Assembly (NCBI RefSeq): GCF_004217335.1
Contig: NZ_SHMP01000003.1
Span: 682,001 to 746,000 of the forward strand
Direction: 5' to 3'
Source of the DNA: Natrinema hispanicum
GTDB lineage: Archaea > Halobacteriota > Halobacteria > Halobacteriales > Natrialbaceae
Length of the DNA stretch: 64,000 nucleotides
Below the pieces are notes generated by a model, which did no database searches, was not told where the DNA came from, and saw only the letters and a list, made by a program, of their open reading frames with translations. A program made the translations under genes and the position numbers. This document shows positions 1 through 64,000 of this stretch, one piece after another (position 1 is the first letter of the stretch; each line of letters opens with the position of its first letter).

Positions 1-150
1 CGATCCTCGGGCTGATGCATGTCACGACAGCAGTCATTTGTGTAGGTGTCCTGACCGACCGCAGTGCTGGCCTGTGAGCTGAAACAGCGCACGCAGGAAC
101 ACACAGTAGCCCCGAAGCAGCCTCGATCGACGGAGTCCGAAAGACGATAC

Positions 151-156
151 TTTAAA
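151..156 (+). promoter_or_regulatory. TATA box of hel308
   Basis: TTTAAA begins 31 bp before the hel308 ATG at 182. That is the usual haloarchaeal distance for a leaderless transcript. No Shine-Dalgarno sequence is seen before the start, which agrees with leaderless translation. Confidence 0.6.
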
Positions 157-181
157 CCGCAAACGGGGCCAAGGACGGACA

Positions 182-2536
182 ATGAATCTCGAGGAGCTGT
201 CGGGGCTCCCACCCGGTGCCATCGATCACTTCAAGCGCGAGGGCATCGAGGAGCTCTACCCGCCACAAGCTAAGGCGGTCGAGGCCGGCGCGACCGAGGG
301 CGAAAACCTCGTCGCGGCCGTCCCCACCGCCAGCGGGAAGACGATGATCGCCGCCCTCGCGATGCTCTCGGCGATCGAACGCGGCGGCAAAGCACTGTAC
401 ATCGTTCCGCTGCGAGCGCTCGCCAGCGAGAAACGGGCCGAGTTCGAGGCCTACGAGGAGTTCGGCGTGACCGTCGGCGTCACGACGGGCAACTACGAGT
501 CGACCAGCGACTGGCTCGCGACGAAAGACATCGTCGTTGCCACCAGCGAGAAAGTCGACTCGCTCGTTCGAAACGGCGCAGACTGGCTCTCCGATCTCAC
601 CTGTGTCGTGTCCGACGAGGTCCACCTGATCGACGACCGCAACCGGGGACCGACGCTCGAGGTGACGCTAGCGAAACTCCGCCAGCTCAACCCTGGGCTG
701 CAGACCGTCGCGCTCTCGGCGACGGTCGGCAACGCCGACGAAATCGCCGATTGGCTCGACGCCGCACTCGTGGATACCGACTGGCGGCCGATCGACCTCC
801 AGATGGGCGTCCACTACGGGAACGCGTTGAACTTCGACGACGGCTCGACACGCGAGGTACCCGTCGAGGGCACCGAAAAGCAGGAGGCCGCGCTCGTCCG
901 CGACATTTTACAGGAAGATGGGTCCTCGCTCGTGTTCGTCAACTCCCGGCGGAACGCAGAAGCGGCTGCAAAACGGTTAGGCGGCGTCTCGAGGACCGAA
1001 CTGACCGCTGAGGAAGAAGCGACGCTCGCCGAGTTAGCCGACGATATCCGCGACGACAGCGACACCGAGACGAGCAAGGACTTAGCCGACTGCGTCGAAC
1101 GGGGCGCGGCGTTTCACCACGCTGGCCTCTCGAGCACTCAGCGGAGCCTCGTCGAGGATGCCTTCCGTGACCGCCTGTTGAAAGTAATCTCGGCGACACC
1201 GACGCTTGCCGCCGGCGTCAACACGCCTGCCCGCCGCGTGATCGTCCGTGACTGGCGACGCTTCGACCCCAGCGCCGGTGGAATGGCACCACTGGATGTC
1301 CTCGAGGTCCACCAGATGATGGGACGGGCTGGCCGACCGGGGCTCGACCCCTACGGTGAGGCCGTCCTGCTAGCCAAGAACCACGACGAGAGCCGGGAGC
1401 TGTTCGACCGCTATATCTGGGCCGATCCCGAGCCAGTGCGCTCGAAACTGGCGGCCGAACCTGCCCTGCGGACCCACGTGCTCGCGACTATCGCTTCTGG
1501 CTTTGCCCGCACCCGCGAGGGCCTGCTCGAGTTCCTCGAGGCTACGCTCTACGCGAGCCAGTCGACCGAAGCCGGCCGTCTCGAAACGGTGACCGACACG
1601 GTCTTGCAGTATCTCGAGTCGAACGACTTCATCGAGCGCGACAGTGACGGCGGTGACGGGAACGAAGACGACGGCAGCGCGTTCACCGCTGCTGCCGACC
1701 TCGCCGACAACGGCGAGGAGACGCTCGCGGCGACCAGCCTCGGGCATACCGTCTCGCGGCTCTACCTCGATCCGATGAGCGCTGCCGAAATCGTCCACGG
1801 ATTGGAGCGTGCGGACGACCGGCCGACCGCGCTCGGCCTCTACCAGCTCGTCTCGCGCACGCCCGATATGTACGAACTCTACCTGCGCTCGGGCGAGGAC
1901 GAGAAATTCGGCGAGCTCTTCTACGAGCGCGAGCCAGAACTGCTGGGCGATACGCCAAGCGAGTTCGAGGAGGAGCGCTTCGAAGACTGGCTGGCCGCGC
2001 TCAAGACTGGCAAGCTACTCGAGGACTGGGCCGACGAAACGGACGAAGAACGACTGACCGATCGGTATAAGATCGGACCGGGCGATCTGCGTGGCAAAGT
2101 CGACACCGCCGAGTGGCTGCTGGGCGCGGCCGAGTCGCTGGCCGCCGAGATCGACAGCGAGTGGACCGTCGCGGTCCGCGAAGCCCGCGCCCGTGTCGAA
2201 CACGGCGTCGGCGAGGAACTGCTGGAACTCGTCTCGGTCGGCGGTGTGGGCCGCAAGCGCGCTCGCCGGCTCTACGAGGCAGGAATCGAGGAGCCTGCAG
2301 ACCTGCGAACGGCCGACAAAAGCGTCGTGCTCGGCGCGCTTAAAGGAAAGAAAACGGCCGAGAACATCCTCGAGAACGCCGGCCGCGAGGATCCCTCGAT
2401 GGACGGCGTCGAGCCGGACTCAGCAGGGTCGGGCGACGGCGGCATGACAGCTCCCTCGAGCGGTGGTGACGGGACCGACGACGCGACAGCAACAAACGGA
2501 GCAGACGACAGTCAGTCGAGCCTGGGTGATTTCTAA
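182..2536 (+). CDS. hel308: ATP-dependent DNA helicase Hel308
   Basis: A 784-residue superfamily 2 3'-5' DNA helicase of the Hel308/HelQ family, which acts at stalled replication forks and in recombination. Walker A (PTASGKT) is at about residues 48-54 and the DEVH box at 145-148. The motif VI region reads [11 protein letters not shown] helix-hairpin-helix-like segment ([17 protein letters not shown]) lies near residue 680, and the last ~45 residues are a Gly/Asp/Ser-rich, probably disordered tail. The start is supported by a TATA box 31 bp upstream. The stop codon overlaps the next gene by one base (TAATG), so the two are probably translationally coupled. Confidence 0.95.
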
Positions 2537-3042
2537 TGCAACTCATCGAATGCCGACTCGAGATCGACGATATCGACTCGTTCGTCGCCGACCTCGGTGA
2601 CTTCGGCGACCGACACGGCGTGACGATCCAGGCGTTCGACGCCCGCTACGTCGCCGATCGCCGCCACCTCGAGCAAGCCGTCGAGTTCGCCGACCGCGCC
2701 ATCGATCGCGGTGAGAACGTCGCCCGTGACCGCGCCGTCGAAATCCTGCTGTACGCCGCCGGTCGCCGACAGATCGATCGTGCGCTCGCGATGGGCGTCG
2801 ACGACGGCGAGACCCAGGCAGTGGTGCTCGTCGACGGCGATTCAGACGAGGACGAGACGGCAGCGCTCGAGGCAGTCGAAACGCTGGCTGCGTTCGTCGA
2901 CCGCGAACCGACACTCGAGACGCAAGACGTCGAGACGCTGTGTGACTTTTTCGACGTTCCTGACGCCGAACGTGAGGCCACCGACGCACCGCTTTCGGCA
3001 CTGGTTCGCGAGCGGGTGGCACTGCTCGAGGTCGAAAAGTAG
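2536..3042 (+). CDS. cgi121: KEOPS complex subunit Cgi121
   Basis: A 168-residue protein resembling archaeal Cgi121, the KEOPS subunit that binds the Bud32 kinase and the tRNA 3' end during synthesis of t6A37. The N-terminal half keeps the family pattern FDARYVADRRHLEQAVEFA, followed by EILLYAAGRRQIDRAL. The C-terminal half is acidic. Linkage to hel308 with a one-base overlap is familiar from haloarchaea and supports the call. The other KEOPS genes (kae1-bud32, pcc1) are not in the window, but tsaC, which supplies the threonylcarbamoyl-AMP substrate, is at 60.6 kb. Confidence 0.85.
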   Translation: MQLIECRLEIDDIDSFVADLGDFGDRHGVTIQAFDARYVADRRHLEQAVEFADRAIDRGENVARDRAVEILLYAAGRRQIDRALAMGVDDGETQAVVLVDGDSDEDETAALEAVETLAAFVDREPTLETQDVETLCDFFDVPDAEREATDAPLSALVRERVALLEVEK

Positions 3043-3116
3043 TCGCAGCGACGACCGGGTCAGAACACGACGAAGGTGGTCGATCCCGGTGTCGCTCCGG
3101 CTCCACCGCCGTCCCA

Positions 3117-3893
3117 TCAGTCGTCTGCGCTTCGCTCGAGCCGACCCTCTCGGGCCTCTCGAAGGCCATCACAGATGCCACCCTGACTCGACATGTTGAC
3201 CTGTGCGAGCCGACCGCGTCGGTGAACGAGGTCGAACGAGTCGGGATCTATCGGTTCGCCCTCTGGCGTTCGAAACAGATAGTCGTCCGGGGCCGAGACG
3301 AGGTCGGTTTCGCGGGCCTTCTCGAGGTAGCGCTCGAGCGGTGCGTTCGGAACGGCGACGGCAAACGAGCGGTCGCGGACGTAGACGGCAGCGGATTCGG
3401 CCCCGTCAGTCAGCTCGAGATTGCGCAGTCGAACGTCGACGATTGCCTCAGCGTCGAGTCCGGCCTCGAGCAGCGCCTCGACCGCGTCGTACTGGCGAGC
3501 AACGCGGGCCTTGTCATCGAGTTCGGCACGGACTGCCGCGACGTCGCCGTCGGCGTCCGGAAACGCCTCGGCGAACGAGAGGTTCTCGTTGACGCCGCGG
3601 TTGATCTCCGTCTCGTGCATGTGCTCGTGGAGCGTGATCCGGGCCTCCTCGACTGCCGGCAACGACTCGATCTCGTCGCGGGCGTCGACGGCCATCATCC
3701 ACGCGAAGGCCGGCGAGCACCACGCGGTCGGGAGCGTGAGGTCGACACTGACGTAGCCACCGTCGATCTCGATCGCGTCGATATACTCGAGTGCGACGAT
3801 CGAACGGTCGAGTTCCGGATCGGTGACTCGGTCGAGTCGGTCGCGGACAGCCGCTCGCGTCGGAGCGGGGTCGTCGGATGGCTGCGTGCTCAT
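3117..3893 (-). CDS. DUF59/MIP18-family iron-sulfur assembly-like protein
   Basis: A 258-residue protein whose first ~95 residues look like a DUF59 (MIP18/PaaD-like) domain, with the segments RDRLDRVTDPELDRSIVAL and LTLPTAWCSPAF. The single Cys in the second is the usual ligand candidate. The C-terminal ~160 residues are not recognised. The ATG at 3891-3893 is chosen because it overlaps the stop of the upstream amidohydrolase (TGATG), giving a two-gene operon. In actinobacterial propane monooxygenase clusters a DUF59 protein sits between an amidohydrolase of this type and an alcohol dehydrogenase, probably helping metal-cofactor assembly. That role is inferred here. Confidence 0.75.
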   Translation of the reverse strand: MSTQPSDDPAPTRAAVRDRLDRVTDPELDRSIVALEYIDAIEIDGGYVSVDLTLPTAWCSPAFAWMMAVDARDEIESLPAVEEARITLHEHMHETEINRGVNENLSFAEAFPDADGDVAAVRAELDDKARVARQYDAVEALLEAGLDAEAIVDVRLRNLELTDGAESAAVYVRDRSFAVAVPNAPLERYLEKARETDLVSAPDDYLFRTPEGEPIDPDSFDLVHRRGRLAQVNMSSQGGICDGLREAREGRLERSADD

Positions 3894-4987
3894 CAGTCGT
3901 CCGCGGGTGCGGGTTCCTCGCCTGCGTAGTGGTCCTCGAGGTCGAACTGCTGGCTGATCTCGTCGTCTTCGAACGCCTGGCGTTTCGCCTCGATGTCGAT
4001 ATCGTAGAGTTCGGCGGCGTTTCCGCCCATCACCTTCTTTTTCGTCTCGAGGTCCCACTCGACGCCGTACTCCATGCGGTGTTCCTGGGTGAGTTCGGCT
4101 TCCATCACCTCCTCGACGAGCCAATCGGGGTTCCACAGCGCGTAGTCCGAGCCAAAGAGGATGCGATCCTCGCCGAGCCACCACAGCAGTTCGGACATGA
4201 TCTCAGAGAACTTGCCCGGTCGGTTCTGTGCGAACGGCGCGGCGACGGCCAGGCCGCCGTAGACGTTCGTCTCCTGGGCGGCGATCCAGCAGAAGTCGTC
4301 CAGCCGGGGTAAGCCGACGTGTTCGACGATGAAGTTGAGTTCCGGGAACGACGAGGCTGCGTCGTCGACGTCTTTCACGTCGAAGGCGTCGCGATTGAGC
4401 GGCCGAATCGTCGGTCCCTTGTGGGGATGGATGTTTTCGATACCGAGGTCGGCACACTTCTGTAAAAACTCGAAAGCTTCCTCGTCGTCGAGTCGCCAGC
4501 CCTTCGAGTCGCCGCGCCACTCGGCGGTGTAGAGCTTGACGCCGGGGATATCGTAGTTCTCGTGGAGTTCCTCGAGGTACTCGAGGCCCTCCTCGCCGTC
4601 GCGGGGGTCGAAGGTACCGTTTAAAACGAACCGTTCGGGATGTTCGGTCGCGAGTTCGGCGTTCTGCTCGGTGGTGTTGAACCCCTCGTCGTAAAAGTCG
4701 GTAAGGTACGTCGGCTGGAAAATCGCCATGTCGGCGGCGGCGTTGCCGAACAGGTCCTCGACCATCCGGTCAGCGCCGTACTTGCGATACTCGTCTATAT
4801 CCCACTCGCGCTCCTCGGGCGTGAACGTCGTGTGATAGTCGTAGAAACACTGGATGAACTCTTCCCCTCCCTGGTGTTTGATATTCTCTTCCGTCGCGTC
4901 CCACAGGTGTACGTGGCCGTCGATGACGAAGATCTCCTCTCCGTTGTGCTGATACATCGCACCATGCACATCGGTACCACTACCCAT
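3893..4987 (-). CDS. Amidohydrolase-family metal-dependent hydrolase (propane monooxygenase-cluster type)
   Basis: A 364-residue TIM-barrel amidohydrolase of the amidohydrolase-2 family. Visible motifs are the HxH metal site in VIDGHVHLWDA near the N-terminus, NIHPHKGPTIRP mid-protein, NFIVEHVGLPRLDDFCW, and the C-terminal metal Asp in RILFGSDYALW. The sequence closely resembles, from memory, the amidohydrolase encoded beside prmABCD/mimABCD in Rhodococcus and Mycobacterium, whose substrate is not known to me. The start could be ten codons downstream, at MYQHNGEE (4957), which matches the usual N-terminus of the family better. It is transcribed with the DUF59 gene and divergently from the alcohol dehydrogenase across 156 bp. 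Confidence 0.85.
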   Translation of the reverse strand: MGSGTDVHGAMYQHNGEEIFVIDGHVHLWDATEENIKHQGGEEFIQCFYDYHTTFTPEEREWDIDEYRKYGADRMVEDLFGNAAADMAIFQPTYLTDFYDEGFNTTEQNAELATEHPERFVLNGTFDPRDGEEGLEYLEELHENYDIPGVKLYTAEWRGDSKGWRLDDEEAFEFLQKCADLGIENIHPHKGPTIRPLNRDAFDVKDVDDAASSFPELNFIVEHVGLPRLDDFCWIAAQETNVYGGLAVAAPFAQNRPGKFSEIMSELLWWLGEDRILFGSDYALWNPDWLVEEVMEAELTQEHRMEYGVEWDLETKKKVMGGNAAELYDIDIEAKRQAFEDDEISQQFDLEDHYAGEEPAPADD

Positions 4988-5143
4988 TACTCTTTTTCAG
5001 GAAGAGATGAATGCGACACTTGGATCGATTTTTGCGGCCAAAATTAGCGGCTGTAGGTAGTAGTATCAAATCCAAAACACTCACGCGACACGAGGTGCGA
5101 GGGGAACGTTATCACGGATGACGATAAACTGTGTGTCAGTCCC

Positions 5144-6187
5144 ATGCAAGCAGCCAGACTCCACGGATACACCGACGACATGAGCGACGCGCTCTCGGTC
5201 GACGAGATCGACCGGCCGGATATCGAACAGTCCGACGGCGTGTTGATCGAGGTCGAGGGCGCGGGCTGGTGTCAGACAGACAACCACATCATCGAGGGAA
5301 TGTGGGACGAATACGCTCCGCAGGACCTGCCGATGACGCTGGGTCACGAAAACGCGGGGATCGTCGCCGAAACCGGCGACGAGGTAACGCTGGTCGAAGA
5401 AGGCGATCCGGTGATCTGCCATCCTGTCCAGACCTGTGGCATCTGTCGGCCCTGTCGGCTCGGTGAGGACATGTACTGCAAAAATAGCGCGTTCAACGGC
5501 CTCACGACTAACGGGGGCTTCGCCGAGTACCTCCTGACCAACGAGCGCGCCGTGATTCCGCTGCCAGACGGCGTCGATCCGACCGACATCGCCCCACACG
5601 CCGACGCGGGGATTACGGCCTACCACGCCGTCAAGAAGGCTGTCGACGAACTGAATCCCGGCGACACCAGCGTCGTCATCGGTGTCGGCGGCCTCGGCCA
5701 CATCGGGGTGCAGTGTCTCGAGGCGATGAGCGCCGCGGACATCGTCGCCGTCGATATCAAAGACGAGGCACTCGAGCTCGCAGACGAGATAGGCGCACAC
5801 CACACGGTCAACGCTGCCGACGAGGACCTCCCGGACATCATCGCCGATCTGACCGACGACGATGGAGCCCAGCAGGTGATCGACTTCGTCGGCGGCGACG
5901 AGACGACGGGACTGGCACCCGAGATCGTCGCCGCCGGGGGCGACCACCACATCGTCGGCTACGGCGGCCACATCCACGAACCCAGTCAGGCACTGGTCAA
6001 CGGCGAGTTCGCCTACCGGGGGACACTGGTCGGCAAGTACGCCGAACTCCAGGAACTCGTCGCACTCGTCGATCGCGGCGACGTCGAACTGCGTACCGAG
6101 CGCCACGACTTAGGCGAGATCAACACGGTCGCCGAACGGCTCGAGCACAACGAAATCGAAGGCCGAGCGGTCATCCTCCCACCCTGA
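5144..6187 (+). CDS. Zinc-dependent NAD(P) alcohol dehydrogenase
   Basis: A 347-residue medium-chain dehydrogenase. The catalytic zinc region reads GAGWCQTDNHIIEG and LGHENAGIV. Four structural-zinc cysteines lie in TCGICRPCRLGEDMYC. The Rossmann motif is VIGVGGLGHIGVQC. Length is normal for the family. It lies divergent from the amidohydrolase/DUF59 pair, and the same three families are clustered in bacterial propane monooxygenase operons, where the dehydrogenase oxidises the alcohol product. A TATA-like GATAAAC lies about 20 bp before the ATG. The alcohol substrate cannot be read from the sequence. Confidence 0.9.
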   Translation: MQAARLHGYTDDMSDALSVDEIDRPDIEQSDGVLIEVEGAGWCQTDNHIIEGMWDEYAPQDLPMTLGHENAGIVAETGDEVTLVEEGDPVICHPVQTCGICRPCRLGEDMYCKNSAFNGLTTNGGFAEYLLTNERAVIPLPDGVDPTDIAPHADAGITAYHAVKKAVDELNPGDTSVVIGVGGLGHIGVQCLEAMSAADIVAVDIKDEALELADEIGAHHTVNAADEDLPDIIADLTDDDGAQQVIDFVGGDETTGLAPEIVAAGGDHHIVGYGGHIHEPSQALVNGEFAYRGTLVGKYAELQELVALVDRGDVELRTERHDLGEINTVAERLEHNEIEGRAVILPP

Positions 6188-6283
6188 GTCAGCCGGCAGG
6201 CGCGACGCCGACGGCTCATCCCAAGACGGCAGCCGATCGCCGACTGGCACTACACTCTTGCCGGGGCACGTGATACGGCCCCC

Positions 6284-7630
6284 ATGGCAACGCTCGAGGA
6301 TCCCATCGAGATCGGCGGTATGACGGTCCCCAACCGGCTCTATCGCGCACCCTTACTCGAGTGTGCGGGCAACGGTCCCGACGCGGTCGAGGCGCTGATC
6401 GACGACCTCGAACCGGCCGCCGAGTCGGGTGTCGGGCTCATCTGCCAGGGCGCGACGATCGTCCGCGGCGAGGGCGGCTGTGCCGCGCCGGGGATGACCC
6501 GCGTTCACGATCCCGACTTCGTCGCCCGGCTCTCCCGGCTGACTGACCGGATTCACGACCACGGAAGCCGGATTTTCATTCAGCTCGAGCACGGGGGCCT
6601 GCGGAGTATGGAGACCTGGCACGCCGAGTACCGAACGGAGCATCCGGACCTCGAGCAGCTCGCGGTGTCGGAACCGCCGTGGCAGTTACGACTGCTAGAC
6701 CGGATTGGATTTCTCGAGTACGATCCATACGTTCTCTCGACGGCAGAGGTGTACGACCTCGCCGCCGACTTTGGCCGCGCGGCGGCGCGCGCCGTCGACG
6801 CGGGCTACGACGGGATTCACCTCGCCGGGGCCAACATGGGGATCGTCCAGCAGTTCCTGTCGCCGTTTTACAACCGGCGCGATGACGAGTTCGGCGGCTC
6901 ACCCGAGGCTCGCCTCGCGTTCCTCGCGATCGTCCACGACGAGATCCGCGAGCGGGCGGGCGACGTGCCGCTGGTGACCAAGGTCCCCGCCGAGACGCCC
7001 GCCCCGCCCGCGCCCATCGTTCAGCGGAAACTCTCGCTCGCGGATGGGATCGAAATCGCTCGCCGACTCGAGCGGATCGGCTACGACGCGGTCGTCCCCG
7101 TCCAGACATCGGTCACCTGGGACATGAGCATCGTTCGCGGAGCGTACCCCGAACGCGCGTGGGACAACGAGGCACTGCGCGAAGCGTACGACGCAGCCTT
7201 CGGCGGCGCGACTCGACGACGGCTCGTCGCGCTGGCAAATCGCGTCCAATCGCTCCAGTACGACTTCGAATCGGCGTGGAACGAGGACTTCTGCCGGCAG
7301 GTCCGCGATCAGGTGTCGATCCCTGTCCTTGCAGAGGGCGGGATTCGCGAGCGAGCAGAGATGGATCGGCTGCTCGGCTCGAACGGGGACGAACCCCCCG
7401 CGTGTGACATGGTCGGGATGGCCCGCCCGTTCTACGCCGAACCGCGGCTGGGTGCGCGGTTGCTCGAGGCCAAACTGGACGGCGACGAGCCGCGTGTCGT
7501 CTGCGAGAGTTGTAACAACTGTACGGTGCCCCAGGTGACGGGCGCACCGGGTATCTGTCGGACGCCCGGTGTGCTGCGAAAACGGGGCGAACTCGAGCGA
7601 GCGGGAGCCTACGAGCGGTCCGACCGGTAG
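6284..7630 (+). CDS. Old-yellow-enzyme family FMN oxidoreductase with a C-terminal 4Fe-4S motif
   Basis: A 448-residue NADH:flavin oxidoreductase/OYE-like protein. The TIM-barrel signature GIVQQFLSPFYNRRDDEFGG is present, as are the N-terminal VPNRLYRAPL and the late FMN-phosphate region. At residues ~407-425 it has CX2CX2CX11C, the cysteine spacing that binds 4Fe-4S in trimethylamine dehydrogenase and 2,4-dienoyl-CoA reductase. Those enzymes continue for ~250 residues with an FAD/NAD domain, whereas this one stops 23 residues after the last Cys. It follows the alcohol dehydrogenase by 96 bp on the same strand and may share its pathway. The substrate is unknown. Confidence 0.85.
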   Translation: MATLEDPIEIGGMTVPNRLYRAPLLECAGNGPDAVEALIDDLEPAAESGVGLICQGATIVRGEGGCAAPGMTRVHDPDFVARLSRLTDRIHDHGSRIFIQLEHGGLRSMETWHAEYRTEHPDLEQLAVSEPPWQLRLLDRIGFLEYDPYVLSTAEVYDLAADFGRAAARAVDAGYDGIHLAGANMGIVQQFLSPFYNRRDDEFGGSPEARLAFLAIVHDEIRERAGDVPLVTKVPAETPAPPAPIVQRKLSLADGIEIARRLERIGYDAVVPVQTSVTWDMSIVRGAYPERAWDNEALREAYDAAFGGATRRRLVALANRVQSLQYDFESAWNEDFCRQVRDQVSIPVLAEGGIRERAEMDRLLGSNGDEPPACDMVGMARPFYAEPRLGARLLEAKLDGDEPRVVCESCNNCTVPQVTGAPGICRTPGVLRKRGELERAGAYERSDR

Positions 7631-7637
7631 CCACTGA

Positions 7638-8037
7638 GGGCGTTACGGTGGTGCTCGTCAGTTCCTCGAGCGGTCCCTCGACGGTGTACGTGGGCGCATC
7701 GACTCTGAATCGCGAGGCGGTCGCGCGATCTGCCGACACGTTCGCGCCCTCGATCGATCACGGTCGATCCACGCCCCCGAATCCGTCGTCCAGCGCATAG
7801 ACCTCCTCGTAGCCGTTTTCGATCAGCTTTGCAGCGCGCAACCGGACAGGGGGGAGGGTGTGGACAGCCACAGTACGTGACGATTCGCTCGCTTCTGGGC
7901 CAGTCAGCGACCGGATCGTCGTCGGGCGTGTACGGCGGCGAAGTACTCAGGACCGCACCGGCAATGTGAGCTTTCTCGTACTTCGAGAAGCCGCGGGCGT
8001 CGGCGATCCCGCCGGCAGCGAGGAGGGTCCGTCGGTT
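7638..8037 (-). pseudogene. Remnant of a haloarchaeal exported rhodanese-like protein
   Basis: On the minus strand three fragments of one protein family appear in order. First is a twin-arginine-like start NRRTLLAAGG (~8037-8008). It is fused directly to a rhodanese core (ADARGFSKYEKAHIAGAV ... DDPVADWP ... IVTYCGCPH), with Cys in the active-loop position. After a frameshift in a run of six C (about 7850) come RAAKLIENGYEEVYALDDGF and a stop at 7758-7760. A further fragment, FRVDAPTYTVEGPLEELT, resembling the C-terminus of the same family, lies at 7638-7709. Internal deletions plus the frameshift make a functional product unlikely. No long open frame covers the interval. Confidence 0.7.
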
Positions 8038-8099
8038 CTACCGGCCCCCTACCGGCGGCGATGAGATATGATTTCTGGTGGCTCGCATAATACCGGCTG

Positions 8100-8120
8100 A
8101 CCCCTTCGTTTCGACTGGAG
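8100..8120 (-). other. Isolated ORB-like sequence
   Basis: ACCCCTTCGTTTCGACTGGAG matches the core of the origin recognition box at 35555-35575 in 20 of 21 positions, but it lacks the long C/G run. It lies 50 bp beyond the 3' end of tRNA-Gln, far from the origin. It could be a decayed or secondary Orc1 site, or chance. Confidence 0.4.
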
Positions 8121-8170
8121 ATCGACGGCAGGGGCTACGAAGGTGCTCGAGTCGAAAGAACGGAAAGAGT

Positions 8171-8242
8171 AGTCCCCACAGGATTCGAACCTGTGTCGAA
8201 GCCCCCAGAAGGCTTCAGGATTGGCCACTACCCCAGGGGACT
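8171..8242 (-). tRNA. tRNA-Gln (anticodon CUG)
   Basis: A 72-nt gene on the minus strand. The acceptor stem AGTCCCC pairs with GGGGACT. The T arm is ACAGG-TTCGAAT-CCTGT. The anticodon arm is AAGCC-TTCTGGG-GGCTT, with U33 followed by CTG, read as Gln(CUG). The D arm is GGGT...ATCC. The 3' CCA is not encoded. An HNH endonuclease gene ends 28 bp upstream of its 5' end. Confidence 0.92.
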
Positions 8243-8270
8243 GCGCTGCGATAGATCGTTGGCCGTGGCC

Positions 8271-8942
8271 CTATTTATGATTGTCGGGTTGGAGTCGCTC
8301 CGACCCGCAGTCGGGTGGATCGGCGTGTTCGAGTCGGTGACAATTCGCACAGAGGACAATACAGCGCTCGATCTCCTCGCGAATACTTGCCTTCGAGTGG
8401 CCATTGACGACCATGGTCGCGATGCTGTGTTCTTTCTCGTCTGGATGGTGAAAGTCGAGACACGGTGGTCTGGCTTCGTCACAGCGAGCACACTCGCAGT
8501 GTCGGTCCTTATACGCGTAGAGCCATCGCCGGATTTCCGCTCGGCGACGGTCCTTTCGCTCGATTCGTTTCTCCCGGTTCTTGTAGTACCATCGCTGTTG
8601 GCCTGTGAGGTCTTCCCACTCGAGGTCGTCAGGAATATCGACCCACTGCGGTTTCGGCTGGACAGGCTGGTCGCCCGTTGCACTGCGATCGAACGTTTCC
8701 AACCCCGCGCGTTCTTTCGCCGCATTCCAGCCGCCTAGTTGCTCCATAATCGTTGCAGAGGCGGGTCGCAATCCCAACTCCTCGTACTGCGCCTTCGTCG
8801 GCGATTCACCCAGTCGGTCGGCGGCCTCCCGAAGGGCCTCGAGACACTCCTCGTCCGTCGTCACACCACCGTTGACCGCGTTATCGTGTATAAACTCTCG
8901 CCCGATACTGGCGAATTCGACCACTCGAGCGCGAATCGACAT
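8271..8942 (-). CDS. HNH endonuclease with homing-endonuclease-associated repeat
   Basis: A 223-residue protein. Residues ~30-90 ([20 protein letters not shown] ... [16 protein letters not shown]) form the small DNA-binding repeat often attached to HNH homing enzymes. The C-terminal third is an HNH nuclease with zinc cysteines: HCECARC, then [12 protein letters not shown], then [13 protein letters not shown]. The ATG at 8940-8942 is preferred over an in-frame upstream start, because the upstream extension would run into purO, whose divergent start is 31 bp away. The gene lies beside tRNA-Gln. It could be a free-standing homing-type nuclease, a defence nuclease or a domesticated enzyme. Confidence 0.85.
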
Positions 8943-8973
8943 TCCTTTTTCCCGCTCTCGCGCACCCCCGAGT

Positions 8974-9564
8974 ATGTACGTCGGACGATTCGTCGTCGTC
9001 GGCCCCGAGGTCGGCGCGTATCGCGTCTCTTCACGTTCGTTCCCCAACCGCGAGATCACCGCTCGAGAGGAAGCACTCACCGTCGGTCCCACCGACGACG
9101 CACCGGAGACTGACAACCCCTATGTCTCTTACAACTGCCTGCGCGTCGTCGAGACGCCGACGGGCGAGACGGTCGCCTTCGGGAACGGGTCGCACGTCGA
9201 CCCGATCGCGGAGAAACTCGAGCGTGGCTATCCCGCTCGCGATGCGCTGGCCGAGAGCCTGCTGGCACTCGATTACGAAAAGGACGACTACGACACGCCC
9301 CGGATCGCGGCGACGATCGGCGACGATGGCGAGGCCATGATCGGCACGGTTCGCAAGGACGCCCTGCTCGTCGAGACCGTCGACGAGCCGACGCTGGTCG
9401 CGACCTACGAGAACGACGCCCCGGAAGCGTTCGCCCTCGAGGCCGACAGCGCCGACGCAGCCGCCAGCGAGGTCTACGACCACGAGTTCGAGCACGCCGT
9501 CTGTGCAGCCGGTGTCGCACTGACTGACGACGGGTTCGAGACGGCGATCGAAAACGGCAACTGA
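8974..9564 (+). CDS. purO: IMP cyclohydrolase PurO
   Basis: A 196-residue archaeal-type IMP cyclohydrolase, which closes FAICAR to IMP in the last step of purine biosynthesis. The N-terminus [35 protein letters not shown] split across strand segments, and the central [24 protein letters not shown] region match the family. Length is typical (~200). It starts 31 bp from the divergent HNH gene. I recognise the family by its conserved N-terminus and tail ([19 protein letters not shown]), without a search. Confidence 0.88.
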
Positions 9565-9715
9565 GCGGCACAGCTCGTTTTGCTCGCTGCAATCACCAGC
9601 CCAGCGTAGCTATCGCTCCCGAACGAGTATCGACGGGCGCTGGGTCGTCGACCACCCGCCGCTATGCCCACCTACTGGATAACCTACAAATCACTGGCAC
9701 CTGTTAGCTGTGGGC

Positions 9716-10384
9716 ATGAAGGTCGGACTCATCTCGGACATCCATGGGAACCGAGTCGCCCTCGAGGCCGTCCTCGAGGCCATGCCGCCGGTCGATGAGG
9801 TGTGCTGTGCGGGGGACGTGGTCGGCTACAACCCCTGGCCGGCTGACTGCGTCGACATGCTGCGAGACCGGGACGTGCCGACGGTGATGGGCAACCACGA
9901 CGCCGCCGTTGCCGCGGAGACGCCCTTCCGATTCAACGGCATGGCGCAGGCAGGCGTCGAGCACGCGGAAGCGCAGCTTTCTGACGATCAGCTCGAGTGG
10001 CTCGCCGAACTCCCGGCCGAGCGCCACGTCTACGACGGACAGCTGAAACTCGTCCACGGCCATCCGGACGATCCGGATCGCTACACCAGATATACCTACC
10101 CGCAGGAGTTTACACCGCGGCTGCTCGGCGACGAAGACGTGCTGGTGCTCGGTCATACGCACGTTCAGGGCGTCGAGCGGTTCGCCGAGGGGATCGTCGT
10201 CAACCCGGGCAGTGTCGGCCAGCCCCGCGATGGAGATCCGCGGGCGGGGTACGCCGTCGTGGATCTCGAGGCGTTGACCGTCGAGACCGGCCGCGTCGAA
10301 TACGACATCGAGGCGGTGCAGACGGCCGTCGACGAGGCCGGGCTCCCCGACCGCATCGGAACGCGGCTCGCACGCGGGGAGTGA
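9716..10384 (+). CDS. Metallophosphoesterase (YfcE/Calcineurin-like)
   Basis: A 222-residue phosphoesterase with the full metal-site set: GLISDIHGN at the N-terminus, AGDVVGYNPWP, MGNHDAAV, LVHGHP and LGHTHVQGVE. The last motif precedes VNPGSVGQPRDGDP, typical of the YfcE/MJ0936 group of phosphodiesterases. A GTG two codons upstream is possible, but the ATG giving MKVGLISDIHG fits the family. It is a single gene with cysE downstream. Confidence 0.9.
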   Translation: MKVGLISDIHGNRVALEAVLEAMPPVDEVCCAGDVVGYNPWPADCVDMLRDRDVPTVMGNHDAAVAAETPFRFNGMAQAGVEHAEAQLSDDQLEWLAELPAERHVYDGQLKLVHGHPDDPDRYTRYTYPQEFTPRLLGDEDVLVLGHTHVQGVERFAEGIVVNPGSVGQPRDGDPRAGYAVVDLEALTVETGRVEYDIEAVQTAVDEAGLPDRIGTRLARGE

Positions 10385-10452
10385 GAGCCGTGAGCCGGCA
10401 CGCGACCACGGAAAGGGACGCTTTAACACGTCCTCCACGGCTACTGTCTGAC

Positions 10453-10596
10453 ATGGTAGCTCCCGGCTCGACTGTGTGTACCGATCGGAACCAGCCACGG
10501 CACGTCGTGGGCCGGTGGTGTCGCTCGCGTCCGTCCCGGAACCGACGACGCCTCGAGACCGGATCGACAAGGGAGACGATCGAGACCGATGCTTAG
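10453..10596 (+). CDS. Possible upstream ORF in the cysE leader
   Basis: A TTTAA box at 10422-10426 lies about 30 bp before an ATG that opens a 47-codon frame ending eight bases inside cysE. The peptide has two Cys and many Arg, unlike the acidic haloarchaeal proteome, so it may not be translated. No other promoter-like AT-rich sequence lies nearer to cysE, which suggests a ~140-nt leader. This is a weak candidate only. Confidence 0.2.
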   Translation: MVAPGSTVCTDRNQPRHVVGRWCRSRPSRNRRRLETGSTRETIETDA

Positions 10597-11107
10597 GCGC
10601 ATCTACGAGGACATGCGGGCGATGCGCGAGCGTGATCCCGCAGCGAAGGGCTGGCTCGAGGTGCTGTGTTGCTATCCGGGGCTGCACGCGGTCTGGGCCC
10701 ACCGGATCGCACACCGATGCTGGACCGGCGGCGGGACCGGCGAGCGATTTGTGGCACGGCTGCTTTCCCATCTCGTGCGGCTGTTGACCGGCGTCGAGAT
10801 TCACCCAGGCGCGGATCTCGGTCGGCGGGTGACGATCGATCACGGGATGGGCGTCGTCATCGGCGAGACGGCAGAGATCGGCGACGACGTCCACATGTAT
10901 CACGGCGTCACGCTCGGCGGGGCCACGAACGAACCGGTCAAGCGCCATCCGACGGTCGAATCGGGCGCACAATTAGGAGCCAACGCGACGCTGCTCGGCG
11001 ATATCACGATCGGCGAGGAGGCAGCCGTCGGTGCCGGCTCGGTCGTCACGCAGGACGTCGACCCCGGTGCGACCGTCGTCGGCATTCCAGCAGAACGAGT
11101 CGACTGA
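10589..11107 (+). CDS. cysE: Serine O-acetyltransferase
   Basis: A 172-residue CysE-like left-handed beta-helix acetyltransferase, making O-acetylserine for cysteine synthesis. Signature segments are GVEIHPGADLGRRVTIDHG, GVVIGETAEIGDDVHMYHGV, TLGG and ERVD at the end. The catalytic His is in IDHG, and the hexapeptide repeats continue to VVGIPAE. It is shorter than E. coli CysE (273) because the N-terminal helical domain is reduced, as in many archaeal and Gram-positive forms. The start MLRRIYEDM follows a possible uORF and a long leader. Confidence 0.9.
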   Translation: MLRRIYEDMRAMRERDPAAKGWLEVLCCYPGLHAVWAHRIAHRCWTGGGTGERFVARLLSHLVRLLTGVEIHPGADLGRRVTIDHGMGVVIGETAEIGDDVHMYHGVTLGGATNEPVKRHPTVESGAQLGANATLLGDITIGEEAAVGAGSVVTQDVDPGATVVGIPAERVD

Positions 11108-11129
11108 CGAACGCAGCCGAATCAGCCGG

Positions 11130-12521
11130 TTACACGAGCGGCTCGAGCAGTCCTCGACCCGCCTCGAGCAACTCACGAACCCGTTTCTCGTCCCCTGCCT
11201 CGGCGTAGACCCGCAACACCGGCTCCGTGCCACTGGGGCGAACGAGCAGCCACGAGCCGTCGGCCAGCAGGAGTTTGAACCCGTCGGCGGTGTTGACGTC
11301 CTCGACGTCGGTGTCCGCGACGGTTTCGGGGATCGCTGTCTCGAGGTCGTCGAGGACCCGCGCCTTCTCGCTGTCGGGACAGTCGACGCTGATCTTGTCC
11401 TGAACCACGGTGCCGTGAGTCTCGAGGAGTCGGTCGACTCGCTCGTCCAGTGGCTCGTCGGCGTGCATCGTGGCCGCGAGCAACGCCATCAACACGCCGT
11501 CTTTCTCGCGGACGTGGCCCCGGACGGTGAAGCCGCCGGACTCCTCGCCGCCGACGAGCGCGTCGCCGTCGGCCATCGCCTCGGCGACCCACTTGAAGCC
11601 GACCGGGACCTCCCGGACGGGTTCGCCGTGGGCCTCGGCGATCCGGTCGATCAGATACGTCGTCGAGACGGTCCGGACCGCCGATCCGGACGCGTCCTCG
11701 AGCAGATAGTCGTACAGCGCGGCGAAAAACAGGTTCTCGTCGAGATAGCCACGTTCGGGCGTGACGACGGCGATGCGGTCGGCGTCGCCGTCGTTGGCGA
11801 TCCCGAGATCGACGCCGCTGTCGTCGGTGACGGTTTCGATCAGCGTTTCGAGGTTCTCCGCGGCGGGTTCGGGCGAGCCGCCGCCGAAGTCTGGATCGCG
11901 CTCACACCGGACGCGTTCGAGGTCGGCTCCGGCGCGCTCGAGGACCGCGTCGGTGGTCCCGCGGCCGCTGCCGTGCATCGCGTCGTAGGCGACCGACAGC
12001 CCCGAGAGGTCTGCGCTGCCGGTGATCGATTCGACCAAGTCAAAGACGGTGTCCGCATGGGACGGGGCGAAATCGACCTCGCGGACGGTGCCGTGGTCGG
12101 CTTCGGGAAGCGACTCGGGTTCGGCAAGGCGATCTGCAATAGCATCGGTGATGGCGGGCAGTGCTGGCGCGCCGTCGTCGGGAATGAACTTCACGCCGTT
12201 GTATTCGGGCGGATTGTGCGAGGCCGTGATGACGAGCGCGCCCGCCAGGTCGCGGTCGACGATCGCATGGGCGACCAGCGGCGTCGGCCGATCCCGATCG
12301 GAGAGCAACACGTCGAACCCGTTTGCACACAGCACTCGCGACAGTTCCTCGGCGAACCCGCGGGAGGTCTCGCGGGCGTCGTATCCGATCGCGACCGGGC
12401 CCTCGAGCCCCTCGTCGTCGAGATACGTCGCGACCGCCTGTCCGACCATCCGGACGCGTGGCGTCGTAAACTCCTCGAGCGTCGCCCGCCAGCCATCGGT
12501 ACCGAAGCTGATCGTCTCCAT
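11130..12521 (-). CDS. Alpha-D-phosphohexomutase (phosphoglucomutase/phosphomannomutase family)
   Basis: A 463-residue phosphohexomutase with all four signature loops: the phosphoserine loop TASHNPPEYNG, the metal loop DGDADRIAV, the sugar loop GGEESGG and the phosphate loop RPSGTEPVLRVY. The start METISFGTDGW is the family's usual N-terminus. An in-frame extension upstream would overlap a non-coding repeat and is rejected. Whether glucose, mannose or glucosamine phosphate is the substrate cannot be told. It is convergent with cysE, with stops 22 bp apart. Confidence 0.9.
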   Translation of the reverse strand: METISFGTDGWRATLEEFTTPRVRMVGQAVATYLDDEGLEGPVAIGYDARETSRGFAEELSRVLCANGFDVLLSDRDRPTPLVAHAIVDRDLAGALVITASHNPPEYNGVKFIPDDGAPALPAITDAIADRLAEPESLPEADHGTVREVDFAPSHADTVFDLVESITGSADLSGLSVAYDAMHGSGRGTTDAVLERAGADLERVRCERDPDFGGGSPEPAAENLETLIETVTDDSGVDLGIANDGDADRIAVVTPERGYLDENLFFAALYDYLLEDASGSAVRTVSTTYLIDRIAEAHGEPVREVPVGFKWVAEAMADGDALVGGEESGGFTVRGHVREKDGVLMALLAATMHADEPLDERVDRLLETHGTVVQDKISVDCPDSEKARVLDDLETAIPETVADTDVEDVNTADGFKLLLADGSWLLVRPSGTEPVLRVYAEAGDEKRVRELLEAGRGLLEPLV

Positions 12522-12606
12522 GGTGCGGTGGTCGCGGGCCGGTGCGAAAAAAGCGACGGGCGACTGCGACCACAGAACATGAGAAGTCACACCACAGCAG
12601 ACCAAC

Positions 12607-12691
12607 TCATACGGTCTACTGTACGTCATTGCCGGTGCAACCGCGACCGCCCTGCGGTTGCACCGGTAACTCGTTACAGCAAACCGTATCA
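12607..12691. repeat. 79-bp palindromic element, copy 1
   Basis: The body at 12610-12688 is 79 bp with a 22+13+9+13+22 layout. Outer arms TACGGTCTACTGTA/TACAGCAAACCGTA are near-perfect inverted repeats. Inner arms CCGGTGCAACCGC/GCGGTTGCACCGG are a perfect 13-bp stem. It is flanked by a direct TCA triplet (12607-12609 and 12689-12691). The right TCA is the stop codon (TGA on the minus strand) of the gene at 12689-13648. The first 60 bp are identical to copy 2. Confidence 0.85.
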
Positions 12692-13648
12692 GGCGTCGAC
12701 ATCGGCGAGGCGCTGTTCGAAGAGCCGTTCGCCCGTCTCCTCACAGGTGACCGCGACGACCTTGTGGGAACTACAGCAGGATTCGACGACTTCCTCGCCC
12801 ATGCGTACGTCGCCCCCGGAGGGACAGGTCTCGAGGAACATCCGAAGCCCGTTGAGCACCGCCCCCTTCGTCTCGGGCTGGTAGGCGTCCCAGTCGGGCA
12901 CCCACGACTCGAGAGCGCGGCCGGCAGCGACGTCAGCGAGCAACGCGGCACGAGAGGGCCAGCGACCCACCACGCCGGACGGGGAACGCAACGTGCGGGC
13001 TTCGCCGCCGTCGGCGAGGTCGAACTCGTCTGGATCGGCATCGAACCCGAACGCGTCGACAGCGGCCGTAGCGTCGAGCCCCGACTCCTCGACGGCGTCG
13101 ATCTCGTCGATCCAGTCGGCCTCGAAGGCGTCGGTCAGGCAGAGATCGTCTCGGTCGTCGCAGGGCTCGAGGACATCGTGCTCGAGAAACAGCGTCTCGA
13201 GGTCGAGGTCGAAGGCGTCAGCGAGTTCATTAGCCTCGCCGGCGGTCGTGTCGGGTTCGGACGTCGCATCCGCATCGCGGCTTGTCACATCGGCAGCGCC
13301 GGCTGAGTCGGTATCGCCGTGGTCTGTGTCGATGTCTGCAGTCGCCGCGGTGTCGGCACCGCCGAGACCGCTCGCTACGTCAGGATCGGGGTCCTTGCCG
13401 AACCAGCGCAGGACTGCCGGTGGGAGATACCGCTTGGTCAGCGTCGGCGTGCCGGGGACGAGATACCCCCGCAGGTAGATCAACGCGATCGACATCACGA
13501 CAGCGAGGAGGCCGCCGAGACGGGATTTCCGCGCGATGAGCGAGCCAGCGACCATCGCGATAACCAGGTTCAGGACAGTACACGGTTCGCAGCGGTTTTC
13601 GCCCGTGTAGTCGGGCTGTCTGAGTTCGTCGACGACGTCAAGTTGCAT
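12689..13648 (-). CDS. Conserved haloarchaeal membrane-anchored protein of unknown function
   Basis: A 319-residue protein. The N-terminus has the segment YTGENRCEPCTVLNLVIA, leading into two hydrophobic helices (~20-60) that probably anchor it in the membrane. A low-complexity acidic linker (~100-150) follows, then a soluble domain with paired cysteines (EPCDDRDDLC and, near the end, ESCCSSHKVVAVTCEETGERL) that may bind metal. I recognise it as a haloarchaeal family without known function. The start MQLDVVDELRQP at 13648 is preferred over an ATG ten codons upstream. Its stop codon is part of palindromic element copy 1. Confidence 0.7.
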   Translation of the reverse strand: MQLDVVDELRQPDYTGENRCEPCTVLNLVIAMVAGSLIARKSRLGGLLAVVMSIALIYLRGYLVPGTPTLTKRYLPPAVLRWFGKDPDPDVASGLGGADTAATADIDTDHGDTDSAGAADVTSRDADATSEPDTTAGEANELADAFDLDLETLFLEHDVLEPCDDRDDLCLTDAFEADWIDEIDAVEESGLDATAAVDAFGFDADPDEFDLADGGEARTLRSPSGVVGRWPSRAALLADVAAGRALESWVPDWDAYQPETKGAVLNGLRMFLETCPSGGDVRMGEEVVESCCSSHKVVAVTCEETGERLFEQRLADVDA

Positions 13649-13754
13649 CTCGAGACGATTGTCATCACCATCACACATTTAGTTGTCGGACGGACAGTTC
13701 GGCTCCGAGACCGACCACTGAACTGGCAGGATGGCTCACGTGCGCGAATACGGA

Positions 13755-14009
13755 TCACTCGAGCCCGACGAGCTGTTCTTTTTCGGCGCGCGATAGCTGC
13801 TTGATCTCGTACTCACGGGACATCGCAGCTGATTTCGAGTCGAACCGCTCGTGATAGCGGAGTTCGACCGGTGTTCGGCCACGGGTGTATTTCGCACCGT
13901 CGCCGGCGTCGTGTTCGGCCACGCGTCGCTCGAGGTCGGTCGTGTAGCCGGTGTAGAGAGAGCCATCAGCACACTCGAGGACGTAGACGACGTGGGCAGT
14001 CTCGGCCAT
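13755..14009 (-). CDS. GIY-YIG family nuclease-like protein (UPF0213 type)
   Basis: An 84-residue single GIY-YIG domain of the small UPF0213/YhbQ type. The VVYVLEC...[20 protein letters not shown] segment, split over the first 35 residues, holds the YVL/YTG motif and the catalytic Arg, followed by [15 protein letters not shown] and the family tail [17 protein letters not shown]. The start at [12 protein letters not shown] fits the family; a longer start nine codons upstream is less likely. Its role is unknown; members are suggested to act on damaged or branched nucleic acid. Confidence 0.9.
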
Positions 14010-14081
14010 CGACTGCCGAATGGGACGGAGCTGCAAAAAGTCTCACGTCCGTAGGGGTCCTGATCGGTCGTCGCGATACGT

Positions 14082-14231
14082 TCAGGCGCCGCGAGCGCGT
14101 TCTTTCGCGGCTTCAGCGATTCCAGCGTTCGCCGAACAGCTGACACACGCGTGTATTTCACCGCGTTCGTTGGCGAAAACGCGTGCGAACCGTTCGGAGA
14201 CGTGCGCGCCGCAATGGTCACACTTGGGCAT
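14082..14231 (-). CDS. Small CxxC zinc-finger protein (DUF7563-like)
   Basis: A 49-residue protein with two CxxC pairs, MPKCDHCGAHVSERFARVF and IHACVSCSANAG, forming a treble-clef-like small zinc finger. It ends in a basic helix (EAAKERARGA). I recognise it as the haloarchaeal DUF7563 group. A TATA-like TATTTAAC and a 15-bp palindrome (14292-14306) lie upstream. Function unknown; small haloarchaeal zinc fingers often act as regulators. Confidence 0.8.
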   Translation of the reverse strand: MPKCDHCGAHVSERFARVFANERGEIHACVSCSANAGIAEAAKERARGA

Positions 14232-14291
14232 TGGACACACCGGCCGGAGCCGGTACTCGATTATACCGGGTGAACAGTTAAATAGTCTTCT

Positions 14292-14306
14292 CCAAACACT
14301 GTTTGG
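14292..14306. promoter_or_regulatory. Palindrome upstream of the DUF7563 gene
   Basis: CCAAACA-C-TGTTTGG is a perfect 7-bp inverted repeat around one base. On the minus strand it ends about 9 bp before the TATA-like TATTTAAC (near 14280), where an activator or BRE-overlapping regulator would bind. Confidence 0.4.
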
Positions 14307-14350
14307 CTTTCCGGTAGCAGGAAGTATTTTTCCCTAACAAAGTATGCGTG

Positions 14351-15109
14351 TCAATCACGAGCCGTGGCGATCGCCTGTGCGATCAGGGTTGCCTGTGCGC
14401 CAGCGACAAAGCCCGCATCAATGTTGACGACCGAGAGAACGGTACAGGACTGTAACATCCCGGCGAGTGCCGCCTCGCCGTCGCCGCCGTACCCGTAGCC
14501 GCTCGAGACGGGGACGCCGATGACCGGCGTATCGACGAGACCGGCGACGACGGTCGGCAGTGCACCCTCCCGGCCGGCAGCGACGATCATCACGTCGGCG
14601 TCGCGGAACCGATCGAGCTGATCGAGCGTGCGAGACAGCGCTGCGACACCAACGTCGTCGACCCGATCGACCGTCGCGCCGGCGTCCAGACAGACGGCCT
14701 CGGCTTCATCGGCGACTGCCTCGTCGACCGTCCCGCCGGTGGCGATGCCGACGGTCGCCTCGAGCGACGGCGGCTCGTAGTCGGCGGTCACCACCCGAAC
14801 CGCGCCGCTGTGGCGGTGGATCGTCGCGTCCGGAGTCGTCTCCGCGACGTAGTCCTCGAGAGCGGCAAACTGCGGGTCGGAGACACGGGTGAGCAGTGCT
14901 CGCCCGGTCGTCTCGAGTGCGGTTTCGGCCAGTGCGACGACCTGCGGGGTCGATTTTCCCTCTGCGAAGATCGCTTCTGGGACGCCACGGCGCTGGTCGC
15001 GGGCTGCGTCGAACCGGCCCGCCTCGCCGGTGGCATACCCCCTGAGTTCGGCCTCGGCCGCCGCTGGCGAGACGGTACCATCGGCGACGGCGTCGAGGAG
15101 TTCACGCAT
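14351..15109 (-). CDS. larB: LarB-like AIR carboxylase-fold protein
   Basis: A 252-residue protein of the LarB family, which carboxylates nicotinic acid adenine dinucleotide at the start of nickel-pincer cofactor synthesis. The C-terminal PurE-like domain shows IVAAGREGALPTVVAGL and VSSGYGYGGDGEAALAGML. The N-terminus (FAEGKSTPQVVALA) is also typical. The start at 15109 gives MRELLDAVADGTVSP, usual for the family. No larC, larE or larA is in the window, so the destination of the cofactor is not seen. Confidence 0.88.
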   Translation of the reverse strand: MRELLDAVADGTVSPAAAEAELRGYATGEAGRFDAARDQRRGVPEAIFAEGKSTPQVVALAETALETTGRALLTRVSDPQFAALEDYVAETTPDATIHRHSGAVRVVTADYEPPSLEATVGIATGGTVDEAVADEAEAVCLDAGATVDRVDDVGVAALSRTLDQLDRFRDADVMIVAAGREGALPTVVAGLVDTPVIGVPVSSGYGYGGDGEAALAGMLQSCTVLSVVNIDAGFVAGAQATLIAQAIATARD

Positions 15110-15384
15110 ACACGCGCTCCGCGGCCGAGACACTCGAATCCGTCGACCCAGGGTCGAGAACAACCGAGTGAACGAGGGGTCTGGTCTGGTTGGTCTCTGG
15201 TTGGTCAGGTACTGAACGTGCGCGCGAGCCCCGGAGGACCGCGCGCGAGCCGGAATCCGGTGATTGACGGCCTTCGAAATCGAACCGGGTCGCTCATTAG
15301 ACATATACTTTCCGGTGAGTCTGGCCATCGAAACCGGCGAATCAACCGCTGCAACCCCCGTATTTCCGGTAGTAAGCACAATTC

Positions 15385-15392
15385 TTATATAG
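15385..15392 (+). promoter_or_regulatory. TATA box of the histone-fold gene
   Basis: TTATATAG starts 32 bp before the ATG at 15417, predicting a leaderless or nearly leaderless transcript. Confidence 0.6.
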
Positions 15393-15416
15393 GGTAACGG
15401 GAAAGGAATAGATCGT

Positions 15417-15584
15417 ATGGCAGATCTTATCGTCAAAGCCGCCGTAAAGGAAGCGCTCGATGACAAAAACGTCGCCTCGGACTTCTACGACGCCCTCGAC
15501 GAGGAGGTCTCCGAGCTGCTCGACGATGCGGCCCGACGCGCTGAGGCTAACGACCGGAAGACGGTCCAGCCCCGCGACCTGTAA
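15417..15584 (+). CDS. Small histone-fold protein (DUF1931/NF-YB-like)
   Basis: A 55-residue protein, MADLIVKAAVKEALDDKNV..., ending in NDRKTVQPRDL. It matches a small haloarchaeal histone-fold/DUF1931 (NF-YB/HAP5-like) group: a helix, a loop and a second long helix with the RKTVQPRDL motif that in histones contacts DNA. It is much shorter than the fused-doublet histone of haloarchaea. A strong TATA box precedes it and a T-run follows 16 bp after the stop, so it is probably an independent transcript. DNA binding is inferred. Confidence 0.8.
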   Translation: MADLIVKAAVKEALDDKNVASDFYDALDEEVSELLDDAARRAEANDRKTVQPRDL

Positions 15585-15599
15585 GGTCGAGACTGCTTC

Positions 15600-15606
15600 G
15601 TTTTTT
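15600..15606 (+). terminator. T-run terminator of the histone-fold gene
   Basis: A GTTTTTT run lies 15 bp after the TAA stop of the 55-residue gene. Archaeal RNA polymerase terminates at such oligo-T tracts. Palindromic element copy 2 begins 44 bp further on. Confidence 0.5.
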
Positions 15607-15649
15607 ATCGACGCCGCGACAGCCAAGAGCTGCGCATATCCGTCGCTCG

Positions 15650-15734
15650 TCATACGGTCTACTGTACGTCATTGCCGGTGCAACCGCGACCGCCCTGCGG
15701 TTGCACCGGTAAATCGTGTTCTCCAGCAGTATCA
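15650..15734. repeat. 79-bp palindromic element, copy 2
   Basis: The body at 15653-15731 is again 79 bp. Its first 60 bp equal copy 1, including the perfect 13-bp inner stem. Its right end (TTCTCCAGCAGTA) differs and instead resembles the right end of the orc1-side element. TCA flanks it on both sides (15650-15652 and 15732-15734), the right one being the idi2 stop codon. Confidence 0.85.
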
Positions 15735-16793
15735 GCGCTGGCGCTGGGTCACGTACTCGTTGGTTCGACCGAGTAGCACGTAATCGGTCTCGCGCAGTTC
15801 CGGGATCGACGCCGACCCGGTGACGAACATCGCCGTCCGTAACTCGAGGGCAAGCGTCTCGATCAGGTCGACGACGGCGTCGGTCCCCTGCCCTGCGGGG
15901 GCGAGAAACGGCTTTGCGAGTCCGCCAGCGCGCGCACCGAGGGCGATCGCCTTCGCGATGTCGAGTCCAGAGCGGACGCCGCCGCTTGCGATCACGCAGT
16001 CGTGGACGGATGCCGCCTCGAGCGTACTCACTGCAGTTGGGACACCCCAGGCCCGGAACAGCTGTCCGATCGCTTCCTGACGGTCAGCACCGACCGCGGC
16101 CGCGCGGTGGGACTCGATTCCCGACCACGTCGTACCGCCTTGCCCGGCGACATCGACGGCGTCGACACCGGCGTCGGCGAGTCGACGCGCCGTCTCACGT
16201 GCGATTCCGTTGCCCGTCTCCTTGACGATCACCGGCACCGAGAGGTCGGCGGCGACGGCCTCGATCGCGTCGAGGCAGCCGCGCGCATCGACATCACCCT
16301 CCGGTTGGACGGCTTCCTGTAAGAAGTTCAGATGGATCGCCATCGCATCGGCGTCGATCATCTCGACGGCGCGCTCGACGTCGTCGACGTCGTACTCGAG
16401 CAACTGGGCCGCGCCAACGTTGCCATAGAGGAAGGCGTCGGGCGCAACGTCTCGGACGACCGTGTACGACTCGAGTAGGTCCTCGTCGTCGAGCTCGAGG
16501 CCGGCACGCTGGCTACCGACGCCCATGGCGATATTCGTCTCCTGGGCGGCTTCGGCCAGCGCCCGGTTGATTTTCGTCGTGTTCGGGTGGCCGCCAGTCA
16601 TGCTCTCGATGACGATGGGGGCGGCGAGTTCGTGGCCGAACAGCGAGGTGGTCGTGTCGATCTCGTCGCGGTGGACATCCGGCAGTGCCTCGTGGACGAG
16701 GTCGATATCGGTGAACCCTGCGCCGTCCGTTTCGATGTCTTCCTCTTCGATGATGCGGATGTGATCGTCTTTCCTGTCGGATGTCTCGGGCAT
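15732..16793 (-). CDS. fni: Type 2 isopentenyl-diphosphate delta-isomerase
   Basis: A 353-residue FMN-dependent IPP isomerase (Idi2), interconverting IPP and DMAPP for archaeal lipid synthesis. Typical segments are [73 protein letters not shown] and [15 protein letters not shown], containing the FMN and substrate sites. The start [12 protein letters not shown] at 16793 is preferred to an upstream in-frame start. Its TGA stop forms the edge of palindromic element copy 2. Confidence 0.93.
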
Positions 16794-16918
16794 CGAATTG
16801 TCTCCATCGGAGGGTAGTGTGATGGTATTGAAAAGGTGTCCATTCGTCGGCCCTGTCGCTGCACGAATTGTGACAGCGACTCGCGTTTTTTGCTCCTCGC
16901 TGCGGTAGAACTGGTCCC

Positions 16919-17350
16919 ATGCTACGCACACTCCTGCTCGGTTTCGGGCTCGTCGAAATCGTCACGCCACGACCAGTGATCGAGGCCTGCGAACGGATCG
17001 GCCTGCGAAATCCCGGGACGGCCCGGCGACGGCCGCTGGCGCTGACGGGCGCACGGCTCGAGGGACTGGCCTTCGTCTGGCTACTTCTCCGCGGCCGCGA
17101 GGGATCGACGCTCATCAGCGCGCTACTCGGGCTTGCCGGGCTGATACTCGTCCTGATTCCGCGACCGATCATCAGGCTCAGCCAACACCTGGTGTATGCC
17201 AACACCGACGACCTCGAGCTCCGGCTGTGGGTGGTGCCCGCAGCGCGGCTGCTGGGCGTACTCTACCTGACAGTGCTCTTGCTGTCGCGCTCGGCGGGCA
17301 CTGAACGGACAGCCGACGCTGACGGCGACACCAACACGACGACTGCGTGA
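16919..17350 (+). CDS. Small membrane protein of unknown function
   Basis: A 143-residue hydrophobic protein with an N-terminal helix ([20 protein letters not shown]), one or two central helices ([19 protein letters not shown]) and another near residue 110 ([13 protein letters not shown]), then a short hydrophilic tail rich in Thr/Asp. The repeated phrase TPRPVIEAC / IPRPIIRLS suggests an internal duplication of two similar halves. I do not recognise a named family. It converges on rpiA with one intervening base. Confidence 0.6.
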
Positions 17351-17351
17351 A

Positions 17352-18059
17352 TCAGTACTCCCGGCGCTCGACACCGTCCTCGCGGCCGACGTAGGCCACG
17401 TCAGCAAGGCCGACGAACAGGCCGTGTTCGACGACGCCCGGGATCGCCGAGAGCCGTGTCGCCAGCCCATCGGGATCGTCGATCCGACCGAACGTACAGT
17501 CCAGTACCAGGTTGCCGTTGTCAGTCACGACCGGCCCGTCCTTGCGCTCGGCGTCACGCAGTGTCGGCTCGCCGCCCAATTCCTGAACCCGATTTGCCGC
17601 GACGGTGTGGGCATCAGGGAGCACTTCGACCGGCACCGACCGCTTGAGGCGATCGGTCAGCTTCGAGGGGTCAGCGACGACAAGAAATCGGTCCGCAGCC
17701 GAATCAACGAGTTTCTCGCGTGCGTGGGCCGCGCCGCCACCTTTGATGAGCGCGCCATGAGCGGCTGTGTCGGGATCGTCGACAACCTGATCCGCGCCGT
17801 CGATCGCGATGTCGACGCCGTCGACCGCGTCGAGATCGGTCAGCGGGATGCCGACCTCGAGTGCCAGCCGGCGGGACTGAAACGAGGTCGGAATCCCGCG
17901 GATCTCGAGGCCGTCGTCGACGGCCCGGCCGAGCGCCCGGATCGCGTGGGCGGTCGTCGAGCCGGTGCCGAGCCCGACGATGTCGCCGTTTTCGACGTCC
18001 TCGGCCGCGCGTTCGCCGGCGCGTCGTTTCGCTGCGTCTGAGCCGCCGTCCGTCTTCAT
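17352..18059 (-). CDS. rpiA: Ribose-5-phosphate isomerase A
   Basis: A 235-residue RpiA, interconverting ribulose-5-P and ribose-5-P. Family motifs are present: VGLGTGSTTAHAI (phosphate loop), VDIAIDGADQV (catalytic Asp region), LIKGGGAAHAREKLV (catalytic Lys/Glu region) and LPDAHTVAANRV. Length matches the family. The start is MKTDGGSDAAKRRAG. It probably feeds nucleotide synthesis, since haloarchaea lack a complete non-oxidative pentose pathway. Confidence 0.94.
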   Translation of the reverse strand: MKTDGGSDAAKRRAGERAAEDVENGDIVGLGTGSTTAHAIRALGRAVDDGLEIRGIPTSFQSRRLALEVGIPLTDLDAVDGVDIAIDGADQVVDDPDTAAHGALIKGGGAAHAREKLVDSAADRFLVVADPSKLTDRLKRSVPVEVLPDAHTVAANRVQELGGEPTLRDAERKDGPVVTDNGNLVLDCTFGRIDDPDGLATRLSAIPGVVEHGLFVGLADVAYVGREDGVERREY

Positions 18060-18122
18060 GCGTGTGCAAGTGAGCGGCGACGGGAAAAACGTTGTAACTT
18101 GGCTGCGTCGGTCGGCCCAGGG

Positions 18123-18980
18123 TCACAGGTCGACGCGGTCGAACCGCCAGAGTCCGAGCGCCAGCGGGACGAGCGCCCAGAGTGCAAGCAGGACGAAACC
18201 GAACCACGGCTTGGCGACGATCGGCACACCACCATCGATCAGGCCCTGTGTCTCGTATGCGCTCGAGGCCGTGAACTGGCCAGCGCCGAGCACGGCAGTG
18301 ATCGCGGAGCCGTAGGCGGCGTCCGGCGTCACGGAGTTCATGACGATGTACCAGCCGGGAATCGTTTCGGGGATGAGCGTCCCTTCGATCACGAACAACA
18401 GCGCCTGAGCAAGAACGCTCCAGGCGAACCAGAGCAACACGACGAGTCCGACCGCACCGACTGCCGCTCTGGTCGTCGACCGCGTCATCGCAGAGAGGCC
18501 AACGCCAAGGCAGACGTAGACGAACCCGAACAGCACCGTTACCAAGGTAAAGGCGACGTAGTCAACGAGCGAGACCGAGCCGACGAACGCGACGAGTCCA
18601 AGCAGGCCGACGGTAAAGCCGACCAGAATCGAGACGGCGACGACACCCGTCCGACCGAGTACCTTCCCCAGCACGACATCCTGGCGACGATGAGGGAGTC
18701 CGAGCAGGAACTGCAGGCTCCCACTCTCTCGCTCGCCGGCGATCGCACCGTAGCCGACGAACAGAGCGATAATCGGCACGAGAAAGCTCGCGGGCGTCTG
18801 CAACGCGAGTATCAAATCGAGCGTCGACTCCGCGCCACCCTCCTCGAACAGCGCCGAGAGCCGCGAGGCCAGAAACGCACCGCCAACGGTAAACAGGGCG
18901 AACAGGCCGGTCAGTGCAAGCAGGACACGCGAGCGAACGGCATCCCGAAAGTCCTTCTTCGCGACGATGATCGCGCTCAT
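18123..18980 (-). CDS. ABC-2 type transporter permease
   Basis: A 285-residue membrane protein with an N-terminal helix after IVAKKDFRDAVRSR, then about five further hydrophobic segments, and the characteristic GERESGSLQFLLGLPHRRQD motif of ABC-2 permeases between the second and third helices. It overlaps the upstream ATPase gene by four bases (ATGA), so the two form one export system. The substrate is unknown; the group includes multidrug, antibiotic and CcmB/NosY-like exporters. Confidence 0.88.
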   Translation of the reverse strand: MSAIIVAKKDFRDAVRSRVLLALTGLFALFTVGGAFLASRLSALFEEGGAESTLDLILALQTPASFLVPIIALFVGYGAIAGERESGSLQFLLGLPHRRQDVVLGKVLGRTGVVAVSILVGFTVGLLGLVAFVGSVSLVDYVAFTLVTVLFGFVYVCLGVGLSAMTRSTTRAAVGAVGLVVLLWFAWSVLAQALLFVIEGTLIPETIPGWYIVMNSVTPDAAYGSAITAVLGAGQFTASSAYETQGLIDGGVPIVAKPWFGFVLLALWALVPLALGLWRFDRVDL

Positions 18981-19915
18981 TGGGCCACCTCCGCCGGCGT
19001 AGCGTCCGACGTGTACGCCACGAACAGGTCCTCGAGCGAGGATTCGTCGGTTGTGAAATCTTCGACGGTCACGTCGTACTCCTCGATCGTGTGTAACACG
19101 GTCGTCTTCGCACGGTCTGCACAGGCGACGACGAGGGTCCGGCCCTCCGGCGTCACCGACGAGACGCCGTCGATCGATTCGACTGCCTCGAGAGCGGCTG
19201 TCGAGTCGTCGGGAACGCGATCGAGGGTCACGCGAAGCCGGGTCTGATCGGGCATCGTGTCACGTAGCCCGGCGATCGTGTCTTCGGCGATCAGGTGGCC
19301 GTCACGCAGAATGCCGATGCGATCACAGACGGCCTCGACCTGCCCGAGGACGTGTGAGGAGAAGAAGACGGTCGCGCCGCGGTCGTTTTCCTCACGAATG
19401 ATCTCGCGCATCCGGCGAGCGCCGTTGGGGTCGAGCCCGGTCGACGGTTCGTCGAGAATCAGCAGGTCCGGCTCGCCGACCAGCGCCGTCGCGAGCATGA
19501 GCCGCTGGGTCATCCCCTTCGAGTAGCCGCCGGCTTTCTTGTCGGCGGCGTCGGCCGAGAGCCCAACCCGCTCGATGAGATCGTCGGGGTCGTCGTCGGC
19601 CCCTTTCGATTCGATCGCGAACGAAACGTGCTGGCGGCCGGTCAGCCGGTCGTAGGGCTCGATACCTTCGGGGAGGATACCGGTCCGCTTCCGGATCGCG
19701 AGGGCGTTTGTCTGCGCGTCGAGATCGAACACCCGCACCTCGCCGCTGGTCGGCCGAATGAAATCGAGCACGAGGTTGATCGTCGTCGACTTCCCCGCGC
19801 CGTTGGGCCCGAGGAAGCCGTAGATCTCGCCGCGTTCGACGGTGAGATCCAGTCCCTCGAGGGCTGTGTCGGTGCCGTACCGCTTCGTTACGTCTGAGAT
19901 GTCGATGGAGGGCAT
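18977..19915 (-). CDS. ABC transporter ATP-binding protein
   Basis: A 312-residue ATPase: Walker A GPNGAGKST at ~37, signature GYSKGMTQRLMLA, Walker B LLILDEPSTGLDPNG and H-loop FFSSHVLGQ. The C-terminal ~90 residues form the extra domain found in DrrA/CcmA-like ABC-2 partners. Its stop overlaps the permease start. A TATA-like ATTTGTAA lies ~30 bp before the ATG. Confidence 0.92.
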   Translation of the reverse strand: MPSIDISDVTKRYGTDTALEGLDLTVERGEIYGFLGPNGAGKSTTINLVLDFIRPTSGEVRVFDLDAQTNALAIRKRTGILPEGIEPYDRLTGRQHVSFAIESKGADDDPDDLIERVGLSADAADKKAGGYSKGMTQRLMLATALVGEPDLLILDEPSTGLDPNGARRMREIIREENDRGATVFFSSHVLGQVEAVCDRIGILRDGHLIAEDTIAGLRDTMPDQTRLRVTLDRVPDDSTAALEAVESIDGVSSVTPEGRTLVVACADRAKTTVLHTIEEYDVTVEDFTTDESSLEDLFVAYTSDATPAEVAQ

Positions 19916-20155
19916 TGTTCAATCAGACTACCATTGGGGAGTTACAAATAACTTGCTGCGCTGACAGGTTAACATGGAACGAAGTACTATCAGTTGTTGT
20001 TCCCAAGAGAAAGAGATTTGTATCGTGTTAGTTCAATACCATATGTTGGATTACACTATGATCGAACTGACTCTGCCCTCCGTCGATCGAACGACACTTG
20101 ATCGACACCGATGGTCCCGCGTTCGAACGACCGGCCGCTCGCGTCGGGTGAAATA

Positions 20156-20467
20156 ATGTTGCACTACGCCCTCCTTCCCTTGCAAGCCGGCGGCGAAACG
20201 GCTCAAATCGACGGCACAACGATGCTGATCGCGATGGTGATCGGGTTCATCATCGGGGTCGTGATCGCAGCCGGCGCTGCCTACTGGGTATATAAAGACG
20301 CCACGAAGCGCGACAACAACGAACTCGCATGGGCGATCGGCGTCGGCGCACTGTTGTTCCTGTTTTTCCCCATCGGCGTCATCGCACTGATCGCATACGT
20401 TATCCTCCGGGGTGATGAGACGACGACAGAACCGATGACCGGTGAGACGGCCGGTGGAGAGTGGTAG
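20156..20467 (+). CDS. Small two-helix membrane protein (PLDc_N-like)
   Basis: A 103-residue protein with two membrane helices. The first is followed by AAYWVYKDATKRDNNELAWA, and the second is FLFFPIGVIALIAYVILR. This helix-YKDA-helix layout resembles the short PLDc_N/Phospholipase_D-nuclease N-terminal domain found alone in many archaea. The ATG at 20156 is preferred to an upstream in-frame start, because the upstream residues are basic and unconserved in character. It lies 74 bp before the MacB-like ABC genes and may be co-transcribed. Function unknown. Confidence 0.65.
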   Translation: MLHYALLPLQAGGETAQIDGTTMLIAMVIGFIIGVVIAAGAAYWVYKDATKRDNNELAWAIGVGALLFLFFPIGVIALIAYVILRGDETTTEPMTGETAGGEW

Positions 20468-20541
20468 CGCGTCGACTCGGTCGCCGAAACCGGCGTGACG
20501 TTGCGCAGAACTTTTTTCAGACCGTCCGTCGTCGAACGGGC

Positions 20542-21294
20542 ATGGCGAGTTCGGGCACGGCCGTTTCTCTCTCGAACGTCCGGAAAACGTATCGTATCGG
20601 GGAGCCGGTCCACGCACTCGACGGTGTTTCTCTCGAGGTCCCCCGTGGCTCCTATACCGCGATCATGGGGCCGAGTGGATCGGGGAAGTCGACGCTGATG
20701 AATCTCGTCGGTTGTCTGGACACGCCGACGGACGGAACGGTGGTCGTCGGTGGGCAAGACGTCAGGACGCTCGGCGATCGCGAGCGGACACGGCTGCGAG
20801 GGACCGAGGTCGGCTTCGTCTTCCAGACGTTCAACCTCATGCCGCGGTTGAACGCCGTCGAAAACGTCGCGCTGCCGCAGTTGTTTCAGGGTGTCGGCCG
20901 TGCTGAGCGTCTCGAGCGGGCACGGAACCTCTTAGAGCGCGTCGGCCTCGGCGACCGAACCGATCACATGCCCAACGAGCTATCGGGCGGCCAGCGCCAG
21001 CGGGTCGCACTCGCTCGCGCGCTGGTCAACGACCCGGCGATCGTGCTGGCCGACGAGCCCTCGGGGAACCTCGATACGGACACCGAAGCGGACATTCTTG
21101 ATCTCTTTGACGAGTTCCATGCAGGCGGGACGACGATGCTCGTCGTCACCCACGAGCGCCACGTCGCCGAACGGGCCGACCGAATCGTCCACCTCCTCGA
21201 TGGACGGATCGAGCGAATCGAGGAACTTGACGGTGCCGGCGGGTCGCAGGCGGGATCGCCGGCCAGCCGAGAATCAGGAGGGGGCGACGAATGA
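20542..21294 (+). CDS. MacB/LolD-type ABC transporter ATP-binding protein
   Basis: A 250-residue ATPase with Walker A GPSGSGKSTLMN, the Q-loop region FQTFNLMPRLNAVENVALP, signature LSGGQRQRVALARAL and Walker B IVLADEPSGNLD. The LNAVENV and GNLDT phrases mark the MacB/LolD/FtsE group, which powers mechanotransmission rather than membrane translocation. It overlaps the permease gene by four bases. The start MASSGTAVSLSNVRKTY is chosen over a basic upstream extension. Confidence 0.92.
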   Translation: MASSGTAVSLSNVRKTYRIGEPVHALDGVSLEVPRGSYTAIMGPSGSGKSTLMNLVGCLDTPTDGTVVVGGQDVRTLGDRERTRLRGTEVGFVFQTFNLMPRLNAVENVALPQLFQGVGRAERLERARNLLERVGLGDRTDHMPNELSGGQRQRVALARALVNDPAIVLADEPSGNLDTDTEADILDLFDEFHAGGTTMLVVTHERHVAERADRIVHLLDGRIERIEELDGAGGSQAGSPASRESGGGDE

Positions 21295-22583
21295 ATCCGC
21301 TCGAGAGTCTGCGCCTCGCGTGGCGGTCGATCCGCGGCCACCGGCTTCGGTCGGCGCTGACGACGCTGGGAATCGTGATCGGCATCGCGGCGGTAATCGC
21401 CTTCGTCACGCTGGGTGCAAGCCTCCAAGCCGGCGTGATCGGCGATATCAGCCCCGATGACCAGCGAAACCTCTATGGCTGGGCCGCTGAACCCGACACC
21501 GAAGGCGGCCCGCTAGCAGGCGCACAGCCCGTCTTCACCCAAGACGACCTCGACGCAGTCGAGGATTTCGAGGACGTAGAGGCGGCCTACGGCTACGCGA
21601 CGCTCCAGACACAGGCGATCTCGAACGGCGAGGAGACCGTGGCACAAGGCAGCGGGTTGGTCGCGTCAGGACCGTCGTACATCCGCGAGGAGCGTCTCGC
21701 CGAGGGCAGACAGTTCGAGATGGGAGCACGCGAGGCGGTGCTCAATCCGGCGGCTGCGAACCAGTTCGAGGAGAACGTCAGCGTCGGCGAGAACCTGACC
21801 GTGACGATGCTCGGTGGGCAGCGAATGGACGTCGAAGTCGTCGGCATCACCGACAACAGCGAGGGACTGAGCCCGTTTGAAGGATTCGAGTCCTCACCGC
21901 GGGTCTACGTACCGACTAACCCCTACTACACGGAACAGGCGTCGATGCTGGGAATCGGCGGTGGCGGTGGCGCTGGCGCTGGCAACCAGAGCCTCACCGG
22001 CGGCGAGGCCCGGTTCCTCGCGATCGTCATCGAGGCCGAATCGGCCGACCAGACAGACATCGACGCCGCCCGCGAGAGCGCAATCGAGTATCTCGAGAGC
22101 GACGCCGCCGACGCCAGCGAGTTGCTGGATGACGACCTCGAGGTGCAGCTCCAGACAAGTACGGAACTGCTGGGCCAGCTTCAGGACGTATTGAACCTCC
22201 TGCAGAACTTCATCGTCGGGATCGCGGCCATCTCATTGCTGGTCGGCTCGATCGGCATCGCGAACATCATGCTCGTCAGCGTTACCGAGCGGACCCGCGA
22301 GATCGGGATTATGAAAGCCGTCGGCGCACAAAATCGCGACGTTCTCGGGCTGTTCCTGACCGAATCGGTGATTCTGGGCGTCATCGGCGCGATTCTGGGC
22401 ACCGGGCTGGGGCTCGTCGGAGGCTATCTCGGGGCCCAGTACATCGATCTCCCGTTAGTCTACCCCCTCGAGTACGTCGCGCTCGCGATCATCGTCGGAA
22501 TGGTTGTGGGCATTCTCGCCGGGCTGTATCCGGCCTGGCGGGCCGCTCGGACGGACCCGATCGATGCGCTCAGATACGAGTGA
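21291..22583 (+). CDS. MacB-like FtsX-family permease
   Basis: A 430-residue permease: one N-terminal helix (TTLGIVIGIAAVIAFVTLGA), a long extracellular MacB_PCD domain (~60-290, with a Gly/Ala-rich loop around residue 222), then three C-terminal helices containing LVGSIGIANIMLVSVTERTR and GIMKAVGAQNRDVLGLFL, the FtsX signature. It pairs with the preceding ATPase. Likely exports peptides or lipoprotein-like substrates, or acts on the cell surface; the substrate is not visible. Confidence 0.9.
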   Translation: MNPLESLRLAWRSIRGHRLRSALTTLGIVIGIAAVIAFVTLGASLQAGVIGDISPDDQRNLYGWAAEPDTEGGPLAGAQPVFTQDDLDAVEDFEDVEAAYGYATLQTQAISNGEETVAQGSGLVASGPSYIREERLAEGRQFEMGAREAVLNPAAANQFEENVSVGENLTVTMLGGQRMDVEVVGITDNSEGLSPFEGFESSPRVYVPTNPYYTEQASMLGIGGGGGAGAGNQSLTGGEARFLAIVIEAESADQTDIDAARESAIEYLESDAADASELLDDDLEVQLQTSTELLGQLQDVLNLLQNFIVGIAAISLLVGSIGIANIMLVSVTERTREIGIMKAVGAQNRDVLGLFLTESVILGVIGAILGTGLGLVGGYLGAQYIDLPLVYPLEYVALAIIVGMVVGILAGLYPAWRAARTDPIDALRYE

Positions 22584-22589
22584 GTATGC

Positions 22590-23156
22590 TCACACCTCTC
22601 GATCGGAATCCCGGTCGCGCTCTCGCTCTCGCTGTGCGTCTCGGTCGTCAGCGCGATCGCTCGCGTCCTCGAACCCCGTATCGAACGTCGACGGCTCGCC
22701 GAACTCGTCGTCTCGCGTCGACGGCGCGTCGGAACGGCGGGCAGTCTCGTTCGTGTCGAAGCCGACCGTCTCCCGGGTTTGCCGGTGACGGTCGGGATAC
22801 TCTCGAGCGAGGTACGCGCCGAGGTAGCCGCCGAGCAGCGAAAGACCGACGGTATAGAGCAGCAGGAAGAAGCCGAAGCTAACGATCACGAAGGTAAACA
22901 GGACCACCCCTTCGATCGGGAAGCCGCCGATCAGTCCGAGGCTGAAAAACCCGGCCAAGAAGAACCCAAAAATCAGGAATGGGACGAACGTGATCGCGCC
23001 AGCCAGCGCCCCCGCGATTGCGCCCGCTCGTTCGTCCGGCCCCTCGAGAAAGCCCGCGACAGCCCCGCCAAGGACGGTCGAGCCCGGGATAAACGAGGCG
23101 ACGACGCTGATGACAGCGCCGATAATCGCGTTGACGAGCGTTCGCGTCTGAACCAT
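22590..23156 (-). CDS. DUF5518 membrane protein
   Basis: A 188-residue protein with four hydrophobic segments in its first 120 residues: NAIIGAVISVVASFIPG, a GAIAGALAGAI stretch, FLIFGFFLAGFFSL, and FVIVSFGFFLLLYTVGL continuing to GGYLGAYLAREY. A charged Arg/Asp/Glu-rich tail follows. The pattern fits the haloarchaeal DUF5518 family, whose function is unknown. It converges on the FtsX gene with 6 bp between. Confidence 0.75.
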   Translation of the reverse strand: MVQTRTLVNAIIGAVISVVASFIPGSTVLGGAVAGFLEGPDERAGAIAGALAGAITFVPFLIFGFFLAGFFSLGLIGGFPIEGVVLFTFVIVSFGFFLLLYTVGLSLLGGYLGAYLAREYPDRHRQTRETVGFDTNETARRSDAPSTRDDEFGEPSTFDTGFEDASDRADDRDAQRERERDRDSDREV

Positions 23157-23246
23157 ACTAGACGAAAGGACGGCAGAGAGAAAAATGTCGGTGGTCCAAG
23201 ACGCTCTGTCGTCGGAGCCCAGTCGCCAATCCGGGCGGTCTCTCGC

Positions 23247-24368
23247 TCAGTCGTCAGCAGCCTTCGAATCTGGCTCCTCGAACGTGGTCTCCGTTTCGTC
23301 GGGATCGCTTGCAGGATCCTCGTGGTCGTCTTCGACGAGGTCGGTGAACGTGGCATCGCCGTTGACCTCGTCTGCGAGCAAGTCGACGGCTTCGACGAAC
23401 ACCGCGACAAGCAGTGGGCCGACGACGACGCCAATCGCACCGAGGGTAAAGAGCCCGCCGGTGAAACCGACGAAGTACAAGCTGCCGGGAAGGCCGGCCG
23501 AGCGCCTGGCCAGTCGCGGCCGAACGGCAACATCTGGCAGCCAGGCGATCAGGACGAGTCCGAGTGTGCCAAGCAGTGCCGCTGCGACGAGGTCGCCGAC
23601 AGCGACGTGGTAGAGCGCGATCGGGACGACGAGCATACTCGGGCCGATGATCGGGACGAACTGGAGAACGGCAGCGGCGATCGCGAGCGTTAGCGCCGCC
23701 TCGTAGCCGAGCACCCAGAACAGCGGATAGGCGGCAGCGAACGTCGCGATCGACGTCGCGACCTGCAACACGTAGATCGCATACAGCGTCTCGCGGGTTC
23801 GCCGAGCCAGCGCGTAGACCACGTCTCGATACTCGTAGGGTACCGGTGCGATGGCCGCCCGGCCTGCCGCGTCACCTTTGAGCAGGAGGCCGAACAGCAA
23901 CACGACGAACAGCGCGAACTTGATCGCGAGCACTGGCAGCGCCAGCGCGAAGGAGGTCGCAGCCCCCTGAACGAACTCGAGGGCAGCGGCTTGAATCTGC
24001 CCGGTTTCGATCGCATAGGTCATCCCGACCGCCGACACCGACAGTTCCCGCGGCAGCGCAGCGAGGGTGTCGACGACATCCTCAAGCCGGAAATAGAGCG
24101 CGACGACCAGCGGCGTGCTGACCGCAAGTGTAACGCCGAAGCCAACCAGCGTCGCGGCCAGCGCGCCGGTCCACTCGGTGAGTCCGCGCCTGACGAACCA
24201 GCGCTGGACCGGCACGAGGACGTACGCCACGGTCAGCGCGAGGAGGATCGTCCCGAGCACCTCGAGTAAGATCCCGCCGGTCACGACGCCGAGGACAACG
24301 ACGAGGCCGGCAAGGACGTACCGTCGCTGGTGGCTCGAGCCGGTCGCTCCGTTCGCGAGATCGGTCAC
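23247..24368 (-). CDS. AI-2E family transporter
   Basis: A 373-residue polytopic membrane protein of the AI-2E (UPF0118/TqsA-YdiK) family. Characteristic parts are LVPVQRWFVRRGL after the second helix, the central periplasmic-like insertion, VLQFVPIIGPSMLVV, and GFTGGLFTLGAIGVVVGPLL near the end. The C-terminal ~50 residues are very acidic. I choose the GTG at 24366-24368 (VTDLANGATG), since no ATG occurs nearby and the frame upstream is not hydrophobic. Family members move signal molecules or ions; the substrate here is unknown. Confidence 0.85.
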   Translation of the reverse strand: MTDLANGATGSSHQRRYVLAGLVVVLGVVTGGILLEVLGTILLALTVAYVLVPVQRWFVRRGLTEWTGALAATLVGFGVTLAVSTPLVVALYFRLEDVVDTLAALPRELSVSAVGMTYAIETGQIQAAALEFVQGAATSFALALPVLAIKFALFVVLLFGLLLKGDAAGRAAIAPVPYEYRDVVYALARRTRETLYAIYVLQVATSIATFAAAYPLFWVLGYEAALTLAIAAAVLQFVPIIGPSMLVVPIALYHVAVGDLVAAALLGTLGLVLIAWLPDVAVRPRLARRSAGLPGSLYFVGFTGGLFTLGAIGVVVGPLLVAVFVEAVDLLADEVNGDATFTDLVEDDHEDPASDPDETETTFEEPDSKAADD

Positions 24369-24371
24369 AGA

Positions 24372-24922
24372 CGGGACTCTCACCGGGGGATTAAAGTCTT
24401 TGTCTGGCAGCCGGACTGGATTGCACAGGGTATCATTTTTCGACGGGGCGTGGTAGATCACCGCATGAAAGTAGTCAACCGGCTTCGGATCGGCGTTGAC
24501 CGGCAAACGGTGGCTGTCGGGACCAAGATCACCGTTTAGGCCCGCGACGGTTGACGACACCCCATCGAGAGAGCGATCGGCGACGCGCAGACGAAATCCG
24601 TACGGATGGACGACCGCGATCGCTGTCGTTGCGGTTCGACTCGCCCCGGAGTCTAGAAGCTCGTCGCGGCGACGTCACCGCCCGAGCGCGAGGCGTACGA
24701 ACACGAACCGGCGTCGGCGCTCGTTCGAGTCGTGCCGAACGCAACCGCGCTTTGCCCGCTTGGCTGGGTCGGATCGCGATAACAGTCATACGGTCTGCTG
24801 TCCCGATATCCCGGTGGGACCGCAGTGTGGGTCGCGGCCGGCCGGCACTGACTGACAGGAGTCCGTCGCAGTGGCGACGAACGGGCACAGCGTTATGCTG
24901 CTCACGGATGTAGACCGTGGCT
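24372..24922. other. Non-coding interval with a degenerate palindromic element
   Basis: About 550 bp with no convincing gene. Open frames here are short and Arg/Ser/Pro-rich on both strands, unlike haloarchaeal proteins. A 24-codon frame at 24464 (MKVVNRLRIGVD...) is too short to support. The right part holds palindromic element copy 3 (24786-24870). Confidence 0.5.
24786..24870. repeat. 79-bp palindromic element, degenerate copy 3
   Basis: The body at 24789-24867 is 79 bp. It starts TACGGTCTGCTGT, has inner CCGGTGGGACCGC and GCGGCCGGCCGG arms, and ends GACAGGAGTCCGT, an end shared with copy 4. It is flanked by TCA on the left and GCA on the right, a decayed direct triplet. It is intergenic and not at a stop codon. 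Confidence 0.6.
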
Positions 24923-25084
24923 ATGGGAGACACAAAAGAGGGACGAGACAAGCAAGCAGACGACGCGGAGAAACACCAGCGAGAGCAAGAACTCGCGGAG
25001 GAACTCGAGCGTGGTGACGAAGCCGAACCGCCGCTCGAGGACGACGAGGAGTCGGCCGAAGAGGAGGATACAGCGGACGAGTAG
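24923..25084 (+). CDS. Small acidic haloarchaeal protein
   Basis: A 53-residue highly charged protein beginning MGDTKEGRDKQADDAEKHQ and ending in an acidic run, EEEDTADE. It is predicted as one long helix. The N-terminal KEGRDKQADDAEKxQREQE pattern recurs in small haloarchaeal proteins I have seen without function. It converges on the SLC13 gene with 15 bp between. Confidence 0.7.
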   Translation: MGDTKEGRDKQADDAEKHQREQELAEELERGDEAEPPLEDDEESAEEEDTADE

Positions 25085-25099
25085 GGTCCGCGGAGCCGA

Positions 25100-27046
25100 C
25101 TACAGACCCCAGAAAAAGGCGATGCCAAGGGTGGTCACGACGGAGAGCAGCAACTGTAGTGGCGCGCCGACCCGGACGAAGTCCGAGAACTTGTAGCCGC
25201 CGGGACCGTAGACGAAGAGGTTCGTCTGGTAGCCGACGGGGGTGAGAAACGCCGTCGAGGCTGCGAACGTCACGGCGAGCACGAACGCAAACGGGTTCGC
25301 ACCGATCTGGGACGCAGTTTCGACGGCGATCGGCAACATCAACACGACGCTCGCGTTGTTGGAGATGACGCCCGTGATCAGGCCCGTCGCGATGTAGAAC
25401 ACCCACAGGACGCCCAGCGCCGGCAGGTACGCGCCGGTCGATGCGACGAGGCTGCCAAGCAGGTCCGCGCCACCGGTCTGCTCTAAGGCCATCCCTAGCG
25501 GGATGATGCCGGCCAGCAGGAAGATCACGTCCCACTCGACGGCGTCGTAGATCTCGGTCGGTCTGAGCACCCCCGTCGCAACCATCGCAACGACACCTGC
25601 AAGCGCGGTCACGAGAATTGGCAGGGAGAGCGCAGACAGCGCAGTGAACGCGCCGATACCGGTTACACCGGCGAGGGTCGAGCCGACCATCCCCCACGGC
25701 ATCGCGACGGTGCCGACGACCCCCGCCATAATCGCCGCCGCATGGGGGATCTTCTCGGTTCGGTAGTCGGGTTCGTCGGGTTCGTGGGCGACGATGAAAT
25801 CGTCGTTTTGCGAGAGGCGATCGATGCTGTCCGGGGCCGCCTGTACCAACAGCGTGTCGCCGACGCGGATCCGACGCTCGTCGATGTTGGACCGAACCGT
25901 CTCGCCCCGGCTGCGGAAGGCTAGCACGGTCGCGTCGTAGCGCTGGCGAAACGTCGAGCTCTCGAGAGACTTGCCCGCGAGAAACGACCCTTGCGGGATG
26001 ACGACCTCGACGAGCGTCTGCTCGGGGACTGCCTCGGGCTCGAGTTCGTCCGCACTCTGGGGGTTGCCGGCGAAGGTCAGGGTCTCCCGATCGACGAGTT
26101 GCTGGACAGTCGGACGATCGGCCCGCAGTCGTAGTAGGTCGCCGGCACGGAGCGTCTTCTGTGCGATCGGTTCGAGGAACTCCTCGCCGTCGCGGACGAC
26201 CTGGAGAATATCGGCATCGAACGCGACGTGGTCGATGGCGTCGTCGACGGTCGACCCGATCAGCGGGGAATCGTCGTCGACGACGACATCGGTCAGGTAC
26301 TCCTCGATGGCGTACTCCTTGACGTAGTCCTCGTCGACAGGGACGCGTTCGGGCAGCAATCGATGGCCGACAGTCATGAGATAGAGGCTCCCGACGACCA
26401 GCACGACGATTCCAAGTTGGGTAAACTCGAACATCGAAAAGGGCTGGTCGAGCAGCCGCGCGGAGACGTCGCTCGCGAGGATGTTCGTCGAGGTGCCGAT
26501 GAGCGTGAGCATCCCGCCGAACATCGACGCATAGGAGAGCGGAATCAGGAGTTTCGAGGGGGAGGTCTTCCCTTTGTGGGCGATATCGGAGATGACGGGC
26601 ACGAGAATGGCGACGACCGGCGTATTGTTGATAAAGCCGGAAATCGGGCCGCTGACGCCAATCGTCGCGAACAGCTGTTTGTCGAGGTCGTCGCCGGCGA
26701 ACGCGGACATCTTTCGGCCGATGATCTGGACGACCCCCGTCCGACTGATCCCGGAACTGAGAATGAGCATCGCCAGCACGGTGATCGTCGCCGAGTTCGA
26801 GAATCCGGACGTTCCCTCTGCCGTCGAGATCTCGGTGAAATTCACCACACCATCGGCTCCAAGTACCATCAACAGCACCATCACGAGGATGGCAGTCACG
26901 TCGATCGGGAGCCACTCGGTCACGAACAACACCAGTGCAACGACGATGATCCCGAAGACGACCACCATCTCTGGAGTCACCGCCAGCCCGCTCGAGTCAG
27001 CCGCTAGCGGAGTCGTACCGCTAGCAAGCAGTGAAAATCCGGACAC
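25100..27046 (-). CDS. SLC13-family anion permease with two TrkA-C domains
   Basis: A 648-residue transporter. Two blocks of hydrophobic helices (~25-210 and ~430-645) flank a soluble centre with two RCK_C/TrkA-C-like domains (~225-400, each with a DGEEFL / RGETVRS-type strand pattern). This CitT/SLC13 topology is used for sulfate, dicarboxylate or phosphate uptake coupled to Na+. NTPVVAILVPVI and NNASVVLMLPIAV mark the paired substrate-site repeats. Start MSGFSLLASG; a shorter start at MVVVFGIIVV is possible. The substrate is unknown. Confidence 0.88.
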   Translation of the reverse strand: MSGFSLLASGTTPLAADSSGLAVTPEMVVVFGIIVVALVLFVTEWLPIDVTAILVMVLLMVLGADGVVNFTEISTAEGTSGFSNSATITVLAMLILSSGISRTGVVQIIGRKMSAFAGDDLDKQLFATIGVSGPISGFINNTPVVAILVPVISDIAHKGKTSPSKLLIPLSYASMFGGMLTLIGTSTNILASDVSARLLDQPFSMFEFTQLGIVVLVVGSLYLMTVGHRLLPERVPVDEDYVKEYAIEEYLTDVVVDDDSPLIGSTVDDAIDHVAFDADILQVVRDGEEFLEPIAQKTLRAGDLLRLRADRPTVQQLVDRETLTFAGNPQSADELEPEAVPEQTLVEVVIPQGSFLAGKSLESSTFRQRYDATVLAFRSRGETVRSNIDERRIRVGDTLLVQAAPDSIDRLSQNDDFIVAHEPDEPDYRTEKIPHAAAIMAGVVGTVAMPWGMVGSTLAGVTGIGAFTALSALSLPILVTALAGVVAMVATGVLRPTEIYDAVEWDVIFLLAGIIPLGMALEQTGGADLLGSLVASTGAYLPALGVLWVFYIATGLITGVISNNASVVLMLPIAVETASQIGANPFAFVLAVTFAASTAFLTPVGYQTNLFVYGPGGYKFSDFVRVGAPLQLLLSVVTTLGIAFFWGL

Positions 27047-27144
27047 GATTGACAGTACGGAGTCGGTGACGGTCCCGTTTGAAGGCCTCGGTCCGACCTC
27101 GAGTTCGAGGTGGCGGCTCCCGACCGCTCAAACGGGCGGCCGAC

Positions 27145-29535
27145 CTACTGCGAGGACAGGCGCGAGCGGAACCGCTCGAGGCCGACATCCAACATATCGG
27201 GGCTGACCGGCTGGAACTCGCCGTCGGCAGGCAGGTAGGGGCGCACCGAGTCCCAGCTCTCGCGGGCGTAGCGTTCGTCCAACAGGACGCGCACACCGAC
27301 GTCGTCGGGGCTGCGGATGACGCGACCGATCGCCTGCCGGGCCTTCCGCACTGCCGGGATCGTCAGTGCGTACGTAAAGCCGTCGCCGAAGGCGTCTTCG
27401 TAGGCCCGGCGGACGGCTTTCGTTCGTGGACTCGAGGTGTTGACGATCGGGACGCCACAGACGACCGCCGCAGCCAGCCGATCGCCGCTGTAGTCGACGC
27501 CCTCGGTCAGCGTTCCCCGCAGGCTCGTGACGAGGACCTTGCCGTCGCCCGCGAAGAAGTCGGCTTTGAGCGACTGGGTCGTCTCGTCGTCGCTTGCGGC
27601 GTCGCGCAGGATCGGTTTCTCGATCCGGTCCTCGAGGACGCCGGCGGCCCACTCGGCTTCGGCGTAGCTGGGCATCCCGACGAGGACGTTGCCCGGAAGC
27701 CGGGCGACCTTGGCGATGGCGTTGGCGTAGGACCGTCGCGTCGGGTTCTCTTCGCCCGGTCGACCGCGATTGTCGTACGTGAACTTCGGCGCGGAGACAG
27801 CGAAGCTCTCGCGGTTCTCGGCGGGAAAGTGGAGGCCGTATCGGCGTTCGACCACTGGCCGATCGTCCTCGCGTGCGAGGTACTGGAGCCCGGTTACCTC
27901 GGTGAAGGCGTCCATCGGCTCGAGGGTCGCACTCATCAATATGCCGCCACCGAACATCCCGAGGCGATCGCCGATGGCGTCGCTGGGAACGCAGTTGTGC
28001 AACGCCAGCCGGGCGTTGTAGGCCCGCCGCCACGAGTCGGCGGGCTCGGTGTCGTCCCAGGTGCGCTCGAGTTCGATCTCCCGGAAGTAGTCGGTGTGGT
28101 CCTGCCGGTACCACTCGCCGAGGACGCGGCCGACGGCGGGTGCAGCGCGGCTTCGGTCCTCGTCTTCGGCCTCGTTCAAGATTCGACCGGCGACCGCACC
28201 GACGGCCTCGGCGCGGACCCAATCGGCGTCGCCGTAGCCCGCCTCGCGGGCCCACTCGCTGAGTTCGTCTTCGGCGGGCTTGCTCGGGTCACGGAGCGGG
28301 ATTTCTTCGTCGTCCAGTTCGGTCAGGTTCGACTGCCAACCCCGGTAGTTCCGGTCGAGGGAGGCAGTCACGCGGCGGTCGAGTTCGGCTCGGAGGTCAC
28401 GGACGAACTCGAGGGTCCGATTGAGTTCCTCGAAGGAGACGCCGCTCTCGTTGAGTTCCCCGCGCACGAGGTCGGCGTCGGCGGTCTTGGAACCGCCTTC
28501 GGCCTGCCTGCCCTCGCGTTCGAATTTAACCGGCTGGATGACCCGCGAGAGTTCGGTTTCGGCGTCCCGAAGCGTCGCGTCGGCGACGCCTTCGCTGACC
28601 AGGTCGCGCACGCGTGGCTCTAACATGTGGGCCTCGTCACAGACGACGAACGTCGAGTCGTCGAGCAGTGCGCCGGTAAAGGAGCCGACCGTCCGCGGGT
28701 CAAAGGCGTGGTAGTAGTTTCCGATGACGACCTCGACCTCGCCGAGAGCAGCTCCCATCACGGAGTGGGGGCAGGTGCCGTGTCTCACTGAGCGCGCGAC
28801 CAGTTCCTCGGGCGTGACCATACCGGCGTCGGTGAAGTCGTAGGGAACCGCTTCGGCAGCAGCGCCGTCCTCGTCGTCCGGTAAATCCTCGAGATACTGT
28901 GCGTAGAACGGACAGTACTCTGTTTCGGCACCGACGGGACCACCCTCGCCGTACTCGGGCAGTTCGGGCGGATAGGGCGTCGGTTCGCCTGCGGTCTCGA
29001 GAAAGCGGCCGTCGCTGGCGCGAGTTCCACTGTCGGCCAGCCCGATCTGCTGGCTGCGAGCGCGGGCAGCGAGATTTTGTGCGGTCGTCTCACCGCCCTC
29101 GCCAGTGAGATCGCGAGTGCGATCCCGGAGTGTCTCACAGCGATCGTAGACGTTTCCGTCGTCGATCCCCGCCGCCCCCTCGCGGTTGTACGGACAGACG
29201 TCGGCCTTGCCGACGAGAGTGAGTCCCGAAATCGGGTCCCAGTCGGCAGAGAGGTTCTCGTTGATCGTCTCGAGGTCGGCCTCGAACTGGCGCAGTTGCT
29301 GTTTGACGCTCGTCAGGACGAGGACGCGCTCGTAGTCAGTATCCGGATCGCGCACGAGGTCGATCCCCGCGGTGAGTGCGATCATCGTCTTTCCGGTTCC
29401 ACAGGCCCCTTCGATGACGGTGTAGCCGCCCTCCTGTCCGGTTTCGATGGCGGTTTCGATGCCGTCGACCTGCGGCTCGTAGGGGCTGTCGTGGCCGAAA
29501 ATTGCACGCCAGTTCGTCATTCTTGCCGTACTCAT
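27145..29535 (-). CDS. Rad3/XPD-like ATP-dependent DNA helicase
   Basis: A 796-residue superfamily 2 helicase of the XPD/DinG group. Walker A EGACGTGKTM is at ~45 and the DEAH box (VVCDEAHML) is near residue 310. The final motif VI region is RQAIGRVIRSPDD. Four cysteines between them (DVCPYN, DRCETL, EYCPFY, GTCPHS) have the order expected for the XPD 4Fe-4S cluster. Such 5'-3' helicases act in repair. The start could be MTNWRAIFGH, five codons later. There is no obvious operon partner. Confidence 0.9.
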   Translation of the reverse strand: MSTARMTNWRAIFGHDSPYEPQVDGIETAIETGQEGGYTVIEGACGTGKTMIALTAGIDLVRDPDTDYERVLVLTSVKQQLRQFEADLETINENLSADWDPISGLTLVGKADVCPYNREGAAGIDDGNVYDRCETLRDRTRDLTGEGGETTAQNLAARARSQQIGLADSGTRASDGRFLETAGEPTPYPPELPEYGEGGPVGAETEYCPFYAQYLEDLPDDEDGAAAEAVPYDFTDAGMVTPEELVARSVRHGTCPHSVMGAALGEVEVVIGNYYHAFDPRTVGSFTGALLDDSTFVVCDEAHMLEPRVRDLVSEGVADATLRDAETELSRVIQPVKFEREGRQAEGGSKTADADLVRGELNESGVSFEELNRTLEFVRDLRAELDRRVTASLDRNYRGWQSNLTELDDEEIPLRDPSKPAEDELSEWAREAGYGDADWVRAEAVGAVAGRILNEAEDEDRSRAAPAVGRVLGEWYRQDHTDYFREIELERTWDDTEPADSWRRAYNARLALHNCVPSDAIGDRLGMFGGGILMSATLEPMDAFTEVTGLQYLAREDDRPVVERRYGLHFPAENRESFAVSAPKFTYDNRGRPGEENPTRRSYANAIAKVARLPGNVLVGMPSYAEAEWAAGVLEDRIEKPILRDAASDDETTQSLKADFFAGDGKVLVTSLRGTLTEGVDYSGDRLAAAVVCGVPIVNTSSPRTKAVRRAYEDAFGDGFTYALTIPAVRKARQAIGRVIRSPDDVGVRVLLDERYARESWDSVRPYLPADGEFQPVSPDMLDVGLERFRSRLSSQ

Positions 29536-29665
29536 CGTCCGTCGGTCATAGGGTTGACGAACACGAGTGGCCGCGTGATCGTATTTAAACCGTAGCTCGA
29601 GAACGACGGAGCGTCAGGACCACCGAGAACGTAACGCCTTCCAGTCCTGGCGCTCTACCTCGGCT

Positions 29666-30247
29666 ATGAGCGACACCGGTTCCATCGACGCCGACCAGTA
29701 TCGGGACGAACTCGAGTCGAAACGCGCCGAGAAAGACGACTTCTTCGCGACCCATCCACAGTCGCCGATCCCGCCCGAGGAACGCGACGACTTCGACGGG
29801 CTGGACTACTTCGACCCCGATCCGACCTACCGCGTGACCGCGACGGCGACGGTCCACGACGACCCCGAGGTCGTCCTGATGGAGTCCACCGCAGGGAGAG
29901 AGGTGCGCTATCTCCGCGTCGCGACGCTGGAGTTCGACCTGAATCGTGACGACGAGGATCTCGAAGATGGAACCTTCGAGTTGGCTGCATATCAACAGGA
30001 GAGTCCGAACGCGGAGCCGCTGTTTGTCCCGTTCCGGGACAAGACCACAGGGCAGCAAACCTATCAGGGTGGTCGCTACATGGAGCTCGAGGCGGACCGC
30101 GACCTCGAAGACGGCGACGAGCTCGTCGTCGACTTCAACCTCGCATACTCGCCGTTCTGTGCGTACAGCGAGACGTTCGACTGTCCCTTGCCGCCCGAGG
30201 AGAACTGGCTCGAGATCGCGATTCCGGCAGGCGAACGATACGAATAG
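29666..30247 (+). CDS. DUF1684 family protein
   Basis: A 193-residue protein with the DUF1684 pattern: N-terminal ELESKRAEKDDFFATHPQSP, central LFVPFRDKTTGQQTYQGGRY, and C-terminal NLAYSPFCAYSETFDCPLPP followed by ENWLEIAIPAGE. This family is widespread in bacteria and haloarchaea, and its function is unknown. The conserved Tyr/Cys/Pro block suggests a binding or enzymatic site. It is divergent from the helicase gene by 130 bp. Confidence 0.9.
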   Translation: MSDTGSIDADQYRDELESKRAEKDDFFATHPQSPIPPEERDDFDGLDYFDPDPTYRVTATATVHDDPEVVLMESTAGREVRYLRVATLEFDLNRDDEDLEDGTFELAAYQQESPNAEPLFVPFRDKTTGQQTYQGGRYMELEADRDLEDGDELVVDFNLAYSPFCAYSETFDCPLPPEENWLEIAIPAGERYE

Positions 30248-30418
30248 CACAGCGATCTCGCAAGTCGCGACCCGTGCGCTGTCTCATCCGCTGTGCTCGA
30301 GCGCGAGACGGATATGAGGGGTTTTCGCAAGGGGCCGTTTCGACTCGAGCCACCGGCCGCGTTGCGGGCTGTACGTCGGGAATTAGGGACTCGAGTGGAA
30401 ATAGAGGGGTTCGACCGG

Positions 30419-31099
30419 TTAGGGAGCGACGCCGACGGTCAACAGCGTGCCGAACTCGCGGTAGCGCTCGACCATCGCCTCGCGAGTGTCCCAGTCCTCG
30501 AGCGGGAACTTGTCGTCGTCGGGGATCGTGATCTCGCGATCGGGAATGTTGTCCTGTTCGGCAACGTACAGGCCTGCCTCGCGGAAAGCCGCGCGGTACT
30601 CGTCGCGGTCCCAGCGGGTCATCTCGATGTCGATGAACTCCTGCCACTCGTGGGAGTGGACGTTCTCCTCGTAGTAGTTGACCGCACAGTAGAACGTGCC
30701 GCCGGGCCGGAGTATTCGGGCGATCTCCTCGAGGGTGTGGTGGGGGTCCGCGGCGTAGTAGAAGGCTTCCATCGACCAGACGTGATCGATCGAGTCATCG
30801 GCGAAGGGGAGCGCGTCGAAGTCGCCGACAAGGAAGCCAACGCTCGCGTCGTCAGTGTAGCTGGCCGCGTTGCGGGCCATTTCGGGTGCGCCGTCGAGTC
30901 CGTAGGCACGGCCAGCGCCCGTGGTATCCCGGAGTGCGCGGCCGGCGTAGCCGCTCCCGCAGCCGAGATCGAGGACGGTCTCACCCGGTTCGACTGGCAT
31001 CCGCGCGAGCGCGTGCTTTGCGGTGTGCCAGTGTCGATCTTCCATTCCCTTGTCACGGCCGCTCGTTGCCCAGTCGTCGAACTCCTCGCGTACGCTCAT
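30419..31099 (-). CDS. Class I SAM-dependent methyltransferase
   Basis: A 226-residue methyltransferase with motif I VLDLGCGSGYAGRAL, GLDGAPEMARNA (motif Ib), LPFADDSIDHVWSMEAFYYA (motif II/IV) and ILRPGGTFYCAV (motif V). The C-terminal half (MTRWDRDEYRAAFREAGL) is typical of ubiE/small-molecule methyltransferases. The start at 31099 is preferred to an upstream extension. A TATA-like GTTTATCC lies ~25 bp upstream. The substrate is unknown. Confidence 0.85.
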   Translation of the reverse strand: MSVREEFDDWATSGRDKGMEDRHWHTAKHALARMPVEPGETVLDLGCGSGYAGRALRDTTGAGRAYGLDGAPEMARNAASYTDDASVGFLVGDFDALPFADDSIDHVWSMEAFYYAADPHHTLEEIARILRPGGTFYCAVNYYEENVHSHEWQEFIDIEMTRWDRDEYRAAFREAGLYVAEQDNIPDREITIPDDDKFPLEDWDTREAMVERYREFGTLLTVGVAP

Positions 31100-31452
31100 A
31101 ACGGGGCGATGGGTGACGCAGGGATAAACGCGTTCGCATGACGTCGCGGAACGCTGTGGCGTCGCCCACAGTCGTGATTGAAGCCGACACGGTCGATTGA
31201 CAACAACCTCATGAGATCTATTCTCACTGTTATGAGAACCACCGACAGATACTTTAGGCTGGCCTAAATTATAGCAAGTGAAGGGTCGTCGGTGATCGAA
31301 CTCCGTGGGCATCTGGAGTTCGCGATCCTCGGTGAGCCACACTGTCCCACCCCCTCGCCAGTTTTGGACCCTTCCTCCGGTTTCCGGAGTCCAGTTTCGT
31401 CGCATGATATATCCGCACGCTTAAGGGAGTGCCGAAAGTTGTTCACGCCAGT
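31100..31452. other. Non-coding interval with operator-like palindrome
   Basis: About 350 bp between divergent genes. It holds the methyltransferase promoter, the palindrome at 31253-31268, and a TTAAG box at ~31420 that would serve the gene at 31453. A GTG at 31292 opens a 60-codon frame (VIELRGHLEFAIL...) at a leaderless distance from AAATTATA, but it resembles no family I know. Confidence 0.5.
31253..31268. promoter_or_regulatory. DtxR/SirR-like operator palindrome
   Basis: TTTAGGC-TG-GCCTAAA has perfect 7-bp arms, and its right arm runs into AAATTATA, a TATA-like box. TTAGG...CCTAA inverted repeats are the recognition type of DtxR/IdeR/SirR metal-dependent repressors. Overlap with the TATA box would suit repression. 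Confidence 0.5.
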
Positions 31453-32031
31453 ATGGACTACAGCCTCGAGATAGACGGGACACCGGAGACGGTACCGGGC
31501 GGGACCGGCGTCCTCCTCTTGCATCCAAGCACTGGCGAAACCGACCGTATCGATACCGACTTCCTCAAAGCCGACACCGACCACTTCCTCGTCGTTTCGA
31601 CGCGAACCACTGCCCGCGAAGTCAAACAGAAACTCGAGTACTACGACGTCAACGAGGAGTGTGCCGAAATCCTCGATACGCTGAGTATCGAACGCGGCTA
31701 CTCCCGGCGGTCGTCCGATACCGTCCACTACGTCGCCGCCCCGGACAACATCGACGGCATCGTCGCTCAGATCGACGCCTTCCTCGACAACCACGAGGGC
31801 AAAGTCCGCATTAGCTTCGATTCCGTCACCGAACTCGCCTACTACGCCGGCGACGAACAGGCCCTCGAGGCCGTCGAACGAATCCTCGCACTGCTCGAGG
31901 ACCACGACGCCGTCGGCCTCTTTCATCTCTCGGAAGAACCACACGACGCCGCGCTCGTCGACGAATTCCGCGGACTGTTCGACGGTGTAATCGACTTAGA
32001 CGAAGACGGAAGCATCGACGCCGAGTTCTAA
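31453..32031 (+). CDS. Haloarchaeal protein of the DUF7504-like RecA/KaiC-related group
   Basis: A 192-residue acidic protein with alternating strands and helices: GTGVLLLHPSTGETDRIDTD, HFLVVSTRTTAREVKQKLE, KVRISFDSVTELAYYAG and GLFHLSEEPHDAALVDEF. It resembles haloarchaeal DUF7504 proteins, thought to be RecA/KaiC-fold relatives without a P-loop; no Walker A is visible here either. The ATG at 31453 is chosen because a TTAAG box lies ~30 bp upstream. Its function is unknown, and a signalling role has been guessed for such proteins. Confidence 0.5.
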   Translation: MDYSLEIDGTPETVPGGTGVLLLHPSTGETDRIDTDFLKADTDHFLVVSTRTTAREVKQKLEYYDVNEECAEILDTLSIERGYSRRSSDTVHYVAAPDNIDGIVAQIDAFLDNHEGKVRISFDSVTELAYYAGDEQALEAVERILALLEDHDAVGLFHLSEEPHDAALVDEFRGLFDGVIDLDEDGSIDAEF

Positions 32032-32043
32032 CCGCCAGTACAG

Positions 32044-32829
32044 TTACTCGTCGACCAGCGAGTCGAACGTCTTCTCGGCCCACCGGATCGCATACGCCGG
32101 GCCATGCTCCCGGTAGGCATCCGTATCGAGCGCAGCGAACGGCGCGGGCAATTCGATCGCGTGTTTGATCGCCGCACACGCCAGTTCGGTTGCGTCCGCG
32201 AAATCGGTCTCGCCGCGAGCGACTGCCCGTGGTAGCCCAGCGACCCGATCCTCGAGTCGCGTCCCCGCGTCCTGCCAGGCGTCAGCGAGGGCTGGGTGGT
32301 CGTCGTGCCAGTCTGCGAAGACATCTCGGGTCTGGAGACCGATCCAGCCGTCGTACAGCGCGGCGGCGACCTGATAGGTGCTGTTCGGGTCGAGCGGGAC
32401 TGCTCGATCGAGATCGCGATACGAGTCCTCGAAAAAGCCAATGAACTGTTCGGGCACCTCGAGTCCGAGCTGGACGAACGCCTCGGCGAGCAAAAAGTCG
32501 ACGAACGATTCGGGCGAGCCCTCGACTCTGGGTTTGACCAACACGACCGGCGGCTCCGTCTGACGGGTCCAGGCGACGCTGCCGTCGCCCGGCATTCCGA
32601 CCGTAAAATCCGAACTCGCATAGCGAGCGAGCAGCGTTGGCGCGTCTTCGGGCAGCCAGGCATCCGGATAGCTGGCCGGCTCGAGGCTGTCGACGAGCAA
32701 GCCGAGGTCCTCAGCGAGCGCTGGTGGAAGGGTTTCGAAGTCACGCTCGCAGTCGAGAACTCGAGCGCCCGGTGCGTGAGCGTCGCGGACCGACGTGAGC
32801 CGATCCGGGAGCGCACGAGTCTCGAACAT
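32044..32829 (-). CDS. Conserved haloarchaeal protein of unknown function
   Basis: A 261-residue acidic soluble protein starting MFETRALPDRLTSVRDAH. Notable stretches are ARVLDCERDFETLPPALAED, ESFVDFLLAEAFVQLGLEVP and TYQVAAALYDGWIGLQTRDV. I recognise no named domain; helix content looks high. The ATG at 32829 is chosen because it overlaps the stop of a 29-codon upstream gene (TGATG), implying coupled translation. It converges with the gene ending at 32031. Confidence 0.65.
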   Translation of the reverse strand: MFETRALPDRLTSVRDAHAPGARVLDCERDFETLPPALAEDLGLLVDSLEPASYPDAWLPEDAPTLLARYASSDFTVGMPGDGSVAWTRQTEPPVVLVKPRVEGSPESFVDFLLAEAFVQLGLEVPEQFIGFFEDSYRDLDRAVPLDPNSTYQVAAALYDGWIGLQTRDVFADWHDDHPALADAWQDAGTRLEDRVAGLPRAVARGETDFADATELACAAIKHAIELPAPFAALDTDAYREHGPAYAIRWAEKTFDSLVDE

Positions 32830-32918
32830 CAGGCGAACGCCGTCTGGAAAACGAGCAGGATCGACAGCAGTGCCGATACGGCGACCGTGGAAAGAACAAC
32901 CTTGGTTGCAGTGCTCAT
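32829..32918 (-). CDS. 29-residue single-helix membrane peptide
   Basis: MSTATKVVLSTVAVSALL continues as SILLVFQTAFA. It is a short basic N-terminus followed by a ~20-residue hydrophobic helix. The stop overlaps the next gene's ATG (TGATG). A TTTAAG box lies ~33 bp upstream, a leaderless spacing, so this small frame is likely the first gene of a two-gene operon. Function unknown. Confidence 0.6.
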   Translation of the reverse strand: MSTATKVVLSTVAVSALLSILLVFQTAFA

Positions 32919-33028
32919 ATGTGCCCCCTCGTATCGCCATTGCTTAAATCCATCTGTCTCCGTCCGCCGTCTCAACCCGCTCGTCCCCGTGTGCCGGTCG
33001 AATTACACTGACTCGAGCAGCCGCATTA

Positions 33029-33108
33029 TACGGACTCCTGTCAGCCAGTTGTGACGTATCCGCAGGACGGGTCGCGGAGACGCCGGCAAATCGGTACAGC
33101 AGACCGTA
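33029..33108. repeat. 80-bp palindromic element, inverted degenerate copy 4
   Basis: Read on the minus strand it starts TACGGTCTGCTGTACCGATT, has TGCCGG...CCGCGACC...CCTGCGG in the middle, and ends TGACAGGAGTCCGTA. It aligns along its whole length with copies 1 and 3. Orientation is opposite to copies 1-3. No direct triplet remains at the edges, and it is not at a stop codon. It occupies the 32.94-33.23 kb intergenic region, where no gene is seen. Confidence 0.65.
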
Positions 33109-33232
33109 TACACCATCGCCATCGGTTTGCAACCAGTATTTCAGTTGGAACTCGATTCTCGACTGCGTAGCGTTTTCCGGAGTGATTTCTCTGTGCTACA
33201 GTAGAAACTATCCGGTGGGTTCTGCGCGTCGA

Positions 33233-34141
33233 TCACTCGTCGCTGTCGCCACCGTCGCGCCAGGAATCGGGGACGTCGATGACGTATCGGCCGTCCTCCT
33301 GGAGAGAGATGATGTACTCTTCACGGTTATAGAGTTCCATCAAATTGAGTTCGTACTGGCCCGGTCGGACGATCTTGATGCTCTCGAATTGTTTGTTGAG
33401 CTCTTCCCGCAGGTCGTCGATCGACGGACGATCCCCGCTCGGTTCGCTGACGACACGACCGTGTTCTGGCGGCTGATCGTCATCGGCTGCTGTGGCATCG
33501 GTCGGCTCGTCTGCATCGACGCCGTGTCGAGGGTCGGAGACGGCGGCTCCATCGGTGTGAGTCGGCAAGTCGCCTGCAGAAATGACCTCGCTTCGGGCGT
33601 CAGCCTGTGCCGAATTCTCGTCGTCTGCAAGCGTCGTGGTCGGCTCGTCCGGTTGCTGGTGCGACCGCTCTCTATCGCCGGATTCGTCGATCGTCTCGGT
33701 CTGTGTGTCGGTTCGGTTCTCGGGTCGCCGCGCCGTCTCGGGCCACTCAGCGAACGCCTCGCCGGTTGCGCCGTCGGCCTCGGCGGTGTCAGCCTCACCG
33801 CTCGAGGGCCACGACCGCTCCGACTCGACAGCAGCGCTCGAGCCGTCGGGCGTGGACTGTACAGCAGGGTCGGGTGATTGTCGGTTCCGCCCATCCGTCG
33901 AGTCGTCGTCTCTAGTGATCCAATCGCGGACGGTCTCCGTGGCACGGCTCGTGACGCTGCCCGACTCAGTCGATTCTGCGTCGGCTGCTTCCGTGTCGCC
34001 GGCCCCATCGGAGGCGTCTGCTGTAGCCGCAGTTGTGGGTGCAAACTGAAACTTGTTCCCGCCACAGTCGGGACAGCCCGACAGCATCTCCTTGGAACCG
34101 TCAGCGAACGTTCGACCGCAGTTCGTACACTGATGAGGCAT
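33233..34141 (-). CDS. arvC: ArvC/OapC zinc-ribbon protein
   Basis: A 302-residue protein with an N-terminal zinc ribbon (HQCTNCGRTF ... LSGCPDCGGNKF), a long Ser/Thr/Asp/Glu-rich linker (~40-230), and a conserved C-terminal domain of ~70 residues (DDLREELNKQFESIKIV, GQYELNLMELYNREEYIISL). This is the third gene of the haloarchaeal cluster arvABC (also called origin-associated proteins). In Haloferax the cluster is linked to membrane vesicle formation. The start overlaps the arvB stop by one base. Its length varies with the linker. Confidence 0.85.
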   Translation of the reverse strand: MPHQCTNCGRTFADGSKEMLSGCPDCGGNKFQFAPTTAATADASDGAGDTEAADAESTESGSVTSRATETVRDWITRDDDSTDGRNRQSPDPAVQSTPDGSSAAVESERSWPSSGEADTAEADGATGEAFAEWPETARRPENRTDTQTETIDESGDRERSHQQPDEPTTTLADDENSAQADARSEVISAGDLPTHTDGAAVSDPRHGVDADEPTDATAADDDQPPEHGRVVSEPSGDRPSIDDLREELNKQFESIKIVRPGQYELNLMELYNREEYIISLQEDGRYVIDVPDSWRDGGDSDE

Positions 34142-34542
34142 TAATTACGGGAGACGAGCGCGCTGATGAGCGTTTCGTCCTTGTGGAGCGTCTCGATCTG
34201 GTTGGCTGGTCCGATCACGGTAAGTTTCGTCTCCACTTTGTCGCTACCCATAATGCGGCCAAGCAGCGACGAGTCACGGGCCTCGGACTTGGGATAGGTC
34301 TCGATCTCGATCCCGTTGAACTCGTCGGGGCTGATTTCAGCCATCGTCACCTCGATGAGGCGACTCTCCTCGTCCGGCGTCAGCCCTTCCTCTAAGATGA
34401 CGATGTTCCCGTCGTGGACGCCGTCCAAGATCATCCTGATCTTTTCCATTGTGGCCATCCCGTCCATGCGCTCGCCGCTTATCAGGTCGATCTGTACGCC
34501 GTCGGACGGCTCCGAATCGTCTGCGTTGGTTGCCTTCGGCAT
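34141..34542 (-). CDS. arvB: ArvB/OapB DUF2073 protein
   Basis: A 133-residue DUF2073 protein: VQIDLISGERMDGMATMEKI, IRMILDGVHDGNIVILEEGL, TMAEISPDEFNGIEIETYP and GRIMGSDKVETKLTVIGPA are typical. It lies between arvA (6 bp upstream) and arvC (one-base overlap), so the three are co-translated. It is predicted to work with the ArvA GTPase. Its biochemical role is unknown. Confidence 0.9.
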   Translation of the reverse strand: MPKATNADDSEPSDGVQIDLISGERMDGMATMEKIRMILDGVHDGNIVILEEGLTPDEESRLIEVTMAEISPDEFNGIEIETYPKSEARDSSLLGRIMGSDKVETKLTVIGPANQIETLHKDETLISALVSRN

Positions 34543-34548
34543 TGTTTC

Positions 34549-35187
34549 TCACCCGAAGTACTCCGCGATCTTGTCGTACACTTCGTCCATGTTGTCGCCT
34601 TCCTTCGCAGAGAGTGGCACGGTCGTGTGCTGTGGGAAGGCGTCCTCGATCCGTTTGACGCTCGAGTCCTCGAGGTCGGTCTTGTTCGCGAAGATGAGAA
34701 CCGGAAGATCGCGAGACTCGATGATGCCGATCAACATCGTGTTGACCTGCGTGATCGGGTCTTCGGCGCTATCAAGTACGTAGATGACGCCGTCGACGTC
34801 TTCGCGTAGCCAGTGCATCGCCTCGGCGACGCCTTCGGTCGCTTCACGGGAGCGACGAATCGCGTCCTCTTCGTCGAGCTCGTCCGTGAACTCCTCGTAG
34901 TCGACCTTGGTCGTCACACCGGGCGTGTCGACGATGTCGATCGTCACCGTCTTTCCGTTGCGTTCGATGTCGACGTTTTCTTTGCGGCGTGCGCGACGCG
35001 TCTCGTGGGGGATGTGACTCTCTGCACCGATGGCATCACCCGTCCAGTCGCGTGCAATGCGGTTTGCGAGCGTGGTCTTGCCGGCGTTCGGCGGACCATA
35101 GATACCGATTCGTTTGGGCTCCTGTTCCGAAAACAGGCGATCCGTCACCCGAGAGATACTATCTTTGAGTTCTGTGAACAGTCCCAT
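34549..35187 (-). CDS. arvA: ArvA/OapA Era-like small GTPase
   Basis: A 212-residue GTPase: G1 GPPNAGKTTLAN at ~32, G3 DTPGVTTK, G4 FANKTDLE and G5 PLSAKEGDN. This Era-like group sits beside haloarchaeal origins, and its Haloferax member drives extracellular vesicle formation. The start MGLFTELKDSISRV at 35187 is chosen over an upstream Cys/Arg-rich extension. A CTTAAG box lies ~55 bp upstream. Its promoter region is shared with the oriC intergenic DNA. Confidence 0.92.
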   Translation of the reverse strand: MGLFTELKDSISRVTDRLFSEQEPKRIGIYGPPNAGKTTLANRIARDWTGDAIGAESHIPHETRRARRKENVDIERNGKTVTIDIVDTPGVTTKVDYEEFTDELDEEDAIRRSREATEGVAEAMHWLREDVDGVIYVLDSAEDPITQVNTMLIGIIESRDLPVLIFANKTDLEDSSVKRIEDAFPQHTTVPLSAKEGDNMDEVYDKIAEYFG

Positions 35188-35467
35188 CTGTTGGGCCCTC
35201 CAGCACCGCGGGGTGCATCTGCGCGTACTACTAAGCGAACTCACTTAAGCCTACGTCAGACATGTTGACACTCCAGACAAGAAGAGTGTCAGCAATCAGA
35301 ATGGAACCGACAGATATGTCGGGTGAATCTCGTGTGAGTTGTACATATGCAGACGACTCCAGACAGTCCAGTCTTATCTCGCTGACACCTAGTGCGGAGA
35401 GCGTACTATCCTCCCCGGGTGGGTCTCGAATATATATGCTTGGATAGGTATCACAACAACGTGTAAT

Positions 35468-35506
35468 AATACATCGATGTATTGTGATTAATCATGGATG
35501 ATTAAT
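35468..35506. repeat. Twin AT-rich palindromes in the origin
   Basis: AATACATCGATGTATT (35468-35483) is a perfect 16-bp palindrome. ATTAATCAT-GG-ATGATTAAT (35487-35506) has perfect 9-bp arms. Their centres are 21 bp apart, two helical turns, so dimers bound to both would lie on the same DNA face. Confidence 0.7.
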
Positions 35507-35548
35507 ATCTCGATTAGCATGAGTAAGCGTTCTTGACGGAGTGGGGAG

Positions 35549-35575
35549 CCCCCCACCCCTTCGTTTCAACTGGAG
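35549..35575 (-). other. Origin recognition box ORB1 with G-string
   Basis: The minus-strand sequence is CTCCAGTTGAAACGAAGGGG followed by TGGGGGG. It matches ORB2 at all but four of the aligned positions, in the opposite orientation, and is of the type bound by archaeal Orc1/Cdc6. Confidence 0.85.
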
Positions 35576-35690
35576 AGCGTCGAGTGTGTGGGGTTGGTGA
35601 GTGGCCTGAGAGCTGCCAGTTATCCCTCTTTTCGGCTTGAGATAGGTTCTACAGCACGAAACCGGACGAATTGGTGGTGTTAGAACGGAT

Positions 35691-35846
35691 CTAGTAACGA
35701 GTTCTACTAGTTACTAGTATTAGCAGTTCTGAGAAGATAATCTAGGAAGGACTAGTAATAAGAAACACACCTCTAGTAAAATATACTGTTTTGCTAGTTC
35801 TACGGTTACTGTTTCTAGCCAACCAACCTAAAACCTTCCCTTCTAG
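35691..35846. other. CTAG-rich AT-rich core of the origin
   Basis: Nine CTAG sites start at 35691, 35707, 35714, 35742, 35752, 35773, 35794, 35815 and 35843. The four from 35752 to 35815 are exactly 21 bp apart. CTAGTAAC at 35691-35698 and GTTACTAG at 35710-35717 form an inverted pair. The stretch is A/T-rich and lies between the inverted ORBs, the place of the duplex-unwinding element. Confidence 0.8.
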
Positions 35847-35856
35847 AAACCCGTCT

Positions 35857-35880
35857 CACCCCTCCCCCACCTTCGTAGCG
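35857..35880 (-). other. Degenerate ORB-like half site beside ORB2
   Basis: CACCCCTCCCCCACCTTCGT keeps the C-run and TTCGT of ORB1 in the same orientation, but not the TTTCAACTGGAG part. With ORB2 it makes an inverted repeat CCCACCTTCGT...ACGAAGGGGTGGG. Confidence 0.45.
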
Positions 35881-35909
35881 TTCCACCTGAAACGAAGGGG
35901 TGGGGGGGG
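35881..35909 (+). other. Origin recognition box ORB2 with G-string
   Basis: TTCCACCTGAAACGAAGGGG followed by TGGGGGGGG. It is inverted relative to ORB1 across the AT-rich core and faces orc1. The G-run is the dyad-adjacent G-string typical of haloarchaeal ORBs. Confidence 0.85.
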
Positions 35910-36488
35910 ACGCATATGGTGGACGCTAACATCTAATTCTGTTAAGCGGTAACAACCGTCTCAATGAATGTCCGAATTACACTTCTCTTGTCTCGTTCGA
36001 AACTAACGCACGATATCGGTACGAACAATCAGTCTCACTCGCTGCTCGTTGCTCTCGTATCATCACCGTGTGAACCCAACTGCACTCTCGTTATTCATTC
36101 CCGATCTGCTACTATCTTGTCTCTGTTTGCCGCTTCCGTCTCTGTCTACCGTTTCCGATTGTTGCACTCACTCGCGCGTAACAAAATTCTATATAGAAAA
36201 ATATAAAACAAAAGTTCTCGAGAAACAGCGCCAACACAGCTCGTCAGTATTGTCACTTCCACACGGCGATCATCCGAATCAGTACTCGGACGATTTCAAT
36301 TCGAACCGCCTCGAGCGCCACTGATCGTCGTTCCAGCACGAGATGAAGGGAAAGGAAGGCTTTATTACCGTGGTTTTCCTCTGTTTCGTTTGCATCAACT
36401 GGACCCGACTCGGGTATCTGGAACTGTGGATCCATCTATGGACCCCATCAGACCATGAGATTCCTGATTCCCGACTCGATACTCCACA

Positions 36489-36497
36489 CGAAATAAG
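36489..36497 (+). promoter_or_regulatory. Candidate TATA box of orc1
   Basis: CGAAATAAG lies ~24 bp before the orc1 ATG, giving a leaderless transcript. It is weaker than other boxes in the window, and a TTTATTA at ~36360 is an alternative for a longer leader. Confidence 0.35.
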
Positions 36498-36515
36498 GGG
36501 GCCTGTGTACGACGG

Positions 36516-38294
36516 ATGTCAGACGACTCAGAAACCGCAGATTCGGACGAGGTTGAAATCGACGGAACGAGGGGGTTCTCGACGAACTTCGAGAACGCTG
36601 ATCTCGGCGACGAGGAGTCGAATCAGGGGTTGTTCGACGATCTCCTCAGCGGTGAACCCATCTTCGAGAACAAGGAAGTACTCCGTCCATCCTACACGCC
36701 ACACGAACTTCCCCATCGGAGCGACCAAATCAACAAGATGGCGACCATTCTGGTGGCCGCCCTTCGCGGCGAAACGCCGTCGAACATTCTCATCTACGGC
36801 AAAACCGGCACCGGAAAGACCGCAAGCGCGAAGTTCGTCAGCAAGGAACTCGAGAGTACGTCCCAGAAGTACAGCGTCCCGTGTGACGTCGAGTACATCA
36901 ACTGTGAGGTCACTGACACTCAGTATCGCGTGCTCGCACAGCTGGCAAACAAGTTCATCGAGAAGAACGAAAACCGGATCGACGAGCAACTCGCGACCCT
37001 CGAGTCGCTGCTAGACGCCCTCGACGAGTACGATGCGACCGTCGACGCTCGCACTCCCCACGGGGCAAACGCGGACGACCGGTCCAACGACCAAACGGCG
37101 TCGGATCCGTTCGAGGTCGCACTCGAGGATGCGACGGAGTCAGAGACCAACGTTTCGTCTGGAGACGAAATCGAGTCCGAGTCAGGCGGTTCTCCACCTG
37201 AAGCAGAGGGGTATTCGGGATCGTCCGAATCGAAAACACCCGCTCCCTCCACTGAATCCGATCCCACGTCCGCCGACGGCACCGGAAATTCGGCGGCTGC
37301 CGATTCGACCGCGCTTCCACCGGATCACCCTCTCGAGTCGACGCCGTTCGAGAGTCGCGAGGGGGTCGAAGCCCGTATCGAGGAGCTCGAGGCCGACAGG
37401 GAGTCCTTCGAGGAAGTCCCGATGACCGGGTGGCCGACCGACCGCGTCTACAGCGTCTTCTTCGACGCGGTCGACTACGACGAGCGGGTCGTCGTCATCA
37501 TGTTAGACGAGATCGACAAACTCGTCGAGAAAAGCGGCGACGATACGCTCTATAACCTCTCGCGGATGAACTCCGAACTCGAGAACTCGCGGGTCTCGAT
37601 TATCGGCATCAGTAACGACCTGAAGTTTACCGATTTCCTCGACCCGCGCGTCAAATCCTCGCTCGGCGAAGAGGAGATCGTCTTTCCCCCCTACGACGCG
37701 AATCAGTTACGCGACATCCTCGAGCATCGCTCGAACGTCGCGTTCAAGGATGGTGCCCTCTCCGAGGACGTGATCCCGCTGTGTGCAGCGTTTGCTGCAC
37801 AAGAACATGGTGACGCACGTCGCGCATTGGATTTGCTTCGCACCGCGGGTGAGCTGGCCGAGCGCTCCCAAGCCGAAACGATCGTCGAGGAACACGTCCG
37901 GCAGGCTCAGGACAAGATCGAACTCGATCGCGTCGTCGAAGTCGTCCGGACGCTGCCGACTCAGAGCAAACTCGTGCTCTTTGCGATCATCCTGCTCGAG
38001 AAAAACGGCGTCCACAGCATCAACACGGGCGAGGTGTTCAACATCTACAAGCGTCTCTGTGAGGAGATCGATGCCGACGTTCTAACCCAGCGTCGGGTGA
38101 CGGATCTCATCAGTGAACTCGATATGCTCGGCATCGTCAATGCTGTCGTCGTCTCGAAGGGCCGGTACGGTCGGACCAAAGAGATCAGTCTCTCCGTTCC
38201 ACTCGAAGAGACGGAGGCCGTGTTATTGAGCGATTCCCGGCTGAGCGATATTGACGATGTTCAGCCATTTATTCAGGCCAGGTTCGAGAACTGA
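36516..38294 (+). CDS. orc1: Orc1/Cdc6 origin-binding initiator
   Basis: A 592-residue AAA+ initiator. Walker A GKTGTGKT is at 95-102, Walker B VVVIMLDEID at 325-334, and sensor 1 is IIGISNDLKF. After the arginine-bearing helical lid (GDARRALDLLRTAGELAE), a C-terminal winged helix (~470-592) binds the ORB. Between Walker A and B lies an acidic low-complexity insertion (~153-300), rich in Ser/Asp/Glu, which makes it longer than the ~400-residue archaeal norm. It is adjacent to oriC and is the cognate initiator by position. Its TGA stop borders palindromic element copy 5. Confidence 0.95.
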   Translation: MSDDSETADSDEVEIDGTRGFSTNFENADLGDEESNQGLFDDLLSGEPIFENKEVLRPSYTPHELPHRSDQINKMATILVAALRGETPSNILIYGKTGTGKTASAKFVSKELESTSQKYSVPCDVEYINCEVTDTQYRVLAQLANKFIEKNENRIDEQLATLESLLDALDEYDATVDARTPHGANADDRSNDQTASDPFEVALEDATESETNVSSGDEIESESGGSPPEAEGYSGSSESKTPAPSTESDPTSADGTGNSAAADSTALPPDHPLESTPFESREGVEARIEELEADRESFEEVPMTGWPTDRVYSVFFDAVDYDERVVVIMLDEIDKLVEKSGDDTLYNLSRMNSELENSRVSIIGISNDLKFTDFLDPRVKSSLGEEEIVFPPYDANQLRDILEHRSNVAFKDGALSEDVIPLCAAFAAQEHGDARRALDLLRTAGELAERSQAETIVEEHVRQAQDKIELDRVVEVVRTLPTQSKLVLFAIILLEKNGVHSINTGEVFNIYKRLCEEIDADVLTQRRVTDLISELDMLGIVNAVVVSKGRYGRTKEISLSVPLEETEAVLLSDSRLSDIDDVQPFIQARFEN

Positions 38295-38404
38295 TACTAC
38301 TGGACAGAAGTCAATACGAAGTCGGTCGCGAATTTGCGGCCGTCACCTATGGGGACGGCCGCATACGTGCGACCGGCTTCACGTCGTTCTGTCCAGCAGT
38401 ATGA
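38292..38404. repeat. 107-bp palindromic element, copy 5
   Basis: The body at 38295-38401 has outer arms TACTACTGGACAGAA/TTCTGTCCAGCAGTA (one mismatch), middle arms GAAGTCGGTCGC/GCGACCGGCTTC (one mismatch) and inner arms TGCGGCCGTC/GACGGCCGCA (perfect). TGA lies on both sides (38292-38294 and 38402-38404), the left one being the orc1 stop codon. Its inner sequence differs from copies 1-4, but the ends resemble the right end of copy 2. Confidence 0.85.
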
Positions 38405-38603
38405 CGAGTAGCGTGGCCGCCGATATCGCGGTCGCATTCGGTTTGGTACCAGCCGCTCAGTCGTGTCGGTCTCGAGGAATGCGTTCCGCCTGGCTCGTGA
38501 TCGCACCGGTTACTGCTGCTTTCCATACCCCTCTATTTCCACTCGAGAACCCGGCAGACGACGGAGAACGCGGCTGCTGACGTGGAGTGAGTCAGCTTGC
38601 AAC

Positions 38604-39548
38604 TCAGGACCGATACCGACCTGCGGCCAGTGCGATACTGCCGCCGGCGACGCCAGCAATACCGGCGAGGTCGCCGTTCGACTCGAGACCGGACGCGGGA
38701 CCGGTGGGTGTCATCGCTGCTGGCTCCGGCTGTGTGTCTGCCAGCTGGCTCGAGGGTGACGGCGAAACGAGTATGCCACCCAGAAGGTCGTCGACGGCCA
38801 GCCTGACGTGGCCGAGCCACGGGATCCGGTACTGTGCTTTGCCGGTGATCCATTCGGGTTTGACGATGTTGGTGTTGGCACCGCCACCTGTTTGATCATA
38901 GCCGAGATTGTGGTCGCCTTTCGTGATGAAGCCGGCGTACGGTGCGGGACAGTTCGGGACCTCCTGACAGGTTGCGTCGCCGACGAACTCCGCGTTGGCT
39001 TTCGTCTCGATCCAGTTTTCACCCTCGTCGACCCAGAAGTGGGCGCGATGGATGACCGGTGTCCTCGCCGGATTGCCGTTTGGCCTGAAGACGATGACGT
39101 CGCCAGGATTGCCGAACTTGGTGTAGTCGGTCTCCTGACCGCGTTCGAGGGTGACGACACCGGTTCCCTCGAGTGCGCTATCGCTGGCGAACCGGTCTTC
39201 CTCGACGACGAAGATGAGGTCTCCTCTGTACATGTTCGGTTCCATACTCCCGCTCTCGACGGCGACGAGTGGCGGCCAGATCCCACTGACGCCGAACAGG
39301 AGGAGGGCGACGACGGCGACGATAGCGACGCTGCTCAAGACGTCCCGTGTCACCATGACAGTCTCGTCGTTCGTCTTGAGGAACCAGCGGACGACTCCGT
39401 CGTCTTCGATCGTCACGTCGTCGGAATCAGACGCGGTCGGTGAGGGTTCCGGTGACGGCGTCTGGGGACTGCCGGCGCGTTCATCCGACCGGTCGCGGTC
39501 GTCATCGCCGGAATCGCCAGGAGAAGTCCCGGAGCTAGAGCCGCTCAT
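38604..39548 (-). CDS. Signal peptidase I (archaeal Sec11 type), paralogue 1
   Basis: A 314-residue S26 peptidase cleaving Sec signal peptides. A charged cytoplasmic N-terminus (~70 residues) precedes a membrane helix (VAIVAVVALLLFGVSG). The catalytic Ser is in VAVESGSMEPNM, the His in VIHRAHFW and the Asp in FITKGDHN, the Ser-His-Asp arrangement of archaeal/ER enzymes. A second hydrophobic stretch ends the protein. The start MSGSSSGTSPG is chosen over a basic MKRVT five codons upstream. A close paralogue follows 91 bp upstream. Confidence 0.88.
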   Translation of the reverse strand: MSGSSSGTSPGDSGDDDRDRSDERAGSPQTPSPEPSPTASDSDDVTIEDDGVVRWFLKTNDETVMVTRDVLSSVAIVAVVALLLFGVSGIWPPLVAVESGSMEPNMYRGDLIFVVEEDRFASDSALEGTGVVTLERGQETDYTKFGNPGDVIVFRPNGNPARTPVIHRAHFWVDEGENWIETKANAEFVGDATCQEVPNCPAPYAGFITKGDHNLGYDQTGGGANTNIVKPEWITGKAQYRIPWLGHVRLAVDDLLGGILVSPSPSSQLADTQPEPAAMTPTGPASGLESNGDLAGIAGVAGGSIALAAGRYRS

Positions 39549-39639
39549 CGTCACACGTTTCACCGGGCGCGAAAATCAACCTTCTGTTCGCACGGGCTAT
39601 TTTGAGGAGAGAAGTTCGGCGGTTACGACGAGGAGGATG

Positions 39640-40521
39640 TCACGGGTCGCGCGTCTCGGCGGCCGTGCTGTACCAGATGAGCGCGAGTACGCTGCCAACG
39701 GTGGCGACGATGATCGGGCCGGTGCTGACGACTGAGCGGACCGAATCGACTGCCAGTCGAATCTCTCCGATCCACGGGACCCGAACCATCGCCTTGCCGG
39801 TAACCCACTGGGCGCTGACGACGGTCGTATTCGCACCCGACCACGGTACCTGATCGTAGGCTGGATTGGCGTCGCCTTTCGTAATAAACCCATCGTGGGG
39901 CGCTGGACACGATGCGAGATCGGCACAGGTCGCACCGTTTAAATGCGCGGGATCGGCCTTCGTTTCGACCCATCGTTCACCTTCTTCGACTCGAAACTGG
40001 GCGCGATGGATCGTCGGCGTCTTCGTCGGATCGCCGTTCGGCAGGAAGATGATGACGTCACCCGACTTCCCGAACCGTTGGTAGTTGCTGTCGTGGCCGC
40101 GCTGGGCGGTGACGATGTTCGTTCCCGCGACTGCACCATCGCCGGCGAACCGTTCCTCGTCGACGATGAAAACGAGATCCCCTTGCCCGATATTTGGTTC
40201 CATACTGCCGCTCTCGACGGCGACGAGCGGCGGCCAGACCCCGCCGATCCCGACCAGCAGACTGCCACTGATCGCGATGATCGCGACGATCGTCACGAAA
40301 TCTCGAATCGCGGTGCCAACTCGAGTGTCCGTCTCGAGTAGCCAGCGGCCGACCCCCTCGTCTGCGATCGTCTCCGCAGCGCTGCCACGTGTTTGCGGTC
40401 GTGTGCCGACGTCCTGCCCGCGGTCGTCCGACTCCGTCGTCGGGTCTCGATTCCGTCTCGAGAGCGCACCGAGGCGGTCGGACCGATCGGAGTCTGACTT
40501 CCCGGCGTCGGGACCGTCCAT
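39640..40521 (-). CDS. Signal peptidase I (archaeal Sec11 type), paralogue 2
   Basis: A 293-residue paralogue of the preceding enzyme with the same layout: acidic/charged N-terminal ~75 residues, helix (FVTIVAIIAISGSLLVGIGG), Ser in VAVESGSMEPNI, His in TIHRAQFRV, and Asp in FITKGDAN. Two conserved Cys (ATCADLASCPAP) are shared with the neighbour. The pair looks like a tandem duplication with diverged N-termini, maybe for different client proteins. The start MDGPDAGKSDSD is the first ATG. Confidence 0.88.
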   Translation of the reverse strand: MDGPDAGKSDSDRSDRLGALSRRNRDPTTESDDRGQDVGTRPQTRGSAAETIADEGVGRWLLETDTRVGTAIRDFVTIVAIIAISGSLLVGIGGVWPPLVAVESGSMEPNIGQGDLVFIVDEERFAGDGAVAGTNIVTAQRGHDSNYQRFGKSGDVIIFLPNGDPTKTPTIHRAQFRVEEGERWVETKADPAHLNGATCADLASCPAPHDGFITKGDANPAYDQVPWSGANTTVVSAQWVTGKAMVRVPWIGEIRLAVDSVRSVVSTGPIIVATVGSVLALIWYSTAAETRDP

Positions 40522-40653
40522 TGGCGTTCGATTTCGCCGACCTTGTCATCAACCTTCCGGCACCATCATCACCACGGCGTTCCCGTCACGAGTGCCGGGC
40601 ACTCCGATCGCTGATCCGCTACCCTTTTTGCGTCGCTCGCGAATGCGGAGTGT

Positions 40654-42213
40654 GTGCCACTCGAGGCTGCCGCCCGACTCGTGAGCGAACTCACGAGCCG
40701 TGGCTACAACGCCGAGCGAGAGGCGGTAACGCGGCTCACGGCAGCCGACGACCCGCGTGCGGCCCTTGAGCGCGTTCTCGAGGACATCCCGGACGACGTG
40801 TTGGTCGTCCGGGCCGAACACGTCGAGACGGCGCTTGCGACCGACGCTGGTGGGGCGACTCGCGCCGATGGCCCTGCTGGCTCGTCGGCAGATCCGACAG
40901 CCTCCGTTTCGACTGGAACACACTCGACGCAGGAACGCGATTCTTCCGGCCGATCTCCAGTCGAAGCTGGGGGGTCGAGTTCGGCGAATCGTGAAACCGA
41001 CCCTGCGGTGCGCTCGCTCGAGATCACCGGTGACATGACCGGCGAGAGCACGGGGACCGGCGAGTACAGCGATTTCGTTTCCGTCTTCCGCGATCGACTC
41101 GATCGACTCGGCTCGAAACTTCGCGGGCGGGTCAACCACCGGCCGGCGACGGCCATCCAGGAGATGCCCGGCGGCAGCGAGGCCGCGATGGTCGGACTGG
41201 TCAACGACATCCGGTCGACTGCCAGCGGCCACTGGCTGATCGAACTCGAGGACGCGACCGGGACCTTTCCGTGGCTGGTGATGAAAGACCGTGAGTACGT
41301 CGACCTCGTCGACGAGTTGCTCTATGATGAGGTGCTGGCGATGGAAGGGACCTTAGCGGACGACTCGGGAATCGCGTTCGTCGACTCGATGTACTTCCCT
41401 GATGTCCCCCGTACCTACGAGCCCTCGACCGCGGATCGCCACGTGCAGGCGGCGCTGATCAGCGACGTCCACGTCGGCAGCCAGGAGTTCATGGAAGACG
41501 CCTGGAACGCGTTTGCCGACTGGCTGCATACCGAGCAGGCCCAGCACGTCGAGTACATGTTACTGGCCGGCGATATGGTCGAAGGCGTCGGCGTCTACCC
41601 CGATCAAGACGAGGAACTCGACATCGTCGACATCTACGAGCAGTACGAAGCCTTCAGCGAGCACCTGAAGAAAGTGCCCGGCGACATCGAGATCGTCATG
41701 ATCCCCGGCAACCACGACGCGGTCCGCCTCGCGGAACCACAGCCGGGATTCGACGAGGAACTCCGGGAGATCATGTCCGCTCACGACCCACAGATCGTAA
41801 GCAACCCCTCGACGGTCACGCTCGAGGGTGTCTCCGTGCTGATGTACCACGGCGTCTCGCTGGACGAAGTCATCGCGGAACTCCCCGAAGAAAAAGCCAG
41901 TTACGACGATCCGCACAAGGCGATGTATCACCTCCTCAAGAAGCGCCACGTCGCACCCCAGTTCGGGGGACACACCCGACTGGCCCCCGAAGAGAAAGAC
42001 TACCTCGTGATGGAGGAGGTTCCCGACATCTTCCATACCGGTCACGTCCACAAACTCGGCTTCGGGAAGTACCACAACGTGCTCGCGATCAACTCCGGCT
42101 GCTGGCAGGCTCAGACAGACTTCCAGAAGAGCGTCAACATCGACCCCGACGCCGGCTTCGCGCCGATCGTCGATCTCGACACGTTAGACGTGACCGTCCA
42201 GAAGTTCAGCTAG
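40654..42213 (+). CDS. polB: DNA polymerase D small subunit (DP1)
   Basis: A 519-residue PolD exonuclease subunit. Residues ~1-55 form the N-terminal helical domain, ~60-130 is a variable linker, an OB-like part follows, and the calcineurin-like 3'-5' exonuclease domain covers ~260-519: ALISDVHVGSQEF, LLAGDMVEGVGVYP, MIPGNHDAVR, YHGVSLDEV and FHTGHVHKLGFGKY carry the metal ligands. It starts with GTG (PLEAAARLVSEL). The large subunit gene is not in the window. Confidence 0.95.
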   Translation: MPLEAAARLVSELTSRGYNAEREAVTRLTAADDPRAALERVLEDIPDDVLVVRAEHVETALATDAGGATRADGPAGSSADPTASVSTGTHSTQERDSSGRSPVEAGGSSSANRETDPAVRSLEITGDMTGESTGTGEYSDFVSVFRDRLDRLGSKLRGRVNHRPATAIQEMPGGSEAAMVGLVNDIRSTASGHWLIELEDATGTFPWLVMKDREYVDLVDELLYDEVLAMEGTLADDSGIAFVDSMYFPDVPRTYEPSTADRHVQAALISDVHVGSQEFMEDAWNAFADWLHTEQAQHVEYMLLAGDMVEGVGVYPDQDEELDIVDIYEQYEAFSEHLKKVPGDIEIVMIPGNHDAVRLAEPQPGFDEELREIMSAHDPQIVSNPSTVTLEGVSVLMYHGVSLDEVIAELPEEKASYDDPHKAMYHLLKKRHVAPQFGGHTRLAPEEKDYLVMEEVPDIFHTGHVHKLGFGKYHNVLAINSGCWQAQTDFQKSVNIDPDAGFAPIVDLDTLDVTVQKFS

Positions 42214-42282
42214 CGGCGACCGCTCATTGCCAGCGGTACAGCTATTCATCGCGACCGCGTTAGCGACTGACGCCCGATCGAT

Positions 42283-43206
42283 ATGTCCTCTCCTGACAAC
42301 AGTCGCTCCGCGGAGACCACCGAAACCGCGTTTCGGCCCGCGATCGACGCACACACGCATCTGTTTCCCGAACGACTTACTGCCGCGATTCGACGCTCAC
42401 TTAGCGATGAGACCAACTGGGAGTTTTCACACCCTGTGACCCGGTCGGCGATCGAATCCGTCCTTCGCTCTGCGGGCGTCGCTGCCTCCGTCGCCCTTCC
42501 GTACGCCCACGAGGCGGGGCTCGCACGGGAACTCAACGCCTGGCTCTGCGACCAGGCCGACTCGTCGGGCCTGCTGATTCCGTTTGCGACGGTCCATCCC
42601 GACGACGAAGATGTCGCTGCCGTCGTCCGCGACGCGTTCGAGGCGGGCGCTCGCGGCCTCAAGATCCACTGTCCAGTCCAGGAGTGTCGGCCCGCGGATT
42701 CGCGACTCGAGCCTGCTCTCGAGGTCGTCGCGGCGTACGACCGTCCGATCACCTACCATGGGGGCACCGCACCGATGTTCGAGGACAACCCCTACGTCGG
42801 CTTCGACGCCTTCGCCGAGCTGGTCGGTTCCTATCCGGAACTGCGCGTCTGCTGTGCACACATGGGAACCTACGAGGTCGAGGCGTTTCTCGAGCTCGCA
42901 CGCGACCACGAGACCGTCTATCTCGATACGACGTTCGCGATGTCGACGTCGGCTCCGGAAACGATGGGGTTCGATCCGTCCTCGATCCCCGACGAGACGG
43001 TCGTCGAACTCTCGGAGTCGATCATGTACGGGTCGGACTTCCCGAACATTCCGTACCCCTATCGCAACGAGCGGGCCGGTCTCCTCGCTCGCGACCTGCC
43101 ACGGGAGACGATGCGAGACGTCTTCTATCGGACGGCGATCGACTATCTCGGCCTCGAGTCCGAGCCCGACATCGGAGACGGTACGGAGACTGCGGCCGAT
43201 GGCTGA
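42283..43206 (+). CDS. Amidohydrolase-2/TatD-like metal-dependent hydrolase
   Basis: A 307-residue TIM-barrel hydrolase: IDAHTHLFPERL (HxH) near residue 22, GARGLKIHCPVQE (bridging Lys position and His), TYHGGTAPMF, VCCAHMGTYE and IMYGSDFPNIPYPY (metal Asp). This set is typical of the amidohydrolase-2 group, which includes decarboxylases and dicarboxylate lactonases. It lies 69 bp after polB on the same strand. The substrate is unknown. Confidence 0.85.
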   Translation: MSSPDNSRSAETTETAFRPAIDAHTHLFPERLTAAIRRSLSDETNWEFSHPVTRSAIESVLRSAGVAASVALPYAHEAGLARELNAWLCDQADSSGLLIPFATVHPDDEDVAAVVRDAFEAGARGLKIHCPVQECRPADSRLEPALEVVAAYDRPITYHGGTAPMFEDNPYVGFDAFAELVGSYPELRVCCAHMGTYEVEAFLELARDHETVYLDTTFAMSTSAPETMGFDPSSIPDETVVELSESIMYGSDFPNIPYPYRNERAGLLARDLPRETMRDVFYRTAIDYLGLESEPDIGDGTETAADG

Positions 43207-43212
43207 CCCGAG

Positions 43213-43668
43213 TCAGTTGGTACTGTAGCTCGCGGGCTCGAGTCGAAATCGCACCGTCGGCGCGCCGTCGAATCGTGGGCCGCGGCCGCGTCGTTCGAAG
43301 CCGAGTTCGTCGGCCGCGCGTTCGATCGCGGTGGCATCCTGTGCTGCGAGTACTTCGACGGCCATCGACTCGCGCTCGGCAAACCGTACCGGTTCGGCTA
43401 GCAGCCGCTTGCAGGCGTTGTTCGTCCCGTCGAGTTGGGTGACGTGAACGGTGTCTTCGCGCGCGTCGAAGCTAATGAATCCGAGCAGGTCCTCTGGATC
43501 AGAGCCGTCGTACTGTGTGTTCCCGAGATCCGCGTTCGGATCGTGGCTGCCGTCCTCTGCGACGCGCACCGTGCGGTCGTGGACGAGATTTCGCATCACG
43601 TCCGTCGGGGAATCGGCAATCGACGCGAGCGCGTCGGCATCGGCCTCGAGTGCGTCACGTATGTTCAT
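43213..43668 (-). CDS. GNAT-like acetyltransferase
   Basis: A 151-residue protein beginning MNIRDALEADADALASIADSP, a GNAT start, with strands LLGFISFDAREDTVHVTQLD and a helix TNNACKRLLAEPVRFA in place of the acetyl-CoA loop. It ends ATAIERAADELGFERRGRGP, typical of the GNAT C-terminus. The canonical Q/RxxGxG/A phosphate loop is not obvious, so the domain may be degenerate. A longer in-frame upstream extension is rejected. Confidence 0.7.
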   Translation of the reverse strand: MNIRDALEADADALASIADSPTDVMRNLVHDRTVRVAEDGSHDPNADLGNTQYDGSDPEDLLGFISFDAREDTVHVTQLDGTNNACKRLLAEPVRFAERESMAVEVLAAQDATAIERAADELGFERRGRGPRFDGAPTVRFRLEPASYSTN

Positions 43669-43877
43669 CGACGTATGGTGACGCTGCGCACGACAGTGAA
43701 TGTTACCCTGCCCGATTGACGACGCCATGCCGGTTCCGCCACACGTTTTGGCAGCGGACGGGCCGTGACCGGGGTGGCAATCAGTGGTTTCGGGACTCGA
43801 TCGTCGACAATTGGACGGATGATAAAAACGGGGACGATGGGACACAGTTATCTGCCCGCTCTGGTAACGACTCGAGT

Positions 43878-43934
43878 ATGAGTCACAGCATCGCACTGCG
43901 AGTCGTCTGTGAGGTGGCAGCATGCGCGTCGTAG
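43878..43934 (+). CDS. Possible 18-codon upstream ORF overlapping lysC
   Basis: A short frame, MSHSIALRVVCEVAACAS, opens 44 bp before lysC and stops 12 bases inside it in another frame. A GATAAAAA box at ~43821 would start transcription near 43848, before this ATG. Translation through it could affect lysC initiation. Weak evidence only. Confidence 0.25.
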   Translation: MSHSIALRVVCEVAACAS

Positions 43935-45100
43935 CCAAGTTCGGCGGAACGAGTCTCGGTAGCGGGGATCGAATCAACCGCGCCGCGGACTCGGTTGCTG
44001 CTGCCGTCGAGGACGGCCACGAGATCGCCGTCGTCGCCAGCGCGATGGGGTCGACCACCGACGAACTGCTCGACGAGATCACCTTCGAGACCGACGATGC
44101 CGACCGCGCCCAGATCGTCAGTATGGGCGAGCGGACGTCGGTCCGGATGCTCAAGGCCGCGCTGTCGGCCCGCGGGATCGACGCGACGTTCTTAGAGCCC
44201 GGCAGCGAGGAGTGGCCGATCATCACCGACGAGTACGGTGAGGTCGACGTCGAGGAAACCCAGCGGCGCGCCAAAGAAGTCGCCGCGGAGATGGACGGGA
44301 CCGTGCCGGTCATCACCGGCTTCCTCGCGGAAGGGCCCGATGGCTCGATCACGACGCTCGGCCGCGGTGGCTCCGACACCACGGCGGTCATGATGGGCAA
44401 GTATATGGACGCCGACGAGGTCGTCATCGTCACCGACGTCGAAGGCGTCATGACCGGCGACCCGAACGTCGTCGAAGGAGCCCGCAACGTCGGCGAAATC
44501 TCCGTCGACGAACTCCGGAACCTCTCGTTCCGCGGTGCCGAAGTCGTCGCCCCCTCTGCGCTGTCGTACAAGGACGGCGGCCTCGACGTCCGTGTCGTCC
44601 ACTACCAGCACGGTGACTTGCTCTCGGGCGGGACGAGTATCGAAGGCGAGTTCAAGAACCTCGTCGACCTGCGCGAGCGACCGCTTGCGTGTCTGACCGT
44701 CGCCGGCCGCGCGATCCGCAACCAGCCCGGCATCTTCAATCACCTCTCTGACTCGCTCGCCGAGAGCGAGATCAACATCGACGCGGTCGCCAGCGGGATG
44801 GACACCGTCACGTTCTACATCGACGAGGAGGAGGCCGAACGCGCCGAGAACATCCTTCACCGCGAGGTCATCGCGCGTGACGAACTCTCGAGTGTCACCG
44901 TCGACTCGCCGGTCGCCGTCGTCCGCGTCACCGGCGGCGAACTCCCCAACCAGCCGGGGATCATCAGCGAGATCGTCAACCCTCTCGCCGAGGCCCGCAT
45001 CCAGCTCAACGACATCATCACCAGCGCGACCAGCGTCGCGCTCTTTGTCGACTGGGACGACCGCGAGGAGACTCTCGAGCTGACCCAGGACTTGTTCTAA
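43922..45100 (+). CDS. lysC: Aspartate kinase
   Basis: A 392-residue monofunctional aspartokinase making aspartyl-phosphate for Thr, Met and Lys synthesis. It has the N-terminal VVAKFGGTSLGSGDRI substrate motif, GFLAEGPDGSITTLGRGGSD, TDVEGVMTGDPNVV and two ACT domains near residues ~250-320 and ~330-392 (VAGRAIRNQPGIFNHLSDSL, VTGGELPNQPGIISEIVNPL), which bind effectors for feedback control. The ACT pair suggests inhibition by end-product amino acids. A small uORF overlaps the start. Confidence 0.95.
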   Translation: MRVVAKFGGTSLGSGDRINRAADSVAAAVEDGHEIAVVASAMGSTTDELLDEITFETDDADRAQIVSMGERTSVRMLKAALSARGIDATFLEPGSEEWPIITDEYGEVDVEETQRRAKEVAAEMDGTVPVITGFLAEGPDGSITTLGRGGSDTTAVMMGKYMDADEVVIVTDVEGVMTGDPNVVEGARNVGEISVDELRNLSFRGAEVVAPSALSYKDGGLDVRVVHYQHGDLLSGGTSIEGEFKNLVDLRERPLACLTVAGRAIRNQPGIFNHLSDSLAESEINIDAVASGMDTVTFYIDEEEAERAENILHREVIARDELSSVTVDSPVAVVRVTGGELPNQPGIISEIVNPLAEARIQLNDIITSATSVALFVDWDDREETLELTQDLF

Positions 45101-45241
45101 CCCGGGCTATTCGGCCCGCGGTTCGGTTCACTGATTACTAACTGATTGCTCGTTGTGAGAGTCGTATCGACGAACGTATTCTCCACGTAATACAGCGGTA
45201 GCGAGTTCGTAACGAAGGTGGTTGGTGGGAACACTCCAGCC

Positions 45242-45631
45242 ATGAGTACCGATCCGACAGTGACGGCGGTCGTCGCGGAGATCGACCCCGATCCGGACGC
45301 GATCCTCGCCGCCCACGGTGCGGATGATCCCGATGCGCTTCTCGCGAGCGGTGGCGAGCACGACCCGAGCACTGACGAGACGATCGACGCCGACGACGTA
45401 ACGGCGGCGGCCGTGTTCGCTGATCTTCAGGCGGCCGCACGCGAGGTGACGGTGACCGAGAGCGATCGCGAGCGCGCGTCCGATTCCGGGTCCGATCTAG
45501 AACTCGTCGGTCCCGCGCCGACCGAGACGCGGATTCCGTCCGCCGCGTTCGGGATCGATGACGTCGAGATCGCCGACGCACCGACAGCGATCTGCTGGGA
45601 CGGGCCCGAAACCGACGGCGCGACTCGCTGA
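45242..45631 (+). CDS. Acidic haloarchaeal protein of unknown function
   Basis: A 129-residue very acidic protein: MSTDPTVTAVVAEIDPDPDA..., with repeated Asp/Ala stretches and a C-terminal segment IADAPTAICWDGPETDG. Mostly Asp, Ala, Glu and Thr, with no membrane segment and no domain I recognise. It may be partly disordered. Codon use is normal and the frame is clean, so I think it is real. Confidence 0.55.
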   Translation: MSTDPTVTAVVAEIDPDPDAILAAHGADDPDALLASGGEHDPSTDETIDADDVTAAAVFADLQAAAREVTVTESDRERASDSGSDLELVGPAPTETRIPSAAFGIDDVEIADAPTAICWDGPETDGATR

Positions 45632-45677
45632 TCTGGCTCCGACAGCGGTGCCGTCGCGTCGGAACGCGAACGCGGGT

Positions 45678-46043
45678 CTACAGGCTTGCGAGAACGCCGC
45701 GGGCACGGTCTCGCAGCGTTGGTTCCGGTTCGGGCTCCGACTGGCCGAGTTGCCGTTTTGCGACCGAGCGTACTCCCCGTCGTGCGGACTCCGAACGCAT
45801 CGCAGCCGCCGCCCAGTCGGGGAGCTGTGACTCGAGTTCCTGTCGCTTCTGGGCTTTGAGCTTGCCGAACTGGCGTAGCGCCAGGCCGATACCGAGAAAC
45901 AGGCCAGCGTCGAGCAACTCACGGCGGAACCGATCACGGTCGTTCCGGACCGCGACCGCTTTCACCAGCGAGAGCGCACCGATCGCCAAATAGACCTTCG
46001 AACGCTTCGACGGATCGCCGCGGAGCAGCTGTTGGAGCGCCAT
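45678..46043 (-). CDS. Small haloarchaeal protein with two hydrophobic segments
   Basis: A 121-residue protein. KVYLAIGALSLVKAVAVRN and LLDAGLFLGIGLALRQFG are moderately hydrophobic and may be amphipathic or membrane-inserted. The C-terminal half is basic (KRQLGQSEPEPEPTLRDRA). MALQQLLRGDPSKRSK is a typical start. I recognise no named family. It converges on the preceding acidic protein gene with 46 bp between. Confidence 0.55.
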   Translation of the reverse strand: MALQQLLRGDPSKRSKVYLAIGALSLVKAVAVRNDRDRFRRELLDAGLFLGIGLALRQFGKLKAQKRQELESQLPDWAAAAMRSESARRGVRSVAKRQLGQSEPEPEPTLRDRARGVLASL

Positions 46044-46114
46044 GCGGCGGTGGCTACCACGTTCTCGCTGATAAAAGTCTGCCGGCAGGAGACGGGCCCC
46101 TGTCGCGGTCGTGG

Positions 46115-46543
46115 TCAGACGCGGTCGAGCGTGAGGGTGCCTCGGTAGCGCTGTTCGTCGATCGGCTCGATCGAAAACCCAAGCCGCTCGTAGAACGGGC
46201 GGACGCCGTCGTCGAACCGCGCCGTGAGCCGTCCTTCGCGCTCGAGGGCCGTCTCGATCAGCGCCCGTCCGATCCCCCGGTCCCGATGGCGACGCCGGAC
46301 CCCAACTGCGCCGACGTGGGCCCCGGATTCGCGCTCGAGCGGCTCGAGGACGGCCGTGCCGAGGATTCGGTCGCCGTCGCCCGAACGTGCCGCCATCCCG
46401 TTGCGATCACCCGCGACGAAGACGTCACCGGCGTCGATTCGACCCTCGACGTCGCCGGGCTCGAGCAACGCGGCATCGAGAATGCGTCGCACCTCGAGCG
46501 CATCGCCAGTGGTGGCCGTCCGGACGAACACGGCGTTATCCAC
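46115..46543 (-). CDS. GNAT family N-acetyltransferase
   Basis: A 142-residue GNAT protein: FVRTATTGDALEVRRILDAA start, AVLEPLERESGAHVGAVGVR, then the acetyl-CoA phosphate loop RRRHRDRGIGRALIETAL (RxxGIG), and FYERLGFSIEPIDEQRYRG at the end. It overlaps the SAMP2 gene by eight bases, so it is downstream in a two-gene operon. The acceptor substrate is unknown. Confidence 0.9.
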   Translation of the reverse strand: MDNAVFVRTATTGDALEVRRILDAALLEPGDVEGRIDAGDVFVAGDRNGMAARSGDGDRILGTAVLEPLERESGAHVGAVGVRRRHRDRGIGRALIETALEREGRLTARFDDGVRPFYERLGFSIEPIDEQRYRGTLTLDRV

Positions 46544-46781
46544 CCTTGATCAGTCGCAACACCGTCACGTGGTCGCTCTCGACCGGCTGGTCCTCCGGAA
46601 CCGGGCGACCGTCGACGAGCACGCTCACCTCGTGGGGACTCAACTCGACTGCACGCAGGAGATCGGCGTACGTCGGCGTCGCTTCCGCAGTGTGCTCGTC
46701 ATGACGATCTGACGCGGCGGCCACCGCCTCGAGCTCGAGTTCGTAGGTAGCTTCGCCTTTGACGTCGACGGTGACGTGCAT
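46536..46781 (-). CDS. samp2: Ubiquitin-like small archaeal modifier protein SAMP2
   Basis: An 81-residue ubiquitin-fold protein ending in diglycine (RLIKGG). The core YADLLRAVELSPHEVSVLVD continues as GRPVPEDQPVE, matching SAMP2, which both modifies proteins and carries sulfur for tRNA wobble-uridine thiolation after activation by UbaA. The variable loop before YADLL (DRHDEHTAEATP) is longer than in the ~66-residue Haloferax protein. The start MHVTVDVKGEAT is chosen over an Arg-rich upstream extension. It is co-transcribed with the GNAT gene. Confidence 0.9.
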   Translation of the reverse strand: MHVTVDVKGEATYELELEAVAAASDRHDEHTAEATPTYADLLRAVELSPHEVSVLVDGRPVPEDQPVESDHVTVLRLIKGG

Positions 46782-46847
46782 ACGCCGCGTTACGAGGCAA
46801 CGGCCTTGAGCGCGTCGCTCCGGCAGTGGGCGAGCCATCTCGTCTCG

Positions 46848-47933
46848 TTAGTCCGTCGTCGGCTCGTCCGAGCTAGTCCCGGATCGCCGGTTTCGAGCGC
46901 TTCGTCGATGGCCAGACAGCGCCCGTGCGATCGCGCCGAGCCCGAGCAGGAGGACGAGCAGGTTGACCACGCCGCCGACGATGGGCACTAGAGAGAGGCC
47001 GGCACCGACCAGCAGGCCGAGGATGAGTGCAAGCCAGCGGTTGCTAATGCCGACCAGCGAGAGGACCCACGCTGCGATGGCAAAGAGCCCATAGATGACG
47101 CCGATCCACAGCAGCAAGGCGAAGACCAGCGTGCCGATGATCGACAGCGGGATCCCAACGATGGTGATCGCGAGCGCGATCAGCAGGATCGGCACGCCGA
47201 TGAACACCCCCAGCCCGATCAGTCCGGTGCGAATCGGTCCCGTCGCGACGCTGTCGGCGACGCGGCCGGAAAACCGCGGGAACAGCGCGAGCAACACGGC
47301 ACCGAGCAGGAGGTTTATCACGAAGGAGTAGACCGTGAACAGCCACGCTGCGAACGGCTGGACAGTCGGCGCGACGTCGACGCCCAGCGAAGGATCCTCT
47401 TCGATGTCGCCCGCGACCGCGTCGGTGTTGCCCTCGAGATCGCCGTCGTAGCGCAGATCGCCCGCGATCGAGGCAGTCTCGCCCAGCCGGATCGTATCGG
47501 CCCCGATCTCGGCGTCGTCCTCGAGCGTCCCGTCGATGACGACAGTACCGGCACCGGCCGTGAACGTGCCGTTGACGGTGCCGTTTTCGGCCACCGTCAC
47601 GCTCCCTGCTGCGACCTCGACGTCACCGTCGACGGTGCCCGCGATCGTCACACTCCCCGCGCCGCCCTCGAGATCACCGTCGACCTGTCCTGTCTCCTCG
47701 ATTTGGACGTCGCCCCCGGCGGCGCTGACGTCGCCAGTGACGGTGCCCCGGACGATGACGGTGCCACCGACCGCCTGCAGACTGTCGATTGTCTCGCCTT
47801 CCTCGACGACGACTGTCCCGCCGGCCCGGGCGTCGGACTGGGCAGTGACAGTCGCCGGGACAGCACCGATGACGACGATGGCGACCAGCAACGCGATGAC
47901 GAGCCGTGATCCTCGGTTTTCCCCGCGTTTCAT
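46848..47933 (-). CDS. Exported bactofilin-like repeat protein with membrane domain
   Basis: A 361-residue protein. A signal-like helix (LVIALLVAIVVIGAVPATVT) is followed by a ~140-residue right-handed beta-helix of polymer-forming/bactofilin repeats (GDVSAAGGDVQI, GDLEGGAGSVTI, GDVEVAAGSVTV, GTFTAGAGTVVI), then four to five C-terminal membrane helices. It is probably a surface-facing structural or sensor protein. The start MKRGENRGSRL gives a proper signal peptide and is preferred over an ATG nine codons upstream. Confidence 0.75.
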   Translation of the reverse strand: MKRGENRGSRLVIALLVAIVVIGAVPATVTAQSDARAGGTVVVEEGETIDSLQAVGGTVIVRGTVTGDVSAAGGDVQIEETGQVDGDLEGGAGSVTIAGTVDGDVEVAAGSVTVAENGTVNGTFTAGAGTVVIDGTLEDDAEIGADTIRLGETASIAGDLRYDGDLEGNTDAVAGDIEEDPSLGVDVAPTVQPFAAWLFTVYSFVINLLLGAVLLALFPRFSGRVADSVATGPIRTGLIGLGVFIGVPILLIALAITIVGIPLSIIGTLVFALLLWIGVIYGLFAIAAWVLSLVGISNRWLALILGLLVGAGLSLVPIVGGVVNLLVLLLGLGAIARALSGHRRSARNRRSGTSSDEPTTD

Positions 47934-48087
47934 GTCTCGTCGTTCTACGAGCAGGCTCAAAAACGTGTTATGCAGATATCAGGATCCGTGTCGGTTTTGA
48001 TTCGGCTCCCAGACGTGCCCACCAGTCAGCCCGCGCCTCGAGACCGACCTTCGGGCGATTTATCTTCCGTCCCGCTCTGGTGCCGGT

Positions 48088-49089
48088 ATGAGCGAGGCCG
48101 AGGCCGACGCCGAGGCGGCGGGGCCGACCCCCGGGAAGACGGAAGTCTGGATCGAGAAGTACCGGCCGGAGCGACTCGACGAAATCAAAGGCCACGAGAA
48201 CATCGTTCCGCGGCTCAAACGCTACGTCGAGCAGGACGACCTCCCCCATCTCATGTTCGCGGGACCTGCCGGTACCGGCAAGACCACGGCTGCACAGGCC
48301 ATCGCCCGCGAGGTCTACGACGACGACGACTGGCGCGAGAACTTCCTCGAGTTGAACGCTTCCGACCAGCGCGGCATCGATGTCGTCCGCGACCGCATCA
48401 AGGACTTCGCGCGCTCGTCCTTCGGCGGCTACGACCACCGCATCATCTTCTTAGACGAGGCCGACGCGCTCACCTCCGACGCCCAGTCTGCGCTGCGCCG
48501 GACGATGGAGCAGTTCTCGAACAACACCCGCTTTATCCTCTCGTGTAACTACTCGAGTCAGATCATCGACCCCATCCAGTCGCGGTGTGCGGTCTTCCGA
48601 TTCACCGAACTCGGCGAGGACGCCATCGAGGCGCAGGTCCGCGAAATCGCCGCCACTGAGGGAATCGACGTCACCGACGACGGCGTCGACGCGCTGGTCT
48701 ATGCGGCCGACGGCGACATGCGCAAGGCGATCAACGCCTTACAGGCAGCGGCCGTCATGGGCGAAACCGTCGACGAGGAGACTGTCTTCGCGATCACCGC
48801 GACCGCCCGCCCCGAGGAGGTCGAGGCGATGGTCGAGTACGCCATCGACGGCGACTTCACCGCTGCCCGCGCCGCTTTAGAAGATCTGCTGACCGACCGC
48901 GGGCTCGCCGGCGGCGACGTCATCGACCAACTGCACCGTTCCGCGTGGGAGTTCGACATCCCCGAACAGGCGACGGTGCGGCTGCTCGAGCGACTGGGCG
49001 AAGTCGACTACCGAATTACGGAGGGTGCCAACGAGCGCCTGCAACTCGAGGCCATGTTGGCGTCGCTGGCGCTCGAGGACGAGGCCTAA
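48088..49089 (+). CDS. rfcS: Replication factor C small subunit
   Basis: A 333-residue clamp-loader subunit: [17 protein letters not shown], Walker [14 protein letters not shown], Walker [19 protein letters not shown] motif [13 protein letters not shown], and the C-terminal oligomerisation helices. It loads PCNA for PolD/PolB replication together with RfcL, whose gene is not here. It converges with a sensor-like gene, overlapping by four bases at the stops (49086-49089). Confidence 0.96.
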
Positions 49090-50561
49090 ATTCCGTCGAG
49101 CGTCCGCTCGCTGTCGGCAACACCGCGACACACGACGGCGACGTGACCGTTGTTTTCGACGATGTCGACGCTCCAGCCGTGCATATCGGCGATGTGCTCG
49201 ACAGCCCCGAGGTCGTCGTCGGCACCGTCAAGCACAGCCGAGTGGCTGGCGACTCGTTCCGTCGCGTCTGGCTCCGTCTCGAGCGCATCGACGGCCTCGG
49301 TGTCCGCCTCCGAATCGTACTGTGTGAGACAGAAGCCATCGTCGGTCACGCCGACGACGACGGCCGGTACTGTCTCCTCGTCGACGACGAGCCGAAACAG
49401 GTGCTCGAACAACTCCCGCAGTCGTGTCTTGTTTGCCTCGAGGATGCGATCGGTCGCGTCCCGCGTGACGAGTCGCGTGTCGCCGGTGTCGACGCTAACC
49501 CAGGCTTGTCGTGCGATGTCATGGACGCCGACGGGTTCGGTATCGGCGAGTGCGTCTCCCTCAGCGAGCGCGGCCAGTCGCTCGAGTGCTGCTTCGACGC
49601 GCTCCTGTGCGTCCGCAACGGTCGTGACGTGGTCGCTCTCACCGGTGTCGGCGGCGAGCCCGAGGTGGCCGCGGGCGACGTTCAGCGACGGCCAGATGTC
49701 GTCCTCGAGCAAATCGGTGATTGCCTCGAGTCGCGCGTCGGCGGCGGCCCGCGCTCGGCTGCAGCGATGGCGTTCGGTCACGTCGTGGTAGACGAGCAGT
49801 CCGCTTGGGTTGTCCACGCTCACACTGGCGTCGCTCGCGGCCGATTCGAGTGGCTTCAGCGTGACCAGAAAGTCGCGGATGCCGTCGCCGGTGTCGTGGC
49901 GGCGTTCGAACTGGTGGTGTTCGCCCGCCTGTAGCGCCTCGCGTAGCGTTGTCCGTCGGTGCTCGAGGCCGGATGGGACGAGCCACTCGTCGACCGGGTC
50001 GCCGACGACCTCGTCGGGATCGGTGCCGAAGACGTCGGCGACGCCGTCGGTGGCTGCTCGAATGATTGGGTCACCGTCCTCGAATTCGTACCACAGGGCA
50101 GGGATCGGGAGTGCCGTGACGGTCGTTTGGAGCCGGTCGCGGTCCGGTCGACAGCGATTTTGGTCACGACAGACCCACTCGATCTCGTCTGCGAGGTGGG
50201 CGATGGCGTCGTCGGTATCACTCCGGACGTAGCCGTCGATGCCGCCGGTCGAGCGTGCAGCCGCCGGTGTGAACGAACTGTCGGTAAAGAGGACGAGCGG
50301 CGTCGAGTCACAGGCCTCGACCACATCGAGCAGATTCGAGCCCGCTGTCGTCGTCGGCGTCTCGGCGAAGACGACACAGTCGACCGCGGGAGCCCAGTTG
50401 CGGATTCGCTCGGTCTCGAGCGTCGTCGCCGATCGAACCGATCGCTCGTGGCCGTCGCGTTCGGCGTTCTCGAGTCGCTCGGCACCATCGCTGGCCGTCG
50501 CCTCGTGGCCGGCGACGTAGAGCACCGTCCGCGGTCGTGTCGTCGATGACGGCTGGGTCAT
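49086..50561 (-). CDS. Degenerate PAS sensor histidine kinase-like protein
   Basis: A 491-residue protein: an N-terminal receiver-like domain (~10-140, [12 protein letters not shown] ... [14 protein letters not shown]), a PAS domain (~150-260, [18 protein letters not shown]), then a helical DHp-like region and an ATPase-like domain. In haloarchaeal kinases this helix reads SHDLRNPLNVARG; here it is [15 protein letters not shown], so the phosphoacceptor His is gone. The N-box (usually NLFRNAVEH) is HLFRLVVDE. It is probably catalytically inactive. The start [16 protein letters not shown] is chosen eight codons inside the frame. Confidence 0.75.
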
Positions 50562-50735
50562 TCGTTTGAACAGTCGATACTCCATACATCGGGCCCGTCA
50601 TCTCTTAAAAATTTACTGGCCGGCTCGACGGTGACGCCCGACGGCTGCTGCTACTGTCGGCTGACTGTCTATGATATCAGTCCTCGACCACGGTTGCGGA
50701 ACTGTTTTACGCGCTGCACGGGCAATAGACGCGTA

Positions 50736-53513
50736 ATGAGCGAACTAGAGGAGGAGTACCGCCTCGAGTACTTCGAGGAGGAAGAGTTCGAGCGCAAGGA
50801 GTGCCCGAAATGTGGCGCTCACTTCTGGACGCGCGACCACGACAGGGAGACCTGTGGTGAGCCGCCCTGCGAGGAGTACGGCTTCATCGACAACTCGGGG
50901 TTCGACGACGAGTACAGCTTAGAGGAGATGCGTGAGGCCTTTCTCTCCTACTTCGAGGATCACGACCACGAACGCATCGAACCCTACCCGGTCGCGGCGA
51001 ACCGCTGGCGCGACGACGTCCTGTTGACCCAGGCATCGATCTACGACTTCCAGCCGCTGGTCACGAGCGGCGAGACGCCGCCGCCGGCGAACCCGCTGAC
51101 GGTCTCTCAGCCCTGCATCCGGATGCAGGACATCGACAACGTCGGCAAGACTGGCCGCCACACGATGGCCTTCGAGATGATGGCCCACCACGCGTTCAAC
51201 ACGCGCGAGGACGTCGACGAAGACGAATACGCCTATTACGGCGAGGTCTACTGGAAGGACCGGACCGTCGAACTCTGTGACGGCTTTTTCGACTCGCTGG
51301 GCGTCGATCTCGAGGAAGTCATCTACATCGAGGATCCGTGGGTCGGCGGCGGCAATGCCGGGCCCGCCATCGAGGTCATCTATCGGGGCGTCGAACTCGC
51401 GACGCTCGTTTTCATGTCGATGGAGCAGGACCCCGACGGCGAGTACGAAATGAAAGACGGCAACCGCTACAGCCCGATGGACACCTACATCGTCGACACC
51501 GGCTACGGGTTAGAGCGGTGGACCTGGGTCTCTCAGGGGACGCCGACCGTCTACGAGGCAGTCTACCCTGACATGATCGCCTTCCTCAAAGAGAACGCCG
51601 GCCTCGAGCACACCGACGAGGAAGAGGAGCTGATCTATCGCGCGGCAAAGCTCGCGGGTCACATGGACATCGACGAGGCCGAGGACATGGAAACTGCCCG
51701 CGGCGAGATCGCGGCCGAACTCGATGTCGACACCGCCGAACTCGAGGACTTGATGGAGCCCCTCGAGGACATCTACGCGATCGCCGACCACTGCCGGACG
51801 CTGGCGTACATGCTCGGGGACGGCATCGTTCCCTCGAACGTCGGGACGGGCTATCTCGCGCGGATGGTCCTTCGGCGCACCAAACGGCTCTGTGATACCG
51901 CCGGCGTCGACGCACCGCTTGACGAACTCGTCGACATGCAGGCCGAACGCCTCGAGTACGAGAACCGCGACACGATCCGCGACATCGTTCGCACCGAGGT
52001 CGAGAAGTATCGCGAGACGCTCGAGCGCGGTGGCCGCCGGGTCGAGACGATGGCCGAGGAGTACGCCGAGACGGGCGAGCCGATCCCGACCGAGGAACTG
52101 ATCGAGCTCTACGACTCGCATGGCCTCCAGCCAGACATGGTCGAGGAGATCGCCGCGGACGCGGGTGCCGAGGTCGACGTTCCCGACGATTTCTACAGTC
52201 TCGTCGCGAAGCGCCACGACACGCCCGAAGCGGTTGCCGAGGCCGAGGAAGGCGAAGACGAACGCTTCGAGGACCTCCCCGAAACGGAGAAACTCTACTA
52301 CGACGACCAGCAGCGAACCCAGTTCGAGGCAGTCGTCCTCGACGTCTTCGAGCGCGAGGAGGGCTACGACGTCGTCCTCGATCAGACGATGTTCTACCCT
52401 GAGGGCGGTGGCCAGCCTGCTGACACGGGGACGCTTTCGACCGACGACACGACCGTCGAGGTCGAAGACGTCCAGATCGAAGACGGCGTCATCCTCCACC
52501 GGACCGACGAGAATCCCGGCAAGGGCGAACTAGTCAACGGCCAGATCGATGGCGGCCGTCGCCGGCAGCTGATGCGCCATCACACGGCCACCCACATCGT
52601 CATCCACGCCACTCGGCAGGTGCTTGGCGAGCACATCCGCCAGGCCGGTGCCCAGAAGGGCGTCGAAAGCTCCCGGATCGACGTTCGCCACTACGACCGC
52701 ATCAGCCGCGAGGACGTCAAGCGAATCGAGGACCGCGCCAACGAGATCGTCATGGACAACACGTCGGTCACTCAGGAGTGGCCCGACCGCCACGACGCCG
52801 AAGCCGAACACGGCTTCGACCTCTATCAGGGTGGGATCCCGCCGGGCGAGCAGATCCGGCTGATCCACGTCGACGAGGACACCCAGGCCTGCGGTGGCAC
52901 CCACGTCGCCCGCACCGGCGACATCGGCGCGATCAAGATTCTCAACACTGAACGCGTCCAGGACGGCGTCGAACGGATCACCTTCGCCGCCGGCGAGGCC
53001 GCCATCGAGGCAACTCAGGAAAAAGAGGATGCCCTCTATGAGGCCGCCGAGATTCTGGATGTCTCGCCCGAGGACGTCCCTGACACCGCCGAACGGTTCT
53101 TCGAGGAGTGGAAAGACCGCGGCAAACAGATCGAGGATCTGAAAGAACAGCTCGCCGAAGCCCGCGCCGGCGGCGGTGGCAGCGGCGAAGAAGTCGACGT
53201 CGGCGACGCGACGGCCGTCATCGACCGGATCGACGCCGACATGGACGAACTGCGCGCGACCGCCAACGCCCTCGCCGAAGACGGCAAGATCGCCGTCCTC
53301 GGCAGCGGCGAAAGCGGTGCCCAGTTCGTCGTCGCCGTCCCCGACGACGTTGGGGTCAACGCCGGCGAAGTCGTCGGCGAACTCGCCTCGAAGGTCGGCG
53401 GCGGTGGCGGTGGCCCGGCAGACTTCGCACAGGGCGGTGGCCCCAACGTCGACGATCTCGACGACGCGCTCGAGGACGCCCCCGAGGTCCTGCGCCAGAT
53501 CCTGAACGCCTGA
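50736..53513 (+). CDS. alaS: Alanyl-tRNA synthetase
   Basis: A 925-residue archaeal AlaRS. An N-terminal zinc ribbon ([13 protein letters not shown] ... [12 protein letters not shown]) precedes the class II catalytic core ([29 protein letters not shown]). The editing domain has [16 protein letters not shown] and the zinc Cys/His [13 protein letters not shown]. The C-terminal DHHA1-like domain is rich in Gly ([18 protein letters not shown]). Position 50736 is the start, because upstream in-frame codons are Cys/Arg-rich. Confidence 0.96.
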
Positions 53514-53570
53514 ACTGGCCTCGAGTCGAAACCGTCCCCTTCTTTCACGTCTCCCCCTCTCGAGTCATCC

Positions 53571-54356
53571 ATGCCCACTACAACGAACGGAAACGCCTCG
53601 CTATACTACGACCGCGCGGGCGAGGGTGACCCCGTCGTCTTCGTCCCCGAGGCCGGCCTCGGCGGCTGGCTGTGGGGGTGGCAACACGCCGCCATCGCCG
53701 GCCCCTACGAGGCCGTCGTCTGGGATCTTCGGGGAACCGGCCGGTCAGACGCGCCGTCCGGTCCCTACACCCTCGAGACGCTCGTCGCCGACCTCGAGGC
53801 AGTGCTCGCCGACTGCGAGCTCCGCAACGCCCACCTCGTCGGCTGTGGTCTCGGCGGTGCGATCGCACTCCAAGCGGCCCGGACCTCGAGTCGCGTCGCG
53901 ACGCTGACGCTGTTTGGCACTGCCGCGTGCGGGGACGCGTTCGACCTCGAGCCCTTGTTCGCGCCGCCGGACGACCGCGACGCGCTTCGCGAGTCGCTCG
54001 AGGCGGGTCTCTCCGATGACTTCCTGGCGGCCCAGCCTGACGTGTGTGATGGGATCGTCGACTGGCGGGCCGATGGCGATGCCGACCGCGCGGGGTGGGA
54101 CGCACAGGTCGCGGCGCTTGCAGACTTCGACGCAAGCGACTGGCTGGTCGAGGTGACGCAGCCGACGCGGGTGTTCCACGGGGGTGCTGACGAACTGGTA
54201 TCGCCGTCGGCCGGCGAGGACCTCGCACGGGGGCTTCCACGCGGCGAGTTCCGCGACCTCGAGGGAGCGGGCCATCTCGCCTTTATCGAGCGCTCGCGGC
54301 TGGTCAACGATCTGTTGCTGGGCTTCCTCGAGGAGCAGACGGCAGCCGACGAGTAA
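53571..54356 (+). CDS. Alpha/beta-hydrolase fold protein lacking the nucleophile Ser
   Basis: A 261-residue alpha/beta-hydrolase: VVWDLRGTGRSDAP, nucleophile-elbow region HLVGCGLGGAIAL, then HGGADELVSP (acid) and GAGHLAFIERS (His). At the elbow the usual GxSxGG is G91-C-G93-L-G-G, so the Ser position is Gly. A Cys lies one residue earlier. It may be a non-hydrolytic binding protein or use another residue. It follows alaS by 57 bp. Confidence 0.85.
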   Translation: MPTTTNGNASLYYDRAGEGDPVVFVPEAGLGGWLWGWQHAAIAGPYEAVVWDLRGTGRSDAPSGPYTLETLVADLEAVLADCELRNAHLVGCGLGGAIALQAARTSSRVATLTLFGTAACGDAFDLEPLFAPPDDRDALRESLEAGLSDDFLAAQPDVCDGIVDWRADGDADRAGWDAQVAALADFDASDWLVEVTQPTRVFHGGADELVSPSAGEDLARGLPRGEFRDLEGAGHLAFIERSRLVNDLLLGFLEEQTAADE

Positions 54357-54413
54357 TCGGGTCCGACGACGGAGCGCTGGCAGGATCGATACCGACCGAT
54401 CTGACCCGGCCTC

Positions 54414-55655
54414 GTGCTTGCGACTGACCCCCTATCTACTACGTACTCGAGCGTGGGAGAGACTGTCGTGACTCTCTCGCTGGCGCGGCGGGCCGACCAC
54501 TTCCCGGATCGGACGGCGGTCGTCGACAGCTCCGAACAGCGGCTGTCCGATCCCGCCGAGACGGTCCACGAGGATCGGGTCTCCTATCAGGAACTGTCGA
54601 CGCTCGCGGAGCGGATCGCCGAGCGCCTCGCCGCGCGTGGGATCGCCGCTGGCGACACAGTCTGTCTCGTTACCAGAAACCGGGTCGTCGCGCTCGCGCT
54701 GTGGTTCGCCTGTCGCAGGCTCGGTGCCACGTTCGCGCCGATCTCGCATCTGCTGACCCCCGCCTCGGTCGAGCGCCCGTTCGACGTCCTCGAGCCCGAT
54801 CTCGTCGTCGCCGAAGCGGCCCAGCGCGATCTGGTGCGATCGATCCCCTTCGATCGGGCCGTGACGCTCGAGGCGCTGGCGGAGACGGACGGCGAGCCGA
54901 TCGACCGCAACGAGCGACCGACGGATGTGACGCCGGCGCTGGCGCTCCACGGCGCGACCGGCCGCCCGGTCGCCAGCTACTCGGCTGCGGCCGTCGAGCG
55001 CAACTGTACCACGGGCGTCGTCGCGTGGGGGCTCGCCGCCAACGACGTCGTGCCGCTTCCGATGCCGCTGTCGACCGCCGCTGGCCTCGTCCGCGTCGCG
55101 CTGTCGGTGCTCTACGTCGGCGGCACGCTCTTGCTCGACCGCGCGTTCGACCCCGGCGACGCCACGACTGCGATGGCCGCGGCGGACGCGACGCTCCTGA
55201 TCGGCCGCGAACGGGCGATTCGCGACATCGCAGCCGAATCCGGATTCGACAACGCGGTCGACTCGCTCGAGCGAGTCGTCTGCGAGGGACCGATCGGCGA
55301 CGAGACGGTCGCGGCCTACCGAGACCGCGACGTTCCGGTTGTACCGGTTTACGGTCGCCTCGAGTGTCCGACCGCTATGAGCGGGCGATTCGACCCGGAT
55401 CGATGCGATTCCGACGGGACCGGCGTTGGCAGCCCGGTGCCCGGCTGTCGGGCCCGTCTGGTCGACGAGGCGGGCGCGGTCCTCGAAGGCGTTGCCGACG
55501 GACAGGTGCAGCTGTCGGGGCCGATGCTCGCCGACGGCTATGTGGGCAGTCCCGACACAGACGCGGCCGACGATCGCGGTCGATTCGTGGACGGCTGGTT
55601 CCATACCGGCGACCGATTCCACCGTGATGAAGCCGGAGCCTACCACCTGCGGTGA
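54414..55655 (+). CDS. AMP-binding (acyl-CoA synthetase-like) protein, C-terminally truncated and degenerate
   Basis: A 413-residue adenylate-forming enzyme-like protein. The N-terminal domain is nearly complete: VSYQELSTLAERIAERLAAR, LALWFACRRLGATFAPISHL, GRLECPTAMSG and GWFHTGDRFHRDEAGAYHLR. The ATP P-loop, normally (Y/F)TSGTTGxPK, is ALHGATGRPV, lacking the Lys. The ~110-residue C-terminal domain with the catalytic Lys is absent. A GTG start at 54414 is assumed; a later GTG near 54452 is possible. It is likely inactive or a pseudo-enzyme. Confidence 0.7.
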   Translation: MLATDPLSTTYSSVGETVVTLSLARRADHFPDRTAVVDSSEQRLSDPAETVHEDRVSYQELSTLAERIAERLAARGIAAGDTVCLVTRNRVVALALWFACRRLGATFAPISHLLTPASVERPFDVLEPDLVVAEAAQRDLVRSIPFDRAVTLEALAETDGEPIDRNERPTDVTPALALHGATGRPVASYSAAAVERNCTTGVVAWGLAANDVVPLPMPLSTAAGLVRVALSVLYVGGTLLLDRAFDPGDATTAMAAADATLLIGRERAIRDIAAESGFDNAVDSLERVVCEGPIGDETVAAYRDRDVPVVPVYGRLECPTAMSGRFDPDRCDSDGTGVGSPVPGCRARLVDEAGAVLEGVADGQVQLSGPMLADGYVGSPDTDAADDRGRFVDGWFHTGDRFHRDEAGAYHLR

Positions 55656-55790
55656 GCCACAGTGCTGACTGGGACCGAGGTCTGTCACTCGGTTCGATTG
55701 TTGGGACCGACTCCAACTGGCTGTCACCGCTTACGGCAATGTCGGCACCGTACGCAAGGCCTATTTTCACCGAGTTGCCACTAGACCGTA

Positions 55791-56531
55791 ATGCGTCACC
55801 TGCGAATCGCCGTCCTCAACGCGGCCCATCAGGACAAGAACACGACGCGGAACTTCCGGCGCGAACTCGACGCCTCGCTGTCGGAGTTCGACGCCACCGA
55901 CGGGACGGTCCCCGACGGCTTCGACTACGACGGTGCCGTGGTCACCGGCTCACGGTCGTCGGTCTACTGGGACGAGGAGTGGATACAGTCCGTCAAGGCG
56001 TGGGTCGATGAGGCGATCGATCGCGACATTCCCTTCCTCGGAATCTGCTGGGGCCATCAGCTGCTGGCTGACGTCCTCGGGGGCACCGTCGACGACATGG
56101 GCGTTTACGAGGTCGGCTACAGCGAGATCGAACACACGGGCGAGTCACGCCTCTTCGAGGGCATCGACGAGACCTTCACTGCCTTTACCAGCCACTCCGA
56201 CGCGGTCACTGAACTTCCGCCGGGTTCTGAATCCCTCGCCAAAAACGAGTACTCGAACCACGGCTTCCGTAAGGACCGGGTCTTCGGCGTCCAGTTCCAC
56301 CCCGAGTACGACACCAAGACCGCCCGCGATCTCGTCCACCGGAAGGACCTCTCCGATGACCGTCTCGAGTCGATCCTCGCCGAGATCACCGACGAGAACT
56401 ATCAGCGATCCTGCGAGGCGAAACTGGTCTTCGAGAACTTCCTCGAATACGTCCGCGAGGTGACGGTGGGAGACGAGACCGCCGAGGCTGCGAGTCACGA
56501 CGCGCCCGCAGAAGCCAGCGGCTCCGACTGA
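55791..56531 (+). CDS. Class I glutamine amidotransferase
   Basis: A 246-residue type 1 GATase with the nucleophile elbow FLGICWGHQLLADVLGG (Cys) and FGVQFHPEYDTKTAR (His/Glu), forming the Cys-His-Glu triad. N-terminal LRIAVLNAAHQDKNTTRNF and the C-terminal acidic tail are of the GMP synthase-like GATase group. No synthase partner is encoded nearby, so the amine acceptor is unknown. It lies 135 bp after the AMP-binding gene. Confidence 0.88.
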   Translation: MRHLRIAVLNAAHQDKNTTRNFRRELDASLSEFDATDGTVPDGFDYDGAVVTGSRSSVYWDEEWIQSVKAWVDEAIDRDIPFLGICWGHQLLADVLGGTVDDMGVYEVGYSEIEHTGESRLFEGIDETFTAFTSHSDAVTELPPGSESLAKNEYSNHGFRKDRVFGVQFHPEYDTKTARDLVHRKDLSDDRLESILAEITDENYQRSCEAKLVFENFLEYVREVTVGDETAEAASHDAPAEASGSD

Positions 56532-56659
56532 TCGTTCTGTCCGGGTTCGATCGAGACGTGTGACGCCGTCTTGTCGTGAGTCTCCCCGTCGAATCGAGTC
56601 ACTCGAGTCGCGCACTGAAAACATCGTCGCGAGCGACGACCGCGAAAACCGAATCGTGG

Positions 56660-58846
56660 TTAGTTTGCGGCGATATCGACCTTTGCTTCCTCGGTCTTGC
56701 CGATGGCTTCGACGATGAGCTCAGCGACATCGACGATTTCGATGTCGTCCTCGAAGCCGCCGGTCTTGCGCCCGTCCTCGTACATCGTCATGCACATCGG
56801 GCAGGCGACGACGAACTTCTCGACGCCGCTGCCGGCGTCGGTATCCTCGAGTGCCTCACGAATCCGTTCCTCACTGGGTTTGGGCTCTTCTTCGAAGTCC
56901 ATCCAGAGGCCGCCACCGCCGCCGCCACAGCAGAAGGAGTTGGCGCGGTTGCGGGGCATCTCGTCGAGCGTACAGCCCGTGGCTTTAATGAGTTCGCGCG
57001 GAGCCTCGTACTCGTCGTTGTACCGGCCGAGATGACACGGATCGTGGTAGGTGACCGTGTAGTCGAGTTCCGTCCCCGACAGCTCGAGGTGGCCCTCGGA
57101 GACGAGTTCTTCGACGGCTTGAGTCCAGTGAAGAACGTCGATTTCGCCATCGGCGTTCCACTGCTCGTCGTACTCGAAGGGCATCATCGGATCATCGGCG
57201 AACTCCTCGAAGTCGACCTCTGGGTACTCGTTTTTGAAGGTGTTGTAGGAGTGGGGGTCCGTACAGACGATCGTATCGAACTCGCAGTCCTCCCAGGTTT
57301 CGACGTGGTGGCCGGCGAGTTCGATGTAGAGGAACTCCTCGCCGACGCGGCGGATGTCGTTGCCGTCGAATTTCTCGTCGTCGAAGAGGATGCCGAAGCT
57401 GACGTCGGCTTCCTTCAAAATCGTGGCCAGCGAGCGCGCGACCTGCTTGTTGCGCTCATCGTAGCTGGGGAAGTCACCGACGTACCAGAGGTAGTCGACT
57501 TCTTCCTCGCGAGCATCGGCCACGTCGAACTCGAGTTCCTCAGTCCAGTCGCCGCGATTGCGGGGTGAGTCGCCGAAGGTATTGCCGTTTTGCATGACGT
57601 TCTGGAAGACGTCCTGCATGCTCGAGTCGATGTCACCCTGATCGGTCAGCTGGCGGTTGAGCCGGGTAAAGCTCTTGAGGTGCTCGATCTCGACGGGACA
57701 GGCGTCCATGCAGGCCATACAGGCCATGCAAGATTCCATCGTCTCGGCGTTGATCACCGAGGTGCCGCCGTCGGCGACGATCGGCTGTTCCTCCCCGCCG
57801 GCCTCGAGTTCCTCACGGTAGGATTTCAGATCGAGGATGACGTTACGCGGATCGAGCGGGCGGTCGGAGGCCTTGGCGGGACAGACCGACGAACACCGGC
57901 CACACTTGGTACAGGCGTCCTGATCCAGCAACTCTTTCCAGGTGAAGTCGTCGATGGATTCGGCGTTGGTCGCGTCTAGATCTGAGGGGACGTTCGGGAG
58001 GCGCTGGCCCGCTTTCTCATCCCGGGTGACGACGTTGGCAAAGGACGAAAGCATGTGGAACGGCTTGGCGTAGGGAATCCACGCGATGAAGAAGAAGGCG
58101 ACCAGCGAGTGGGTCCACCACGCGAGCCAGTGGAGGTTCTCGACGTTGAATCCAGCTCCGTTGAGCCCAGCCTGCTCGGGACCCAGCGTCGCCAGTCCGA
58201 GCGCGTCGAAGCCAAGCGCCATCCCGTAGGCGACGAAGCTGACGACCTCGTGGTCGGGAATCCCGGCGCTGTAGACGCGCAGTCCCTCGAGCAGGAAGCC
58301 GCCGATGCCGAGGGCAAACAGCGTCCAGATGAACAGATCGTCCTCAGCGGAGGTGTGGCGGTCCCAGAGGCGGTGGTTACGGACCCAGTAGCGCCGGTAG
58401 AGGGCCATCCCGATGCCGACGACGAACAGCAGGCCCATCGCGTCGACCATGAACTGGTAGGCGAGATAGAAGTCACCGTTCCAAAACGAGAGGCCGAGGA
58501 GTTTCTTCGCAGCGTACTCTTCGACCATCAGGATGGAGGTCGCGATAAACAGCGTCAGGAACCCCCAGAGGATAAACGAGTGCATCAAGCCGCCGTAGAG
58601 GTCTCTGTTGAACTGCTTTTCGTTCGAGAGTACGATCTTGGCCGCGCTCACGACACGGCGTTGTAGATCGTCGAGACGAGGGAACGACTCCCCGTCACCC
58701 TGCGTGTACCGAGCGAACCGTCGGTAGACACCGTAGGTGAAGACGGCAACCGTAACGAACGCAAGGAAGTAAAACACCGCGTACTCGACACTGGTGATTC
58801 CCCAGTACGTCTCCCTTGCGACGTCTGCCTGTGCTAACGTATTCAT
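56660..58846 (-). CDS. HdrD/DsrM-like membrane iron-sulfur oxidoreductase
   Basis: A 728-residue membrane protein. Five to six helices (~20-290) resemble NarI/DsrM, followed by two 4Fe-4S ferredoxin sites (CTKCGRCSSVCPAKA at ~325 and CMACMACMDACP at ~388). Then come two CCG domains typical of HdrD/heterodisulfide reductase and GlpC (HDPCHLGRYNDEYE, SFCCGGGGGGLWMD, ACPMCMTMYED). It probably passes electrons between quinones and an unknown disulfide or flavoprotein. The ATG at 58846 is the start, because a longer frame begins with TTG. Confidence 0.9.
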   Translation of the reverse strand: MNTLAQADVARETYWGITSVEYAVFYFLAFVTVAVFTYGVYRRFARYTQGDGESFPRLDDLQRRVVSAAKIVLSNEKQFNRDLYGGLMHSFILWGFLTLFIATSILMVEEYAAKKLLGLSFWNGDFYLAYQFMVDAMGLLFVVGIGMALYRRYWVRNHRLWDRHTSAEDDLFIWTLFALGIGGFLLEGLRVYSAGIPDHEVVSFVAYGMALGFDALGLATLGPEQAGLNGAGFNVENLHWLAWWTHSLVAFFFIAWIPYAKPFHMLSSFANVVTRDEKAGQRLPNVPSDLDATNAESIDDFTWKELLDQDACTKCGRCSSVCPAKASDRPLDPRNVILDLKSYREELEAGGEEQPIVADGGTSVINAETMESCMACMACMDACPVEIEHLKSFTRLNRQLTDQGDIDSSMQDVFQNVMQNGNTFGDSPRNRGDWTEELEFDVADAREEEVDYLWYVGDFPSYDERNKQVARSLATILKEADVSFGILFDDEKFDGNDIRRVGEEFLYIELAGHHVETWEDCEFDTIVCTDPHSYNTFKNEYPEVDFEEFADDPMMPFEYDEQWNADGEIDVLHWTQAVEELVSEGHLELSGTELDYTVTYHDPCHLGRYNDEYEAPRELIKATGCTLDEMPRNRANSFCCGGGGGGLWMDFEEEPKPSEERIREALEDTDAGSGVEKFVVACPMCMTMYEDGRKTGGFEDDIEIVDVAELIVEAIGKTEEAKVDIAAN

Positions 58847-58993
58847 GCACAATGAGGTGGGTGGCTGTGACTTAATTCTTGTTACACTCGTAGCCGATCC
58901 CGTTGCAGTCTTGCGGAAATTCCATAACTATTTTTAGTTTATAACATCGGTCTGCGCTCGACTACCCGTTCTCAACGTTATCTGGCAACAGGC

Positions 58994-59000
58994 TTAAATA
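58994..59000 (+). promoter_or_regulatory. TATA box of the cmi4 gene
   Basis: TTAAATA lies 31 bp before the ATG at 59025, giving a leaderless transcript. Confidence 0.6.
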
Positions 59001-59001
59001 G

Positions 59002-59016
59002 ACTCCCGTCGGGAGT
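59002..59016. promoter_or_regulatory. Operator-like palindrome at the cmi4 promoter
   Basis: ACTCCC-GTC-GGGAGT, perfect 6-bp arms, lies between the TATA box and the predicted transcription start near 59023. A bound protein would block RNA polymerase, as archaeal repressors do. Confidence 0.5.
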
Positions 59017-59024
59017 GTCCACCC

Positions 59025-59615
59025 ATGAACGAGAAAACTGAGGAACTCCGTGATATCTTCACCGACGTGACCGACGGCGAGGACACCATCACTGAATCAC
59101 AGGAGGATACCCGCGGCTCGCTCGAGCGAGACGAGCGATCGGACGAAGAACGCCTCCGCAGCGTCGTCCAGCAGATGCGCGAGCGCTACGCGTTCGAGAC
59201 GCCGCTGTCCGACGACGAATTGATCACGGTCGCACGAGGATTCTACGACGAACGAAGCGACGCCGACCTCGCTGCCGAGTTAGCGGTCGACGAAGACGTG
59301 ATTTTCGACGCGCGGCTGTCTTTGCATCTCATCGACGAGGACGACGCCGACGAAGTCGATCTCGCGGCGATCCGCGACCGCGAGGAAGACGACGCGGCGC
59401 TCGCCGCAGAATACGACGTTAGCGAGTCTCAGATCCGTCGGCACCGCCGCGTCGCCGAGGCACAGACCCAGTCCCGAACGGCCAACGACCGCTACCGCGA
59501 CGAGTTCGACAGCATCCTCGCCGACGCCGACATCACCGAGCGCATGACCACCGACGTCCGCGAAGATGGCCTCGAGGACGCGACGGAAGGGATGGAGACG
59601 GACGTGGACTTCTAA
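59025..59615 (+). CDS. cmi4: Conditioned medium-induced protein 4 homologue
   Basis: A 196-residue acidic protein. A disordered N-terminus (MNEKTEELRDIFTDVTDGED) leads into helical repeats: DEERLRSVVQQMRERYAFE, DELITVARGFYDERSDADLA and AALAAEYDVSESQIRRHRRV, the last looking like a helix-turn-helix. It matches the haloarchaeal Cmi4 family, described as induced by conditioned medium, meaning high cell density. A palindromic operator lies at its promoter. DNA binding is inferred from the RRHRRV helix. Confidence 0.8.
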   Translation: MNEKTEELRDIFTDVTDGEDTITESQEDTRGSLERDERSDEERLRSVVQQMRERYAFETPLSDDELITVARGFYDERSDADLAAELAVDEDVIFDARLSLHLIDEDDADEVDLAAIRDREEDDAALAAEYDVSESQIRRHRRVAEAQTQSRTANDRYRDEFDSILADADITERMTTDVREDGLEDATEGMETDVDF

Positions 59616-59666
59616 CGACCTTTTGCGCTGCGCTCCTTCGCGTTGCTCAGTCGCTCGGCAAAATCT

Positions 59667-59712
59667 CGAGAGAGCGAAGCTCTCTCGGACCTCGCGGGAG
59701 CGAAGCTCCCGC
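59667..59712. repeat. Two adjacent GCGAAGC hairpins
   Basis: CGAGAGAGC-GAA-GCTCTCTCG (59667-59687) and GCGGGAGC-GAA-GCTCCCGC (59694-59712). Both have perfect stems around GCGAAGC, known as an unusually stable DNA mini-hairpin. They lie ~50 bp after cmi4 in a 290-bp intergenic region with no gene. Confidence 0.7.
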
Positions 59713-59876
59713 TTAGGGTCGATCAAAAGCACTCCTCCTTCCGTTTCGCTCACTGCGTTCGCTCCACATCAGTCGTCGGCCCACTCGCTCCCTTCGGTCG
59801 CTCGCGGATGCGGCACTGATTTCCGTCGACCCTCTCACGAACCGCCAGCGGACAGCCAGTGAATTACGCAGCGACC

Positions 59877-59886
59877 CTTTTTATAG
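59877..59886 (+). promoter_or_regulatory. TATA box of the Cas4-like gene
   Basis: TTTTTATAGG starts 31 bp before the GTG at 59908, consistent with a leaderless transcript. Confidence 0.55.
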
Positions 59887-59907
59887 GAACCCGCGGCCAG
59901 ACGACTC

Positions 59908-60594
59908 GTGACCCGCACCCATGTCTCGTTCAGTGATCTCCGAACTGCCGCTTACTGCGCGCGAAAGTGTTACTATCAGCGGACCCTGCCAGACGAGGAG
60001 CGCGAGCCGCCACCAGAGGTCGAGGCGATCCGCGCACTCGAGCCCCGTTACGAATCCCTGCTCGAGGCTCCACCGGATGCCCTCGCATCCGAGCCCATTG
60101 CCGTCTCACCCGATCGCTATCGTGAGCGGCTGGCGGCGACGAAACGGCGACTCGAGGACACAGGCGACTGGGAACGGCTTCGGAATCCGGACGAGCGGGA
60201 CGTGTTCGCGACTGGCCGGCACTGTCGTGGGATCGTTCACAAGGTGCTCGCCGACCCGCTCGAGCCGGTAGTGCTTTCGTCGGGTGCACCGCCCGAAACC
60301 GGCGTCTGGCAATCGCAGTCGGTTCACGCGGTCGCGGCTGCGAAAGCACTCGCCTGGGAGCACCAAGAATCAGTCGAGCGAGCCTGGCTCGAGTATCCTG
60401 CCTACGGTATGATCCGGTCGATCGACATGACGACCAGACGGAAGGCCCAGTATCGCAGCGCACTTCGGACGGTGCGCGAGTTAGACGGGCCACCGCCGCG
60501 GACGACGGCCCGGTCGAAATGCGATGCCTGTGAGTTCGCCACCGAATGTGGGGTCAAAACGCGGACCTTGCGGTCACTGCTGGGACTCGGCTGA
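59908..60594 (+). CDS. Cas4-like PD-(D/E)XK exonuclease family protein, stand-alone
   Basis: A 228-residue protein with four cysteines in Cas4-like positions: AAYCARKCYYQR near residue 20 and ARSKCDACEFATECG near the end, probably holding an Fe-S cluster. Between them are RHCRGIVHKVLADPLEPV and AWLEYPAYGMIRSIDMTTRR, a nuclease-like core whose catalytic residues I cannot place with confidence. No CRISPR array or other cas gene is seen, so it is an orphan repair-type homologue. A GTG start fits the TATA spacing. It converges with tsaC with 8 bp between. Confidence 0.75.
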   Translation: MTRTHVSFSDLRTAAYCARKCYYQRTLPDEEREPPPEVEAIRALEPRYESLLEAPPDALASEPIAVSPDRYRERLAATKRRLEDTGDWERLRNPDERDVFATGRHCRGIVHKVLADPLEPVVLSSGAPPETGVWQSQSVHAVAAAKALAWEHQESVERAWLEYPAYGMIRSIDMTTRRKAQYRSALRTVRELDGPPPRTTARSKCDACEFATECGVKTRTLRSLLGLG

Positions 60595-60602
60595 CGGGTC
60601 GA

Positions 60603-61187
60603 TCAGTGCGTCTCGAGCCAGGTCTCGATTTCGTCGGCTTGTGCGCCCCGACGGTGGATCGTCGCCGATGAGACGTCGACGACGGTGCTTTCGGTACCGT
60701 CCGTTTCGCCGCCGTCGAGAACGACTGCGGCGGCCTCGCGGATCTCGGGATCGAGGTCTTCGAGTTCGCGGACGCTCGACTGGCCGCTGACGTTCGCGCT
60801 CGTCGCCGTAATCGGCGTGCCGGCGCGTTCACAGAGTCTGAGCGCGAGGGGATGATCCGGCACGCGGACCCCAACGCGGTCGCGACCCGCCGTGAGTTCG
60901 TCCGGGATGGCTTCACGTCGCCGACAGAGGACCGTCACGGGCCCGGGAAGAAACGTCGCCATGAATCGCCGTTCCCGTTCGGTCGCACGGACGTACTGCA
61001 GCGCCGACGGCACCGATGGCACCGCAAACGACAGTGGCTTCGATCGATCGCGTCCTTTCACCTCGAAGACCCGCTCGACGGCGTCGGGCTCGAGTGCCGC
61101 CGCGCCGAGGCCGTAGACGGTCTCGGTGGGGTAGACGACGAGGTCCCCGGTGTCGATCGCCTCGGCTGCACGGTCGAATTCGCTCAT
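60603..61187 (-). CDS. tsaC: Threonylcarbamoyl-AMP synthase (Sua5/YrdC)
   Basis: A 194-residue TsaC: VVYPTETVYGLGAAALEPDA, VFEVKGRDRSKPLSFAV, TFLPGPVTVLC and TATSANVSGQSSV are the substrate and nucleotide motifs. It makes threonylcarbamoyl-AMP from Thr, bicarbonate and ATP for t6A. It is the short form without the Sua5 C-terminal domain. Cgi121 of the KEOPS complex, the next step, is at 2.5 kb in this window. Confidence 0.94.
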   Translation of the reverse strand: MSEFDRAAEAIDTGDLVVYPTETVYGLGAAALEPDAVERVFEVKGRDRSKPLSFAVPSVPSALQYVRATERERRFMATFLPGPVTVLCRRREAIPDELTAGRDRVGVRVPDHPLALRLCERAGTPITATSANVSGQSSVRELEDLDPEIREAAAVVLDGGETDGTESTVVDVSSATIHRRGAQADEIETWLETH

Positions 61188-61235
61188 TCGATTCGAACTC
61201 GGCCGATCTCGGGCAAAAAGCTGTCGCTCAGGAGT

Positions 61236-61751
61236 TTATTCGAGGCCGAGTTCCGTCTCGAGGTGGTCGTAGTCGGGGAACTCGGGCCAGTCGGTGGCGA
61301 CCCATGCACTCTCGACGGTGCGATCCGCGTCGAGCGCGAAGAAAGCGATACGGGGTTCGCTGATGCCGGTCATGCCGTCGAGGTCGTGGGCGATGCCGTA
61401 GGACTCGGCGATCTCGTTTCCGGGATCGGCGAAAAACCGGACGGGGTAGTCGTTGTCCTCGAGAAACCGTGTGACCTCATAGGGAGTCGAGGCCGTGAGG
61501 CCGACGACTTGACCCATACGCTCGTCCCAGTCGCGGGCCGTGAGTTCGTCCCAGACGTACTTTGCGAGAAAGGAGCCCGTCATCGGCGTGAATACGAGGA
61601 CGGTCGGACCGTCGCAATCCTCGACGAGCGCTGAGAGCGATCGGTCCTCCCAGAACTCGTCGGTGACCAGTGGGCGGGTGAACGCAGGCGCTGTCTCGCC
61701 GGGGTCGGGATGGTCCGCTGGGCCGAGGTCGACGACATCGAAGTCGAGCAT
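61236..61751 (-). CDS. Peroxiredoxin-like redoxin fold without peroxidatic Cys
   Basis: A 171-residue thioredoxin-fold protein with a peroxiredoxin layout: GETAPAFTRPLVTDEF, TVLVFTPMTGSFLAKYVWDE, VGLTASTPYEVTRFLEDN and RFFADPGNEIAESYGI. In peroxiredoxins the segment after TP holds PxxxTxxC; here it reads PMTGSFLAKYV, and the only Cys is at residue ~46, before the strand. It is likely not a peroxidase. It overlaps the upstream glutaredoxin gene by one base (TGATG). Confidence 0.8.
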   Translation of the reverse strand: MLDFDVVDLGPADHPDPGETAPAFTRPLVTDEFWEDRSLSALVEDCDGPTVLVFTPMTGSFLAKYVWDELTARDWDERMGQVVGLTASTPYEVTRFLEDNDYPVRFFADPGNEIAESYGIAHDLDGMTGISEPRIAFFALDADRTVESAWVATDWPEFPDYDHLETELGLE

Positions 61752-62062
61752 CAGTCGTCACCCCCCGCGTTCGCCGCGGCTGCGTCGGGATGGGAGGCAT
61801 CGGCGTCGCCGTAGGTCGTCTCGAGGTAGCCGACGATGTTTTCGCTCTCGGCCATCGTGACGCCGGTGGTGTCGTCGACGATGACGGGGACGGTTCGGAC
61901 GCCGGCGACGCGTTTGACGACGTCCCGGTCGGAATGCATCGGTTCGACGAACCGCGATCGGTAGTCGAGATCGTACTCGCCTAACAGCCGGGCGACCCGC
62001 TCGCAGAACGGACAGCCCTGCAGCCGGTAAAACGTAATCGGTGGCTCGGCGGTCTCACTCAT
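61751..62062 (-). CDS. Glutaredoxin-like protein
   Basis: A 103-residue glutaredoxin/GST-N domain: ITFYRLQGCPFCERVARLL has the active CPFC, and GVRTVPVIVDDTTGVTMAE has the cis-Pro. The family tail SENIVGYLETTYG is present, then an Ala/Asp-rich end. It is the first gene of a two-gene operon with the Cys-less redoxin. It probably reduces disulfides with bacillithiol-independent low-molecular thiols such as gamma-glutamylcysteine of haloarchaea. Confidence 0.88.
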   Translation of the reverse strand: MSETAEPPITFYRLQGCPFCERVARLLGEYDLDYRSRFVEPMHSDRDVVKRVAGVRTVPVIVDDTTGVTMAESENIVGYLETTYGDADASHPDAAAANAGGDD

Positions 62063-62174
62063 GGGCGAATGTAGCGCAAACGACCCGGTAAACGTGTCGT
62101 CGGCGGCGGCGATGGCCGTTAGTGATCCTCGAATAGGAAACTGTTAACCGATTCAGGGATAAGGCTGTATATCA

Positions 62175-63578
62175 ATGGCGTTGTCTCCGCCCCTCGAGGC
62201 CGTGTTGGCTGTCTATGAGGTCCCGCTGGTGGGACTCGAGATCGATCAGTCGGTGGTGACGATCCTCGGAGCGCTCGCCCTCGTCGGACTTGTTGGTCTC
62301 TCAGCGTTCTTCTCGTCATCCGAAATCGCGCTGTTTTCGATCCCGAAACACCGCGTGGAAGGGATGGCCGAAGACGGGATTCCTGGCGCAGAGCGCGTGA
62401 AGGCGCTCAAGGAGGACCCACATCGGCTGCTCGTGACGATCCTCGTCGGGAACAACATCGTCAACATTGCGATGTCGTCGATCGCGACGGCGATCCTCGG
62501 GTTGTACCTCGGTGGGCTGACGGCCGTGACAGTTGCCACGCTCGGGATCACTGCCGTTGTCTTGCTGTTCGGCGAGAGCGCGCCCAAGTCCTATGCGGTC
62601 GAGAACACCGAATCCTGGTCGATTCGTGTCGCCGGGCCGCTGAAAGTCGCCGAGAAGCTGATGTTCCCGCTCGTCGTCCTCTTCGATTATCTCACCAGAC
62701 AGATCAATCGGTTGACCGGCTCGACGGGGGCGATCGAGACACCGTATGTCACCCGCGACGAGATTCAGGAGATGATCGAGTCCGGCGAGCGTGAGGGTGT
62801 CTTGGAAGAAGAAGAACACGAGATGCTCCAGCGGATCTTCAGGTTTAACAACACGATCGTCAAGGAAGTCATGACGCCGCGACTGGACATGACGGCGGTG
62901 CCGAAAGACGCCACGATCGACGAGGCGATCGAGACCTGTATTCAAAGCGGCCACGCCCGCGTGCCTGTCTATGAGGGTAGTCTCGACAACGTCTTGGGCG
63001 TCGTTCACATCCGCGATCTCGTCCGCGATCTCAACTACGGCGAGTCCGGGACCGACGAACTCGAGCTCGCCGATCTCATCCAGCCGACGCTGCACGTTCC
63101 CGAGTCGAAAAACGTCGACGAGTTGCTCTCGGAGATGCGCGAAAATCGGATGCATATGGCGATCGTCATCGACGAATTCGGTACCACCGAGGGGCTGGTG
63201 ACCATGGAGGACATGATCGAGGAGATCGTCGGCGAGATCTTAGAGGGTGGCGAGGAACAGCCGATCGAGACGATCGACGAGGATACCGTCCTCGTCCGTG
63301 GCGAGGTCAATATCGAGGACGTCAACGAAACCCTCGAGATCGATCTGCCCGAGGGCCAGGAGTTCGAGACGATTGCCGGCTTCATTTTCAACCGTGCGGG
63401 TCGCCTCGTCGAGGAGGGCGAGGAGATCACCTACGACGGTGTCCGCATTACGGTCGAGACCGTCGAGAACACGCGGATCATGAAAGCGCGACTCAAGAAA
63501 CTCGCGGTGCCCGACGACGACGCTGCAGCGGAACACGACGAGACAAATCCGGTGGAGATCGACGAGAACAATACGTAA
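62175..63578 (+). CDS. CorC/CNNM-type membrane protein (DUF21-CBS-CorC_HlyC)
   Basis: A 467-residue membrane protein: a DUF21 domain with three to four helices (~30-190, ALVGLVGLSAFFSSSEIALF and SAPKSYAVENTESW), a CBS pair (~215-335, MTPRLDMTAVPKDATIDEAI ... VVHIRDLVRD and MHMAIVIDEFGTTEGLVTME) and a C-terminal CorC_HlyC domain (VRGEVNIEDVNETLEIDLP). Members transport or sense Mg2+ or Na+. The start MALSPPLEAVL is the only convenient ATG. Confidence 0.93.
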   Translation: MALSPPLEAVLAVYEVPLVGLEIDQSVVTILGALALVGLVGLSAFFSSSEIALFSIPKHRVEGMAEDGIPGAERVKALKEDPHRLLVTILVGNNIVNIAMSSIATAILGLYLGGLTAVTVATLGITAVVLLFGESAPKSYAVENTESWSIRVAGPLKVAEKLMFPLVVLFDYLTRQINRLTGSTGAIETPYVTRDEIQEMIESGEREGVLEEEEHEMLQRIFRFNNTIVKEVMTPRLDMTAVPKDATIDEAIETCIQSGHARVPVYEGSLDNVLGVVHIRDLVRDLNYGESGTDELELADLIQPTLHVPESKNVDELLSEMRENRMHMAIVIDEFGTTEGLVTMEDMIEEIVGEILEGGEEQPIETIDEDTVLVRGEVNIEDVNETLEIDLPEGQEFETIAGFIFNRAGRLVEEGEEITYDGVRITVETVENTRIMKARLKKLAVPDDDAAAEHDETNPVEIDENNT

Positions 63579-63589
63579 TCGCGTCGCGG

Positions 63590-63997
63590 TTACTGCTCCG
63601 CGTTGACGATCGCTGCAACGTCGCGTGCGACTGCGGGCGGGACGACAAGTCGACGCGGTCCTTGGACGTACTGTCCGCCCGGCTGGGCGTAGCGAAGCGA
63701 CAACACGGCGGCATCGCCGATCGGGCGAACCGAGACGTCCTCGATCACCGTGAGATCGATCGCCTGTTTCGGCTCGTAGAGGTAGATCGTCTGGGCATCA
63801 CGATCGAGCGTACCGACCGACTGCAGAAACGAGGCCAGCACGAGTGCGACGAGCGCAAGCGGGAGTAACAATGTGACCAGCGCGGTGAAGGGGCTGGCAC
63901 CGACGGCTAGCAATTCGTTCTGTGAGATGTATCGGCCGATACCCAGCAGCGAGCCGATAACGATTCCCATCACGACCGTGCCGACGGCAGCGTCCAT
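63590..63997 (-). CDS. Small membrane protein with two N-terminal helices
   Basis: A 135-residue protein: two helices (GTVVMGIVIGSLLGIGR and FTALVTLLLPLALVALVLAS), then a soluble beta-rich domain (DRDAQTIYLYEPKQAIDL, VSVRPIGDAAVLSLRYAQPG). The C-terminal part resembles PH-like bPH domains found after two helices, but I do not recognise it firmly. The ATG lies three bases from the window edge, so it could start further upstream. Confidence 0.5.
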   Translation of the reverse strand: MDAAVGTVVMGIVIGSLLGIGRYISQNELLAVGASPFTALVTLLLPLALVALVLASFLQSVGTLDRDAQTIYLYEPKQAIDLTVIEDVSVRPIGDAAVLSLRYAQPGGQYVQGPRRLVVPPAVARDVAAIVNAEQ

Positions 63998-64000
63998 TGC

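Follow-up and report, generated by a model that had tools for sequence, protein, structure and literature searches.

Clustered CTAG sites in the core of a Natrinema oriC1 and their possible connection to CTAG methylation

The oriC1 locus and its CTAG sites

The window analyzed here (the whole 64-kb stretch of Natrinema DNA) contains a locus that is identified from its sequence features as oriC1, with two inverted ORBs carrying G-strings, an AT-rich core between them, and an orc1/cdc6 gene alongside. The leftwards-transcribed GTPase gene on the other side, which we take to be OapA, is adjoined by OapB and OapC genes, and its product is 100% identical to the corresponding proteins of Natrinema limicola and N. 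hispanicum. The features are listed below by window coordinate, with CTAG sites also numbered as offsets from 35752.

33233–34141, minus strand: OapC gene (PF09845, 1.7e-28)
34141–34542, minus strand: OapB gene (PF09846, 8.6e-43)
34549–35187, minus strand: GTPase gene adjoining oriC1 (MMR_HSR1, 3.7e-14)
35549–35574, minus strand: left ORB with G-string (25/26 matches to the ORB word)
35688–35802, no strand: least stable stretch in the 64 kb (nearest-neighbour energy), likely to serve as an unwinding element
35691–35846, no strand: CTAG array (sites at 35691, 35707, 35714, 35742, 35752, 35773, 35794, 35815 and 35843)
35691–35694, plus strand: site -61 (at -61 or -62 in 16/43 anchored cores, see below)
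35742–35797, plus strand: array backbone, with sites -10 (35742), 0 (35752), +21 (35773) and +42 (35794)
35800–35832, plus strand: conserved CTACGG, ACTGTTT and TAAA elements beside the array (alignment column frequencies)
35815–35818, plus strand: site +63, completing a 21-21-21 run (8/43 anchored cores)
35843–35846, plus strand: site +91, off helical phase (+89 to +91 in 22/43 anchored cores)
35882–35907, plus strand: right (orc1-side) ORB with G-string (25/26 matches to the ORB word)
36516–38294, plus strand: orc1/cdc6 gene (Cdc6_C 5.9e-32, Cdc6_lid 7.6e-31)

The minimal oriC1 of Haloarcula hispanica is described as an AT-rich region between two inverted ORBs (PMC3936714). The first-pass annotation had placed AT-rich DNA between inverted ORBs here too, and ORBs are indeed found on both sides with the calculated weakest DNA between them; the five least stable 100-bp segments in the 64 kb (nearest-neighbour energy) all start at 35688–35703, within or at the edge of the array. 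The conserved CTACGG, ACTGTTT and TAAA elements stand between the array and the right ORB.

The core contains nine CTAG sites within 156 bp, and a re-count of the window reproduces all nine coordinates given in the first-pass annotation as well as the exact 21-bp distances it noted between 35752, 35773, 35794 and 35815. The tetranucleotide is otherwise scarce. There are 34 copies in the window against 92.5 ± 9.4 in dinucleotide shuffles, and since all 100 shuffles held at least 34, CTAG is avoided in the window, in line with the avoidance claimed for haloarchaea; the earlier estimate of two dozen copies elsewhere in the 64 kb compares well with the 25 present outside the ORB-to-ORB core (0.39 per kb). 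A sample of twenty 20-kb stretches of the same genome (400 kb) contains 222 copies, and its densest 156-bp stretch starting at a CTAG has three sites against nine in the array. The array has a GC content of 0.365 over its 156 bp, and CTAG counts in the genome sample climb as GC drops, but the 23 tiles of matching GC hold on average 0.17 CTAG with a maximum of one, the three lowest GC bins pooled (78 tiles) reach two, and the top count in any GC bin is three. Under a first-order Markov model with the composition of the core itself, of which CTAG is the most frequent 4-mer, the mean is 2.98 sites, and nine or more arise in 12 of 5000 simulations.

Similar clusters are present elsewhere in the genome. 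Searching for CTAG triples gave 28 matches, which we group into 13 separate clusters; the reversed control pattern, GATC triples, has 2616 matches. For eight of the 13 clusters, one of the genome's 20 Cdc6_C matches is no more than 2.4 kb away, with the cluster on its 5' side, and about 0.15 such clusters would be expected (binomial 3e-13); two of these eight are identical and may be one (1.7e-11 if counted once). The identical clusters accompany equally scoring Orc genes at C5:5576 and C5:191865, reflecting either a duplication or an assembly repeat. The five clusters that are not near a Cdc6_C match (C1:330913, C1:830488, C4:333706, C5:62939 and C7:167671) are possibly further origins or regulatory sites. 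A search for plasmid copies of the core gave no match. Viral copies of the array were also considered, and at least 120 viral stretches matched, but we take these to be chance matches in AT-rich DNA.

Conservation of the spacing in Natrialbaceae

The window was compared with the surroundings of the GTPase gene at 80 named loci; an ORB pair is present in 76 of the 81, and 48 cores, including that of the window, were aligned as Natrialbaceae, to which we take their genera to belong. The sites are retained to very different degrees. CTAG is kept at 35742 in 45 of the 48 cores, at 35752 in 42 and at 35794 in 38, and at 35773 in 44 if a shift of up to two alignment columns is allowed (17 in the exact column). 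The remaining sites are weakly kept by exact column (35843 in 22 cores, 35691 in 16, 35815 in eight, 35714 in three and 35707 in two).

Sites -10, 0 and +20 to +22 recur together in 43 of the 48 cores. We used the -10/0 pair as an anchor, which five cores lack (L037, L045, L047, L051 and L053), and because anchoring fixes only these two positions, the others provide a free test of constraint. Among the 43 anchored cores, CTAG is found at -41 or -42 in 36 and at +40 to +42 in 38, with all five positions occupied in 33; +89 to +91, -61/-62 and +63 are optional (22, 16 and eight cores respectively). The window lacks the -41 site and has one at -38 instead. Where a 4-mer other than CTAG is the most frequent at an offset, its median share among the anchored cores is 0.21, and in the family alignment the CTAGs are kept whereas the DNA separating them has diverged. 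The anchor also stands at a nearly constant distance of 127–131 bp from the right, orc1-side ORB in 42 of the 43 cores, compared with 96–209 bp from the left ORB. The exceptional core, L054, aligns poorly, has 183 bp to the right ORB and is probably anchored by chance; without it the recurrence is 42 of 47. The sites at -61, -41, 0 and +21 share the extended form CTAGTAA in one direction, and +42 reads TGCTAGT.cTaCGG.

Most Natrialbaceae cores thus retain both CTAG and fixed spacing, although the 21-bp spacing noted in the first-pass annotation is not general. The 21-21-21 run is exact in the window, but it is one version of a grid with steps of 10, 20–22 and 31 bp; as a general rule we reject strict 21-bp periodicity, because the steps are 10, 20–22, 31 and 49 bp, and +63 and -61/-62 occur in only eight and 16 of 43 cores. 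A pattern of three spaced CTAGs matches in 36 of 61 genomes of the family and in none of the other 25, and most of the matches listed are this oriC1 sequence, with some at other loci. The cores of three Natronococcus genomes (L051, L053 and L054) align poorly with the family, yet contain six, four and seven CTAGs in other arrangements. Halomarina rubra (L078) has five CTAGs spaced by 10, 11, 11 and 11 bp, approximately one helical turn, just outside the left ORB and 461–504 bp upstream of the GTPase start.

It was also proposed that the sites spaced by 21 bp face the same side of the helix, and this holds for part of the array. With a 10.5-bp period, positions -41, -10, +21 and +42 share one phase (R 0.97, p 0.005), but p rises to 0.11 when +91 is added, is 0.03 (R 0.68) with -61, +63 and +91 all added, and is 0.33 (R 0.24) for all 20 distinct positions seen in at least two genomes. 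We therefore conclude that these four positions are phased and the set as a whole is not; in the window, 35707, 35714 and 35843 are off phase. Phasing of every site is accordingly unsupported (p 0.33), and class-wide phasing, beyond the family, was set aside as weak (p 0.025 against uniform distances, with a peak near a period of 10.0 and each distance counted once per genus).

A predicted CTAG methylase and core CTAG number across haloarchaea

The genome contains three PF01555 matches, of which one spans the full profile. It corresponds to a 350-aa protein encoded at C2:436263–437312, on a different contig from the array (the 4.26-Mb genome is in 11 contigs), and is identified as a Type II methylase by PADLOC. 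None of the seven proteins encoded next to it has a restriction domain, NCBIfam models match only far below cut-off, and its phage relatives share at most 35% identity among the 15 matches listed. A gene for a GAF/BAT/HTH_10 regulator lies directly 3' of the methylase gene (L239:11376–13490, contig C2). Relatives are common: 343 of 391 genomes of the class have matches at E 1e-60 or better, and in a smaller draw 117 of 136 have strong matches. An orphan methylase group, cHG U, which includes HVO_0794, is reported in 174 of 217 genomes and in about 37.5% of Halorubrum (PMC6471742). Among congeners, genome-wide modification reaches 97.0% of CTAG sites for N. versiforme BOL5-4 and 98.7% for N. 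pallidum BOL6-1 (PMC6696651), the modification being reported as m4C in N. pallidum NMX15-1 (PMC12160562), and the array is present in other strains of both species (L009 and L010). We infer from this distribution and the congener methylomes that the 350-aa protein is probably specific for CTAG.

Core CTAG number was compared with methylase presence in 102 cores, from genomes with a GTPase gene, orc1 and an ORB pair, the source genome itself being excluded. The class sample comprised 136 genomes, 34 of them in family f1, and from it we took 100 of the 102 genomes outside f1 (all but G021 and G051), plus 20 of the 33 relatives within f1. Among the 101 methylase-positive genomes taken, the GTPase and orc1 genes are side by side in 81 and an ORB pair is present in 79; 11 of the 19 negatives of this draw were usable, three of them after joining contig ends. 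Further negatives came from the second draw of 391 genomes, from which 17 of 29 were taken (eight outside genus g19 and nine of 21 within it) and 12 were usable; 28 of these new negatives were called by elimination, being absent among the matches listed. Two genomes with weak methylase-like matches (G006 and G014) were counted as negative, and one with a single stop in the match (G010) and three with split matches (G063, G095 and G122) as positive. At ten loci of genus g19 (L129, L131, L132, L135, L137, L138, L146, L147, L148 and L150) the GTPase gene has no orc1 or ORB pair beside it, and oriC1 seems to have been moved or lost in part of this genus.

The two groups of cores differ strongly. 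The 79 methylase-positive cores contain 265 CTAG in 17,653 bp (15.0 per kb) and the 23 negative cores contain four in 4,542 bp (0.9 per kb). At least two sites are present in 59 of the 79 positives and in none of the 23 negatives, and zero in eight and 19 respectively. The methylase-negative genomes listed all belong to one family, and a tree of GTPase and Orc1 for the 102 cores requires five parsimony changes of methylase state. Tree correction weakens the association: of eleven lambda values tried in a regression on this tree, the best, 0.9, yields t 2.83, whereas lambda 1.0 yields t 1.80, which is not significant. An earlier tree-corrected test with 89 genomes, eight of them negative, was not significant (t 1.43 at the best lambda of 0.75), and the sample was enlarged after this null result by adding negatives, so that the ratio of positives to negatives is not the natural one. 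Within family f4 the 28 positives differ from the 23 negatives (Mann-Whitney p 3e-5, without tree correction). The methylase link drawn in the first-pass annotation is thus borne out insofar as a predicted enzyme is encoded in the genome, core CTAG number goes with methylase presence, and CTAG is modified genome-wide in two Natrinema species. As to the conditions that annotation set for rejecting its idea, it withstood the two that were examined (CTAG no rarer elsewhere, and orthologous cores without the sites or their spacing), and its interpretation is supported in part.

The methylase-negative cores remain AT-rich (GC 0.46), with TATA at 17.8 and ATAT at 13.9 per kb against CTAG at 0.9, which argues that core CTAG is not a by-product of AT content. 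In positive cores outside f4, TATA and ATAT occur at 3.1 and 3.3 per kb, compared with 17.8 and 13.9 in the negatives. Many methylase-positive cores outside Natrialbaceae are CTAG-rich in other arrangements without the grid, and some have no CTAG. We read this as two layers, in which the density of methylatable sites is the older trait and their register a Natrialbaceae refinement.

Possible functions and related systems

A cluster of an otherwise rare word in the weakest DNA of the window, with its spacing largely kept and with such clusters absent at oriC1 of relatives that have no predicted methylase, argues that the sites may mark freshly copied origins. By analogy with bacterial origins, we tentatively favor a reading in which the methylation state of the array would signal recent copying of the origin, hemimethylation delaying its re-firing, although we hold this to be somewhat short of probable. 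The orphan PF01555-type enzyme would keep the array sites fully m4C-methylated, and passage of the fork would leave both daughter cores hemimethylated. A putative reader protein would then bind the array cooperatively in its hemimethylated state, chiefly on one helix face and next to the ORB occupied by Orc1, and would prevent the core from opening until methylation of the second strand. Of these steps, the direction of the effect has the least support, and full methylation might instead permit melting. A search for SeqA in 13 genomes of the genus (this one and 12 congeners) found none, and among 21 genomes searched there was one marginal match, in a methylase-less genome, with the E. coli control matching; a search for SRA-domain readers gave zero matches, but as the control genomes likewise had none, this result carries no weight. 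Haloarchaea are polyploid, and strict once-per-cycle control is therefore less obviously needed. A further counterweight is Haloferax volcanii, where elevated CTAG density is reported for oriC2 alone and where deletion of the methylase gene proved possible (PMC5867850).

An alternative that we consider unlikely, but take seriously, is that the CTAGTAA sites are direct repeats, spaced by roughly two turns of the helix, to which an origin protein with sequence specificity binds (Orc1, perhaps, or a protein of the nucleoid), with methylation incidental. It would account well for the fixed grid, the single direction of CTAGTAA at -61, -41, 0 and +21 and the constant distance to the orc1-side ORB, and there is a parallel in Sulfolobus, where a non-initiator protein binds an essential origin motif (PMC12141716). 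It accounts less well for the many methylase-positive cores outside Natrialbaceae that are CTAG-rich without any grid, for the six, four and seven CTAGs in the poorly aligning Natronococcus cores, and for the association between core CTAG and methylase, since a simple binding site would not require one. A role of CTAG methylation in tuning transcription of orc1 or the GTPase operon, and not in origin melting, seems improbable: the array does lie between divergent genes, and CTAGs of the Haloferax lucentense-like SVX82 are reported to be enriched within 75 bp upstream of transcription starts (PMC11001535), but it is approximately 670–825 bp from the orc1 start and 500–660 bp from the GTPase start, and it is its distance to an ORB that is kept. 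Slightly less credible still is that the array is a mere unwinding element, CTAG being just the form that its readily opening TA steps have taken by chance; it does coincide with the weakest DNA of the window, but AT-rich tiles elsewhere hold few CTAGs, and the methylase-negative cores, which are AT-rich through TATA and ATAT, had already weakened this account. Relaxed avoidance of CTAG in non-coding DNA combined with common descent, and no function, is very improbable, since the spacers diverged and the CTAGs did not and clusters also lie near other Orc genes of the genome, even though CTAG becomes more frequent at lower GC in the genome sample and related genomes share their history.

Returning to the methylation mark, a more elaborate version, which we regard as doubtful, is a clock for re-initiation in archaea, made of m4C CTAG sites locked in register within the oriC1 melting region. 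Their hemimethylated state would be read by a new DNA-binding protein that evolved independently of Dam–SeqA, and methylase-less lineages would run the same origin on TATA steps. The wider question is how archaea prevent an origin from re-firing; that CTAG methylation plays a part was suggested in 2016 on the basis of motif density. The grid makes this proposal concrete, in that it specifies sites, spacing, helix side and an adjoining ORB, and offers a bait for the putative reader protein; the methylase-less relatives, with an oriC1 lacking the CTAG cluster, are a natural control.

Dam, GATC and SeqA operate at enterobacterial oriC. The array resembles that system in having the targets of an orphan methylase packed into an origin (PMC5867850), but differs in its modification, which would be m4C within CTAG and not m6A within GATC, and in the lack of any SeqA match among the 13 genomes of the genus. 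The predicted methylase resembles HVO_0794 and group cHG U in being of PF01555 type, near-universal in the class and patchy in one large genus (PMC5867850, PMC6471742), a likeness of family and distribution. The ucm element and UBP of Sulfolobus origins also represent a conserved extra motif inside an archaeal origin, although the motif and phylum are different and the abstract of that report makes no mention of methylation (PMC12141716).

The closest precedent is provided by Blow et al. (2016; PMC4752239), and both the CTAG cluster itself and its link to a methylase were already published there. They described CTAG clusters at haloarchaeal orc1/cdc6 genes, often with several in one genome, reported that these correlate with an orphan methylase, and proposed a role in replication; the main text prints CATG and the Figure 6 legend CTAG. 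The word CTAG is absent from the main text of Wu et al. (2012) on haloarchaeal origins, and we found no title or abstract in the open-access literature that describes a spaced CTAG array. The features shared with Blow et al. are the presence of clusters upstream of several orc1/cdc6 genes and their association with the orphan methylase, the passages concerned dealing with motif density over 50 kb. To this the present analysis adds the fixed grid with its CTAGTAA sites, its constant distance from the orc1-side ORB and its location in the weakest DNA, together with the TATA/ATAT cores of methylase-less genomes and a tree-corrected test.
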